This document shows, in pieces, positions 1 to 48,546 of a stretch of 48,546 nt of DNA. The position numbers and the translations under genes are program-made. The notes beneath the pieces were generated by a model. That model did no database searches. It saw only the letters and a list, made by a program, of their open reading frames with translations, and was not told where the DNA came from. The stretch lies in assembly GCA_031292625.1 (NCBI GenBank), contig JARLGU010000014.1:1-48546 (forward strand). Reading direction: 5' to 3'. Within the stretch, counting starts at the first letter, position 1. The number at the start of each line of letters is the position of its first letter. Source of the stretch: Capsulimonadaceae bacterium. Lineage in GTDB: Bacteria; Armatimonadota; Armatimonadia; Armatimonadales; Capsulimonadaceae.

Positions 1-139
1 ACTTCTTGGCCTGAGCCTGACCGGTCTTGGCCAGAACCGACGTAATCGCAGCCGTCAGGCTCGTCTTGCCGTGGTCCACATGGCCGATTGTGCCAATGTT
101 GACGTGAGGCTTGCTTCGATCAAACTTCGCTTTCGCCAT
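1..139 (-). CDS. tuf: Elongation factor Tu, N-terminal part (truncated by window edge)
   Basis: This is the first 46 codons of EF-Tu, the GTPase that carries aminoacyl-tRNA to the ribosome. The reading starts [20 protein letters not shown] and continues into the P-loop [11 protein letters not shown], which is diagnostic for EF-Tu. The ATG at 137-139 is preceded on the minus strand by GAGGAGA at a normal distance. It lies 142 bases after the fusA stop, as the last gene of the classical rpsL-rpsG-fusA-tuf operon. The rest of the protein lies to the left of the window. Confidence 0.97.
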
Positions 140-281
140 TTTTTTATCTCCTCGATTTCAGTGGTATCCGCCTTCTGGACGGACAGGGCCTTATTGGGAC
201 CCGATACTTGGATCGGCAACGACCGCCTGGCAGTCACCAAAACGACCTTCCGAGTGGCGCGGCGGCGAACCCGCCCGCCAT

Positions 282-2423
282 CTAGCCGCGAGCCGGCGCC
301 TTGCCCTGTGACTTCGCGATCAGCTCCTCCGCGATCGAGCGCGGAACTTCATCGTAGTGGCTCGGCTCCATCGTGTACGAAGCGCGTCCCTGCGTAGCGG
401 ATCGCAACGTCGTCGAATAACCGAACATTTCGGAAAGCGGAACCTGAGCCTTGATGATCTGATTGCCCGTGCCCGGCTCCTGCTCCATGCCAAGGATCTG
501 GCCGCGGCGAGAGTTCAAATCGCCAATAACATCGCCCATGTTGAGTTCCGGCGTCACCACCTCGACCCCCATAATCGGCTCTTTAAGGATGATCCCAGCC
601 TTGCGAGCTGCTTCCTTAAACGTCATCGAGCCGGCAATCTTAAATGCCATTTCACTCGAGTCTACTTCGTGGTACGAACCGTCGACGCACTCGACCCGGA
701 TGTCGACCATCGGATAACCAGCGAGAACGCCGCGCTCCATGGCTTCTTTGACGCCCGCTTCGACCGCCGGAATGTATTCCTTGGGGATCGAACCGCCGAC
801 AATCTTATTCACGAACTGGAAGCCAAGCCCCGGCTCGGTCGGCGATACGAACAACTCGGCATCGCCGTATTGTCCCTTGCCGCCCGTCTGGCGCTTGTAG
901 GTCTCTCGAGCCTTCGCGCTGCCCTTGATCGTCTCACGATATGCAACCTGCGGCTTGCCCTGATTCGCCTCGACCTTATACTCGCGGAACAAGCGGTCCA
1001 CGATAATCTCAAGATGCAACTCGCCCATGCCCGAAATGATCGTCTGCGCGGTCTCCTCGTCGGTGCGAACGCGGAAACTCGGATCCTCCGCAGCCAGCTT
1101 TGAAAGGCCAATGCCCATCTTTTCCTGGTCCGCCTTCGTCTTCGGCTCAATGGCAACCGAAATAACCGGATCAGGGAAATTGATCGATTCCAAAAGGATC
1201 GACTTCTTGTCTTCGGCAAGAGTATCGCCAGTCATCGCCGTCTGCAATCCAACAGCGGCCGCAATTTCGCCTGCGAACACCTCGTCAACATCCTCGCGCT
1301 TGTTGGCGTGCATCCGGACAATTCTCCCGATGCGCTCCTTCTTGCCGCGGTTGACATTAAGAACCGTGTCGCCCTTCTTTAACGTGCCGGAGTAAACCCG
1401 GAAGAACGTCAAGATCCCGTATGTATCGGTTACGATCTTAAACGCTAGCGCGGAGAACGGAGCGGAGTCCGCCGGCTCGCGACTGTCGGGTTCGCCCGTC
1501 TCAGGATGGATACCCTTGATGGCGCCCTTGTCAATCGGGGACGGCATGTACTCAACCACCGCGTCGAGCAGCGGCTGGACACCCTTATTCTTGTAGGCCG
1601 AACCGCACAGAACGGGAACGATCTTGTTCGCGATGGTTCCCTTGCGAATCGCTCGCTTGAGTTCCTCAACCGTGAGTTCTTCGCCTTCGAGATACTTCTC
1701 AGTCGCGGCCTCGTCACAGTCGGCCGCCTGTTCTACGAGTTTCTCGCGATACTCATCGCAAACCGCCTTGAGATCAGCCGGTATGTCGCGGTACTCGTAG
1801 CTCTCGCCCTTTTCGTCCGTATAGTAAATCGCCTTCATCGTGATCAAGTCGATCACGCCGGCAAACTCGCCCTCGGCGCCGATCGGCACCTGCATCACTA
1901 CGGCGTTGGCGCCCAGGCGATCCTTGATCGTGCCGACCGCGCGAAAGAAGTCCGCCCCCGTGCGGTCCATCTTATTCACGAAGCACATGCGCGGTACTTT
2001 GTAACGGGTCGCCTGTCGCCACACCGTCTCCGACTGCGGCTGCACTCCGGCGACCGCGTCGAACAATGCGACGACGCCATCAAGCACCCGCAGGCTGCGC
2101 TCAACTTCAATCGTGAAGTCGACGTGCCCCGGCGTGTCGATGATGTTGATGCGATGCGTAACCGTGCGGCCTTTCGAGACATCCGCTGGATCGATCGGAT
2201 CAAGTCCCCAGAAGCACGTGGTCGCGGCCGACGTAATCGTAATGCCGCGCTCTTGCTCCTGCGCCATCCAGTCCATGGTCGCAGCGCCCTCGTGAACCTC
2301 GCCGATCTTGTACGTCTTGCCCGTATAGTAAAGGATGCGCTCGGTACAGGTCGTCTTGCCTGCATCAATGTGCGCGGCAATACCGATGTTTCTGATATTG
2401 TCCAGTGAATAGTCGCGTGCCAC
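282..2423 (-). CDS. fusA: Elongation factor G
   Basis: This is translation factor EF-G (713 aa), the cytoplasmic GTPase that drives ribosomal translocation and, with RRF, ribosome recycling. The P-loop AHIDAGKTT is at residues 17-25, followed by the switch I signature [11 protein letters not shown], the G3 motif DTPGHVDF and the G4 motif NKMD. Domains II-V are complete, and the length is normal for the family. The start codon is GTG (2421-2423), with AAGAGG about ten bases upstream. It follows rpsG in the str operon after a 240-base gap that contains a small GC hairpin around 2532-2551 but no clear separate promoter. Confidence 0.98.
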
Positions 2424-2663
2424 TATAAATGCCTCTTCCGGTATGTATCGGGGCGCAAGCCTTGCTTTGCCCGGCTGCCCCGGAAACGCAGCGGTCCAAA
2501 TCGCAGTTAATCCCGCCCGGCAACGCGTGCCGAACGGGCTTTGCCCGTTTTATCCCGCAGGATTTTCGGGCGGGCCTGGTCCCTAGCCCGCACATCGATC
2601 GCCGACATACGGACCGGGGAGTTAGTTGTAAGAGACTGTTTCCCTGCCTGCTGCGAAACCAAA

Positions 2664-3134
2664 CTACCAGCGGTAATGCGAGAATGCCTTGTTGGCATCC
2701 GCCATCTTATGTCGCTCTTCCCTCTGTCGAACGGCAGCTCCCGTATTGTTGGCTGCGTCCAGGAACTCCGCGGAAAGCCGCTCAATCATCGTCTTGCCAT
2801 TGCGGCGCCGCGCGGCGCCGATTAGCCAGCGAAGCGCCAGGGCAACCTTGCGATCAGCCCGGACTTCCACGGGCACCTGATAGGTAGAACCACCTACGCG
2901 GCGCGGCCGGACTTCGACTTGCGGCATGACATTCTTCACCGCCTGATCGAAAATCTCGATCCCGCGTCGACCTGCCTTCGCTTCCGCCGCTTCGAGGGCA
3001 TCGTAAAAGATGCGCTCCGAAATGCTCTTCTTGCCATCCACCATCATCCGGTTGATGAAGCGGGTGACCAGACGGTTACCGTAAACAGGATCGGGCATGA
3101 TCGGGCGCTTGCGCACCGGGCCTTTGCGAGGCAT
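2664..3134 (-). CDS. rpsG: 30S ribosomal protein S7
   Basis: This is ribosomal protein S7 (156 aa), the primary assembly protein of the 30S head, which contacts 16S rRNA and the E-site tRNA. The N-terminus [19 protein letters not shown] and the conserved [10 protein letters not shown] segment are typical, and the length is the usual one. ATG 3132-3134 has AGGAG upstream on the minus strand. It is the second gene of the str operon, between rpsL and fusA. In enterobacteria S7 is the translational autoregulator of this operon; whether it has that role here is not visible. Confidence 0.98.
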
Positions 3135-3321
3135 AAGCTATCGTCTCCTAACCAGCCGGGGCTGGATTATGGGTCCGCGCAGCCATGGCGCGAACGAAAC
3201 ATTCACTTATCCGGAAGCGAGTTCACTCAACGCTCCCAGACACTAAAAATCGGTACGGACTCCGCACTCGCCGGAGACGCCCACGAAGGACCGCTCCAGC
3301 GGCGATTTCACCGGGCCGGGA

Positions 3322-3711
3322 CTACTTCTTGGCGGCGGCAGCCGACGGCTTCTTCGTGCCGTACTTGCTGCGACTGCTCTTGCGGTCCTTGGTCCCCGCC
3401 GCATCGAGAGTACCGCGGACGATATGGTAGCGGACACCGGGAAGATCCTTGACGCGACCGCCGCGGATCATTACGACCGAGTGCTCCTGCAGATTGTGGC
3501 CAATGCCAGGAATGTAAGCCGTTACTTCCATTCCGTTGGTCAATCGGACGCGGGCAATCTTACGAAGAGCCGAATTCGGCTTCTTCGGAGATACGGTCCG
3601 AACGACCAGGCAAACGCCGCGCTTTTGCGGGTTGCCTTTTAGGGCGGGCGATTTCGACTTCTTGACGATACGCGCCCGGCCTTTGCGCACGAGCTGGCTG
3701 ATTGTGGGCAT
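3322..3711 (-). CDS. rpsL: 30S ribosomal protein S12
   Basis: This is ribosomal protein S12 (129 aa), part of the decoding centre. The signature [16 protein letters not shown] is at residues 42-57, and [13 protein letters not shown] lies near residue 90. The lysines whose substitution gives streptomycin resistance in other bacteria (KK at 43-44 and K in RVKDLPG) are the wild-type residues, so the allele looks sensitive. The C-terminal tail is lysine and alanine rich. ATG 3709-3711 is preceded by AGAGGGAAAG. It is the first gene of the str operon, about 335 bases downstream of a consensus promoter (4054-4082). Confidence 0.98.
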
Positions 3712-4053
3712 GCTTTCCCTCTAAATTAACGAAAACCGTTTACGCTGATCCGCGCGGAGCCTCAGGCTCATTCGCTGAGCACACAAAAGCGCCCCACTCG
3801 GATTCTGCTGGATCTTGAGCTTCGCTCTTGCAGAATGCGGGGGCGCACGCCTACTCATCACACATTGCAACTAATGTCTACAAATGCGTGGCTGGCGTAC
3901 TCGACGCCGGCCGAGCCTGAACCCCCTTAGAGCGAAACCCAGCGTACTGGAGCTGCTTCAGCTCCCGTACATCCCATCGCTAAGCAAGCGGCCAACTGCG
4001 CGACAACCCCAAGTTTGACCTGAAGCCGCCTCCCAGCTTGCCGACAATTCGCT
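3712..4053 (-). promoter_or_regulatory. str operon leader region, structured
   Basis: This is a stretch of about 340 bases without a gene between the str promoter and rpsL. Read on the minus strand it contains a hairpin at 3944-3970 (GTAC and GGAGCTG arms). It also contains a longer two-part hairpin at 3789-3846 (GCGCCCC/GGGGCGC and ATTCTGC/GCAGAAT arms), immediately followed by TTTTGTGT (3788-3781). The second looks like an intrinsic terminator placed before rpsL, which suggests attenuation or a ribosomal-protein binding leader. The structures are seen; the function is inferred. Confidence 0.55.
3781..3846 (-). terminator. Possible attenuator hairpin in the str leader
   Basis: The outer arms GCGCCCC (3789-3795) and GGGGCGC (3840-3846) and inner arms ATTCTGC (3802-3808) and GCAGAAT (3830-3836) pair. 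The apical part contains GAGC-GAA-GCTC on the minus strand. A short T-rich run follows on the minus strand. It sits upstream of rpsL, so full termination here would silence the str operon. Conditional termination is an inference. Confidence 0.45.
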
Positions 4054-4082
4054 AGTATACTCCGACGCCTTCGCGATGTCAA
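4054..4082 (-). promoter_or_regulatory. Consensus sigma70-type promoter of the str operon
   Basis: On the minus strand TTGACA (4082-4077) and TATACT (4059-4054) are separated by exactly 17 bases. The -35 is a perfect hexamer and the -10 near perfect. The predicted transcription start is near 4047. The promoter lies just after the rpmB stop, with no terminator between them, so some rpmB read-through into the str operon is also possible. Confidence 0.85.
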
Positions 4083-4109
4083 GCCTCTGAGACGTAACTT
4101 GCGTGCAAT

Positions 4110-4325
4110 TTAAGCAGCGCGAGTCACTTTTCCAGCCTTTAAGCACTTGGTGCAAACCTTGAGCTTAGCCGGAGCGCCCTTCACAAGCGTATGAACGGAT
4201 TGCAAGTTCGGCTTGTAAATCCGTTGCGTACGAGGCGCCCGAAGCGCCCACGAACCGGAATGGACGTGTCTGATGTTTCGCCCATACTGCGCGCCTTTGC
4301 CGCAGATAGCGCATTGCGTAGCCAT
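4110..4325 (-). CDS. rpmB: 50S ribosomal protein L28
   Basis: This is ribosomal protein L28 (71 aa), a late-assembling 50S protein. The N-terminal MATQCAICGKG carries one CxxC pair, and the C-terminal VCTKCLKAGKV carries a second, which marks the zinc-binding form of L28. The central segment GSWALRAPRTQRIYKPNL is typical. The start is set at ATG 4323-4325 because GGAG lies eight bases upstream; an ATG three codons earlier would sit too close to it. It is followed directly by the str operon promoter. Confidence 0.95.
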   Translation of the reverse strand: MATQCAICGKGAQYGRNIRHVHSGSWALRAPRTQRIYKPNLQSVHTLVKGAPAKLKVCTKCLKAGKVTRAA

Positions 4326-4367
4326 AACATTCACTCCAATACTGCCATTTCAAACGAACGACCGTCT

Positions 4368-4397
4368 ACTATAGCATATGCAGGAACAGAATCGCAA
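4368..4397 (-). promoter_or_regulatory. Likely rpmB promoter
   Basis: On the minus strand TTGCGA (4397-4392) and TATAGT (4373-4368) are 18 bases apart, about 43 bases before the rpmB ATG. It is a good but not perfect sigma70-type match. Confidence 0.6.
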
Positions 4398-4521
4398 TAA
4401 GAGGCCGTCTTAAAATTTAACATTAAGAACCATAACATTCCGTTAACGTTTTGATAATAATTGGAATATCATAAAGAGGAGCTTCTGGCAAAGAGGCGCC
4501 GACAGCGAAGGATATGCGACA

Positions 4522-5001
4522 ATGTTGCCACAGAGGAAATTATTCGTAAGAACAGTCGCCGGACTGCTCGTGTTTGGAGTCGTCACAATTGGCCTGAGGG
4601 CCGCCAGCCACGAAATAAATCGCGCGTCAACCACGACAGTTGCGACTCTTTCGCAAGCCGATTACACGTTTACCGTGAAGGAAACGCCCCTTAACCCCAA
4701 CGACCATATCAATAGCCTCGGAATCCATTCGGATGGCTATTATTACCAGTGCGAAATCTCAAAGGGCAAGGAAATCGTATCGACCTACGTCATTCGCCGA
4801 TGGAAGGGATTCCATGGCCAACAGGTCAGCATCATGCCCCTGCAGCTCAAAACGCATCGCCGCCTGATGGCGGAAATTGAGATTGTTCCGGACTCCGGTC
4901 CAACCATTGTCGCCGACTGCATCATCTCGCCCCCCGCGCCCGACGACCAGTTTGGCGGCGGGATCGTCAACTGGCGAGGCTTTGAGATGGAAGGCGTTTA
5001 A
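4522..5001 (+). CDS. Unknown protein with N-terminal membrane anchor
   Basis: This 159-aa protein is not recognised. Residues about 9-27 form one hydrophobic segment after a basic start (MLPQRKLFVRT), so it is either anchored by a single membrane helix or secreted, with the remaining 130 residues outside the cytoplasm. That part looks beta-rich and has few distinctive motifs (YYYQCEISKG, VADCIISPP); the two cysteines could pair. ATG 4522 has GAAGGA nine bases upstream. It converges on cysK, with a GGCGGCT/AGCCGCC hairpin between them. The 190 bases before it are AT-rich and probably hold its promoter. Confidence 0.7.
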   Translation: MLPQRKLFVRTVAGLLVFGVVTIGLRAASHEINRASTTTVATLSQADYTFTVKETPLNPNDHINSLGIHSDGYYYQCEISKGKEIVSTYVIRRWKGFHGQQVSIMPLQLKTHRRLMAEIEIVPDSGPTIVADCIISPPAPDDQFGGGIVNWRGFEMEGV

Positions 5002-5022
5002 CCCTCCACCCCTCTCGGTCCC

Positions 5023-5052
5023 GGCGGCTCCGCATATACTCGCGAAGCCGCC
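5023..5052. terminator. Possible bidirectional terminator between convergent genes
   Basis: Inverted arms GGCGGCT (5023-5029) and AGCCGCC (5046-5052) lie between the convergent 4522 gene and cysK. There is no strong T-run on either side, so efficiency is doubtful. Confidence 0.35.
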
Positions 5053-5078
5053 ATTACACTGATCGGCCAAACGCCGCA

Positions 5079-6029
5079 TCAGTCGCGCAGATCGGCGAAC
5101 AGCGCGGAACTTAGGTATCGCTCGCCATAGGACGGAATGATCACCACGATCTTCTTCCCGGCGTTCTCAGGACGCTTAGCGACCTCGATCGCGGCCTTGA
5201 GCGCCGCCCCCGACGAGATCCCGACCAGAAGCCCCTCTTCGACCGCCGAACGTCGCGCAGTCGCGAACGCATCTTCATTCGATACGCGAATCACTTCATC
5301 CACGAGATCCAGGTTTAGCACCTTCGGTACAAAACCCGCCCCAATCCCCTGAATCTTGTGCGGCCCCGGCTTAATCTCTTCGTGATGCTTGGCCTGGGTC
5401 AACACCGGAGAATCCGCAGGCTCGACGGCAATCGCCTTGAATGCCGGATTACGAGACTTGATCACATCGGCAATGCCGGTTATCGTGCCGCCCGTCCCAA
5501 CGCCGGCAACCACGAAGTCTACCTTGCCATCCGTGTCTTTCCATATCTCTTCCGCGGTCGTCCGCCGATGAACTTCCGGATTCGCCGGATTGTTGAACTG
5601 CTGGGGAACAAACGAATGAGGCGTTGCCGCCGCCAAACGCTCCGCCTCAGCAATCGCCCCCTTCATGCCAAGCGGCCCGGGAGTTAGCACCAATGTCGCA
5701 CCGAACGCACGCAGCAGCAATCGGCGCTCCAAACTCATCGTTTCCGGCATGACAAGGGTGATCTTATATCCCTTGGCCGCAGCCACAAAAGCGAGCGCGA
5801 TCCCCGTGTTCCCCGATGTCGGTTCGATAATGACCGAATCCTTGTTGAGAAGACCCTTCTTTTCAGCATCTTCGATCATCGCGACGCCAATTCGATCCTT
5901 CACCGATGAGGCGGGATTGAAAAACTCAAGCTTCGCTAGCACTTCCCCCCCAGCTCCGTCCGTGATCTTGTGCAATCGAAGCAGCGGCGTCTTTCCTATC
6001 AGTTCCGTGATATTATCGTAAATCGGCAT
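5079..6029 (-). CDS. cysK: Cysteine synthase A (O-acetylserine sulfhydrylase)
   Basis: This PLP enzyme (316 aa) makes L-cysteine from O-acetyl-L-serine and sulfide in the cytoplasm. The PLP lysine is K44 in [11 protein letters not shown]. The substrate loop [10 protein letters not shown] and the phosphate-binding GTGGTITG follow, and the C-terminal SYGERYLSS is typical of CysK. Length matches the family. ATG is at 6027-6029 with GGGGG just upstream on the minus strand. No cysE or sulfate-reduction gene is adjacent. A possible -10, TACAAT, lies about 70 bases upstream (near 6101), without a clear -35. Confidence 0.95.
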
Positions 6030-6219
6030 ATCGTTAGGCCCCCTTCATCGATGGGAATACGCGGACGCAATGGTCGAGTAATTCCTCAGTGCTTATTGTA
6101 CCGCGATACTTCGCCAGAATTTCCTAATAACACAGTAAACATATAGACAATTTTATTCCCATAGGCATTCAGGCCTTCAGACCAGAAAAAACGACCGCTC
6201 ACACACCGAAACCCCGCCA

Positions 6220-7347
6220 TTACTTCGCTCGCGTCAACGCAATGACCGCGCACACCGGAATGTGCTCGGACGATTCGATCCCGCCAGTCCAACAGCGAAC
6301 GACTGTCCAATGACGACTCACGAGAATGTGATCGATGCGAACATAGGGCTGTCCAACCTTCGTATACTGCCCATACGAGTAACCATAGCCCCGCCCCGCC
6401 TCCTCGAACGCATCGCGGTAACCAGCGCTCATCGGGTAGCGGCACGCAAGCCCTTGAACCGGCGAGTTCAGGTCGCCGGTCACGATTGCCGGGCCGCGAT
6501 CGAGCGCCATCGCGTACGCGAGACGCTGCGCCTGAAAGACCCGGTCTCGCGTGTTGACAATAATCGGCTCAATGTCCTGCTTGCGGAATCCCACGAGGCC
6601 CGATCGCGGACTAAATAAGTGCACGTCGTAGAGAGCAAATCCCGTTCCGCCCATACGCACCCAGACGCGCGTGGCGTAAAACTCTCGGCCCTTAAAGGAA
6701 ATATCGACGCGCTGGATCTTGCTGATCGGGAACTTGCTGGCGACAATATACTGCCCATCGGTGCGCACGTTGTACCCGGCAAGCGCGCTTGCGACATACG
6801 TGGAGCACATCAGATTGCTCGAATCCTGAAACTGGACGATATCCGGATTTGCCTTGCGAATCTCCTCCGCCACTCCATCCGCGCCGTGCATGCCCCACTT
6901 CGCGTTGTACGTCATTACTCGAATGTGAGGAGCCGGCAGGGGATCGCGCGGGAAACTCCACGTAAAGCCCATCAAGGGACCGAGGGTATAGAGGAGCGCC
7001 GCAATCGGCAACAGCAGCCACCGGCGCGACCAGATCGCGTAGGCGGGCAGGATCACAACGGCGGGAAGGGCGTAGACAATCTGCGGAAAGTACAAATTCG
7101 CCGCGCCGAACCACCAGGTCTCCGGGCCGTAAGCGTTCGAGATGCCGATTACGAGCAATACGGCAATCCAGAGAACGGTCGGGGCAGCCAGCCAGAACGG
7201 CGGACGGTCGCTGTAGGCGATTGTCGCCCCACATGCCCCGCACGTATACCGGCCGCGCGCGAGAGCCGAAATCGGGACGCGATTACGCTGTCCGCACCGG
7301 CCGCATGTCCTGACGATGCTTGTTGGTATCGCGATATTACGCCTCAT
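6220..7347 (-). CDS. Membrane-anchored endonuclease/exonuclease/phosphatase-fold protein with zinc ribbon
   Basis: This protein has 375 aa in three parts. Residues about 15-40 form a zinc ribbon (CGRCGQRN and CGACGA). About 50-130 contain three hydrophobic helices. From about 140 to the end is an EEP domain, the metal-dependent phosphoesterase fold of DNase I and exonuclease III. EEP motifs seen are TYNAKWG, GDLNSPVQ and RIDHILVS. The usual metal-binding Gln-Glu is Gln-Asp here (VQFQDSS), a conservative change. The EEP domain probably faces outward, as in EndoU-unrelated secreted EEP proteins of other bacteria. Start ATG 7345-7347 was chosen over an earlier in-frame start because GGGAG is well placed. 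The substrate is unknown. Confidence 0.75.
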   Translation of the reverse strand: MRRNIAIPTSIVRTCGRCGQRNRVPISALARGRYTCGACGATIAYSDRPPFWLAAPTVLWIAVLLVIGISNAYGPETWWFGAANLYFPQIVYALPAVVILPAYAIWSRRWLLLPIAALLYTLGPLMGFTWSFPRDPLPAPHIRVMTYNAKWGMHGADGVAEEIRKANPDIVQFQDSSNLMCSTYVASALAGYNVRTDGQYIVASKFPISKIQRVDISFKGREFYATRVWVRMGGTGFALYDVHLFSPRSGLVGFRKQDIEPIIVNTRDRVFQAQRLAYAMALDRGPAIVTGDLNSPVQGLACRYPMSAGYRDAFEEAGRGYGYSYGQYTKVGQPYVRIDHILVSRHWTVVRCWTGGIESSEHIPVCAVIALTRAK

Positions 7348-7452
7348 AATCGCTCCCGCTCGGATAAGATGCACTCAATGCCGGAAATACGCTGACGCAC
7401 GCGACGAGACGCCAACCTCGGCAATCCTGCAATTCGCGCGGTCGAGCCAACT

Positions 7453-8406
7453 TTACCGGCTTTGATCCGTGGAAACATAATGTCCGTCAGGTGTCGCAAC
7501 GAGAGCCCGCACTGGAACTGTCGCCGTCGCTGGCGCATTCGCCTCCACTGGTTTGGAGGAGTTCTTCACAACCCCAAGGTGTAAAAGAACCAGAATCGTG
7601 ATTCCCAGGGCGATGCGATACGCAATGAAGAGCCCGGTATTGTGCTCCTTCATGAAGCCCATGAACCACTTCACAACGACATAGGCGAACAAGCCAGCCA
7701 CAAGCGCCCCCAGCAAAAAAGGTCCCGTGTCGCCCCCAAGATGAGAGGTATGAAGCGTCTTGAGAAGTTTGTAAACCCCTGCGGCCGTGATCGCCGGAAT
7801 GCTCAAGAGGAAGCTGAACCGCGCCGCCGCCTCTCGCGTCAACCCCAGGAACAACCCCGCCGTAATCGTCACGCCGGACCGGGATGCGCCGGGAACAAGT
7901 GCGAGCACCTGAGCCCAACCGATAATCTGGCTATCCTTGAACGAGATCCTGTCGATCGTCTTGACGCGCTTGCTCGCCGCCTCGGCCGCCCACAAAACAA
8001 GCGCGAGCAGAATCAGCGCCACCGCGATCACGTCCAAATGCCGGAACTGCGTGTCGATCTTCTTCTCGAGCACGGCCCCAAAGATCAACAGCGGGATCGT
8101 CCCAAACAGCGTGTACCACCCAAGCCGCGCATCCATGTCGTCCGCCACAACGTTCGCCGGCGACTTCGTGCGGATAATCCCCTCCACATACCGCACGAGA
8201 TCGTTGCGGAAGTAGGCGATAATCGCAATGATCGGCCCGAGCTGAACCACTGCGGAAAACGCCGATCCAGGATCGTCCATCTTGAAGAAAAGCTGCGGCA
8301 CGATCGCCATGTGCGCCGTGCTGCTAACAGGGAGGAACTCTGTTAGGCCCTGCAAGAGCCCGAGTATGACCGCGGTCATGTACGAAATATGGGGTACTAC
8401 GTGCAT
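7453..8406 (-). CDS. uppP: Undecaprenyl-diphosphatase
   Basis: UppP/BacA (317 aa) is an integral membrane enzyme that dephosphorylates undecaprenyl pyrophosphate so that the lipid carrier for peptidoglycan and other glycans can be reused; overexpression gives bacitracin resistance in other species. The two active-site signatures are present: GLLQGLTEFLPVSSTAH (residues about 17-33) and PGASRSGVTITAGL (about 174-187). There are about eight membrane helices. The C-terminal 35 residues are an extra polar tail. ATG 8404-8406 has AAGGAT upstream. Confidence 0.95.
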   Translation of the reverse strand: MHVVPHISYMTAVILGLLQGLTEFLPVSSTAHMAIVPQLFFKMDDPGSAFSAVVQLGPIIAIIAYFRNDLVRYVEGIIRTKSPANVVADDMDARLGWYTLFGTIPLLIFGAVLEKKIDTQFRHLDVIAVALILLALVLWAAEAASKRVKTIDRISFKDSQIIGWAQVLALVPGASRSGVTITAGLFLGLTREAAARFSFLLSIPAITAAGVYKLLKTLHTSHLGGDTGPFLLGALVAGLFAYVVVKWFMGFMKEHNTGLFIAYRIALGITILVLLHLGVVKNSSKPVEANAPATATVPVRALVATPDGHYVSTDQSR

Positions 8407-8714
8407 CAGTGATCCTTCGCGAGTGAAATGGCGAGCCCCGTAGGGTCAAGCGACCGCCCAATTGTACCCCAGGGTCCTGTTGCCATGGGCTATCTGTGCA
8501 CAATCGGCAACAGTTCACGATTGGGGACAGCGAATAGTAGCTCGTGCCGCAGATCCGCCGGCGTAGCCGTTTTTGGGTCCAGATACGATGGCTCGAGCCG
8601 AACAGGCAGCCTCTGCGGCGAGCAGTCTTACCATTTTTCTTGAATCTTATCGGAAACGTCGTACAGTCCCCGCAATCGAAGCTGATCACGCAATGGCGAA
8701 CGCCGCGCCCGGAT
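8407..8714. other. Intergenic, nothing recognised
   Basis: These 308 bases separate the kinase stop from the uppP start, both genes on the minus strand. I see no RNA gene, clear terminator or convincing promoter. Short reading frames here lack ribosome sites. Confidence 0.5.
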
Positions 8715-10853
8715 TTACCCTGCCCCCGCCGACTTCCACAGGACATAAGAGAGCGCGACGCACGTCGCGGCCAGAATGCAGGCCCACAGCTGCCAGCGCC
8801 CTAGCGAATCCGGAGCTCGTACCATTGCGGCGGCTTGAATGACGAGCAGGACAATCGACGGGACGGCCGTTTGGGCGAGCATAGGCGTCAAATCTCCGCC
8901 ACGTCCTGAATGCGAGAGCTGAGCGAAAAGGATCGATCCCGCCGGTGCAAGCAAGATCGCGGCGGCCGGAGCAAATCGCTCCGCCCATCCTGCGTCCGCC
9001 GCGCAGGCCACAGCCAGCAGGGATGCGCTCAGCAAACCGGAGAGGATCATGCCAGCGACGTACACCGGGTGCGCCGGATGCGCTAACGTAAGAGCGAGGC
9101 CGACGACCAGAGGCAACGCGACAAGTGCGCCAAGAACCAGATACCAATAGAAAATCTCCGCAAATTGCCGTCGTGGAGGCAATACGCGAACCCGGACGCT
9201 CATTTCGCGCTTTCCGCCCGTTGTCTCCAACACGATCACATCGCTGTAATCGCCCGGGCCATCGAGGAGCATCGATGCGTCCGCAACCACGGTCAGAGGC
9301 TGCCTGTGACGCGTAGCAAACGTCATCGGCGTCACATGAACCCATCCCGGAAGCGACGCGACGCGCCCCTGCAAGAGCCCATGCCCCACGTTTCGCAGCA
9401 GAACGCGCTGCAGGCGAGTTTGTCCATGCCGCAAAATGCCAAAGTCCACGTCGTCTTGGCTTAGGCCGGCGTGCGCGCCGCCGCGCAATTTTAGTTCGCG
9501 ACGCAAAGCGCCGTGACGAGGATGACGTGCAACGCCTTGCTCAAGCACCTCGATAACCGCCGTGTTATCGTTGATGGCGCCAAGCGCGCGCGCAAGCAGC
9601 AGATAGTAGGACGCCCGCCCCGGATCGAGATTGACAGCCCGCCGCAATACGCTCGCCGCCTCGGCGTACGCGCCCGCGCGCAGCAAACGGCTCCCAATCC
9701 CGGCCTCGCGACGCGCCGTGCCGGTCGTGTCGACGCCCGCGCGATACAAGAACTCGCGCAGTTTTTGATCTTCGTCAATAGCCGTATCAGACTCGATGGC
9801 GCGAGCAACCCGCGCGAGAGGCTCTTCGCCCAAATCGATCAACCAACGCGAGAGCGCCCCCGTCACCAACGCCAGCCGCGCATCTTCCCAGTCCTCGGTC
9901 GCCGCATTCAGAAACTGATCGATGTCGCTAGCCCCGATAAGCGTCGGCGGCTCCGTCGTCATCGGATCGCACGGTGTTTGCATCGAAGAGCCGTTAGGGC
10001 TCGTTGCAGGCGGCAAGGGGGGAAGCTCGACCGCGCTAAGGCCAAGCTTCGCTGTGAGTGCGCGAAGGTCGGCCAGCAAGGCCTCGGCGGATTGGTAACG
10101 TTGAGCCTTGTCGCGCGCGAGCGCCTTCAGAGCGATCCGATCGGCCTCAAGCGGAATCTCGGGCACGAAAGTACTCGGAGCGACAATTGTCTCCTCGCTT
10201 ACGGCGCGTTGCCAGGCGAACGGATCCTTTGGACGCGCGACGCTGAAGGGACGCCTTCCCGTAAGCATCTCGTACAAAATCACGCCGACCGACCACAGGT
10301 CCGACTGAGCATCGCTTCGAGCATCCCCGCCGTAGTCCTCCGGCGCCATGTACGCATATGTCCCCGCGCCGCCAGCGTACGAGTTCGTGCCGAGCACCTC
10401 GGCCAGACCAAAATCGACCAGCTTCACCCGGCCTTCCGTACCGATTAATATATTGGCGGGCTTAATATCCCGGTGAACCGTATGGTGTGCGTGGGCAAAG
10501 GCAAGCCCATCGCATATCTGGCTGCCGATGTCGATTGCCTGAGCCAGCGCAAGTGGACCATCCGCATCGCGCAGCACGTCCTGCAGGTTGCGTCCTTCGA
10601 CGAACTCCATGTCGATCACGACCTTGGCGCCGATCGTATCCACTGAGTTGACGCGAACGATATTGGGATGGCGCAAACGATCGAGAACGCGCGCCTCCTC
10701 TAAAAACCGGCTCTTCTCTTCGCCCTGCGCGGCAATCTCTTTGATCGCAACCGTCCGTCGAAGCAGTGTGTCGCGCGCCAGGTACACGATGCTCGATGCG
10801 CCATGGCCAAGGACATCCAGACGCTCGTACTTACCAAGCATTCCTAAAGACAT
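8715..10853 (-). CDS. Membrane Ser/Thr protein kinase with TPR-like and Ig-like regions
   Basis: This is a Hanks-type kinase (712 aa). The glycine loop LGHGASSIVYLARD is near residues 15-28, the ATP lysine is K38 in VAIKEI, the catalytic loop is HRDIKPANILI, then DFGLA and MAPEDYGG. After the kinase domain (to about 270) comes a linker, a TPR-like helical stretch (about 385-450) and a beta-sandwich stretch of the kind found in Hsp70- and kinase-linked proteins (about 465-565). Four or five C-terminal membrane helices follow. All regulatory parts before the helices should be cytoplasmic. Its start overlaps the region just after the PP2C stop (10858), so the two are probably co-translated. They form a reversible phosphorylation pair. 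Targets are unknown. Confidence 0.92.
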   Translation of the reverse strand: MSLGMLGKYERLDVLGHGASSIVYLARDTLLRRTVAIKEIAAQGEEKSRFLEEARVLDRLRHPNIVRVNSVDTIGAKVVIDMEFVEGRNLQDVLRDADGPLALAQAIDIGSQICDGLAFAHAHHTVHRDIKPANILIGTEGRVKLVDFGLAEVLGTNSYAGGAGTYAYMAPEDYGGDARSDAQSDLWSVGVILYEMLTGRRPFSVARPKDPFAWQRAVSEETIVAPSTFVPEIPLEADRIALKALARDKAQRYQSAEALLADLRALTAKLGLSAVELPPLPPATSPNGSSMQTPCDPMTTEPPTLIGASDIDQFLNAATEDWEDARLALVTGALSRWLIDLGEEPLARVARAIESDTAIDEDQKLREFLYRAGVDTTGTARREAGIGSRLLRAGAYAEAASVLRRAVNLDPGRASYYLLLARALGAINDNTAVIEVLEQGVARHPRHGALRRELKLRGGAHAGLSQDDVDFGILRHGQTRLQRVLLRNVGHGLLQGRVASLPGWVHVTPMTFATRHRQPLTVVADASMLLDGPGDYSDVIVLETTGGKREMSVRVRVLPPRRQFAEIFYWYLVLGALVALPLVVGLALTLAHPAHPVYVAGMILSGLLSASLLAVACAADAGWAERFAPAAAILLAPAGSILFAQLSHSGRGGDLTPMLAQTAVPSIVLLVIQAAAMVRAPDSLGRWQLWACILAATCVALSYVLWKSAGAG

Positions 10854-10857
10854 TCGC

Positions 10858-12318
10858 TTAACGCTTTCCGCCCGCTGAATCGCCGTTCGGCAGCGCTCGG
10901 ATCACCGTGAGCCGACCGCCGTCGATCACATAGATATCGCCCGGCCGCGCTACCCAGAGCGATGCCGGCTGCTGAATCTGTCCTTGCCCAATGCACTTAA
11001 TATACTTCCCGTCGGCCGTGTACAGCCGGATCATCGCCTCGCCCGCATTCGTGATGTACACATTGCCCTGCGCGTCGGACGCGATAAATCGCCGCCCTTC
11101 GAGCGACGACGCCGGTCGCGGCTCGATCTGCCCGGCCTCATGGATCTGGCCAGCCGCATTAATACACATCAGCTTGCCGGTCCGCGCATTCGCTACGACC
11201 ACGCCCGCATCGCCCCCAGCAAGCAAATCGGGCAGGACGTCGTCCAGCAGAAGCACCTGCGGTTTCCCATAACTGAGCTTCGCATAATCGACAGCCGCCG
11301 CTGAGTACACTGCCTTATGCGGTCGCGGCGCGACATAGAACGGATGCAGCCAGCCGACGGCCGCGAGAACCAGCGAGCAAATCAAAGCGCCGATCACGGC
11401 CCCGCCAACGACCGGCGCAACCACCCGCCGCGGGGAAGCTTCTCCAGCCTTTGCATCCTCGCCCAATCCGGTATCGACGATGGTGGCGGCCTCGGCAGGA
11501 CGCTCAAGCGTCAACGATCCGTGCATCTGCTCGCCCGTCGCCGTCGCCGCCAGACCGTCGGGCTCCGCGACGCCAATCCGCGCCAGCGCGCCAGAGATAT
11601 TGTCCTTGGATCCGCCCCGCTTCGCGGCATCCACCAAATAATCGATCGCCTCCTGCGCGGTTCGCGCCCGAGACATGATCTGGATCATTCCAGCCTCATC
11701 GACAATATTGCTCAGCCCATCCGTGCACAGAAGCAGGGTGTCGCCTTCGCAAAGCTTATGCGTCTTAATGTCCGGCTCGACCGTCGGATCGATTCCGATC
11801 GCCTTCGTGATGACATGTCGAAACCGGCTCTGACGCGCGTCGTGGTCGCTCAAGTTGCCGGACTTAATCTGATCGTGAACGTAGGAGTGGTCCTCGGTGA
11901 GGCGGCGGAGAAGTCCGTCGCGGAGAAGATAAGCCCGGCTGTCTCCAACATGCGCGATGGTGGCCGAATCGTCGGCAATCACCGCGGCGACACAAGTGGT
12001 GCCCATGCCTTTCTGGCCGGACTTCGTGCGGGCCAGTTCATAGACGTCGGAATTCGCGCGGCGAATTGCCGCAGCCAGCGCATCCCCATAGGGCGGTTTT
12101 GCGGCGCCCGGAGCAAGAAGCGAACCCAAAGTCGCCCGGATCGTGCGGACAGCCGTACTGCTGGCATCTTCCCCGTATGCCCGTCCACCCATCCCGTCCG
12201 CCACAATCAGAACCGCCTGGGCGCCTAACTCGCCATTCCTAGGCTGAACGACAAGAACAGCGTCCTCGTTGTTCTCGCGCGTGCCGAGGTCGGTTTTTGA
12301 TCCGATCGAAACGTCCAT
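10858..12318 (-). CDS. PP2C-family protein phosphatase with extracytoplasmic NHL-like domain
   Basis: This is a Mn/Mg-dependent Ser/Thr phosphatase (486 aa). Metal-site motifs are DLGTRENNEDAV, VADGMGG, HVGDSRAYLLRDG, LLCTDGLSN and DNISGALARIGV, all intact, within residues 1-250. A single membrane helix lies near 300-322. The last 150 residues, which should be outside the membrane, resemble NHL or YVTN propeller blades (ASDAQGNVYITNAGEAMIRL). A phosphatase with an external sensor-like part that opposes the downstream kinase is the likely logic. No strong ribosome site precedes the ATG at 12316-12318, so translation may couple to the upstream gene ending at 12337. Confidence 0.92.
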   Translation of the reverse strand: MDVSIGSKTDLGTRENNEDAVLVVQPRNGELGAQAVLIVADGMGGRAYGEDASSTAVRTIRATLGSLLAPGAAKPPYGDALAAAIRRANSDVYELARTKSGQKGMGTTCVAAVIADDSATIAHVGDSRAYLLRDGLLRRLTEDHSYVHDQIKSGNLSDHDARQSRFRHVITKAIGIDPTVEPDIKTHKLCEGDTLLLCTDGLSNIVDEAGMIQIMSRARTAQEAIDYLVDAAKRGGSKDNISGALARIGVAEPDGLAATATGEQMHGSLTLERPAEAATIVDTGLGEDAKAGEASPRRVVAPVVGGAVIGALICSLVLAAVGWLHPFYVAPRPHKAVYSAAAVDYAKLSYGKPQVLLLDDVLPDLLAGGDAGVVVANARTGKLMCINAAGQIHEAGQIEPRPASSLEGRRFIASDAQGNVYITNAGEAMIRLYTADGKYIKCIGQGQIQQPASLWVARPGDIYVIDGGRLTVIRALPNGDSAGGKR

Positions 12319-12336
12319 GACGACAATTTCACTTAA

Positions 12337-12759
12337 CTAAGCCGAAGGTCCTGAGCCCTTCGTGCCCTGAGGCGATGAGGCTGATAAACGATAACGCCAG
12401 GCGTTCACGAGCGCAATCACGAGGCCCACGACGGCGCAAACGGCGTAAAAATAGCGGTAGCTCGCCGGATAGTGCGCGTTCGCAACTGCGGAGCAGGCTA
12501 TCCCCGCCGCCCCAAACCCCATGCTGATCGCGGCGTTCGGATCATGTGGATGGTCGGGATCCCGCGACAGACGCGCATTGATCATACCCTTGCTGCCAGA
12601 AAGCGCGAGAAAGAAGAATACGACGCCAACCAGCACGCCCACGATCAGCCCGGCAGCGGCCAATCTAGGCGCGAGTCCCTGCGCCGTGTTCATCCACGGC
12701 GCTCCGATGCCCGGCAATATCGCCAAAGCGGCGACCGATACGATCGTAAAGCGCAGCAT
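12337..12759 (-). CDS. Small membrane protein of the kinase-phosphatase operon
   Basis: This 140-aa unknown protein has a hydrophobic N-terminal segment and two or three further membrane helices (LAAAGLIVGVLVGVVFFFLA and a C-terminal YFYAVCAVVGLVIALVNAW). The polar loop RLSRDPDHPHDPNAAIS should be exposed. I set the start at ATG 12757-12759, because the longer frame from 12888 adds 43 residues that look non-coding. The ribosome site is weak. It lies 18 bases before the PP2C start, so it is likely in the same transcript, perhaps as a membrane partner; this is inference. Confidence 0.6.
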   Translation of the reverse strand: MLRFTIVSVAALAILPGIGAPWMNTAQGLAPRLAAAGLIVGVLVGVVFFFLALSGSKGMINARLSRDPDHPHDPNAAISMGFGAAGIACSAVANAHYPASYRYFYAVCAVVGLVIALVNAWRYRLSASSPQGTKGSGPSA

Positions 12760-12979
12760 ATATCTCTGACATTGTACCAGACTCGCATACTTCGCGTGAG
12801 CAACTACCCTGAGCGTCGGTTCACGACTGGCGCAGGGGACCACGGCGTGCGTGCCTCCACGAAGCGATAGCTGAGTGATATTCTCCATGCTGCTCGGCCA
12901 ACTGAGATCCCCTGTTTCTTAAGTCGAATTTACGAGTGAAAGGTTTCGAGGCACATTACAGTGGAGACTGGTAAACGCC

Positions 12980-13327
12980 ATGAGGTCAACGAGCAAATGG
13001 AACGACATAGTTATCGATTCCGATAGGCCAAATTACGAGCAAGAACACGAACATATGTTCTTTATCGCACTACAAGCACAAATCGAATCAATATGCGAGG
13101 ATGCCCTATGGAACCAGATCCAAACTTTAGGCTACGCAGGAAAACCGTGTGTCTGGATTGTTCTCCTTCTGGCCGAGACGCTGCCAGATCGAGCCGCCAA
13201 AGCGCGAGAAGAGCTAATCAGCGCGGTGGTCGATGAGGCTAGGAACCGGATACGCGAATCGGTCCCGAGTGAGCACATTGAGCGCTACCAGTCCTGGCTA
13301 CGGCGCGACAAACTGCCAATAAGTTGA
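12980..13327 (+). CDS. Unknown protein upstream of toxin module 1
   Basis: This 115-aa protein is not recognised. It is acidic in its first third, has one hydrophobic patch (PCVWIVLLLAETLP) and ends in a charged helical region. There is no signal peptide. GGAG lies about 13 bases before the ATG, a loose fit. It ends 60 bases before the accessory gene of toxin module 1 and runs in the same direction. A perfect GAACATATGTTC palindrome (13049-13060) lies inside it. The second toxin locus has no counterpart, so membership of the system is uncertain. Confidence 0.55.
   Translation: MRSTSKWNDIVIDSDRPNYEQEHEHMFFIALQAQIESICEDALWNQIQTLGYAGKPCVWIVLLLAETLPDRAAKAREELISAVVDEARNRIRESVPSEHIERYQSWLRRDKLPIS
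13049..13060. promoter_or_regulatory. Perfect GAACATATGTTC palindrome (LexA-box-like)
   Basis: This is a 12-base perfect palindrome of the form GAAC-N4-GTTC, which matches the core of the Bacillus-type LexA (DinR) box. It lies inside the 12980 gene, 327 bases before the accessory gene of module 1. The same ten-base core recurs only at 13871 and 39303, both in toxin loci. Confidence 0.45.
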
Positions 13328-13386
13328 AGCGGCTCCTATTCGCATTGTGACGACAGGCAGACAGGGAAACGGATCGAGGAAGCCAC

Positions 13387-13857
13387 ATGACACTCCAAGC
13401 CAATGGCGGCAATCTCACAACAGAAAACGCCGCGACACAAGCAAGCTCCGTTCCCCCAAATGGCGCGGTCAGCGACGAGTGCGGATTTGTATTCCAGTGT
13501 ATTGCCGTCAAGCAACCAGTCCCGTCGCAAGCTGGCGTCCCTCCCGGCGGAACGATGGCCTCCGGTGCGCCATCTGGCGGCGCGACGGCTCCGGGAACAA
13601 CCAAATGGATGAACATTCCACTCGATAATCCCGACTCGGTACTCGGCACAAAACCGCCAGGAGGCTCGCCTGATCCGGTCGACGCACTCATGGGACTGGG
13701 TTTGTCGCGAGCGTGGGCCGAGCATCTCGCGACGCCCTCGCCTCCGCGAGGCTCGGAGGCGCTGTCTTCCAAGGAACGCAACGAATTGATACGAGCGGCG
13801 TCGGACAAGGCATTGCGGGATCTGACGGATGAACTGATGTCTTCACGTCGATTTTAG
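13387..13857 (+). CDS. Toxin-associated accessory protein, DELMSSRR-tail family (module 1)
   Basis: This 156-aa protein belongs to no family I recognise. It is a clear paralogue of the protein at 39365. Both have W-x-x-(I/V)PLDNP-x-x-VLG (here about residues 75-88), then LSRAW, and end in ALRDLTDELMSSRRF. The N-terminal half is low-complexity and differs between the two. There is no signal peptide or membrane helix. In both loci the gene directly precedes the toxin (here by 53 bases), which suggests a chaperone, adaptor or loading partner. ATG has GAGGAA upstream. The three-gene order is reminiscent of Myxococcus sitBAI, without evident sequence relation to SitB. Confidence 0.75.
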   Translation: MTLQANGGNLTTENAATQASSVPPNGAVSDECGFVFQCIAVKQPVPSQAGVPPGGTMASGAPSGGATAPGTTKWMNIPLDNPDSVLGTKPPGGSPDPVDALMGLGLSRAWAEHLATPSPPRGSEALSSKERNELIRAASDKALRDLTDELMSSRRF

Positions 13858-13870
13858 CGCCTAAAAGCTA

Positions 13871-13882
13871 GAACATATGTAC
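13871..13882. promoter_or_regulatory. GAACATATGTAC, imperfect LexA-like box before toxin 1
   Basis: This copy of the GAACATATGT motif lies between the accessory gene and the toxin of module 1, about ten bases before the toxin's AAGGAGG ribosome site. It differs from GAAC-N4-GTTC at one base. No -10 element is obvious nearby. Confidence 0.35.
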
Positions 13883-13910
13883 GTAAATCAAGGAGGTAGC
13901 CCAGGCGGCC

Positions 13911-14987
13911 ATGGCGAATGAGAAGGTAGCTTCTAGCGGCTCAAGCCAGGCGGATGGTATAACGATCGAACCCGCCGGTTCGCTGCGCAGAGTGGAACAG
14001 GGTTCAACGGGCGAAATGCCGGTGACGATCCGTTCGCGCGGCTCGTTTTCTGGAGAGGTCACGCTGACCGTATGGGCGCAAGGCGGCGGGATCGCCGTGA
14101 CCGTCGCCCCCGCCATCGTGACCGTGTCGCCCGGCAAGCCCGCGCAAGCGGTGGTGCGCGGGACCTTCACCCTCAGCGCGGCGCTCGGCGACCACGCGGT
14201 CCGTGTCTTGGCGCAGGGCATCGCGGCGGCGCGGGAAATGACACAGCCGGCCGTGCTGGACGAACCCGTGCAAGACGGCGGAACGCAGCTCCCCCGCCTT
14301 TGGACGATCGCCGACCAGGGGAAGCCAGCCGCGCCGGCGCGGCCGGCGAGCGACGACGATGATCCGGAGCACGCTCCGATCTCCTCGATCGCCCGGGCAG
14401 GAGGCGCGCCTAAGTTATCGACTGACCCACTCGCTTCGGTTAAGCAGGCGGCAAAGCGGATCAAGGCATTTGCCCTTGGGACCGGCGCGCAGATCCTTTC
14501 GAATCTGCCAATCGGCCGTGGCGAGAAGGCGGAAGAGGAGGCCGCCAAAGCGGCTAATGGCCTGGATGCCGCAAACAAGCTTGAGAGCATCGCAGCCCAG
14601 ACCGGTAAAGCGGCATCCGAGAACCTTGCCGCCGTTGGCGAGAGGCTCAAGAATGTCGCGGCGAGCGTCCAATCGGCCGCCAAGACATTCGCGGTTGAAA
14701 AGCACCACCTCGTGCCGCGCCACCTAAACGGCGGCGACGAAGCCGAAAACATCATCGTCATGCCGAAGACCCAGCATCGGGAACTGACAAGCGACATGAA
14801 CAAGTTCATGCGAAACGTCAAGAACGACCTCGGCGACATGCAGGCTAGACGCGGAAACAGCGGGGAAAAAATACAAGACAACTTCACACCCGAGGAGCGA
14901 AACAATGCGCTGAGAAGGTTCTACGCCCATTACAAAGACAAGTATCCTGAAGCAGCCAAACAGTTCTTCGCGAAATGGGGAGAATGA
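13911..14987 (+). CDS. Polymorphic toxin with Ig-like N-terminus and HNH-type nuclease C-terminus
   Basis: This protein has 358 aa. Residues about 15-110 form a beta-sandwich that aligns with the N-terminus of the 40126 protein (QG-x-x-GEM-x-V-x-IRS, then TVSPGKPA against TISPDEPA). An Ala-rich linker and helical region follow. The C-terminal 100 residues carry HHLVPRH (265-271) and the later NIIVMPKTQH, the His-His/Asn/His pattern of HNH-type nuclease toxins. No signal peptide or lipobox is present, so export needs a dedicated route. AAGGAGG is placed about 13 bases before the ATG. It is followed 48 bases later by a candidate immunity gene. DNA cleavage is inferred from the motif only. Confidence 0.82.
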   Translation: MANEKVASSGSSQADGITIEPAGSLRRVEQGSTGEMPVTIRSRGSFSGEVTLTVWAQGGGIAVTVAPAIVTVSPGKPAQAVVRGTFTLSAALGDHAVRVLAQGIAAAREMTQPAVLDEPVQDGGTQLPRLWTIADQGKPAAPARPASDDDDPEHAPISSIARAGGAPKLSTDPLASVKQAAKRIKAFALGTGAQILSNLPIGRGEKAEEEAAKAANGLDAANKLESIAAQTGKAASENLAAVGERLKNVAASVQSAAKTFAVEKHHLVPRHLNGGDEAENIIVMPKTQHRELTSDMNKFMRNVKNDLGDMQARRGNSGEKIQDNFTPEERNNALRRFYAHYKDKYPEAAKQFFAKWGE

Positions 14988-15035
14988 ACCCAATGGCGAT
15001 ACTTCACTACATTACATTAAGAAAGGATCTCAGCA

Positions 15036-15689
15036 ATGAGCGAGCTCTCTGAGATTGTCGCGGAGCTACGGAAAAACGGCACTATTGTCGGACACAGGAT
15101 ATCTTACGACTTCAACGACACGGACATGTGGAAAAATGACGATCCTCGGCTTCCCAAGTGCCCACGCTGCGGCATACGAACCGAATTCTTCGCCACCAAT
15201 CCCGACTATAAGCCCAAGAAACGATACAAGCCGGACTATGCGCCGGAGTTGGCCATCAACGAAAAGACGTCACTGTCGGCAACTTATGACGGCCAGACCA
15301 TAGCGTCGCGTGCCTTCCGAGACTGGTGCGCCAAGCAGGGCTATTCCGGCCTGGAGTTTCGCGAACTCCCGGTAGATCCTTCTCACTTTCATTTTCTTGT
15401 CAACAACGTTGTGCCGTTTGACCCCGAGACTGCACATTCTCGGTTTGAGAATTATTGTCCAGAGTGCAAAAACTTCAATGCCGTGGCCGTTGGATTCTAC
15501 ATCTTGAAGGTCTCGAGCCCGCTTAGCGATGGCATCTACAGGACCGACATGTTGTTCGCAGGTGGCAAGGAGAAACATCCTCTCTTCATCGTTGGAGCGG
15601 AGACCAAAGCCAAGATGCTTGCAGCAAAGATGAAAGGGCTGGACTTTGACCCCGTCTACGCCAGCCCGGCAATGCTCGAAACGCCATAA
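15036..15689 (+). CDS. Candidate immunity protein with two CxxC motifs
   Basis: This 217-aa protein has CPRC at residues 42-45 and CPEC at 141-144, which probably form a zinc site. This two-CxxC layout resembles the Myxococcus double-CXXCG paralogue family, whose members sit next to toxin genes and several of which act as immunity proteins. It is cytoplasmic, as expected for protection against a nuclease. AAGGA lies eight bases before the ATG. The position directly after the HNH toxin is the main reason for the immunity call. Family assignment is from memory of the pattern, not a search. Confidence 0.7.
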   Translation: MSELSEIVAELRKNGTIVGHRISYDFNDTDMWKNDDPRLPKCPRCGIRTEFFATNPDYKPKKRYKPDYAPELAINEKTSLSATYDGQTIASRAFRDWCAKQGYSGLEFRELPVDPSHFHFLVNNVVPFDPETAHSRFENYCPECKNFNAVAVGFYILKVSSPLSDGIYRTDMLFAGGKEKHPLFIVGAETKAKMLAAKMKGLDFDPVYASPAMLETP

Positions 15690-15901
15690 CGCCGCGACAT
15701 GGCGGCAAGTCTGCTAAACTAGCAACGCGCCGCGCCCAAACCGTGCGCGGCTGGTCTCCGTGTGCGCGTGCGTGCCTTTCTCGACTCGCGGCGCCACACG
15801 CTTTGGACGGCGTCCAACAGATAAATCGGCGGCGAAACGCTCAGCCCCGCATCGCGACGTGTCACGCGACGCGTGCGTGTTTTCTATTCGTTGAGGCATG
15901 C

Positions 15902-15907
15902 TATAAT
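15902..15907 (+). promoter_or_regulatory. Extended -10 promoter, leaderless start
   Basis: TG-C-TATAAT occupies 15899-15907, an extended -10. The expected transcription start falls at about 15914, the A of the ATG of the ASCH gene. No ribosome site is present before that ATG. The -35 region is poor, which is usual with extended -10 promoters. Confidence 0.6.
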
Positions 15908-15913
15908 ACGTAT

Positions 15914-16270
15914 ATGTTTGCACTTAACTTCTACAGTGAGCTCTACGGCGATGTCATCAAATCCGGTCGCAAGTCCGCGACCATCCGGATCGGCGACAAG
16001 AGCGACAAGTACTCCACCGGACAAATCGTCTGGGTCACCCTCGGCGCGCGATACGCCCGCCGGAAAAAGCTCTTTAGCGCCATCGTTGATAAAGTGGAAG
16101 TCAAACCCCTCGGCGAACTCTCCCCGCGCGATATCCAGCGCGAGAACCCCGAGTTCCGAAGCGTGGACGATGTGCTAAAGCTGCTATCCCAGATCTATGG
16201 CGAACCAGTAACCGCCGATCGTATCGCGACGATCATCTACTTCAGCCCTGTCGACGAATACGACCTGTAG
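15914..16270 (+). CDS. ASCH/PUA-like domain protein
   Basis: This 118-aa protein fits the ASCH fold, a PUA-related beta-barrel thought to bind RNA or modified nucleosides. It has a short N-terminal beta region, the GDKSDKYSTGQIVWVTLG segment typical of the barrel rim, then a helical part and a final beta strand (IATIIYFSPV). The start is at the first Met of the homologous part; a longer frame from 15743 reads through GC-rich DNA with no coding look. The mRNA is probably leaderless. An intrinsic terminator follows at 16317. Members of this group have been tied to translation coactivators and to acetylcytidine hydrolysis; the role here is open. Confidence 0.75.
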   Translation: MFALNFYSELYGDVIKSGRKSATIRIGDKSDKYSTGQIVWVTLGARYARRKKLFSAIVDKVEVKPLGELSPRDIQRENPEFRSVDDVLKLLSQIYGEPVTADRIATIIYFSPVDEYDL

Positions 16271-16316
16271 GACATCCTTTTGCGCCAAGTCCTGCCACAT
16301 GCGTTGCACACTTCGA

Positions 16317-16356
16317 CCCCTTGAGCCCGTCGATGGGCGCGAGCGGGGCCTTTTTT
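16317..16356 (+). terminator. Intrinsic terminator after the ASCH gene
   Basis: Arms CCCC/GGGG (16317-16320, 16345-16348) enclose GCCC/GGGC (16325-16328, 16335-16338), and are followed by CC and six T. An alternative pairing GCGAGC/GCTCGC extends past the T-run. Confidence 0.7.
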
Positions 16357-16418
16357 GCTCGCCTTTTCGTAATTCGCATGCCGGCCCAGTAATCGGGCAG
16401 GATTTCAAACGCCGCGCG

Positions 16419-16432
16419 GCGCAACGTTGCGC
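16419..16432. promoter_or_regulatory. Palindrome GCGCAACGTTGCGC abutting a start codon
   Basis: This 14-base perfect palindrome with an AACGTT centre ends one base before the ATG of the next gene (16433). Its form fits a LacI-family operator, or an RNA hairpin that would cover the start region. No other good ribosome site is seen there. Confidence 0.4.
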
Positions 16433-18121
16433 ATGAGCACTTCAACACTCGATAAGTATCTCGCCTCTTGCGAACCGAATTACAGCGAACAGCACCACAT
16501 GCTGGGCGGCCCGCTGCATTCGCCCGGCTACCATACGACTCTGCCCGACGGAATTTGGGCGCACGACACGCGCGGCGCACTCGACTACGCGCTCGCACTA
16601 TTCGCTTCTCACGATCCCGCTTATGTCCGCCGGGGACAGGATGTCGTCGATGCCATCCTCGACCAGCAGGACACCGACCCTACAAGCCGCACCTACGGTA
16701 TCTGGTCCTGGTATCTTGAGGAACCACTCGACAAAATGTCGCCTCCCGATTGGAATTGGGCCGACTTCTGCGGCGCTCGCCTGGCAGACATACTCATGGC
16801 TTATTCGCCCCTTCTGCCAGACGGCCAAATTCAGCGCATCCGCACGGCTCTAGGCCACGCGGGCTGGTCGATATTCCGGCGCAACGTTAACTGCGACTAT
16901 ACAAACATCGCCATCATGGGCGCGGCGGTCACGCTTGCCGCCGGCGAGATCCTGGGCGAATCAAGACTATTGGACTACGGCCGCTTGCGTCTGCAGCGTC
17001 AGCTTGAGCATGTAAGATATCATGGCGGCTTTACCGAGTACAACAGCCCGACGTACAGCGTCGTTGCGGTCGAGGAACTCGAACGCATCCATCGGCTTGT
17101 CAAGGACCCAGAGGCTCGAGCGACGGCCAAGCTGCTGCACGAGCAAGCCTGGAAGGTCATCGCGGAGCACTTCCATCCCGGCACGAACCAATGGGCCGGC
17201 CCCTGCAGCCGCGCCTATTCCGACTGGCTCTCACCGCAAACTCTCGCCTTCCTGTCCGCCAGAGTCGGCGCACAGCTTCCATCGCGCGACCGCGACGCTC
17301 AAGCGGAAATATTGTCCGCCGCCTCGGCAGGCGATATCGTTATGTGCCCCGAGGATCTGCGCCCGCTGTTCAGTTCCTGGACAGGCCCGGATCGCGTCGT
17401 TCGCTCGCGTTTCGTCCGGCGCGAACCCGACGGCAATTCCACCTACGGCACGACATGGATGAGCGCCGATGCGTGTCTGGGCAGCGTAACCGCGGACATC
17501 TTGTGGACACAGCGACGCGCCCTTCTCGGATACTGGCGCACCGGCGAAGACCCGGCAGTCTGCCTCCGGATGCGCTTCCTGCACGATGGCAAGGATTTCT
17601 CGTCCGCCTTCGTCCGCAATGCCCAGGACGGCCCCCGGGTTCTAAGTCTCACAGGCTTCATTCTTGGCAACGGCGATTTTCATCCAAGTCTTGATCGTCC
17701 AAAGGACGACACCTTCCGCGCCAGCGATTTCCGCCTGCGATACGAATTGCTTGGAAAAGGGGCCAAAGTGCGGCAAATCGAGGATCGGCGCTTCGAGATG
17801 GCTGCGGGCGGCATCCGCGCTGTCGTTCACGGAGGAGACGGGTGGTTCAACGGCAAACCCGTCCAGTGGGAAACGTCGGCTACCGATGACGGCGTCAGAG
17901 TTGACGCCATCTGCTACGCGGGGCCAGAAAGCTCGTTCCGCTTCGCTAGTCTGGAACGCAGCGTGGTCGCATCCGCCGTCGAGATCCTCAAATCCGGCGA
18001 GGTTCCCACCGCCGAACGGCCGTCGCTCACTACCGAAAACGCGCATGCAACCACAACGTGGGATGCAGCAACATCGCTCACGATCACTGGACCGGCTACG
18101 CCCAATGGCGGCAAGGGCTAA
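16433..18121 (+). CDS. Alpha/alpha-toroid protein, probable polysaccharide lyase or glycoside hydrolase
   Basis: This protein has 562 aa and no signal peptide. The first 320 residues are helical, with conserved-looking aromatic and acidic patches (YGIWSWYLEEPLDKMSPPDW, CDYTNIAIMGA, YHGGFTEYNSPTYSVV). The N-terminal toroid followed by a beta-rich C-terminal half (about 330-562) is the layout of heparinase/alginate-lyase-like enzymes. YNSPTY is similar to the Asn/Tyr patch that lines the cleft in such enzymes. I cannot name the substrate. ATG 16433 was preferred to TTG 16427. It stands alone between a terminator upstream and a convergent gene downstream. The palindrome at its start may be its operator. 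Confidence 0.65.
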   Translation: MSTSTLDKYLASCEPNYSEQHHMLGGPLHSPGYHTTLPDGIWAHDTRGALDYALALFASHDPAYVRRGQDVVDAILDQQDTDPTSRTYGIWSWYLEEPLDKMSPPDWNWADFCGARLADILMAYSPLLPDGQIQRIRTALGHAGWSIFRRNVNCDYTNIAIMGAAVTLAAGEILGESRLLDYGRLRLQRQLEHVRYHGGFTEYNSPTYSVVAVEELERIHRLVKDPEARATAKLLHEQAWKVIAEHFHPGTNQWAGPCSRAYSDWLSPQTLAFLSARVGAQLPSRDRDAQAEILSAASAGDIVMCPEDLRPLFSSWTGPDRVVRSRFVRREPDGNSTYGTTWMSADACLGSVTADILWTQRRALLGYWRTGEDPAVCLRMRFLHDGKDFSSAFVRNAQDGPRVLSLTGFILGNGDFHPSLDRPKDDTFRASDFRLRYELLGKGAKVRQIEDRRFEMAAGGIRAVVHGGDGWFNGKPVQWETSATDDGVRVDAICYAGPESSFRFASLERSVVASAVEILKSGEVPTAERPSLTTENAHATTTWDAATSLTITGPATPNGGKG

Positions 18122-18141
18122 AGCCCCGACTGACAAGCAAA

Positions 18142-18178
18142 ATCCCAGGCGCTCGCTCGCATGGCGAATGCCTGGGAT
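18142..18178 (-). terminator. Intrinsic terminator of the 18191 gene
   Basis: Nine-base perfect arms ATCCCAGGC (18142-18150) and GCCTGGGAT (18170-18178) pair. On the minus strand they are followed by TTTTGC. It sits between convergent genes and may also stop the 16433 transcript. Confidence 0.75.
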
Positions 18179-18190
18179 CTCAACGACCTC

Positions 18191-18496
18191 TTAGTGATGG
18201 TGCGCATGCCGATGCCGCAGATACCGCAGGCGGCGCGCACGCGCCTGCGCCTGGCTCTGGTGCTTTCGATCCTGTTCATAACGGGACGCCGAATATGCGG
18301 CGCCGGCCAATCCGACCGCAGCCACCGTTTTATTGCCTTTCGCAAGCCCCGCGGCGCCAACAACAGCGGAACCTATCGCAAGGTTGCGCCACGTATTCTT
18401 AGAATCCTGACTTGCTAGTACCGTAACCGGCATAAACAAGGTCGCTAAGGTCACTACAATGAGGCCCACCGCAACCCCTTGATACTTCAAACCCAT
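18191..18496 (-). CDS. Small exported glycine-zipper-like protein with His-rich tail
   Basis: This 101-aa unknown protein has an N-terminal signal or anchor helix (VAVGLIVVTLATLFMPVTV). It then has an Ala/Gly-rich stretch (IGSAVVGAAGLAKG, VAAVGLAGAAYSAS) like the glycine zippers of envelope proteins, and a very basic tail ending in HRHAHHH that could bind metal. Two in-frame ATGs (18502, 18496) both have purine-rich AGGAAAGGAAG upstream; I chose the second for its spacing. It is likely periplasmic or membrane-associated. The function is unknown. Confidence 0.65.
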   Translation of the reverse strand: MGLKYQGVAVGLIVVTLATLFMPVTVLASQDSKNTWRNLAIGSAVVGAAGLAKGNKTVAAVGLAGAAYSASRYEQDRKHQSQAQARARRLRYLRHRHAHHH

Positions 18497-18616
18497 GTAC
18501 ATCTTCCTTTCCTGCAGCGCAATCGAGATACGAAAATGAGCAATGAACTACTCCCGCAGCAAGCTCCGCGGTATCAAGCTTCCGGACTGGCCGGTAGCGG
18601 AGCAAGCTCCGGAAAA

Positions 18617-18677
18617 TGAACCCAGCGTAAACCGAGCCGTCTTCGGCTCACAAAGGGTCCAGCGTCACGCTGGTTCA
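18617..18677. repeat. Nested inverted repeat (possible cruciform or structured RNA)
   Basis: The outer arms (18617-18628 and 18667-18677) pair with one unpaired base. Inside are a perfect six-base stem with a four-base loop and an alternative palindrome using the right outer arm. The two foldings compete, as in switch-like RNAs, but no gene directly follows on either strand in a way that explains it. Confidence 0.45.
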
Positions 18678-18710
18678 TATACATAAGACTTGACAATATT
18701 GGCTGTGTGA

Positions 18711-18797
18711 ACCCTCACCCCAGCCCTCCCGCAAAGCCGCGGCGAAGGAGCCGGAATTCCCACACCCATTCCAATGGGAAAGGGACAGGGTGACGGT
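18711..18797. repeat. REP-like imperfect palindrome
   Basis: The terminal arms match at 13 of 17 positions. The perfect six-base inverted repeat 18765-18778 forms an inner stem. Sequence of the CCCTCACCCC...GGGTGA type is often dispersed in bacterial genomes. Only one copy is present in this window. Confidence 0.4.
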
Positions 18798-18966
18798 CTT
18801 TGCAACTGAATGCAATTAGAGCAAGTCTTGGTATTACAGAATACTAGCCTTATGCCCGCAATCGACTCCGATCCCCAAACGCGCGGTTGACGTATACAGC
18901 CTCCCTTTAAAACGGGAGAACGCGCGCAAAGGTTCCATAGGTCTTGAACTCCACCGAACGCAACTA

Positions 18967-19467
18967 TCAGCCTCGACGCGTTTTTTGCGACGATGCCAGA
19001 ACAAAGCCTCGCCCCAGGATGAACAGCGTCACGACGATCATGGGCAGAAAGGAACGCACCAAACAACTATACTGGTAGCCAATGTGTCGTATCGCAAAAT
19101 CGAAATCCGCCAACGGGCCTAGCAAGAACAGAACCATGCCGGCCAGCCCCCAGCGCAAGCAGCTTTCCGCCGCCTGATCGATCCGCCCCGCCAGTTGATG
19201 CTCCGCTGCCTCGCCCAGGACGCCCCCAGCAATTGACCCAAGCACGATGGAGAAGGCGATAGAAAGCCAATAGGGATAATCCGCCTCCCAATAACCTCGT
19301 TGCGTTCCCGGCGGAGGAAGGTACCAATCAACTGCCCCAGTGAGCAGACCAATCCAAATTGCGCCAAGCAATGGACCAAAGCGGCACAGCCTCTGAAATG
19401 CTCGCAGATCGTCGTCGCCTTCAGATTTGACCGGCTCGTCGGAAACGGATGGGGCCGCGACTCTCAT
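18967..19467 (-). CDS. Unknown membrane protein with four helices
   Basis: This 166-aa protein has an acidic, polar N-terminus and about four membrane helices (LLGAIWIGLLTGAVDWYL, WLSIAFSIVLGSIAGGVLGE, GLAGMVLFLLGPLADF, FLPMIVVTLFILGRGFVLA). No family is recognised. Translation starts at ATG 19465-19467 with a very strong GGAGGT site. The ATG overlaps the stop of a 22-codon upstream frame (ATGA). A strong promoter with an operator-like spacer lies about 80 bases upstream. Confidence 0.75.
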   Translation of the reverse strand: MRVAAPSVSDEPVKSEGDDDLRAFQRLCRFGPLLGAIWIGLLTGAVDWYLPPPGTQRGYWEADYPYWLSIAFSIVLGSIAGGVLGEAAEHQLAGRIDQAAESCLRWGLAGMVLFLLGPLADFDFAIRHIGYQYSCLVRSFLPMIVVTLFILGRGFVLASSQKTRRG

Positions 19468-19532
19468 GAACGGACCTCCGGCATGCCAAACGATGGCATG
19501 TCCTTCGTCTCAAAGCGGACAATCGGCTCCAT
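19464..19532 (-). CDS. 22-residue leader peptide translationally coupled to the membrane protein
   Basis: The frame reads MEPIVRFETKDMPSFGMPEV followed by RS and stop. GGGAG lies seven bases before its ATG (19530-19532), which falls about ten bases after the predicted transcription start. Its TGA shares bases with the next ATG. Placement and ribosome site suggest real translation, as a leader peptide or a very small protein. The RNA can also form CATGCC/GGCATG near the next gene's ribosome site. No similarity is known to me. Confidence 0.5.
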   Translation of the reverse strand: MEPIVRFETKDMPSFGMPEVRS

Positions 19533-19549
19533 TGCGTGTCTCCCTGGCA

Positions 19550-19578
19550 ATTATAGCGTTTGCATCGCAAACGGTCAA
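19550..19578 (-). promoter_or_regulatory. Strong promoter with operator in the spacer
   Basis: On the minus strand TTGACC (19578-19573) and TATAAT (19555-19550) are 17 bases apart. The spacer is occupied by a perfect inverted repeat CGTTTGC-ATC-GCAAACG (19557-19573), exactly where a repressor would block polymerase. The regulator is unknown. Confidence 0.75.
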
Positions 19579-19662
19579 GAGAGCCTGCTTCGAGCTCCAA
19601 TAGATCGCCATATTCCGCCCCACCCACTTGGCGCTTGCCCGAAATGCACGTGCGACGAAAAA

Positions 19663-19723
19663 ACGGCCGTTCCTTGAACGCCAACCGCCGCCATCGCCGG
19701 TCAGAACAACAAGGAACAGCCGT
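19663..19723 (-). terminator. Intrinsic terminator of the 19748 barrel gene
   Basis: Fourteen-base arms ACGGCCGTTCCTTG (19663-19676) and CAAGGAACAGCCGT (19710-19723) pair with one mismatch. On the minus strand they are followed by six T (19662-19657). Confidence 0.85.
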
Positions 19724-19747
19724 CACGCACGGCTCCGAGGCAGACGC

Positions 19748-20266
19748 CTAGAACGTCAAGCCCACGTTAAGCGTCAAGCCGTCGCCTTTATCCACCCACT
19801 GATACCGGGCCTCCGCGAACAACGCCGTGAACTTATAGCCCGCGGAAATGTACGCGCCCAGACGCGTCGTTACGCTGCTGTGGCTCTGGTCGATGTAGTA
19901 GCCGCCGGCTCCGGCGCCCACATAAGGCTTGCCGAGGACGCCGCCGCCTAAGCCAAGGGTTTCGCCAAGCGTCAGCGGAACGATGTACGAATGCGTGCCA
20001 TTGTGCGTGCCGCCTTCGTAACCAATGTCAAGCACAGTGCGAGTGTCGGTGAGCGGAATGCCCATAAAGTTGTACTTGAAGTCGGCCGCGAACTGCGTAT
20101 CGCCGCCCTGCTTCGCCCAATCGTTATTGGGGATAAACACGCCGACGCCTAAGCCGGACGGAGGGCCGAGCGGCGTCTGTGCCGAAGCGCGTCCCGAAAA
20201 CACCGAGAGGAGAGCGAGCGTCATCACAACAACGGCTGCACCGCTCAAGGAAATTCTGGAAGTCAT
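19748..20266 (-). CDS. Small outer-membrane beta-barrel protein
   Basis: This 172-aa protein starts with a Sec signal peptide (VVVMTLALLSVFSGRASAQ, cleavage after ASA). The mature part has alternating hydrophobic strands rich in Gly and aromatic residues (GVGVFIPNNDW, YVGAGAGGYYID, LGAYISAGYKFT) and a terminal Phe in LNVGLTF, the usual signal for barrel insertion. The size fits an eight-strand barrel such as OmpW or OmpX types; the cargo, if any, is unknown. It implies a diderm envelope. The transcript has its own terminator. AAGGA lies upstream, with an ATG-CGC-AAATGA mini-frame overlapping the start. Confidence 0.75.
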   Translation of the reverse strand: MTSRISLSGAAVVVMTLALLSVFSGRASAQTPLGPPSGLGVGVFIPNNDWAKQGGDTQFAADFKYNFMGIPLTDTRTVLDIGYEGGTHNGTHSYIVPLTLGETLGLGGGVLGKPYVGAGAGGYYIDQSHSSVTTRLGAYISAGYKFTALFAEARYQWVDKGDGLTLNVGLTF

Positions 20267-20460
20267 TTGCGCATCTTTCCTTTCACAAATCCCATTTGAG
20301 ACGGGATCGTTCTCTTTGGTCGTATAGCCCCCATGGCCCGAGCGCCAAAGCGCCGGGCACCACTCTCAAACGGGGAGCCTACCGTGTAACATACCCGCCA
20401 AACGCACATAATTCACGTACTTTTTGGAGGATGTAAGATGAAAAGAGCGCAGAAGGTTGC

Positions 20461-21459
20461 CTAAAACTGACGCAGAAAGCGCAAGTCGTTCTCAGTGAAG
20501 AGACGCAGATCATCGATCGCATGAACAATCATCGCGACCCGTTCGATGCCCAGGCCCCAGGCGAAGCCCGTATACCGCTCGGAATCGATGCCCATGCTCT
20601 CGAGAATGTTGGGGTGGACCATCCCCGCGCCGCCCAGCTCCAGCCAGCGATCGCCCCACTTGATCGCCATCTCTACGCCAGGCTCTACGAATGGGAAAAA
20701 GTCTGGACGGAACCGGATCTCGACCGATGGCCCGAACAGCGCACGCGCCAGATGCGCGAACGTCCCCTTCAGGTCTGCAAGCGAAAGCCCCTCATCAACA
20801 GCAAGAATATCAACCTGGTGGAACGTGTGAGAGTGGGTTGCATCCACGGCATCGAACCGGTAGCACTTGCCAATCGTCGCAACTCGGATCGGCGGCTTTG
20901 TCTGCTCCATGACATGGGCCTGGAACGCAGTCGTCTGAGTGCGCAGCAGATAGTTGTCCTCGACATAAAAAGACATCTGCTCATCGAACGCTGGATGATC
21001 GGGCGGATAATTGAGCGTCTCGAAGTTGTAGTGATAGTGCTCAACATCGGGCGTCTCGACGAACTTGTAGCCCAGTCCGATCAGCACCGACTTGACCGCA
21101 TCCATCTCCCGCGTGAGCACGTGCTGACGCCCGAGCGGAAGACGGCTCCCAGGCAGCGTCACGTCGAGCGCATCCGCGGCAAGCCGCAACGCGCGTTCAC
21201 CGGCGGACAATCCCGCTCGACGGGCCGTAAGGCGAGCGGTCAGCTTATCCTTGGCCGCATTGACGGCTTGACCGAATGCCGGCTTCTCGTCGGCGGAGAG
21301 CTGGCTGATCAAGCGCAGGAGGCCTGTCAAACGGCCCTTGCGGCCGAGAAAGGCCACCTCAACTTCGGTGAGACTGTCCAGGCTCGCGGCGCTGTCGATT
21401 GCGTCGAGCCCCTCGTTTTCTATCTGTTCGAGCTGCTCTGTGGGCGTCATGAGGTACAT
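20461..21459 (-). CDS. pheS: Phenylalanyl-tRNA synthetase alpha subunit
   Basis: This is PheRS alpha (332 aa), the catalytic subunit that charges tRNA-Phe. It has an N-terminal coiled coil (1-90) and the class II core with motif 2 (ATIGKCYRFDAVDATHSHTFHQ) and motif 3 (GFAWGLGIERVAMI). The phenylalanine-binding FWFP-like loop FRPDFFPFVEPGVE is present. GGGGGAG lies before ATG 21457-21459. pheT, which is usually next, is not downstream here; a barrel gene follows after 190 bases. rplT lies 73 bases upstream on the same strand, so rpmI-rplT-pheS may be one transcript. Confidence 0.96.
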   Translation of the reverse strand: MYLMTPTEQLEQIENEGLDAIDSAASLDSLTEVEVAFLGRKGRLTGLLRLISQLSADEKPAFGQAVNAAKDKLTARLTARRAGLSAGERALRLAADALDVTLPGSRLPLGRQHVLTREMDAVKSVLIGLGYKFVETPDVEHYHYNFETLNYPPDHPAFDEQMSFYVEDNYLLRTQTTAFQAHVMEQTKPPIRVATIGKCYRFDAVDATHSHTFHQVDILAVDEGLSLADLKGTFAHLARALFGPSVEIRFRPDFFPFVEPGVEMAIKWGDRWLELGGAGMVHPNILESMGIDSERYTGFAWGLGIERVAMIVHAIDDLRLFTENDLRFLRQF

Positions 21460-21531
21460 TCGAGGCTCCCCCGGAACCGCAACGCGGATCGAGGGGAGTG
21501 AAACGGCGCGTAGTGGACGGAGGGCGCCCGG

Positions 21532-21882
21532 TTACGCGATGGCAAGCGACTTGACGAGCGCGGTAAAACCGGCGGCGTCGTTGACGGCCATGTCGGCGAG
21601 AACCTTGCGGTCAAGCACATTGCCGGCCTTTATCAATGCCGCAATAAACTGGCTGTAGCGAACGCCTTCCGCGCGGCAAGCCGCGTTGATGCGGGAGATC
21701 CACAGACGGCGGAACTCGCGCTTCTTGTTGCGACGGTCGCGGTAGGCATAGTTGCCTGCCTTCATGACGGACTCATTCGCCGTCTTAAAGAGCCGGCTCT
21801 TGCCGCCAAAATAGCCGCTGGCCTCTTTAATAATCTTCTGGTGGCGCTTGTGGGTCATTACCCCACGTTTGACGCGTGGCAT
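21532..21882 (-). CDS. rplT: 50S ribosomal protein L20
   Basis: L20 (116 aa) is an early 50S assembly protein and, in several bacteria, the autoregulator of the infC-rpmI-rplT operon. The start [19 protein letters not shown] and the [19 protein letters not shown] core are characteristic. It lies 21 bases after rpmI with AGGAGA upstream. Confidence 0.97.
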
Positions 21883-21903
21883 ACTCCGAGGTCTCCTTAC
21901 CCG

Positions 21904-22110
21904 TTAGTGGTTGACGCCGTTCGGCAGCATTCGCTTGACGCGATGCTTCATCGAAGGCGCGAGCTGACCGTCCTGCGCGAGTCGGCGCGACTGACCGGGG
22001 CCCTTGTGAATCATAAGATGGTTGCGGTACGAATGACCGTGCAGCAGCTTGCCGGTGCTGCTCTGCTTGAACCGCTTGGCTGCTGTCTTATTGGTCTTGA
22101 TCTTCGGCAT
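21904..22110 (-). CDS. rpmI: 50S ribosomal protein L35
   Basis: L35 (68 aa) begins MPKIKTNKTAAKRFKQSSTG, a clear family match. The start is at ATG 22108-22110, with AGGAGC upstream; the longer open frame to 22233 is non-coding leader. infC, which normally comes first in this operon, is absent; the next gene upstream is divergent and unrelated. The leader of about 130 bases is GC-rich and may hold an L20 control site. Confidence 0.96.
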   Translation of the reverse strand: MPKIKTNKTAAKRFKQSSTGKLLHGHSYRNHLMIHKGPGQSRRLAQDGQLAPSMKHRVKRMLPNGVNH

Positions 22111-22247
22111 AACTTTGCTCCTGAACCAGCACTGCGCTGGGGCTGGCGGCGATCCGCGCATTGGCCCCGCCAGACGACGATGGGCAGCGCCGCGCGCGCC
22201 CATCACGGCACGCCGGACGGGCGGCTGCATCAAAAAATGACCGTGCT

Positions 22248-22253
22248 ATTATA
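22248..22253 (-). promoter_or_regulatory. -10 element for rpmI-rplT
   Basis: TATAAT on the minus strand (22253-22248) lies about 138 bases before rpmI, after an AT-rich stretch. No good -35 is seen at 16-18 bases. Confidence 0.5.
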
Positions 22254-22664
22254 CACCATTGATTCCAAATTTCGCGCAGTTGCAGCGAACGTTGTGCTTC
22301 ATCGCCCAACGGAACGGCTAATATCTCCGAATATGGTCGCAACGTCGATACCCCTAAAGCCGTCCAAACCGTTCTCGCTAACGCGGCGCCCATCATGCGA
22401 ATGCGCCGGAAGGGCAACGCAGACCTTATCCGAAATCTCTACAGACAAACCATCCCGCCTCTTAATGCGACAAGGCAATCCAGCCGCCCATTCGTCAAGG
22501 AAGCAGCTCCAAGCGAAGAGCAGTGGAGGTTCCGAATCTCTTTCCTCTCGTCCCAACAAGCAGGAATGCCTAGCCGCCGCGATGAAACAAAGGGCGTCGG
22601 CGCATGCCTTGAGCGAACGTTCACCCGGTTCGGTATGCGCCTGCTCCCGTTAGAAAGGTCTTCA
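22254..22664. other. Divergent intergenic region
   Basis: These 411 bases lie between the rpmI-rplT promoter and the 22665 barrel gene. An open frame from 22395 runs into the barrel gene but lacks a signal-peptide-compatible start. No RNA gene or repeat is recognised. Confidence 0.4.
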
Positions 22665-23216
22665 ATGAGTATTCTCAGATACGCCCCTTGCCTCATGTTC
22701 GCGCTCGTCTCGCTGACAACCGTCGTTGCGAATGCGGACACGCCAAACCAAAACGCGAATACGCTGCTCCCGGGGACTGGACAGTCCAGTATTCTTCCTG
22801 CCGCCAAAACGCGAGAAGTCGATGCTCTCGGCATGTTGCAGCTTGAAAGCGGACATCCGTACAGTCTCGTCGGCACATACGGTTCCTTCACGAGCCCAGA
22901 CGTAGAATTGGGCGGCACGGTCGGCTATTTCGGCGGTGACAATACCCGATCTCAACGATTTTTCGGAGGAGTTGCAAACTACCATATCAGGCAGCGCGGC
23001 GACCTTGCCGACGCATCCCCGCTCGTGCCATACCTCGGCCTCTTCGCGGGTTATGCAATTAATGGCGACAAGGCATTCTCCATTGGCGGGCAGGGCGGCA
23101 TCAAGTACTTCGTCAACCAAAACGCCGCCATCCTCTGCGAATATGAATATCGATCGGTCAAGTCAGGCTCCAACATCAGCGAACTGATCTTCGGCTTCGG
23201 CACATTCTTTCACTAG
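22665..23216 (+). CDS. Outer-membrane beta-barrel protein
   Basis: This 183-aa protein has a signal peptide (MSILRYAPCLMFALVSLTTV, then VANADT with likely cleavage after ANA). The mature part has repeating amphipathic strands with Gly and aromatic residues (GTVGYFGGDN, VPYLGLFAGYAINGDKAFS) and ends in FGFGTFFH. It resembles porin-family or OmpA-like eight-strand barrels; no ligand can be named. AAAGG lies before ATG 22665. The gene stands alone, 76 bases before a GH78-like gene. Confidence 0.7.
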   Translation: MSILRYAPCLMFALVSLTTVVANADTPNQNANTLLPGTGQSSILPAAKTREVDALGMLQLESGHPYSLVGTYGSFTSPDVELGGTVGYFGGDNTRSQRFFGGVANYHIRQRGDLADASPLVPYLGLFAGYAINGDKAFSIGGQGGIKYFVNQNAAILCEYEYRSVKSGSNISELIFGFGTFFH

Positions 23217-23292
23217 GCGATTCTCGCAAGCAAGCCGATCGCCTCAAATTACGTAACGCGAGTTAGTGAATATTGAATTGGAGAAAGTTGGA

Positions 23293-24912
23293 ATGGGAAA
23301 CGAAAAGCGGGTTCTCGACGAAAGACGACGGCGATACGTATCGCCCGCCCGCGTCGTATGCGCAACGGATACGATCGAGTTTAGCGAGCATCTCCTTGAC
23401 GCCGCGGCTACGATTACCAAATTCACGCCCGGGCAGACGCCAACTTATATAGTGCTCGACTTCGGCCAGGAACTCCACGGCGGCATTCGCATAGAAGGCA
23501 GCCGCCAGAACCCGCATCGCCCAGTAAAGGTCCGTGTCCGATTCGGCGAATCCATTAGCGAGACCATGGGCGCCCCCAACAACGACCACGCGATCCACGA
23601 TTGGACGATCGACGTCCCCTGGTTCGGCAGCGTCGAAGCCGGTCAGACGGGCTTCCGCTTCGTACGAATCGATCTCGTCGACGACGCGCCTCTTGTCATC
23701 GAGCGCATTCTTGCCGTCGCGCTCGAATACGATCTGCCCTATATCGGCTCGTTTGAGTGCAGCGATGAGCGCATTAACGAAATCTGGCGGGTGTCCGCCC
23801 GTACGGTGCACCTGTGCATGCAGGACTACCTCTGGGACGGCATCAAACGCGACCGGCTCGCATGGATCGGAGACACGCACCCGGAAGCCGCCGTCGTTAG
23901 TTGTCTGTTCGGCGAGCACCCGATCGTTCCGCGCAGCATGGATTTCGTGCGCGACAACACGCCTCTGCCCGGCTGGATGAACGGCATCTCGTCCTACTCC
24001 CTCTGGTGGATCATAATCCAGCGCGACTGGCTGCGGGCCCACGGAAACCTTGACTATTTGCGCGAGCAGCGCGCGTACCTGCTGGCCCTGCTGAATCAAA
24101 TAACCGCCTGCGTCGCCGAATCAGGCGAAGAAACGCTAACGGTCGGGCGGTTCCTCGAATGGGCGACGGCACGCGATCAGACCGCAATTGACGCGGGCCT
24201 GCAAGCCCTGATGGTGCTGGCGCTCGACGCCGCGGCGGACCTCGCGCGAGCGCTCAACGAACCCAAGGCCGCTCAACTCGCGCAATCGACCGCCGCGCGC
24301 GCCCGTTCGTTCGCTAAGCCTCCAAGCGCCAGCAAACAAGCCAACGCCCTTCTAGCGCTCGCCGGACTAGCCGATCCGGTCACCGTGAACGCCAACATCC
24401 TCGCGCCCGATCCGTGCAAAGGCCTTTCACCCTTCTACGGCTACTATGTGCTGCAGGCGAGAGCGCTGGCCGGCGACGTAGCTGGTGCGCTGGATCTGGT
24501 CCGCGCCTATTGGGGCGCGATGCTGGACCTGGGCGCGACCACATTTTGGGAGCATTTCGACATGGACTGGCTCCCGGGCGCAGCACGAATCGACGAGCTA
24601 ACCCAGCCCGGACAGCACGACGTTCACCTGGAATATGGCGACCACTGCTACAAGGGGCTGCGCCATAGCTTTTGCCACGGATGGTCCGGCGGTCCCGCGG
24701 CGTGGCTCATGGAGCATATCCTGGGCATCGCGCCCGCGTCCCCCGGCTTTGCCGCCGTCCGGATTACGCCGAACCTCGCCGGGCTTGCATTCGCGCGCGG
24801 AACATACCCCACCCCGCACGGCCCAATCTCCGTCGAACACGAAGCGGACGGCGCAGGCGGAGTGCGCTCGCGGATTACGCTGCCGGAAGGCGTAACGCAA
24901 GCAATAGCGTAA
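23293..24912 (+). CDS. GH78-like alpha-L-rhamnosidase
   Basis: This is a glycosidase (539 aa) with the six-hairpin core of family 78, which releases alpha-L-rhamnose from plant or bacterial polysaccharides. The general-acid signature DGIKRDRLAWIGD starts at D182, and the general-base motif ATTFWEHFD has its Glu at 420. A beta-sandwich precedes and a short beta domain follows the core. It is shorter than most GH78 enzymes, and no signal peptide is seen, so it probably acts on imported oligosaccharides. ATG 23293 has GGAG nine bases upstream. The GH29 gene follows after 67 bases, likely in the same operon. Confidence 0.82.
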   Translation: MGNEKRVLDERRRRYVSPARVVCATDTIEFSEHLLDAAATITKFTPGQTPTYIVLDFGQELHGGIRIEGSRQNPHRPVKVRVRFGESISETMGAPNNDHAIHDWTIDVPWFGSVEAGQTGFRFVRIDLVDDAPLVIERILAVALEYDLPYIGSFECSDERINEIWRVSARTVHLCMQDYLWDGIKRDRLAWIGDTHPEAAVVSCLFGEHPIVPRSMDFVRDNTPLPGWMNGISSYSLWWIIIQRDWLRAHGNLDYLREQRAYLLALLNQITACVAESGEETLTVGRFLEWATARDQTAIDAGLQALMVLALDAAADLARALNEPKAAQLAQSTAARARSFAKPPSASKQANALLALAGLADPVTVNANILAPDPCKGLSPFYGYYVLQARALAGDVAGALDLVRAYWGAMLDLGATTFWEHFDMDWLPGAARIDELTQPGQHDVHLEYGDHCYKGLRHSFCHGWSGGPAAWLMEHILGIAPASPGFAAVRITPNLAGLAFARGTYPTPHGPISVEHEADGAGGVRSRITLPEGVTQAIA

Positions 24913-24979
24913 GCGCGACACATCCGCGAGTTGCAAAATCATCACGAGATATGGATTGATGTAAGGAGATCAAGCTGCC

Positions 24980-26197
24980 ATGCCTGCTAATACCGATTGG
25001 TTCCATGAAGCCCGCTACGGAATGTTCATCCACTGGGGCGCCTACGCCGTTGCGGCGCGCGGAGAATGGGTGATGAACCGGGAAAACATCCCGGTCGACG
25101 AGTACGCCGCAAAATATGTCGACAACTTCAAGGCCGAGCGATTCGACCCTCGCGAATGGGCGCGTGTGGCAAAAGACGCTGGCATGAAGTATCTCGTCCT
25201 GACCACGCGCCACCACGATGGCTTCTGTCTATGGAACACCAAAACCAGCGACTACAACGCCGTCCAACGCGGACCCAAACGAGATCTCGTACGGGATTAC
25301 GTAGACGCCGTCAGGGACGCGGGTCTTGGCGTCGGCCTATACTACTCGGTCGCGGACTGGCATCACCCGGACTACCCGGATGGCTACTGCCGCGACTGGC
25401 CCTCAGCGTGGCGAGACGAAGACAGCCGCAAACGATTCTTCGACTACTATTTCGCGCAGTTAAAAGAACTCATGACGGAGTACGGTGCGATCGACATTCT
25501 TTGGTACGACGGATGCATCCCGCAACCGACGAATGGCTCCGAAGTGAACACCTGGATCAAATCCGTCCAGCCCAATATTATGATCAATAACCGCAATGGC
25601 GCGCCGTTCGACTTTCAATGTTCCGAACAAGCCATACGTCCGCCGTCGAACCCTGAGTTGCCCTGGGAAGCTTGTCTCACACTCAACGACAATTGGGGAT
25701 ACCACGCTGGCGACGATCACTATAAGAGCGCCAAGGACGTCATCATGATGCTGACGCAAACGGCCGAGCACCGCGGAAACCTCATGCTCAACGTCGGACC
25801 AATGTCCGACGGCGTAATCCCGCCAAAGTCAGCCGCCATCCTTCGCGAAGCCGGCGACTGGCTGCGGCGCAACGGCGAGTTTCTCGCCAACTCAAGCCGC
25901 TCGCCGTACAGCTGGCTCAATTGGGGCCGCTTGACGACCAAAGGGAACATAGCCTACCTGCACATATTCCACCGGCCGGGAGACGAACTCTGCGTGGCCG
26001 AAATCGCAAACCGCGTTTTGAGCGCCCGTATGCTCGATGGCGGACAGCCGCTTCCGTTCGAGCAATCCGGGGATCGCCTCTTTGTAAGAAACCTGCCCAA
26101 CCCTTTGCCCGACCCGCTCGTGACGACTATCGTCCTTGAACTAGACGGCACACCAAAAGCGCATCGGCAGAAAGGCGAGTTCTGGATCCCGGGATAG
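24980..26197 (+). CDS. Alpha-L-fucosidase, GH29
   Basis: This is a family 29 retaining fucosidase (405 aa). The N-terminal RYGMFIHWGAY and LTTRHHDGFCLW motifs are diagnostic. The catalytic nucleophile should be D177 in ILWYDG. The C-terminal 80 residues form a small beta domain. There is no signal peptide, so it is probably cytoplasmic. AAGGAG precedes the ATG. With the rhamnosidase upstream it suggests breakdown of deoxy-sugar-bearing glycans. The acid/base residue is variable in this family and cannot be assigned. Confidence 0.92.
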   Translation: MPANTDWFHEARYGMFIHWGAYAVAARGEWVMNRENIPVDEYAAKYVDNFKAERFDPREWARVAKDAGMKYLVLTTRHHDGFCLWNTKTSDYNAVQRGPKRDLVRDYVDAVRDAGLGVGLYYSVADWHHPDYPDGYCRDWPSAWRDEDSRKRFFDYYFAQLKELMTEYGAIDILWYDGCIPQPTNGSEVNTWIKSVQPNIMINNRNGAPFDFQCSEQAIRPPSNPELPWEACLTLNDNWGYHAGDDHYKSAKDVIMMLTQTAEHRGNLMLNVGPMSDGVIPPKSAAILREAGDWLRRNGEFLANSSRSPYSWLNWGRLTTKGNIAYLHIFHRPGDELCVAEIANRVLSARMLDGGQPLPFEQSGDRLFVRNLPNPLPDPLVTTIVLELDGTPKAHRQKGEFWIPG

Positions 26198-26297
26198 CCC
26201 CCGCTTGCCCGTCGCGCTCCCAGGCGCTCGGGTTCCCTTCCTGTTCGCATGTCCAAGGTTGTCGAGGGACGCGAGCGGAGGGGGGCCCGAAGGGATA

Positions 26298-26311
26298 CGC
26301 GGATATCCGCG
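26298..26311. repeat. Perfect 14-base palindrome CGCGGATATCCGCG
   Basis: It lies between convergent genes, beside a terminator-like hairpin. It may be part of that structure or a protein-binding site. Confidence 0.35.
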
Positions 26312-26344
26312 CCTCCCGGCTCGCCGTTGGCGAACCGGGAGGCG
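26310..26344. terminator. Bidirectional terminator-like hairpin
   Basis: Arms CGCCTCCCGG (26310-26319) and CCGGGAGGCG (26335-26344) are perfect, and the stem continues with TCGCC/GGCGA. It lies between the convergent GH29 and Gfo/Idh/MocA genes. There is no long T-run, so it may act with a factor. Confidence 0.55.
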
Positions 26345-26369
26345 GTGGTTTGTCTCGATAGTCGCGAAG

Positions 26370-27446
26370 CTACTTGCCCGACCAGTCCATCGGAGTGGGC
26401 GGCGTGAACTTCGTCGGCCCTACGTTCACCATCTGGTGGTCGCGGGCGGACTGAATAATCGCGCTGATCGTGTCCACCACGTGGGCCGCATGGACACCGC
26501 TCGTGCGGTGCGGCCGTCCGGCGATAATCGCCTGCGCAAGATCCTGAACGCCGCGGCTAAACTCCGATGGCGCGGGCGGCTTGCGAACCAGCGGAACGGA
26601 CTCGTATGGTTTCCCATACTCGTGCGCCTCGACCGGAGCATCGAAATTCTGGAAGTCGCCAAGAAACGCCGATCCGCCGTCGCCATGGAACTCCATCGAA
26701 CCGCCTTGCTTGCCGCGGTCCACATAGAAGTTCGCGCTGAGCCGCGCGGTCATGCCGCATTCCAGCTCAAGCGCGGCAAGGTAGTAGTCCGGCGTCGTGA
26801 TCCGGAACGCGCGGCCTTCCTTCGTCACTCGATCCGGATACAGCACCGTCCCGTAGGCGGTCACTCTCTTCACCGGACCGAAGAACGTGGTGATCAGTGT
26901 CAGAGGATAGACCGATACGTCCCACAAAATCCCAACATCGTAGAACGCTTCCGGATTTGGATGCCAGGCTTCGAGGCGGCCGTGGTTGACCTCCGCGTAA
27001 ACCAGGCGAGGCGTCCCGATGCCGCCGGATCGAATAACCCGCCAAACGGTCTGCTGCGCCTCGCCCATGTAGTTGGACGGCGCGCTGCTCAGTCGTAGCC
27101 CCGTCTTGTCCGCGAGCGCCACGAGCCGATGCGCATCGGCGCTCGATAGAGCCAGCGGCTTTTCCGTATGTACGTGCTTACCGGCCTCCAAGCAGCGCTC
27201 GATGACCTCCGCATGGGCGTGGTGGATCGTCAGGTTGACGACCAATTCGATGGACGGATCCGCCAGAATCTCATCGAGGTCCCGATAAGTTCGTCCCCCA
27301 AATTTGGCGGCAAACGCCTCGGCGCGCGCACTATCCAGGTCGGAAAATCCAGCGAGATCGATTTCCGGATAGCCCTTCATGTGCTCCGCATAGTGATTGG
27401 CGATATTCCCGCAGCCGATGATCGCTGTTCGTATTTGCTTTGACAA
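26370..27446 (-). CDS. Gfo/Idh/MocA-family oxidoreductase
   Basis: This is an NAD(P)-dependent sugar or inositol dehydrogenase (358 aa). The Rossmann motif AIIGCGNIANHY is at the N-terminus, EKPLALSSADAH (containing the conserved Lys) is near residue 95, and an alpha/beta substrate domain follows. The TTG at 27444-27446 is the best start because AGGAG is seven bases upstream and the Rossmann strand follows directly. It precedes, on the same strand, nothing but a terminator; upstream by 64 bases is a sugar isomerase gene. Together they look like an oxidative sugar pathway. The exact substrate is unknown. Confidence 0.9.
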   Translation of the reverse strand: MSKQIRTAIIGCGNIANHYAEHMKGYPEIDLAGFSDLDSARAEAFAAKFGGRTYRDLDEILADPSIELVVNLTIHHAHAEVIERCLEAGKHVHTEKPLALSSADAHRLVALADKTGLRLSSAPSNYMGEAQQTVWRVIRSGGIGTPRLVYAEVNHGRLEAWHPNPEAFYDVGILWDVSVYPLTLITTFFGPVKRVTAYGTVLYPDRVTKEGRAFRITTPDYYLAALELECGMTARLSANFYVDRGKQGGSMEFHGDGGSAFLGDFQNFDAPVEAHEYGKPYESVPLVRKPPAPSEFSRGVQDLAQAIIAGRPHRTSGVHAAHVVDTISAIIQSARDHQMVNVGPTKFTPPTPMDWSGK

Positions 27447-27510
27447 CGCTCTGCTCCTATTTCCGCGCGACGCCTGCCGCCTAACCAATGGGGAACGGCG
27501 GCGCGCGGAA

Positions 27511-28260
27511 CTACTTTCCGAAAGCCTTGCGCAGCTTCACGACGCATTCGGTCAGCGCGGGGACTGGATTGTCGACGTCGCCTTCGTATTCGATGACGGC
27601 GCAGCCATTGAAGTTAACTTCATCAAGAGTCGCCTTCAACGCGTTCAAGTCCAGATTCCCGGTGCCGATGACCACATCGGTCGGGCGACGGGCTGTGTCA
27701 AAAGTGAAGTCCTTAATGTGAAGACCGTAGAGCCGCTCGCCGAACTCCTTAGCCATTGCAATCGGGTTCGCTCCGGCATCGAGAGCCCACGCGGTGTCGA
27801 GCCAGAGACCGACGCGTTTGCCGGTAATGCTGAAAATGTGGCGCAAAATCTCAGGCGAACCGAGCCAATGGCAGCCGCCATGGTTGTGGATTCCAAGGTA
27901 AACATCGTATTCCTCGGCAAGCGCTTGCATACGACCTAGGGCATCTTTGTCGGTCGCTGGCGAGAACGTAATGCTCATATAGCGCGCACCGGCCGTTTTG
28001 AGAAACTCGAAGAGCGGGCGATCCTTGTTCACATCGCCGGAAAGGTTGTTGACGCCTGACGATAAAATGCTCACTCCGGCGGCCTTGTAAGCCGCAACCG
28101 CCGCCGCAACATCGGCAGGCTTGTTGAAATCGACATGCACGCCGCAGAGTTCGATGCCGTTCAAGCCGCAACTCTTCAGGCGCGCGATTACCTCGTCGTT
28201 CGTCTTGGATCCTCGAAAGCACCAGCTCTGGATGCCAAGCGGAATTCCGTTAGATTGCAT
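27511..28260 (-). CDS. Sugar phosphate isomerase/epimerase (TIM barrel)
   Basis: This 249-aa protein is of the xylose-isomerase-like TIM-barrel superfamily (AP endonuclease 2 fold), which includes hydroxypyruvate isomerases, tagatose epimerases and inosose dehydratases. Visible motifs are LGIQSWCFRG at the first strand, LGIHNHGG with a metal-type His pair, and WLDTAWALDAG. AGGAG is seven bases before ATG 28258-28260. It is probably co-transcribed with the dehydrogenase that follows. It likely acts on the keto-sugar made by that enzyme, or the reverse. Confidence 0.85.
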   Translation of the reverse strand: MQSNGIPLGIQSWCFRGSKTNDEVIARLKSCGLNGIELCGVHVDFNKPADVAAAVAAYKAAGVSILSSGVNNLSGDVNKDRPLFEFLKTAGARYMSITFSPATDKDALGRMQALAEEYDVYLGIHNHGGCHWLGSPEILRHIFSITGKRVGLWLDTAWALDAGANPIAMAKEFGERLYGLHIKDFTFDTARRPTDVVIGTGNLDLNALKATLDEVNFNGCAVIEYEGDVDNPVPALTECVVKLRKAFGK

Positions 28261-28386
28261 TTCTAGCTCCTAGTACGTAAAGTGGTCCGGTATGTGCCGA
28301 ACGAAGGGAACGATACCGCAAAACGGGCCGCCCGGAGAATGTCTGAGGCGGCAAGCTGATGCCTCGTTCAGCATTGTGGAGTTTCT

Positions 28387-29292
28387 CTACGCCTGGTTTC
28401 GGCGGTTCAGAGGCGATGCGCCGAAACGCCGCTTAAAGGCCTTGGAGAAGTGGTATGGATTCGTGAAGCCAAGAGTATGGCTGATCTGCTGAACGGTCAT
28501 CTCAGTTTGCGTGACCATCGCAAGCGCTTCGTCGAGTTTGTAGTTCATCAAGGCTTGCGACGGCGATTCGTTGAGGATCTCCTGGCACCGCTTGTTCAGG
28601 GTACGTTCGCTAACGCCAAGCGTTGCGGCCATTTCCGCAACGCTCGCAAACGCGTCCCGATGCGATCGAAGCAGCTGCCGCAACTTTAAGCGCCAGCCCT
28701 GCTCCGCCGACGAGCGCAAGAAAGCGGGCGAAATCACATCCGGCCCGAACGCGCGAACCATGCGCCAGAAGAATTCGCGCAAGAGAGCGTCGCCGATCAT
28801 TGAACTCACGTCGTCGTCGATCCGCGCTTCCGCGCGCATCCGCGCGACCAGCGGAAGGACGTCGTCGCGACGCATGGAGGCGACCTGTTCGTCCGGACGA
28901 ATATTGTCGGCAAACAGAGATTGCCCGCGATCGGGAGCGGCCGGATGCTGCAATCGAAAGCTGATCGCAATGCACCGCAGGGGCGGCGTGAACGAATCCG
29001 CGTGGCGATCCTGCGGCTTGACGACCACAACATGACCGGGCTCGACGTCTAGATCCACGCCGTTGATCGCACACTGATAGCGGCCAACATCGACATAAAT
29101 CACTTCGTGGTCCGCATGAACGTGTTCGGCGTAAGTGGCCGCTTCGTCAACGATCGAGTACCTGTAGCCGGAAAAGGCAGGCATGATGAGCGAATCGGCG
29201 GCGGGCTTTTGTCCGTCGGAGAGGGCCGATTTCCGCAAGCGTTCAGGGTCGTGCCTTGAGTCCGCTATTGACGTCGCGCGCGTGGTCATCAT
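28387..29292 (-). CDS. AraC-family transcriptional regulator
   Basis: This protein has 301 aa. Residues about 35-170 form a cupin-like sugar-sensing domain (HADHEVIYVDVGRYQCAING), and the last 100 residues a double helix-turn-helix of AraC type with the signature SHTLGFTNPYHFSKAFKRRFG. It is transcribed toward the isomerase and dehydrogenase genes and divergently from the J-domain gene. It probably activates the nearby sugar genes in response to a sugar ligand. The ribosome site before the double ATG is weak. Confidence 0.92.
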   Translation of the reverse strand: MMTTRATSIADSRHDPERLRKSALSDGQKPAADSLIMPAFSGYRYSIVDEAATYAEHVHADHEVIYVDVGRYQCAINGVDLDVEPGHVVVVKPQDRHADSFTPPLRCIAISFRLQHPAAPDRGQSLFADNIRPDEQVASMRRDDVLPLVARMRAEARIDDDVSSMIGDALLREFFWRMVRAFGPDVISPAFLRSSAEQGWRLKLRQLLRSHRDAFASVAEMAATLGVSERTLNKRCQEILNESPSQALMNYKLDEALAMVTQTEMTVQQISHTLGFTNPYHFSKAFKRRFGASPLNRRNQA

Positions 29293-29504
29293 CCCAATCA
29301 GAATACCTTGACGACGTCAGTGTTTCCAACCCGCCATCGTCGATTCTCGCTCAAGCCTCGCCTAGCGATCCAAAGCACAATTCATGTGAATAATTTTACT
29401 AGAAATACGCCAAAATAATATGCAAATTGGTGTTTAGAGCCGTAACGCATAGACGTATATAGGGAGAAGTGCAAGTAAATTTACCTGGGAAGGACCATGC
29501 GATC

Positions 29505-30434
29505 ATGACTGAAAAAGAGGACTACTACAAGGTGTTGCAGCTCAGTCGCGATTGCACGCAGGAGCAGATCCGCATGCGTTACCATGAGCTCGTGCGAACG
29601 TGCCACCCGGACCACGCACAAGACAAGAATGCTGCTGGCGAAATCTTTGCGCTGGTAAACAAGGCGTACAGCGCATTACATGATCCGCAGCTGCGCAAGA
29701 TTTACGACGACGAGCTAGCGGCAGCCGTTGGAGCGAAAGCGATCCCGCCCGCCGCTCATCCAAACGGCTCGGTGGCTCAATCTTCTGGCCAAGAACCGGC
29801 AATGCAGCCCCCACGAAAGGCAAAGGCCGATTCGGAGCAGCCGCGCCCGGAACCTCCTTCAGCCAGAACAGCTCCCAAAGCAGCATCCGGTCTATCACAT
29901 TTTGAACAAAGGATTACGATGCCGCTGCCGGACATCCCCGCCCGGGCAGCGATGATTGACTTCCTCTCGACGCAACCAAGCGACCAGCCTGTGTCCCCTC
30001 AAGGCGCGTTCGAGAAACCGATGAGCCTACTTGACCAGGCACATGCGGCTGCGTGGCGCGAAAACTGGGCCGCCGCTGAGGATCTATGTACACGCTACCT
30101 GCGCGACAATCAAGATAGCAGCGCCGCATTCGAGCTTCTCGGCGACATCAACGCCCAGGATGGACGGACCAAACAGGCGGTCAACTTCTTCCGGATGGCG
30201 CACAAATTGGATCCGTCGAATGATATTCTGGAGGCGAAAATCGCCTGTCTACGCGACGCGGTTCACTACACCCCGTCTCAATCGGACGCGCCTGACGGCG
30301 CTAGCACGCCCAACGACGCGCCAGTTCATGCCACCCATGCGCCTGCCGAGCATCGATCGATCGCGCCCCCTGAGCCTCCTCGCAAAGCGTTCGGATGGTT
30401 TTCGGAGATTTTCCGCCGTTCCGAAGCAAAGTAA
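29505..30434 (+). CDS. J-domain (DnaJ-like) co-chaperone with TPR-like region
   Basis: This protein has 309 aa. The N-terminal J domain (about residues 5-70) has the catalytic HPD in CHPDHAQ, between YHELVRT and an ALHDPQLRKIYDDEL helix, so it should stimulate an Hsp70 ATPase. A Pro/Ala-rich linker follows, then two TPR-like helix pairs (about 185-250), then a disordered tail. There is no zinc-finger or DnaJ C-terminal domain, so it is a type III J protein. ATG 29505 has AAGGA ten bases upstream; GTG 29469 is a possible earlier start with GGGAG. The partner is unknown. Confidence 0.85.
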   Translation: MTEKEDYYKVLQLSRDCTQEQIRMRYHELVRTCHPDHAQDKNAAGEIFALVNKAYSALHDPQLRKIYDDELAAAVGAKAIPPAAHPNGSVAQSSGQEPAMQPPRKAKADSEQPRPEPPSARTAPKAASGLSHFEQRITMPLPDIPARAAMIDFLSTQPSDQPVSPQGAFEKPMSLLDQAHAAAWRENWAAAEDLCTRYLRDNQDSSAAFELLGDINAQDGRTKQAVNFFRMAHKLDPSNDILEAKIACLRDAVHYTPSQSDAPDGASTPNDAPVHATHAPAEHRSIAPPEPPRKAFGWFSEIFRRSEAK

Positions 30435-30476
30435 AAATCCTGCTACAACACCGCAAGACCGCCGATTTGCGGCAGG

Positions 30477-31094
30477 CTAATTCCCTGCCCCAGCCTTGAT
30501 CGATGTGATCACACGCAGAAAAGCCGGACTGAGCGAAGCCCACTCTTCCGGAGAGCAGCGGCATACAACGGAAACCCGTCGATCTTTGTTCAGCAGCGTC
30601 GCACGGTATCCGTGAACATCCTTAGCCGTATACTCCGTGATACGGCTGTCGCCGTACGAAAGCATCTGCGACGTAGTCGTCACTTCCTTGTAACCTTCCA
30701 GATCCTGCGCGAACTTGTTGCCTGTCATGGCATGCAGCTTCTCGACGGGCGGAGCCGACGCCGGTAGAGGGCTCGAACTTTGCAAAATGCTGCCCGGCGA
30801 CGATAGCGCGTCGCTCATGAAGCTTCCCGCCTGATCGGAGTTGACGCTGATCTTAGCGTCCCCGCTCGTATACGCAACCCCGCTTTCAACGCCTCCTGAC
30901 GATGAGCTGTCAGCGGCCCATCCAGCCGGCGCGTCGCAAGAGAATGCGGAATCGCTTGCGGTGTACTTGCCGAAAGTTGCCGGCACAACCGCCTTGGGAT
31001 GTGAACAGCCCGCCAATGCGGCAAAAGCGGCGAGCACGAAAAGAAGACTAATCAGGCGAACAGAAAGCATATGCGGAACGAATGGCTTAAACAT
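30477..31094 (-). CDS. Lipoprotein of unknown function
   Basis: This protein has 205 aa. The N-terminal signal ends in a clear lipobox LAGC, so it is a lipid-anchored envelope protein. The mature part resembles the PsbP/DUF1795-type fold in outline: FSCDAPAGWAADSS near the start, then SPLPASAPP, and a final strand-helix, but no certain family match. Two cysteines near residue 190 (VVCRCSPEEW) could bind metal or pair. ATG 31092-31094 is used because GAGG is ten bases upstream. Confidence 0.75.
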   Translation of the reverse strand: MFKPFVPHMLSVRLISLLFVLAAFAALAGCSHPKAVVPATFGKYTASDSAFSCDAPAGWAADSSSSGGVESGVAYTSGDAKISVNSDQAGSFMSDALSSPGSILQSSSPLPASAPPVEKLHAMTGNKFAQDLEGYKEVTTTSQMLSYGDSRITEYTAKDVHGYRATLLNKDRRVSVVCRCSPEEWASLSPAFLRVITSIKAGAGN

Positions 31095-31116
31095 GACTGA
31101 ATTACCTCGCACTTGA

Positions 31117-31144
31117 CTTATACTTTTTCGTCGAATGCGGGCAA
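31117..31144 (-). promoter_or_regulatory. Promoter of the 30477 lipoprotein gene
   Basis: On the minus strand TTGCCC (31144-31139) and TATAAG (31122-31117) are 16 bases apart. A perfect inverted repeat ATGCGGGCA/TGCCCGCAT (31135-31159) covers the -35, and may be an operator or the terminator of the pilin gene upstream. Confidence 0.5.
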
Positions 31145-31218
31145 TCCTCCTGCCCGCATCAAATCAGCGACCGCCTTCATCGCCTTGGGGCGCCGCAACC
31201 AGCCTGAACAAAATCAAA

Positions 31219-31250
31219 CCGGTCCCGTGCATCAATCTGCGCGGGACCGG
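31219..31250 (-). terminator. Terminator of the pseudopilin gene
   Basis: Perfect arms CCGGTCCCG (31219-31227) and CGGGACCGG (31242-31250) pair. On the minus strand they are followed by TTTGATTTTG. Confidence 0.75.
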
Positions 31251-31275
31251 CAAAAGACCTGTATCGACGCCTGAA

Positions 31276-31665
31276 CTAAGTCAGTGCATGCGGATAAGTT
31301 GTGTCAACGTAACTGCAGACCGGGTTGGTTGTCCCATCGTTGACCGTGTACGTGCCGCCTGCCGGGCATGAAGGGAAGCTGCGAATATAGACCGGTACGA
31401 GTTCACTCCCGGTCGTTCCGTTCGTGGACGTACTGCTAAACGCGTAAGTCGTTGCCTGCTTCGTGTCCATGATATACTGCTGCTTCGCGCTGTCGATCTG
31501 CTTGAGATTGTCGACGCAGCCTTTCGCCCTCGACGAGTTTCTGGCCATAACGAAGTTGGGAATGGCAATCGAAAGCAGAATGCCGATGATCAAGACCACG
31601 ATCATGATCTCGACAAGCGTGAAACCTCTTGTTCTTTTTAGGTGTATGATCCTCTGGGAATCCAT
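31276..31665 (-). CDS. Type II pseudopilin-like protein
   Basis: This 129-aa protein has a prepilin-type N-terminus: a basic leader, then RGFTLVEIMIVVLIIGILLS with cleavage expected after the Gly and Glu at position +5 of the mature protein. The membrane/assembly helix is followed by a helix with KQIDSAKQQYIMDT and a short beta domain with two cysteines (SFPSCPAGG, NPVCSYVD). It resembles GspG-like pseudopilins used in secretion or pili. It is a solitary gene; no other secretion gene is in the window. AAGGAG is about ten bases before the ATG. Confidence 0.9.
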   Translation of the reverse strand: MDSQRIIHLKRTRGFTLVEIMIVVLIIGILLSIAIPNFVMARNSSRAKGCVDNLKQIDSAKQQYIMDTKQATTYAFSSTSTNGTTGSELVPVYIRSFPSCPAGGTYTVNDGTTNPVCSYVDTTYPHALT

Positions 31666-31979
31666 GTCGATGCTTCTCCTTGTTGATGAGCTGGAGCAAG
31701 GCGCACGTGGCTCGCAATTGAGCCAACAGCGCTACGATAATTTTCGGCAAGATGCGGAACTATTAGTATATGCGTTAGCCTCGCATATATTCTGTATTTA
31801 GCCTATTTTAATTGATTTTCAACCTAGCACGATTACCGGCGAATTTCACGAAATCGCTTGATCCGGTATTCAATAACAGCTTGCCATTCAGTTCATGTGT
31901 TCTGCGAAAAGAGCCAGATCGCGCGCGGAAACAGCGGCATCGTGCCAAAATCTCAGTCCACGCAAGGTAAAATCGCCGC
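31666..31979. other. Divergent regulatory region, pseudopilin and isochorismatase genes
   Basis: These 314 bases are AT-rich in the middle. On the minus strand a TATACT (31770-31765) could be the pilin -10. A perfect inverted repeat TATATGCG-7-CGCATATA (31767-31789) overlaps it. No other structure is seen. Confidence 0.45.
31767..31789. promoter_or_regulatory. Inverted repeat overlapping the likely pilin promoter
   Basis: Perfect eight-base arms TATATGCG (31767-31774) and CGCATATA (31782-31789) are separated by seven bases and overlap the -10-like TATACT of the minus strand. It is operator-like in size and position. Confidence 0.4.
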
Positions 31980-32684
31980 ATGCTTACGACCGATTTGCCG
32001 CACGACCAGCAGAACGCGGATCCAATTCCCTGGGGAGCCGCCGCGCTCCTGACAATTGACCTGCAAAACGACTTCGCGCGCCCCGACGGATCAGCATTCG
32101 TTGAGGGAACAGACCGGATCCTGCCGGCCGTTCACAACCTCGTTCGCAGATTTCGCCTGTCGAACCTTCCGGTATTTCATGCGATCCGCCTCTATTTCGA
32201 GGATGGAAGCAACGCCGAACTGTGTCGACGGCAACTGCTTGCAAGCGGACGCAGCATCGTGCGGCCTGGATCGACGGGAGCCGACCTGATTAGCGAGCTA
32301 TGGCGTGCCGGAAGCGAAGTATACTCCGACGCTCTGCTCGCCGGCGAGAGAGTCGCAATGGGGTCGAGCGAGTGGATGTTCTACAAGCCCAGGTGGAGCG
32401 CGTTTTATGGAACGCGCCTCGAACAATGGCTGGCATCGCTCGGGATCACAACGTTGGTCGTTGCCGGGTGCAACTTTCCTAACTGTCCCACGGCCACGCT
32501 CATCGATGCGACATCACGCGATCTGCACGTCGCCCTGGCGTCCGACGCCACGTCGAACATCCCGGACACGGCCCACAACTGGTGTACCGGCATCGGCGTT
32601 GCAATGCGCTCTACCGGTGAGATCGCGGCTGCTCTTGACGCGCTCTACGGCAATCCGGGAACGGCGGGGAAACGAGAACCGTAA
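31980..32684 (+). CDS. Isochorismatase-family cysteine hydrolase
   Basis: This protein is a 234-aa member of the isochorismatase-like fold, which hydrolyses amides (nicotinamidase, N-carbamoyl compounds) or ethers. The catalytic Asp is D27 in TIDLQNDF, the Lys is in FYKPRW, and the nucleophile is probably the second Cys in GCNFPNCPTATLIDA. All three are present, so it is likely active. The substrate is not evident. AAGG is about 12 bases before ATG. It ends 20 bases before the convergent CPBP gene. Confidence 0.85.
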   Translation: MLTTDLPHDQQNADPIPWGAAALLTIDLQNDFARPDGSAFVEGTDRILPAVHNLVRRFRLSNLPVFHAIRLYFEDGSNAELCRRQLLASGRSIVRPGSTGADLISELWRAGSEVYSDALLAGERVAMGSSEWMFYKPRWSAFYGTRLEQWLASLGITTLVVAGCNFPNCPTATLIDATSRDLHVALASDATSNIPDTAHNWCTGIGVAMRSTGEIAAALDALYGNPGTAGKREP

Positions 32685-32703
32685 GTTGGGAAATGCCGGG
32701 CAG

Positions 32704-33459
32704 CTACGAGCTGGCGTGCACTGCCCAAGCGAGGGCGATCAGTGCGGGGATATCGCCGGTGAGTGCGTGGATCAGAATGAGCGCGGGCAACGATCGATAC
32801 CGTTCATAGAGCGCTGCAAATACGTAGCCCACCGCCATGATGCCCATCACAACCGGCACGACCATTGCGGGTGGGAAAAACAAGAGCACGGTTAGGCAGT
32901 GCCACGAGCCAAAAAGGACCGCGCTCACGATAGACGCGGATTGCACGGAGCAGCCCGCATTGCGTAGCCGCACGTAGACGACTCCTCGCCAAAAGATCTC
33001 CTCGGCAACCGGGTTAACAACCGCAAAGTACAGGTAGAGCCCAATGCATGCCGGAAAGCGGAACACCGCATGAAGCGCCGCCATCGCATGCCGTATCAGA
33101 ACGGGATCGACCAACCACGACGGAACGCCGATGACCGTCAGAAGGATTGCCGTCGCGATACTGACGGCCAGCCCCGCGATAAGCAAGCCAGTCCAAACGC
33201 GCGCATAAACCGGCCGGTTTGGATAGCATCGGCACGCGCGTCGCCGAAACACCCAAACCGTGACGCATAGCCCATGGTAAAAGCCGAACGCGGCGACGGC
33301 GCTATGCAAAAAATACGCGCCCAGGTAAACCAGCGGCCAGGGCATTAGCGCGAGCGCAACGGTCCAGGCAATCGCCGCCCTGTCAAGCGAACGATCGCCC
33401 ATTAGCGGTCGGCGCGATGCCTCAGTCTGTCTCTCCAATGTGTCCGGGGGAATCGGCAT
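32704..33459 (-). CDS. CPBP-family intramembrane metalloprotease
   Basis: This 251-aa protein has about seven membrane helices and the CPBP (Rce1/Abi-like) motif VAEEIFWRGVVYVRL (EExxxR), followed by FGSWH and HALTGD, which supply the metal-site residues. Such proteins cleave membrane substrates, and some protect against self-made bacteriocins. The start is set at ATG 33457-33459; the longer frame to 33699 adds an Arg-rich segment that looks non-coding and would overlap the divergent gene. GGAAAG is close upstream. Confidence 0.78.
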   Translation of the reverse strand: MPIPPDTLERQTEASRRPLMGDRSLDRAAIAWTVALALMPWPLVYLGAYFLHSAVAAFGFYHGLCVTVWVFRRRACRCYPNRPVYARVWTGLLIAGLAVSIATAILLTVIGVPSWLVDPVLIRHAMAALHAVFRFPACIGLYLYFAVVNPVAEEIFWRGVVYVRLRNAGCSVQSASIVSAVLFGSWHCLTVLLFFPPAMVVPVVMGIMAVGYVFAALYERYRSLPALILIHALTGDIPALIALAWAVHASS

Positions 33460-33635
33460 ATCTTTCCGATCACGATCGCTTCTTCGTACTGCCACTATGC
33501 CATTTGCAAGCGATTTTTCCGCATTCCTGATGAACTTGCTTGTGCCGCCGGAGCCGTTTCGATCCAGGATTAGCCAACCGCCTCTGGTGGTATAAGTCTC
33601 CAGATAATGACGTCGCCTGGGGAAAGGATAACCGA

Positions 33636-34751
33636 ATGAGTGCTGTACGGGTCCTGGTCGGAACGCGCAAGGGAGCGTTCGTTTTAACGTCGGATGCAAA
33701 ACGCGAGCAGTACGATATTGCTGGTCCGTTCTTCGGAGGATGGGAAATCTACCACGTCAAAGGCTCGCCTGTCGATCCAAACCGGATTTACGCGTCGCAG
33801 TCGAGCGGCTGGTTTGGTCAGCTCATCCAACGATCCGACGACGGCGGAACGACCTGGCAACCCGTTGGCAACGAGTTTACATACAACGGAGTTCCAGGCA
33901 CACACCTTTGGTACGACGGAACGCAGCACCCGTGGGAGTTCAAGCGCGTCTGGCACCTTGAACCGTCGCTTACCGATCCGGACATCGTCTATGCCGGGGT
34001 CGAGGACGCGGCTCTGTTCCGCTCGGTTGATGGCGGCCTCTCGTGGCAAGAGTTAAGCGGCTTGCGCTGTCATGAATCAGGACCAGCCTGGCAGCCAGGC
34101 GCGGGAGGGATGTGCGTCCACACGACCGTTCTGGATGGCGCGCACCCCGGCCGCATGTTTGTCGCAATCTCCGCTGCCGGCGTGTTTCGTACGGATGACG
34201 CGGGAGAGACATGGCGGCCGATGAACAAGGGGCTGCATTCGGAGTTTATGCCCAAGCCGGACGCCGAAGTCGGCCACTGCGTTCACCGCATCGCGCTGCA
34301 CCCGTCACGCCCCGATGTCTTGTTTATGCAGAAGCATTGGGACGTCATGCGCAGCGACAACGGCGGCGAGTTCTGGACGGAGGTAAGCGGCAACCTGCCG
34401 TCGGACTTCGGCTTTCCCATCGACGTCCACGCCCACGAACCGGACACGATCTATGTCGTACCCATCAAAAGCGATTCCGAACATTACGTGCCCGACGGCA
34501 AGCTCCGCGTCTTCCGCAGCCGCACCGGCGGCAACGAGTGGGAGGCGCTCACGAACGGCCTGCCGCAAAACGACTGCTACGTCAACGTCCTGCGCGACGC
34601 CATGGCGGTCGATACCCTGGACCCCTGCGGCGTGTATTTCGGCACGACGGGCGGCCAGGTATACGGATCGCCAGACGCTGGAGACACGTGGTCCGCGATC
34701 GTCCGCGATTTTCCCGCCGTACTCTCCGTCGAGGTGCAGACGCTGCCATGA
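33636..34751 (+). CDS. BNR/Asp-box repeat propeller protein (sialidase-fold)
   Basis: This is a 371-aa beta-propeller with repeated Asp-box motifs S-x-DGG-x-(T/S)[55 protein letters not shown]. Such folds occur in sialidases and photosynthesis or assembly factors; no sialidase catalytic set can be assigned. There is no signal peptide, so it should be cytoplasmic. AAGGA is seven bases before ATG 33636. The gene overlaps the next (MoaD-like) by ATGA, which implies tight coupling. This pairing recurs in other bacteria, as I recall. Confidence 0.85.
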
Positions 34752-35044
34752 TCCGAGTCAACCTTCCCGCGCACCTGCGAACGCTGGCGAATGTCGACGA
34801 CGAGGTCGAGATTAATCTCCATGGCCCCGTGACGCAACGGTCAATCCTGGATGCTCTTGAAGCCGCCTACCCGATGCTGCGCGGAACCATCCGCGACCAC
34901 GTCACCCAGCAGCGCCGCCCTTTCCTGCGCTTCTTCGCCTGCGGCGAAAATCTATCGCTTGCCCCGCCGGACGCCGCGCTTCCCGAAGCCATCGCTACCG
35001 GCGACGAGCCGTTCCTGATCGTCGGCGCAATCGCAGGCGGGTAA
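34748..35044 (+). CDS. MoaD/ThiS-like ubiquitin-fold protein with terminal Gly-Gly
   Basis: This 98-aa protein has a beta-grasp fold and ends in AIAGG. The exposed diglycine is the adenylation and thiocarboxylation site of MoaD and ThiS, or the conjugation site of ubiquitin-like proteins. Its ATG overlaps the TGA of the propeller gene. No E1-like (MoeB/ThiF) gene is in the window. Possible roles are sulfur carrier for a cofactor, or a modifier of the propeller protein. The function of the pair is unproven. Confidence 0.85.
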
Positions 35045-35584
35045 CGCTCACGCTGTAAGTTGGGGAAACCAGGCAGCCTGGCGGACGCTCCGTTGGGGCG
35101 GGCATATATTGGTTGCCGCTGGCACCTATCTCCTCTCGGTCGCGACGAAGGGAGGATGAGTAAAGTCGAAAAGCGCATGTAAATAATCGAAAGTTCTCGT
35201 AAGACGGCTTCTCAGAGGCCGCCGTGGCCGTTTTTGAAAAAGGGCCGTCTCACCGGTTTCACTGCTTCACGATGTGCGCCGGAATCGGACGCTGCCGGCA
35301 AAAGGCCGTACGCGTGTTGACGAGGCAACGTAGATCGCCGCCGTGAACGAGCCGCGGGCAAGACCGGTCCGTGACCGGCGGACCCGGGCGGCAAAAGGCC
35401 GTACGCGTATTGACGAGGCAACGTAGATCGCCGCCGTGAACGAGGCGCTGGCAACAAATTGCCCCAGCGGCACGAGCCGTCCTGAATCTTTCTCGCAATA
35501 CGCCAGTTTATTACACACACTCGAAGAGAAAGCAGGCTGACGATGTGAATGAGCCCACTTATGAGCGAGCTCGGGCGAGCGCCG
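35045..35584. other. Intergenic region with a direct repeat
   Basis: These 540 bases lie between the MoaD-like gene and the AraC gene. The main feature is a 56-base direct repeat (35296 and 35389). A CCGGTC-CGT-GACCGG hairpin lies between its copies, near 35365-35379. Frames on the minus strand across the repeat do not look like protein. Confidence 0.5.
35296..35444. repeat. Two direct copies of a 56-base repeat, period 93
   Basis: Copies 35296-35351 and 35389-35444 differ at a single base (G or A in ACGCGT(G/A)TTGAC). They are non-coding and spaced by 37 unrelated bases. High identity implies recent duplication or an element under selection. With only two copies and a long unit it does not fit a CRISPR array. 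Confidence 0.85.
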
Positions 35585-36469
35585 TCACGGTTCATCCGCG
35601 GCATTCCGCTGCCGCCACTCGCGCGGCGATACGCCGGTCGCGTGGTGAAAAACGCGGCTGAAGTAAAGCGGATCGGCAAAACCGCAGCGTCCGGCAATCG
35701 CGGCCACTGTCAGTCCAGTCTGCGCGAGAAACTCCTGCGCGTTTTCGATGCGCACTTTGGTGACATACTCCATCGGCCGGTAGCCCGTAGCCTGCCGGAA
35801 CCACCGGTATAGATGGCCTTCGCTGATATCGCAGAGCGCCGCGAGGGAGGCGGCGGTAATCTCATCGGCGAAACGCGCATGAATGTGTGCGATGATCCGG
35901 CTAAGGCGTTCCGCTTCGCTGGCGGCGCTGTCGCGTTCTCCGGCGACCATCTGCACCAGTTTGCCGGCAATTGCCTGGGTAGCGCCATCGATCTCCAGCC
36001 CGGTTGCCGACCAGTACGGCAGCCGCGTTCGCAGCCAAAGCGCCTCGATATCCGGCGCGACCTCTAGACAGCGGACTACGGACGCGCACGTTCGGGGCAA
36101 GCAATCGAACAGATCGCCCGTCAGGCCAAGCCAGAGCGTATCGAGATTCGAAGTGTCGGAGTTTTCGCGGTGCGCGAGCATCGGAGGGATCAGGATCGCG
36201 AGACCGGGACGCATTTGGATTGTCTGCTGCGCGTCGATATTTTTGCCGCGCCCCGCGAAAACATAAGTCATCTCCCATTCGCGATGCCAGCCTAGCGCCG
36301 TGCCTATGCGCGGACCGCAGTATCGCCGCGCATACGTGGGAGACGCAACCGTCGACCGGTTAGGATACGCCGACTCGGACCAGCGCCGCTGGTCGATAAG
36401 CCATTGACGGTCGATTGCCGTCTCGCCGGCCCCTTGAGATTGCAATTGCATAATGTTAGTATAGTCCAT
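35585..36469 (-). CDS. AraC-family transcriptional regulator
   Basis: This protein has 294 aa. The N-terminal half is a cupin-like ligand domain (GWHREWEMTYVFAGRGKNID) and the C-terminal 100 residues a double HTH with GRCGFADPLYFSRVFHHATG. It is divergent from the SDR gene, with about 100 bases between them that contain an extended -10, so it probably controls that gene. Two in-frame Mets (36469, 36451) are possible starts; the first has GGAT nearby, and the longer frame to 36541 would run over the divergent promoter. Confidence 0.9.
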   Translation of the reverse strand: MDYTNIMQLQSQGAGETAIDRQWLIDQRRWSESAYPNRSTVASPTYARRYCGPRIGTALGWHREWEMTYVFAGRGKNIDAQQTIQMRPGLAILIPPMLAHRENSDTSNLDTLWLGLTGDLFDCLPRTCASVVRCLEVAPDIEALWLRTRLPYWSATGLEIDGATQAIAGKLVQMVAGERDSAASEAERLSRIIAHIHARFADEITAASLAALCDISEGHLYRWFRQATGYRPMEYVTKVRIENAQEFLAQTGLTVAAIAGRCGFADPLYFSRVFHHATGVSPREWRQRNAADEP

Positions 36470-36507
36470 AAATCCAACCTGCAATGCGAGAGACCATGCC
36501 GCACAAC

Positions 36508-36516
36508 TGTTATAAT
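36508..36516 (+). promoter_or_regulatory. Extended -10 promoter of the SDR gene
   Basis: TG-T-TATAAT occupies 36508-36516, with no clear -35. The SDR start codon is 56 bases downstream. A weak -35 with an extended -10 is usual for activator-dependent promoters, which suits the adjacent AraC gene. Confidence 0.55.
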
Positions 36517-36571
36517 GGGCGTTCAAGGCCGGTAGCGGCACGAAGATGACCTGAAATCACGGAGCGTAAAC

Positions 36572-37342
36572 ATGAATAGCACACCTCTCGACAAGAAGAC
36601 CGCGTTTATCACGGGCGCAGCACGGGGAATCGGGTACGCAATTGCGCACCGCTTTGCGGAGGAAGGCGCAAACGTCGTACTGACCGACGTCAACGATGAG
36701 CTAAACGAACAGAGCGCGGAGCGAATCAACAAAGAGTTTGGACAGCGAGCGCTGGCGCTTCACTGCGACGTCGCCAATCGGTCCAGTGTCGACGCCGCGA
36801 TTGCGCGCACGATCGACGAGTTCGGGGGACTGAATATCGTCGTCTGCAATGCGGGCATATGCCCCTTTGTGAACTTTCTCGAACTCGACAACACGACCTG
36901 GCAGCGTACGATCGATGTGATCTTAACGGGCTCGTTCAACGTATCCCAGGCCGGAGCGCGCGCAATGATCGCGAAGGGCGTCACGCAGGGGCGAATTATC
37001 TTCATCACATCCGGTTCGACCATCCAGGCAAGCGGAACGCAGGTCGATTACGCGGCCGCCAAATCGGGCGTGCGCATGATGATGGCGTCGATGTCCACCA
37101 TGCTTCCCAAGCTCGGCATCACCGCAAACGCGATCTCCCCAGGCGTCGTCCACACGGAGATGGGCGCGTTTCACTGGGATGTCCCCGAACACCGCGCCGA
37201 GTTTGCGCGGACAAACCCGGTGCCTCGCCTCGCCAGCCCCGCCGATATCGCCAACGCCGCCGTATTTCTGGCGAGCGACGCCAGCGAATATATCAACGGC
37301 GCGTCAATCCGCGTCGACGGCGGTTTAATGCCGATCGGGTAG
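36572..37342 (+). CDS. Short-chain dehydrogenase/reductase
   Basis: This is a classical SDR (256 aa). The cofactor motif TGAARGIG is at residues 14-21, NAGI is near 90, and the catalytic Ser is in TSGS, with Tyr and Lys in YAAAK. The C-terminal GGLMPIG closes the active site. Asp after the second strand (LTDVND) suggests NAD preference. GGAG is seven bases before ATG. It is probably a sugar or sugar-alcohol dehydrogenase, given the adjacent AraC and GH28 genes. The substrate is unproven. Confidence 0.93.
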   Translation: MNSTPLDKKTAFITGAARGIGYAIAHRFAEEGANVVLTDVNDELNEQSAERINKEFGQRALALHCDVANRSSVDAAIARTIDEFGGLNIVVCNAGICPFVNFLELDNTTWQRTIDVILTGSFNVSQAGARAMIAKGVTQGRIIFITSGSTIQASGTQVDYAAAKSGVRMMMASMSTMLPKLGITANAISPGVVHTEMGAFHWDVPEHRAEFARTNPVPRLASPADIANAAVFLASDASEYINGASIRVDGGLMPIG

Positions 37343-37356
37343 AAGGCAGAAGGAAA

Positions 37357-37391
37357 GTCAAAGACCACAGGCTCTGCCGATGGTCTTTGAC
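37357..37391. terminator. Bidirectional terminator
   Basis: Perfect 11-base arms GTCAAAGACCA (37357-37367) and TGGTCTTTGAC (37381-37391) lie between the convergent SDR and GH28 genes. Confidence 0.7.
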
Positions 37392-37404
37392 TCCTATCGC
37401 GCCC

Positions 37405-39096
37405 TTACGGCCCCGTCCGCACTGTCGCCGCACTCGCCGGAACTCCGTCACCGAGCGCGTAAACCTGTCCCGCCAGCTTGGGATCGCTGGGCACGAGCGT
37501 GATATTCCCCGATCCGGCCCCATACACGCTCACCCAGGTTTTCACGCCGCGCGGAACCGTCCCGCGGATCTGCGAATCGCGCACGTTATTGAACAAGATA
37601 GCTGTCTCCGACGATGCGAGCGGGTCAAGAGTTAAACCATCCAACGTCATTCCCGAAACATCGTCCGCGATAACTGCCAGGCGCGTATCCGGCCGATCGT
37701 TCACGACGCTGTAGGCGCTGAGCTTGATTCCTTCGGCGTGCCGCATATAAAGGCTGTGCGCCGGCAAAGGGCTCCACATGATTGGGGCAGGATAGGCGCC
37801 CTCCCGCTCCGGCACGCCAAGCGGCGAATAAGTCGTGCTTCCCGCGCCGATATTCGTGACCCGCACATTGGAGATCACGATGCCGCGCACGGGATGCCCG
37901 GGCACGCCCGCGATAATCGACGGACACCAGGCGCGCTCGGCCACGATATCGCTGATCTTGACGTCGTCAATTGTCCCTGTCGGCGCTTTCGCCGACTTAT
38001 CGACCGGGTTCACTCCCCGGCTGCCCAACCGGATAAAAATGGGCGACTGGACATCGTGCATCACGATATTCCGCACCGTCACGCCGCGAATGTGTGAGCC
38101 GTCGACGGATTCGATCGCGATGCCCGCTTCCGGTCCCAGCGCATCGCCGTAAAACTGCGGCGATGTCTCCGCAGCGGCGCCAGCGGCCCAAGGGTCCTTC
38201 GGATCGCCGGCCTGGATCGTCGAATCCTCGAACACAATGTTCTCGAAATCGCCGTAAGACTCCGTCCCGATCTTAAACCCGTTAGTGGGGCTAATCAGTT
38301 TGCAGCGCGTGATCGTGACATTCTTGCACGCATGCGGAAAGTGCACGGCCGTGCTGCGGTTTTTCAGCACGACCGCATCGTCGCCGGTGCAGATGTCGCA
38401 GTTCGCAATCTGTACGTCCTGAGAGCCGTCCACGTCGATCCCGTCCGTATTGGGACCATTCAGCCGGTTGCGGATGCGTATGCCTTCGACCACTACGTTC
38501 GCGCAAGCCAGCAGGTGCAGCGTCCAGCTCTGCGAGTTCTGCAGGGTAACGCCGCTAAATCGGACATTGGCGCAGTCCGAAAGAAGGACCAGATCGCCGG
38601 AATTGGGTTCATTGTGAGACCAGTAGTGAATTCTTGCGAAATTGATCGTCTCCTGCTGGTGCTTGGAGAGTGAGCTCTTCTTGCTCCAAAAGGCATACCC
38701 CTGACCGTCGATCGTGCCGTCCCCGACGATGGCGATATTCTTGACGCCCTTGCCTCTGATGACGTCCCTGGGTCGGTAGTCCTGAATCTGCGTACTGCCA
38801 AGCAGCGTCGCCCCCGTATCGAGGGACAGCGTGACGTTGTCGCGTAGGTTGATTGTGCCCGTCAGGTACGTTCCGGCTGGGACCCTCACGGTGCCCCCAC
38901 CCGCCTGGCTACATGCGTCCACCGCCTTCTGAATGGCGTCGGTGTCCAGCGTCCGTCCATCCGGCGCCGCGCCGCTGTCGACGACATTGAAGACGCGCCC
39001 AGAAAGCGCGTCCGCTCTAGCGTCCTGAAGGCTCGCGAAGAGAAGCACGACGACGAAAAAATCCGCCAGAAGCCGCAATTTAGACAGCATAGTCAT
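37405..39096 (-). CDS. GH28-like pectinase (polygalacturonase family), secreted
   Basis: This is a right-handed beta-helix protein (563 aa) with a signal peptide (LLADFFVVVLLFASLQDARA). The GH28 signatures NTDGIDVDG and CTGDDAVVLK supply the three catalytic Asp residues. The usual later motif G-H-G-x-SIGS is replaced by SPTNGFKIGTES, so the His is missing and the active site may be altered. An inserted N-terminal VVDSGAAPDGRTLDTDAIQ is typical of the family. It should cut pectin-type galacturonans or rhamnogalacturonans outside the cytoplasm. GGGGGAT lies before ATG 39094-39096. The gene converges on the SDR gene. Confidence 0.85.
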   Translation of the reverse strand: MTMLSKLRLLADFFVVVLLFASLQDARADALSGRVFNVVDSGAAPDGRTLDTDAIQKAVDACSQAGGGTVRVPAGTYLTGTINLRDNVTLSLDTGATLLGSTQIQDYRPRDVIRGKGVKNIAIVGDGTIDGQGYAFWSKKSSLSKHQQETINFARIHYWSHNEPNSGDLVLLSDCANVRFSGVTLQNSQSWTLHLLACANVVVEGIRIRNRLNGPNTDGIDVDGSQDVQIANCDICTGDDAVVLKNRSTAVHFPHACKNVTITRCKLISPTNGFKIGTESYGDFENIVFEDSTIQAGDPKDPWAAGAAAETSPQFYGDALGPEAGIAIESVDGSHIRGVTVRNIVMHDVQSPIFIRLGSRGVNPVDKSAKAPTGTIDDVKISDIVAERAWCPSIIAGVPGHPVRGIVISNVRVTNIGAGSTTYSPLGVPEREGAYPAPIMWSPLPAHSLYMRHAEGIKLSAYSVVNDRPDTRLAVIADDVSGMTLDGLTLDPLASSETAILFNNVRDSQIRGTVPRGVKTWVSVYGAGSGNITLVPSDPKLAGQVYALGDGVPASAATVRTGP

Positions 39097-39302
39097 GACA
39101 TCCCCCAGTTCGCGCTCGGCACAGCGCCGGAAACGCTACTTCACACTCTCTTAGCTTCCTCTAAGTCTACCCCTTAGGAATGCGGACACGCGAACAAATG
39201 ATGCCCGCTCCGCGGGATCGTCTGCACGGCCGCACTCCTTTCACGCAGGCAGACTGAATAAGGACGCTCCGTCGAGCTGCATTGAGTCAGATATAGAAAA
39301 CA

Positions 39303-39314
39303 GAACATATGTTT
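39303..39314. promoter_or_regulatory. GAACATATGTTT, LexA-like box at the toxin 2 promoter
   Basis: The third copy of the GAACATATGT motif in the window lies in the -35 region of a TATAAT (39325-39330) that precedes accessory gene 39365. It differs from GAAC-N4-GTTC by one base. A repressor bound here would block the promoter. LexA control is an inference. Confidence 0.5.
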
Positions 39315-39324
39315 GCATTCAGGG

Positions 39325-39330
39325 TATAAT
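39325..39330 (+). promoter_or_regulatory. -10 element of toxin module 2
   Basis: TATAAT lies 35 bases before the start of the accessory gene. The -35 hexamer position (39302-39307) is taken by the GAACATATGT box and is not consensus. Transcription would start near 39337. Confidence 0.6.
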
Positions 39331-39364
39331 AAGAATGAAATTGTTAAGGAGGTCAGCCAGAGAA

Positions 39365-40075
39365 ATGCGAGACACTCAGCGGCTACACGTAACCGGCGGA
39401 ACTGACGTGCACCCGGTAGAGCACGCCGCCACGAGCGCTATGACGCTTGAGGCGTCCGGCTGGTTCGAACTCACGTGCCAGCTTGCGTCGCCTACAAGCG
39501 TTCCCGAAACACCGCTCGCCGAGCAGTACGTTTCCTTTCCATTACGGAGGGAACATCCGTACGGTACGAAAAGTGGCGATCCCGCCGCGCTCGGCAAGAT
39601 GGTTCGGAAGGCCAGCGGTAGTCTTGACGAAGGGATTGATCCGCGAACCGGCGAGGCGTTTGCCAGTGAACAGGAGCGGAGCGAGGCACGGCGCGACATC
39701 GATCAGATTCGACTTGCGCTCGCGGCAAAGGCGCGGGAAGCGGCGGCAAGCTGGCTGGCGAGGCTGGAGCATGCCCTGCCTGCCAAGGGCAGCGCTGCGA
39801 ACGGCGCGCCACGGCCATCGCCGGCATCGGCGGCATGGGAAGATGTGCCTCTGGACAATCCCGAAAAGGTTCTCGGTCCGAGTGCGCTCGGATCTGGCTC
39901 GGACGAAACACGGGCACTGCAAGAACTCAGTGTCTCGCGGGCGTGGCTTGCACGCTTCGTACGAGAAATTGCGCAAAAGGTAATCGAGCAAGAAAGCCCC
40001 AAGACAATCGATGCGGCGGTCGACAAATCGCTTCGAGCGCTGAGCGACGAACTGATGTCATCGCGAAGGCTTTAG
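39365..40075 (+). CDS. Toxin-associated accessory protein, DELMSSRR-tail family (module 2)
   Basis: This 236-aa protein is the longer paralogue of the 13387 protein. The shared part is WEDVPLDNPEKVLG followed by LSVSRAWLARF, and the shared end is ALSDELMSSRRL. It adds a charged helical middle (about residues 85-150) that is absent from the short one. There is no signal peptide or membrane helix. A perfect AAGGAGGT lies 11 bases before the ATG at 39365, which is why I prefer it to the ATG at 39335. It ends 51 bases before the toxin gene. A role as chaperone, adaptor or secretion partner is inferred from synteny alone. Confidence 0.78.
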   Translation: MRDTQRLHVTGGTDVHPVEHAATSAMTLEASGWFELTCQLASPTSVPETPLAEQYVSFPLRREHPYGTKSGDPAALGKMVRKASGSLDEGIDPRTGEAFASEQERSEARRDIDQIRLALAAKAREAAASWLARLEHALPAKGSAANGAPRPSPASAAWEDVPLDNPEKVLGPSALGSGSDETRALQELSVSRAWLARFVREIAQKVIEQESPKTIDAAVDKSLRALSDELMSSRRL

Positions 40076-40125
40076 CACGTTCCGGAAATCTGGCAATGCG
40101 TTGAGTGAAGGAGACGAGGCAGTTT

Positions 40126-41547
40126 ATGGGTAATGAAATTGTGGAAGCGGGTGCGACGTCTGCTCAGCCGTTCGAGTTCGACTTTGTGGAGCCCAGCCTG
40201 GCGGTTCCGCAGGGTCGTTCCGGCGAGATGGCGGTGCGCATTCGTTCCATGGCGGGCTATGCGGGCGAACTGGCGCTGTCCGGGACGGCCGTTCACAAAA
40301 CCGGCATGCCGCTTACGAACGTGACGGTGGTGGCCTGGCCGGACCGCGTGACGATCTCGCCGGATGAACCGGCCATCGCGATGGTTCGGGTGCAGCTCGC
40401 GCCGAAAGCGTATCCGGGCAACTTTTACCGCATCGGCGTCACCGCGCGAGCCGTTGCGCCGCTTGCAGCCGCGCAAGCCGTGCAAGCCGTGCCGGTTGCC
40501 GCTCCGGCGTTCCCCGCAAGCGCTGCGCCGCAAACGGCCGAGGCGCACGGAGAGCTATACGAGCAGACCGAGGGGCGGATCGGAGAGACGGTGACAGCCA
40601 GTGGCGCACCGTTAGCCGGATCGGTCGCCGCCGGAGAGGGTGCGGCGAAGGCCGGTGAGGACGCGGCGCGCGCGAAAGCGGCGACCGCGCCCGCGGAGGG
40701 CAACGGCGGCGCTGCTTCGGGAGCGGAAGCTGCACAGCCGGACGCGAGCACGGGCGCGGAACCATTTCCGGCGGTGGTGCCGGAGAATCCTGGCGGGACG
40801 CTGCATTTGGTCGCGGACAAGAAGAACGAGAACGCCTGGTCAACGTTCTGGGATCGTGCCGGTCAATGGGCGCAACGGCATATCGTAGGAACGATGAAGC
40901 CTGGCGGTCCCGTACTGGGCGGCAGCAAAGAGAGCCCGGCTGCATCGGCTGGGTTGACATCGGAGGATACAGGCGGCGCTCTCAAGCCTCTCGACGTTGC
41001 CCCGAAAGCGTCGCAAAAGCAGGCAGCCGAGAACACCAAGAAATTCGTCAAGGAGGCTATTGGACAAACTGCGGCTATAACGGCGCCTGAAGGGAAGGCG
41101 GGAGAGGAGGCTGCAGGAGGCTTGGCGGCCGCAAAGACGATTGGCGAGAAGGTCGCGGCATTGGTAAAAAACGAGAACAGCCCAGGCGTGCATTTGATTG
41201 CCAAGCACGTAGGAAAGAGCACGGAGCAGCTCGCCAATCGGCTGGCGCATGAGATGGAGAAAGATGCCGTGTCATCGTTCTTCAACATCAGGACCGCTGC
41301 AGATATGGCTGCGCGGACGATCCAGGATAACAAGGCCCGAATCGACGACTGGCTGGTTAATAGGCCAAGAACTACTCTCCAGCTTGAGGTTGCAGGCGAT
41401 CCCCATCGCAAACTTGGTCAGATCCTGTATCGCGGGAAGATAGTCTCAGATGACGCGTATGATGCGGTCGTGGTTCTTAAGGGAGATGGACAGGGTTCAT
41501 ATAATGTTTTGACCGCCTTCCCGGCCAAGGCGCCTGGCAAGAAATGA
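40126..41547 (+). CDS. Polymorphic toxin with Ig-like N-terminus and RNase A-like C-terminus
   Basis: This protein has 473 aa. Residues 10-120 form a beta-sandwich homologous to the 13911 protein. An Ala/Gly/Glu-rich linker (about 120-260) follows, then a helical stretch, then a toxin domain from about 350. That domain fits the bacterial CdiA-CT RNase A-like family (Pfam RNAse_A_bac as I recall): HLIAKHVG (H356, H361), a helix with IDDWLVN, LGQILYRG, and a terminal LTAFP (T463, F465). Family members use His, Arg, Thr and Tyr; the Tyr position is Phe here. There is no signal peptide. Start ATG 40126 has GAGG six bases upstream. The immunity candidate follows 67 bases later. Confidence 0.82.
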   Translation: MGNEIVEAGATSAQPFEFDFVEPSLAVPQGRSGEMAVRIRSMAGYAGELALSGTAVHKTGMPLTNVTVVAWPDRVTISPDEPAIAMVRVQLAPKAYPGNFYRIGVTARAVAPLAAAQAVQAVPVAAPAFPASAAPQTAEAHGELYEQTEGRIGETVTASGAPLAGSVAAGEGAAKAGEDAARAKAATAPAEGNGGAASGAEAAQPDASTGAEPFPAVVPENPGGTLHLVADKKNENAWSTFWDRAGQWAQRHIVGTMKPGGPVLGGSKESPAASAGLTSEDTGGALKPLDVAPKASQKQAAENTKKFVKEAIGQTAAITAPEGKAGEEAAGGLAAAKTIGEKVAALVKNENSPGVHLIAKHVGKSTEQLANRLAHEMEKDAVSSFFNIRTAADMAARTIQDNKARIDDWLVNRPRTTLQLEVAGDPHRKLGQILYRGKIVSDDAYDAVVVLKGDGQGSYNVLTAFPAKAPGKK

Positions 41548-41614
41548 GTACCTTGCCAGACATTTTAGGTCCGTACATATTATTAAGCTTGACTGTTGAA
41601 TGGAGGTGGCTGCT

Positions 41615-42115
41615 ATGGCTAAGAGCGAGAGCAACTTGATGCAAATTGAGTTTCTAAGGATCAATTCATATCTAACGAGTTTTAATCTAGAGGTGTTGAG
41701 CGCGACTTCTGATCGGCGTAAAGATGTAGAGATTGCCCATGATTTCGGTGTCGAATACAAGGGAGATCTTAATACATTTTTCGCGCAGGTTGAACGGTTT
41801 CTGAAGATCCGTCCGTGGCCCTGGTGGGAGATTAGGAACTTCACCAACCGTCGCCTTTCGAACGAGTACAAGGCTCGACGGTGGTTCGAGAAGATGCTCC
41901 TGATCACGCGTACAGCTTATGACGATCCGAACGCCAAACCGACCGGCAAAGCGCCGCCGGAGCCGGAACGGACGCCTGAGCAGCGCCAACTGGCAGCTGA
42001 TCTCGGACGCGTGACGAGGGCCTTGGTTCACGACCCGCAGAACCAAGCTGAGCATGAACGCGAACTGAAGTCCGTGATCGACAAGATGTTTGGTGTCGAC
42101 GAAGCCGAGGAGTAG
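41615..42115 (+). CDS. Candidate immunity protein for the RNase A-like toxin
   Basis: This 166-aa protein is not recognised. It is mostly helical, soluble and rich in charged residues, with a Pro-rich hinge (PTGKAPPEPERTPEQ) before a final helical segment. GGAGGT lies seven bases before ATG 41615. Position directly after the toxin and cytoplasmic location suit immunity against an RNase. The local GC is lower than in the toxin linker, which is common for exchanged modules. Confidence 0.65.
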   Translation: MAKSESNLMQIEFLRINSYLTSFNLEVLSATSDRRKDVEIAHDFGVEYKGDLNTFFAQVERFLKIRPWPWWEIRNFTNRRLSNEYKARRWFEKMLLITRTAYDDPNAKPTGKAPPEPERTPEQRQLAADLGRVTRALVHDPQNQAEHERELKSVIDKMFGVDEAEE

Positions 42116-42176
42116 TATTCAGCCCAGCGGCGTGGCGTACCAGGCGCTCTACAGTGCCGGGCCGCATTTTGATAGA

Positions 42177-42290
42177 GGCGGATCGGCGAGACGGTGACGG
42201 CCAGTGGCGCACCGTTAGCCGGATCGGTCGCCGCCGGAGAGGCGGCGGCGAAGGCCGGTGAGGACGCGGCGCGCGCGGAAGCGGCGCAGC
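42177..42290 (+). repeat. Truncated copy of the toxin linker (cassette 2 entry)
   Basis: From about 42177 the DNA repeats the linker of the 40126 gene (RIGETVTASGAPLAGSVAAGE region, near 40576-40680) at high identity. It begins abruptly after an in-frame TAG (42173-42175). It has the form of a displaced fragment joined to another toxin end. Confidence 0.8.
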
Positions 42291-43396
42291 CGGACGACGA
42301 CGCGCTGAGCGGATATAACGTGCCCGCGGAAGTGGGCGCGACGGGGGACGGTTCCGCCCAACCGGCAAACGCTCGTGGGGTAGGCGTACCAGACGGCGGC
42401 GCTTTCCGGATTGGCGGCGATGCATTGAGTAACGACGATGTGCCGCTGGACGAAGACGCGAAAAGCGGTGAGGCCAATCCGGGAGCGACCACCAGCGCAC
42501 CGGGCAACGGGACGACTGCAGCGGTCACACAGCACTCGCAACCAGAGCAGTCTGCTGGCTCGCCGCCGGGACCGGCAGAGACTGCGCCCACGACAGCGGA
42601 TCTGACATCGTCGTCGCGGACGAGTGCGGAAGGGACTGCGGCTCTCGACGACGGGACGGTGGTGAGCGGCAGCGGCGATCCGCTGGCGAGGACAGTGGCA
42701 GGCGGTGGAGCGACAAAGCTAACATCTCCACAGGAACAGGATTTCGGTTCAAGCGATCTCAATATCCAAGTCGAGGAGATACCACCGGCCTCTGCGCTCA
42801 ATCCGGGCTCCGACGCAATGCTTCCGTTTGACAAAGATACAAATCTCGAAGCGCCAGACATACATAAAATCAGCGCACCTGATGCGAAGGACCACGGAAA
42901 AACAGATCATCCAGAACATGGCCAGATGCGGCCTATAAATGAAAACACGCTCCATATGGTCGAAGCCTTCGAAGGCTGGAAAGAAAACGCCTATCGCGAT
43001 ATTGGAGGCGTTCTAACAATCGGATACGGACACACAAGGGGTGTACAAGAAGGGCAGCATATGACGCGCCGAGAAGGAAAAGATATTCTTCAGGATGACC
43101 TAGAAAGTGCTCGCCGTGATGTAGTACGTCTCATTCATGTCCCGCTTACGGACAATCAGTACGGGGCTCTCGTTTCGCTAGTCTTCAATGCCGGATCGAG
43201 GCATGTAGCTCCTGATTCTCCGATCGGTAAGCATTTGGCCGCAGGGGAATACGATAAGGCTTCCAATGATTTCCTGCTTATAAACAAGTATCATAAGCAT
43301 GACAATAATGGAAAACCTGTTGGACTGCCGATCGAGTCTAAAGGCCTGACAAACCGCCGCAAAAAGGAACGTGAGTTGTTTCTAAAACCGGACTAA
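42194..43396 (+). CDS. Orphan toxin cassette with GH24 muramidase domain, 5'-truncated
   Basis: This open frame (400 codons from GTG 42194) lacks the Ig-like N-terminus and has no ribosome site. An in-frame TAG lies just upstream, so it is probably not expressed. After the shared linker comes a disordered Ser/Thr/Gly-rich stretch, then a complete GH24 (phage T4 lysozyme type) domain. Glu260, Asp269 and Thr275 are spaced as the catalytic E11-D20-T26 of T4 lysozyme, within FEGWKENAYRDIGG and LTIGYGHT; TDNQYGALVSLVFNAG follows. It would cleave peptidoglycan if moved behind a full N-terminus. A lipoprotein immunity candidate follows. Confidence 0.78.
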   Translation: MTASGAPLAGSVAAGEAAAKAGEDAARAEAAQPDDDALSGYNVPAEVGATGDGSAQPANARGVGVPDGGAFRIGGDALSNDDVPLDEDAKSGEANPGATTSAPGNGTTAAVTQHSQPEQSAGSPPGPAETAPTTADLTSSSRTSAEGTAALDDGTVVSGSGDPLARTVAGGGATKLTSPQEQDFGSSDLNIQVEEIPPASALNPGSDAMLPFDKDTNLEAPDIHKISAPDAKDHGKTDHPEHGQMRPINENTLHMVEAFEGWKENAYRDIGGVLTIGYGHTRGVQEGQHMTRREGKDILQDDLESARRDVVRLIHVPLTDNQYGALVSLVFNAGSRHVAPDSPIGKHLAAGEYDKASNDFLLINKYHKHDNNGKPVGLPIESKGLTNRRKKERELFLKPD

Positions 43397-43552
43397 TCCA
43401 CTGTTCCGTAACTGGCGCTTACCAGATATTCATGGCGCGATATGCCATTTTGCTCTTGATTCGAAATCGAGATTGGACAGAGTTGCACATGTTGCGTATT
43501 ACATCGGCCGTACGAGGCTCCGATTGCATACGGAATCCGTTTGGGGAAAAAT

Positions 43553-44476
43553 ATGATGCGTGGTTGTTTGCTGCGAAAAATCGTAATCGGATTCCTTATT
43601 TTCTTAGGTGTAACTATCAGCTCCTGCGTCAAATCTTCAGCGAATGGAGTGTCGTCTCATTTTTCGATTTCCATCGCTAGGTCTTTCCATTTTCCAATGG
43701 AGTACAGCGAAGTAGTTTTCGATTTTGCGTTTGCGATCTCGGGAAATGGGCATGAACTGGCTACGGTCCGCAATTCAAATATCGTTAAGCTTTGGAACAT
43801 CGACAGCGGCGCGCAGTGCGGCCGAATCGATGTCGGAAAAAACATTGTGAGCAAAATCGCATATTCAAGCGACTCCAGGAATATGGCTTTAGTGTATCGT
43901 AGCGATGGCAGAACGAACGACAAGATCGCATTATGGGATATTGAGAGTCGAAAACTCTTGCGTACGATCACATGTGGAGGCGGAGTTTGGTCTCTAGCTT
44001 TTGCAGGCAACAATAAGTCGATATTTGCGCAGATTAACACTCAGTCGCGATTTGCTATGGCGCAATACGATCTCAATACTGGAACTTGTATAAGACGTCG
44101 AATTTTGTCTGGCATTAACTTGTATGTAGCGTCCATAAGTTCCAATAATCTCATCGCTGTAACGCCTCAGAATGAGGTAGAGATTATGGATTCTCAATTT
44201 AAACATCGTGATTCTTTTCGTGTGTCGAGCATCTATATTGGCGACATGGCATTCCTAAATGATAAATTGCTGTTGTATTCTGGAACAGACCCTACTGACC
44301 TCAACGATCTTGTTGATCATTCGTACCTGTATGATATAGCAAAAGGCAAAACGACGGATAACGTTGACATTCTAGGCCATGTCGAAGAACTTTCTTCGGC
44401 GCGATACGCGCCAAGGCTGGCTATTATGAGGCATGATGGGACAATCGATATTGTCGAGTATGCTTTGACGAAGTGA
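43553..44476 (+). CDS. WD40/propeller-like lipoprotein, candidate immunity to the muramidase
   Basis: This 307-aa protein has a lipoprotein signal (KIVIGFLIFLGVTISSC) with lipobox ISSC. The rest resembles a WD40-type propeller: SGNGHELATVRN, VKLWNIDSG, IALWDIESRK, YDLNTGTC. Export to the periplasm is exactly what protection from a peptidoglycan-cutting toxin would need. The region is markedly AT-richer than its surroundings, which suggests acquisition. GGGGA precedes ATG 43553; 43556 is an alternative start. Immunity is inferred from position and localisation. Confidence 0.68.
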   Translation: MMRGCLLRKIVIGFLIFLGVTISSCVKSSANGVSSHFSISIARSFHFPMEYSEVVFDFAFAISGNGHELATVRNSNIVKLWNIDSGAQCGRIDVGKNIVSKIAYSSDSRNMALVYRSDGRTNDKIALWDIESRKLLRTITCGGGVWSLAFAGNNKSIFAQINTQSRFAMAQYDLNTGTCIRRRILSGINLYVASISSNNLIAVTPQNEVEIMDSQFKHRDSFRVSSIYIGDMAFLNDKLLLYSGTDPTDLNDLVDHSYLYDIAKGKTTDNVDILGHVEELSSARYAPRLAIMRHDGTIDIVEYALTK

Positions 44477-44582
44477 TGTCTTGCCAGCCCAGACTATTCA
44501 AGTCATGCCCAAATCGCCGCGTACTGGTTTTTGATTCGTGCTCGAACGCATAATCCGAGCTTAGGGCAACATAAAGTATCTC

Positions 44583-45090
44583 ATCCGTTCCATGGCGGGC
44601 TATGCGGGCGAGGTGGTGCTGTCCGGGACGGCCGTTCACAAAACCGGCATACCGCTTACGAACGTGACGGTGGTGGTCTGGCCGGACCGCGTGACGATCT
44701 CGCCGGATGAACCGGCCATCGCGATGGTTCGGGTGCAGCTCGCGCCGAAAGCGTATCCGGGCAATTTTTACCGCATCGGCATCACCGCGCGAGCCGTTGC
44801 GGCGCCTGCAGCCGCGCAAGCCGTGCCGGTTGCCGCTCCGGCGTTACTTGCGAGCGCTGCGCCGCAGGCGGCCGAGGCGCACGGAGAGCTGTACGAGCAG
44901 ACCGAGGGGCAGATCGGGGAGACGGTGACAGCCAGTGGCGCACCGTTAGCCGGATCGGTCGCGGCCGGAGAGGCGGCGGCGAAGGCCGGTGAGGACGCGG
45001 CACGCGCGAAAGGCTACGGCGGCGCTGCTCCGGGAGCGGATGCTGCGCAGCCGGACGCCGACGATGCGCTGAGCGGATATGACGCGGCCG
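44583..45090 (+). repeat. Copy of the toxin N-terminus and linker (cassette 3 entry)
   Basis: From about 44583 the sequence repeats 40241-40680 of the toxin 2 gene at well over 90% identity by eye. It covers the second half of the Ig-like domain and the linker. It begins mid-domain, after an upstream in-frame TAG, without ribosome site or promoter. The final QPD-x-DALSGY stretch matches cassette 2 more closely than the full-length gene. Confidence 0.85.
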
Positions 45091-45215
45091 GGCGATGTTG
45101 CGCGACGCAACGGATTTCGTCAAGCACCCTTCCACTGATTCGCATTTGCCTCCAGCTGCGGAGAAGTTCTGGAGGTGGCTCAAAGTGGTCTTGCCAGAAT
45201 CTGCCGGTTTCGTGA
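44592..45215 (+). pseudogene. 5'-truncated, frame-disrupted toxin fragment (cassette 3)
   Basis: The frame reads MAGYAGEVVLSGTAVHKTG, an internal Met of the Ig-like domain, and continues through the linker to ALSGYD. After this point the translation (AAGRCCATQRISSS) loses coding character, and the sensible frame shifts to the 90-codon ORF at 45095. The toxin domain is therefore missing, or cut at the junction. It is probably a decayed remnant. Confidence 0.7.
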
Positions 45216-45367
45216 TGCCCGATAACAAGCCAGGGCATACGTTGAGTAGTGGACCAACACCAGCTGGCCGCGCATTTATGAGGGCGGCTGGATTGCTGAT
45301 GCTGGCATTCGCTGAGCGAGATAATCTGAAGTCTTTGCGGAACGAGGTTAGCAAAGACTTACGCTAA
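45095..45367 (+). CDS. Short unknown ORF at the end of cassette 3
   Basis: This 90-codon frame overlaps the cassette 3 fragment in another phase. It is not recognised; its second half is helical (AGLLMLAFAERDNLKSLRN). It may be the out-of-frame tail of a toxin domain, or an immunity remnant. No ribosome site is convincing. Confidence 0.4.
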   Translation: MLRDATDFVKHPSTDSHLPPAAEKFWRWLKVVLPESAGFVMPDNKPGHTLSSGPTPAGRAFMRAAGLLMLAFAERDNLKSLRNEVSKDLR

Positions 45368-45437
45368 GAACTATTATCCAGGGACCAAGTATATCTTGCC
45401 CCTGGATGTAATCATTGCGGAGAGAGGCAGGGACGGC

Positions 45438-45866
45438 GTGGAAGAAGGATACAGACCGCAGTTAGGGTGCGTCGAAACAGCGATCTACTTCTTAATCGTA
45501 TTGGCAGGAATCGAAACAGCCAGACTGATAGGTTTCCACGGCGCCATTCTACACAAGGTTTTCGCAGTGCTAGCAGGTCTATCTGTCACTATATTGCTGA
45601 ACCAGGTACTGGTCTACCTTACCTATGGACAAGACATACCAGTGTGCGAATGCGGAAAGATCCATACGTATCGCAACATCTCTACTGAAATAGCCGTCGA
45701 CACCCCAAACGCGAAAGCTTTCGCTTGTGAGGAATGCGGTCGTAGATATCTTAAGATAAGACCGTACTACTTCATGCTAGACGATGAACATTGTCCTGTG
45801 CCCTACAAGAAATACAGCTTCTGGCGAGGTTGGATACGGGACAGCAGAAAGAGAGAAAGAAAGTAA
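45438..45866 (+). CDS. Membrane protein with zinc ribbon, candidate immunity of cassette 3
   Basis: This 142-aa protein has two membrane helices (about residues 12-30 and 42-62), then a cytosolic or external domain with CECG and CEECG, which form a likely zinc ribbon, and a basic tail. It is not recognised. The GTG at 45438 with AGGG is a reasonable start; TTG 45396 is an alternative. Small membrane proteins at this position in toxin arrays are often immunity proteins. The matching toxin is not intact here. Confidence 0.55.
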   Translation: MEEGYRPQLGCVETAIYFLIVLAGIETARLIGFHGAILHKVFAVLAGLSVTILLNQVLVYLTYGQDIPVCECGKIHTYRNISTEIAVDTPNAKAFACEECGRRYLKIRPYYFMLDDEHCPVPYKKYSFWRGWIRDSRKRERK

Positions 45867-46459
45867 GCGATGAGAACAGATGTTCGTGAAGGTACTATCA
45901 CTTCACGTAAGATGCAATGGTCGGATTTTCGTCGCAGGTGCGCCTCGCCCCCAGCGCCAACGGCATCCTCTAGCATACAACCGGCATGAACTCGCCAAGC
46001 GTCTATGGTCGAGAAAGCGACTTCCTGATAGCTATGAAAAATAAGTACGCCTATAATGCCCAAATGCTCACGATAATGCAAGGGCTTTACGAGAAACTCA
46101 TAATTCCCGAAAGCGAACGATAGGCAAGTAGAGCGGTAAAACAGGCCAGTCAGACAAGCAAAGTGTGTCCGCACGGCGCTTATGCCCACGATCGTCGGTG
46201 CCGCACTACTCACCTATTTCAAATAGGCGTTCAAGGGAGCATCCCAGAGGGATCATTCATATTTGGGTCCTCGCTCACGATACTTTTGAACCGGTGGGAT
46301 GCACATCCCGTACAGGGCGATAGATCAGGCATATAAAAATCTACACTCTCGTCTGCTGACCAAAAGAATAAACATGAAAACCACGATGCCGAACCAGCCC
46401 AAACGCCATCAAAGCCTGATGCCGCTGATCCACCGCCTGTACTTGCGCTCGAAAAGGTA
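45867..46459. other. Decayed accessory region
   Basis: These 593 bases show no firm gene. A 45-codon frame at 45986-46123 on the plus strand and short non-coding-looking frames are present. GC is lower than in the flanking genes. It may hold remnants of older toxin-immunity cassettes. Confidence 0.4.
45986..46123 (+). CDS. Possible 45-residue ORF
   Basis: The frame reads MNSPSVYGRESDFLIAMKNK and ends in KLIIPESER. Composition is protein-like, but there is no ribosome site or known relative. It could be a remnant. Confidence 0.2.
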   Translation: MNSPSVYGRESDFLIAMKNKYAYNAQMLTIMQGLYEKLIIPESER

Positions 46460-46690
46460 ATGGGCTTTTGGAGCGAGGTAGTATTGTGTTTGGTTGCGGG
46501 CATTGTCGCGACCTTACTTGTCGCAATTGTTCTCGCCGCCGCCGCTAAATATAGTCTCATCCTGACATTTGGACGGATTTGTCCCTCAGATGTCGACGAT
46601 AACATGTGGGGATTTGGCATTCTCTGCGCTAGCGCTGGAACGGGAATTCTCACCGCCTATCTTTGGCGTACTAGCCCGAAATATTCATGA
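46460..46690 (+). CDS. Small membrane protein, possible immunity remnant
   Basis: This 76-aa protein has two membrane helices (VVLCLVAGIVATLLVAIVLA and FGILCASAGTGILTAYLW). AAGG is only a few bases before the ATG. The same frame stays open upstream for about 40 codons of charged, Pro-rich sequence without a usual start codon. It lies between the toxin cassettes and the IS1380 element, so it may be the end of a gene broken on its left. Confidence 0.4.
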   Translation: MGFWSEVVLCLVAGIVATLLVAIVLAAAAKYSLILTFGRICPSDVDDNMWGFGILCASAGTGILTAYLWRTSPKYS

Positions 46691-46713
46691 GAAGAGTAAA
46701 ACGGGTGCAGTCT

Positions 46714-48233
46714 GTTGAATTGTTTTGTTACCACACAACACAGTTCGCAGAGGACACCCGTTGGCTATCGATACGTCTCTTTCGTTCGAATTTCCTGCCA
46801 TTCGCGGCAAAGATTTGACCGGCCGTTTCGACGGCGGCGACATAACCACAGACTGCGGCGCACTTCTTGTCTCTCTCGCCGACCGGAAGATTGGCCTCTC
46901 GGCGGCGATTGCGGACCAGATTATCGATAAGCGCCAGAGCAGCAAGGTTCGTCATTCGGTGGCCGACCTGCTGCGGCAGCGGATTATCGCCATCGCCTGT
47001 GGCTACGAGGACGCCAACGATTTCGACACGCTGGCTTCCGACCCGGCGATAAAGCTTGCCTGCGGCCGCGCCCCCAAGAGCGATCCGAACCTGGGCAGCC
47101 AGCCGACGATTAGCCGGTTCGAGAACGCCGCAAGCCGCAAGGATATCGCGGCGATGGGCTATGCGATCGCCCGGCGAGTGGTCGCCCAACTGCCCCGAAA
47201 AACCCGGCAGGTTGTCATCGACATCGACGCCTACGAAGATCCGTGCCACGGGCAGCAGGAGCTTGAGTTCTTCAACGGATACTACGGCTCGCACTGCTAC
47301 GTGCCTCTGGCGGTCTTCGTGACCGGCCCCGACGGCGTTCAGCGCCTGATGGGCGCGATCCTGCGCAGCGGCAAAGGCGGCAATATTGGCGTCGCGAGCG
47401 CCATTGACGTGGCTGTCGCGGCTGTCCGCGAGCGCTTCCCGAAGACCAGGATCATCCTGCGGGCCGACAGCGGTTTCGGCAATGCGGACGTTCTGAGCCT
47501 GTGCGACAAGCTCAAAATTTCGTACGTGCTTGGGCTTGCCGGCAATCGCAGGCTTCAGACACTCTCGACCAAGGCGCAGATGCTGGCCTGTTGGCTGTAT
47601 ACGTTCCGGAAGGACCTGTGGCTCGCCGCTGGAGTCTGCCGCGTGTTCCGGCAGTTCGAGTACAAGGCGGGCACGTGGGACCGCAAGCGGCGGACGATTG
47701 TCAAGGCCGAGGTCACCAACGGCGACCTCAACCCGCGTTACATCGTCACGAATCTAACTTGCGTGCCGGAGAAAGCGTACGAGTTCTACTGTCAGCGCGG
47801 CGATATCGAGAACCGGATCAAGGAGTTCAAACTCGACCTCTTCGCCGGGCGAACAAGCTGCCACCGCTTCAAGGCGAACCAGTTTCGCCTCATGCTGCAC
47901 GTGGCAGCCTCGGTCTTGATGACAGCCATTCAGGAGGCGGCCAAGAATACCGCCCTTTCGCGCACTCAAGCGGGCACGATTCGGCTGCGCCTCCTCAAGC
48001 TGGGCGCTCGCGTCGTAGAGACCACTCGCCGCATCTGGCTGCACATGAGTAGCTCGTTTTCGCACCAGGCGACGTGGGCGGCGGTTTACACAGCGCTCGG
48101 TCCATAGACGGCTAGTCTTGTCGCCCAAGATGCATCGCTGGCCGTCGGAAGCGGCGCCACAGGCGCTTCAGCACGACTCCTTGGCCCCCTGGTGCACGGA
48201 TTGACGGCCATTTAGCCCCCAAAACAGTTCAAG
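46714..48233 (+). mobile_element. IS1380-family insertion sequence
   Basis: The element is defined by its transposase. Candidate ends are an imperfect inverted repeat GTTGAATTGTTTTG (46714-46727) and CAAAACAGTTCAAG (48220-48233), 12 of 14 matching. That gives about 1.5 kb, a usual size for the family. A target-site duplication is not evident, so the true ends may extend by some bases. Confidence 0.7.
46761..48107 (+). CDS. IS1380-family transposase
   Basis: This 448-aa DDE transposase is of the IS1380 family (DDE_Tnp_1). It begins at TTG 46761, with AGAGGA six bases upstream. Family features are DGGDITTDCGALLVSLADRK at the start, VVIDIDAYEDPCHGQQELEF with the first catalytic Asp and the family-typical GQQE-x-x-FFNGYYGSHCY, ILRADSGFGNADVLSLCDKL with the second, and the YCQRGDIENRIKEFK segment (Y-x-x-R-x-x-x-E) with the Glu. 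It is full length and looks intact, so the element may be active. Confidence 0.92.
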   Translation: MAIDTSLSFEFPAIRGKDLTGRFDGGDITTDCGALLVSLADRKIGLSAAIADQIIDKRQSSKVRHSVADLLRQRIIAIACGYEDANDFDTLASDPAIKLACGRAPKSDPNLGSQPTISRFENAASRKDIAAMGYAIARRVVAQLPRKTRQVVIDIDAYEDPCHGQQELEFFNGYYGSHCYVPLAVFVTGPDGVQRLMGAILRSGKGGNIGVASAIDVAVAAVRERFPKTRIILRADSGFGNADVLSLCDKLKISYVLGLAGNRRLQTLSTKAQMLACWLYTFRKDLWLAAGVCRVFRQFEYKAGTWDRKRRTIVKAEVTNGDLNPRYIVTNLTCVPEKAYEFYCQRGDIENRIKEFKLDLFAGRTSCHRFKANQFRLMLHVAASVLMTAIQEAAKNTALSRTQAGTIRLRLLKLGARVVETTRRIWLHMSSSFSHQATWAAVYTALGP

Positions 48234-48471
48234 AAATACGCCGACCGATATAGCCGGCGCCTGGACGCTATTCAAACCACCCGGAATTGCTCGCGTCCCG
48301 CAATTCTGACCGAATTGACGCTACGAGGAAGACGCTCATGAATAGGTCAGGCTAGTAAAATAACTATGCGTCGGCGCTTCTGCTGTGTTATGATTGCTGT
48401 CGGAATGGATCGCACCCCTGCGTGAGACAACAGGTTAAGGTGGTATCCTCAGAAAGAGAGAAACCACCATC
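48108..48471. other. Region between the two insertion sequences
   Basis: These 364 bases contain the right end of the IS1380 element. They then contain non-coding DNA leading to the probable left end of an IS3-family element near 48390-48430 (TGATTGCTGTCGGAATGG, then CACCCCTGCG). No gene is seen. Confidence 0.4.
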
Positions 48472-48546
48472 ATGTCACTCAGTCGTCGCAGGTTCAGTAA
48501 GGAGTTCAAGCTCCAAGTCATCCGTGAAATCGAGGCGGGCAAGTCG
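48472..48546 (+). CDS. IS3-family transposase orfA, N-terminal part (truncated by window edge)
   Basis: The first 25 codons read MSLSRRRFSKEFKLQVIREI and onward to EAGKS, typical of the Tnp_1-type helix-turn-helix that opens the IS3-family orfA. The rest lies beyond the window. Confidence 0.85.
   Translation, partial: MSLSRRRFSKEFKLQVIREIEAGKS

What the first reader, a model, noticed from the sequence alone, without database searches (positions are those of the whole stretch)
40126..40500. Shared Ig-like N-terminus without any export signal
The toxins at 13911 and 40126 start with a homologous beta-sandwich and no Sec, Tat or lipoprotein signal. Muramidase cargo in cassette 2 shows that the system must reach the periplasm of a target. 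The Ig-like domain is therefore probably the address tag for an unidentified injection or contact-dependent system, such as a contractile injection system encoded elsewhere.
Basis: inference. Interest (0 to 1): 0.72.

Follow-up and report, generated by a model that had tools for sequence, protein, structure and literature searches.

The report
Signal-less modular antibacterial toxin cassettes
Two bacterial toxin genes share the same front end, an immunoglobulin-like domain with no export signal and a conserved partner gene just upstream, and carry swappable killing domains with likely antidotes; none of the known injection machines we looked for was found in the genome, so how the toxins leave the cell is an open question.

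Summary
The proteins at 13911 (T1) and 40126 (T2) share an Ig-like N-terminal domain (BLASTP 7e-10; AlphaFold2 beta-sandwich, pLDDT 80), and no in-frame upstream sequence could hold a signal peptide. T2 ends in a CdiA-type RNase A-like domain followed by an immunity candidate. Downstream lies a tail of orphan cassettes without starts: linker plus muramidase with a lipoprotein-like beta-propeller immunity candidate, then a truncated Ig-linker copy. Two remnants lie on other contigs. This is the anatomy of a polymorphic toxin system that exchanges toxin tips by recombination. The 'address tag for a contractile injection system' is not supported: the 96%-complete genome gives no sheath, VgrG-type spike, VipB or VirB4 match and no WXG100 above cut-off; its only FHIPEP is flagellar FlhA. 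The closest fold is an Ig linker of secreted enzymes. The U/Ig pair was not found in 290 other genomes of the phylum, nor in scans of GTDB species, plasmids and phages. Export is unresolved: lysis release, flagellar export, an undescribed machine, or none. New variant of a known kind.

The parts
13387..13857 (+). U1: upstream partner protein (156 aa, no signal); conserved C-terminal ~85 aa
   Evidence: 43% identity to U2 over the C-terminal domain; no relative found elsewhere
13911..14987 (+). T1: signal-less toxin, Ig-like N-terminus (about 13926-14228), linker, HNH/LHH-like C-terminus (about 14700-14984, motif HHLVPRHLNGGDEAEN)
   Evidence: BLASTP to T2 7e-10; C-terminal HNH assignment is weak: Pfam HNH 0.13, IscB HNH region 0.0021, homing endonuclease PHROG 0.026 plus motif inspection
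15036..15689 (+). I1: candidate immunity, zinc-ribbon-like (CPRC..CPEC)
   Evidence: position directly after T1; sub-threshold zinc-ribbon and Gmx_para_CXXCG hits
39335..40075 (+). U2: upstream partner protein (246 aa, no signal)
   Evidence: final DELMSSRR is held through synonymous changes
40126..41547 (+). T2: signal-less toxin; Ig-like domain about 40165-40461, Ala-rich linker about 40462-41145, RNase A-like toxin 41191-41523
   Evidence: Ig fold; PF18431 E=7.2e-21; PDB 5e3e E=5e-7
41600..42115 (+). I2: candidate immunity to T2 RNase, no known family
   Evidence: position; no Pfam, NCBIfam or PDB match
42176..43396 (+). T3': orphan cassette: linker fragment plus T4-type lysozyme (42965-43369), no Ig domain, no credible start
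   Evidence: Phage_lysozyme 2.4e-31; E-8-D-5-T triad EGWKENAYRDIGGVLT; linker 113 nt at 94.7% to T2; stop codons directly upstream
43541..44476 (+). I3: candidate muramidase immunity, beta-propeller with lipoprotein-like signal (..FLGVTISSC); probable start ATG 43553
   Evidence: WD40/beta-propeller hits from 1e-10, below curated cut-offs; hydrophobic window 2.80; lipobox read from the sequence by eye
44562..45215 (+). T4': orphan fragment: Ig-like domain from residue ~39 plus linker, runs into unrelated sequence
   Evidence: 83% identity to T2 Ig; 507 nt at 88.8%
45396..45866 (+). possible orphan immunity (membrane protein with CxCG..CxxCG)
   Evidence: position and composition only
46725..48107 (+). 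transposase-like ORF closing the tail; a second insertion sequence begins at about 48470 at the contig end
   Evidence: read from sequence by eye, family not tested; the second element is also at the end of contig C43

Best explanation
This is a polymorphic (interbacterial) toxin system with an unusual carrier. A three-gene cassette encodes a partner protein U, a toxin T (constant Ig-like domain, flexible Ala-rich linker, variable C-terminal toxin) and a likely immunity protein I. New toxin tips arrive by homologous recombination within the Ig/linker region, which pushes old toxin-immunity pairs downstream as orphans without starts (muramidase module, truncated Ig module). Shown: the architecture, the homology, the missing signal, the orphan tail, and no match to contractile, VirB4 or WXG100 markers, with only a flagellar type III core. 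Inferred: the Ig-like domain is a folded spacer or surface-presentation module; U is a cytosolic partner (chaperone or adaptor) of T; T leaves the cell without Sec, most simply by release on lysis of a fraction of producers, bacteriocin-like, then binds and enters neighbours. The contractile-injection route is less likely in this genome.
For: Constant N-terminus with unrelated C-termini. T2's RNase A-like domain matches PF18431 and PDB 5e3e, the CdiA-CT of Yersinia kristensenii. Orphan tail with linker/Ig copies 89-95% identical in DNA; stop codons and no credible start before the lysozyme module, as described for CDI and Rhs orphans, which start at the junction and lack initiation signals (PMC9086364, PMC3967940). 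Lysozyme triad intact next to a lipoprotein-like propeller. U is present at both full cassettes; of the 16 identical residues in its last 26 codons 9 use different codons, and 5 of 8 in DELMSSRR, so it is held at protein level. A third U-end/T-start junction survives on contig C43. No sheath, VgrG, VipB or VirB4 match, WXG100 below cut-off, FHIPEP only as FlhA beside FlhF.
Against: No lysis gene, receptor-binding or translocation domain was identified, so the lysis/bacteriocin step is inference by elimination. The genome is 96.4% complete in 65 contigs, so one machine cluster could be missing; very divergent machines would escape Pfam models. T2 has Phe where a pairwise alignment puts active-site Tyr278 of the Yersinia RNase, so its activity is not certain. 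I2 has no known relative.
Confidence: 0.45

Rival explanations
1. U and the Ig-like domain together form the loading signal for a one-step secretion or injection machine that is undescribed or too divergent to be recognised, with U as adaptor or chaperone.
For: U is constant, adjacent, signal-less and under protein-level conservation at its C-terminus; one cargo type is periplasmic; the usual machines were not found.
Against: No machine-like genes recognised among the ORFs around either cassette (read by eye, not all scanned); U/Ig pair found in 1 of 291 genomes of the phylum, so a dedicated machine would have to be equally rare or generic; the Ig fold resembles ordinary linkers.
Confidence: 0.18
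2. Decaying remnants: a toxin locus acquired by horizontal transfer without its delivery machine, now being broken up by recombination and insertion sequences, and no longer deployed.
For: Truncated copies at 44562, C43:171877 and C7:30045; insertion-sequence-like ORFs at the end of the tail and on C43; no relatives in the phylum.
Against: Both main cassettes have intact U, T and I frames, and the U1/U2 C-termini keep identical residues through synonymous changes.
Confidence: 0.2
3. The toxins are exported through the flagellar type III apparatus, the only export core of that kind found in the genome, using the disordered first ~15 residues (M[GA]NE..) as signal and U as chaperone.
For: One complete FlhA with FlhF beside it; polar N-terminus before the Ig domain; small acidic partner upstream (U1 pI 5.1).
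Confidence: 0.08
4. The toxins are delivered by a contractile injection system (T6SS or eCIS).
For: Signal-less toxins with conserved N-termini are typical cargo there (e.g. the RIX class, abstract of PMC10435454); the assembly is not complete (96.4%).
Against: No sheath, spike or VipB in the genome although the same searches ring in E. coli.
Confidence: 0.07

Closest known systems
CdiA-CT/CdiI orphan arrays of contact-dependent inhibition (e.g. CdiA-CT of Yersinia kristensenii, PDB 5e3e)
   Same: RNase A-like toxin tip (PF18431), downstream immunity candidate, orphan toxin-immunity modules without starts downstream
   Different: no Sec signal, TPS domain or FHA repeats on the carrier; the carrier is a ~110-residue Ig-like domain with an upstream partner U
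SitBAI cassettes of Myxococcus xanthus (outer membrane exchange)
   Same: three-gene order accessory-toxin-immunity; variable C-terminal nucleases; association with mobile elements (PMC5562445)
   Different: SitA carries a lipobox and SitB a type I signal; T and U carry neither
Rhs orphan systems
   Same: main gene plus displaced tips without starts that can be reactivated by recombination (PMC3967940)
   Different: no RHS repeats and no T6SS found
Signal-less bacteriocins (colicin/pyocin type)
   Same: no export signal, nuclease and cell-wall cargo, adjacent immunity (general knowledge, not tested)
   Different: no receptor-binding domain, translocation domain or lysis gene recognised
Ig-like linker domain of Micromonospora viridifaciens sialidase (PDB 1wcq, 1eut)
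   Same: best structural match: 86 residues, rmsd 1.9, 24% identity, Z 8.7
   Different: there an internal linker of a secreted enzyme; here the N-terminal domain of a signal-less toxin

Membership tests
Polymorphic toxin system (general) | constant N-terminal carrier with interchangeable C-terminal toxin | tested here: met
   T1 and T2 share the Ig N-terminus, C-termini unrelated; orphan shares linker with a lysozyme tip
Polymorphic toxin system (general) | immunity gene directly downstream | tested here: inconclusive
   genes are there (15036, 41600, 43541) but no family assignment or functional proof
Polymorphic toxin system (general) | orphan/displaced toxin modules | tested here: met
Two-partner CDI (CdiA) | Sec signal and TPS domain at the N-terminus | tested here: not met
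Two-partner CDI (CdiA) | CdiB transporter gene in the genome | not tested
T6SS effector | T6SS sheath and VgrG in the genome | tested here: not met
   PF05943 and PF04717 absent, E. coli control positive
eCIS cargo | contractile sheath and spike in the genome | tested here: not met
   PF04984, PF04717 absent, controls positive
SitBAI (outer membrane exchange) | lipobox on the toxin | tested here: not met
   no signal sequence and no room for one
T4SS-delivered toxins | VirB4 ATPase in the genome | tested here: not met
   PF03135 absent, Caulobacter control positive
T7SS LXG/WXG toxins | WXG100-type helical N-terminus or partner | tested here: not met
   beta-sandwich N-terminus; only a sub-cut-off WXG100 hit inside an 811-aa frame
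Rhs | RHS repeats | tested here: not met
   no Pfam RHS match in T1 or T2
Sialidase/NEW3-type Ig-like domain | sequence profile match plus fold | tested here: inconclusive
   no Pfam match at E<=10; fold Z 8.7
Colicin-like bacteriocin | lysis-dependent release and receptor-mediated uptake | not testable with these tools
   needs experiment

The most novel reading that the evidence does not exclude
The U protein plus the Ig-like N-terminus is the recognition module of an undescribed non-Sec delivery route for interbacterial toxins, in a bacterium where none of the searched markers of T6SS, eCIS, VirB-type T4SS or ESX systems was found.
Probability: 0.18. Interest if true: 0.85.

Novelty: new variant of a known kind. 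Interest (0 to 1): 0.5.

Why it matters
Polymorphic toxins are usually sorted by their delivery half. Here the delivery half (U plus Ig-like domain) matches no described trafficking domain, and none of the searched marker genes of the usual machines is in the genome. If the toxins work, their export route is something current annotation does not recognise, and the constant U/Ig pair gives a clean handle to find it. If they do not, the locus is a well-preserved example of a toxin array stranded without its machine.

Tried and rejected
Contractile injection, T4SS and T7SS: searched in the whole genome, not found. Type III injectisome: the one FHIPEP scores over the FlhA cut-off and under the SctV cut-off. 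Relatives of U: none in 291 phylum genomes apart from E 0.005-0.01 noise, none in the GTDB pattern scan, viral contigs, plasmids or phages. Relatives of the Ig domain: weak hits (E 5e-5 to 0.05) in other phylum members; those inspected are Ig-like repeats of large, mostly extracellular proteins or chance frames, none in a toxin of this kind; none in the GTDB scan, viral contigs, plasmids, phages. U structure: the AlphaFold2 model is low confidence (pLDDT 63, two long helices), so no fold search was made. Foldseek of the Ig domain against PDB and viral models gave no match below E 0.001. PADLOC: no match. Sequence search of PDB with the Ig and U profiles: nothing useful. Alternative upstream starts carrying a signal: excluded by in-frame stops.

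Full report
Observation. T1 (13911-14987, 358 aa) and T2 (40126-41547, 473 aa) share their N-terminal ~110 residues (BLASTP 32% identity, 7e-10; 2.7e-6 against the whole genome). The common start M[GA]NE is followed by a short polar stretch and a beta-sandwich (AlphaFold2 pLDDT 79.9). Open frames extend only 7-8 codons upstream of each start and the N-termini have no hydrophobic segment.

What the domain is. No Pfam, NCBIfam or PADLOC model matches it. Structure comparison by VIA-align 2 places it with Ig-like linker domains of secreted enzymes: Micromonospora sialidase, Z 8.7, 86 residues, rmsd 1.9, 24% identity; subtilisin-like Vpr, Z 8.5. These values stand only slightly above the tool's stated background (7-8), and Foldseek's own E-values are 0.01 or worse, so this is a fold resemblance, not proof of descent. 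Weak profile hits in other genomes of the phylum include similar Ig-like repeats of large extracellular proteins. The domain looks like an extracellular-type Ig module recruited to a signal-less toxin (inference).

The missed partner. Directly upstream of both toxins, 50-53 bp away, is a homologous signal-less gene: U1 13387-13857 and U2 39335-40075 (E=4e-13 in the genome). The C-terminal ~85 residues are 43% identical and end in ALxDLxDELMSSRR[FL] or a close variant. In the last 26 codons 16 residues are identical and 9 of them are encoded by different codons; in DELMSSRR it is 5 of 8. The match thus reflects protein-level constraint, not a recent DNA copy. A third U-end/spacer/T-start junction remains on contig C43. 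U is as constant as the Ig domain.

Cargo and array. T2 ends in an RNase A-like domain (PF18431 7.2e-21; PDB 5e3e 5e-7), the toxin of Yersinia kristensenii CdiA. T1 ends in an HNH/LHH-like motif (HHLVPRHLNGGDEAEN), supported only weakly by profiles. After T2 and its immunity candidate I2 (41600-42115) comes a tail: a frame that starts right after two stop codons with the T2 linker (113 nt, 94.7% identity) and continues into a T4-type lysozyme (2.4e-31) with intact E-8-D-5-T triad; then a beta-propeller protein with a lipoprotein-like signal (43541-44476), well placed as periplasmic immunity to a muramidase; then a second Ig-linker copy truncated at both ends (44562-45215), a possible further immunity gene, and transposase-like sequence. 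A linker-only remnant lies on contig C7. Displaced tips without starts, downstream of a full gene, are the known signature of CDI and Rhs orphan modules (PMC9086364, PMC3967940).

Delivery. In the genome (5.77 Mb, 96.4% complete), searches gave no phage/eCIS sheath, VgrG-type spike, VipB or VirB4 (positive controls rang), one sub-cut-off WXG100 hit inside a long frame, and one FHIPEP that passes the FlhA cut-off with FlhF next to it. Two-step routes need signals that are absent. The remaining routes are release by lysis, flagellar export, or an unrecognised machine. Elimination favours lysis, weakly; a stranded, undeployed array is a real alternative given the truncated copies and the rarity of the U/Ig pair (1 of 291 genomes of the phylum; none in other collections).

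Comparison. It works like a polymorphic toxin system with tip exchange. It is not a member of CDI, Rhs, SitBAI, T6SS, eCIS or T7SS by the features tested. The sitB-sitA-sitI order in Myxococcus (PMC5562445) is the nearest organisational parallel, but there both SitB and SitA carry export signals.

Verdict. A real system of a mostly known kind, with an unusual carrier-partner pair and an open delivery question. New variant of a known kind; interest 0.5.

Noticed in passing
window 48374-48546 and L009 (G000:C43:161000-174005) 12780-13006: The same insertion sequence lies at the right end of the window's contig and at the end of contig C43, where a truncated U/T junction follows it; the two contigs may be neighbours.
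   Followed up: partly
L041 (G000:C7:20000-36000) 10045-10250, minus strand: A T2-type linker fragment (86% identity) without toxin or Ig domain sits between unrelated genes, next to short direct repeats.
   Followed up: partly
window 15036-15689 and 45396-45866: Both candidate immunity proteins carry paired CxxC-type (zinc-ribbon-like) motifs; a sub-threshold match to Gmx_para_CXXCG was seen for the first.
   Followed up: no
window 41191-41523: In the pairwise alignment T2 has Phe at the position of active-site Tyr278 of the Yersinia RNase A-like toxin.
   Followed up: no
window 15743-16270: Small protein after cassette 1 that resembles an ASCH-type RNA-binding domain by eye; not tested.
   Followed up: no
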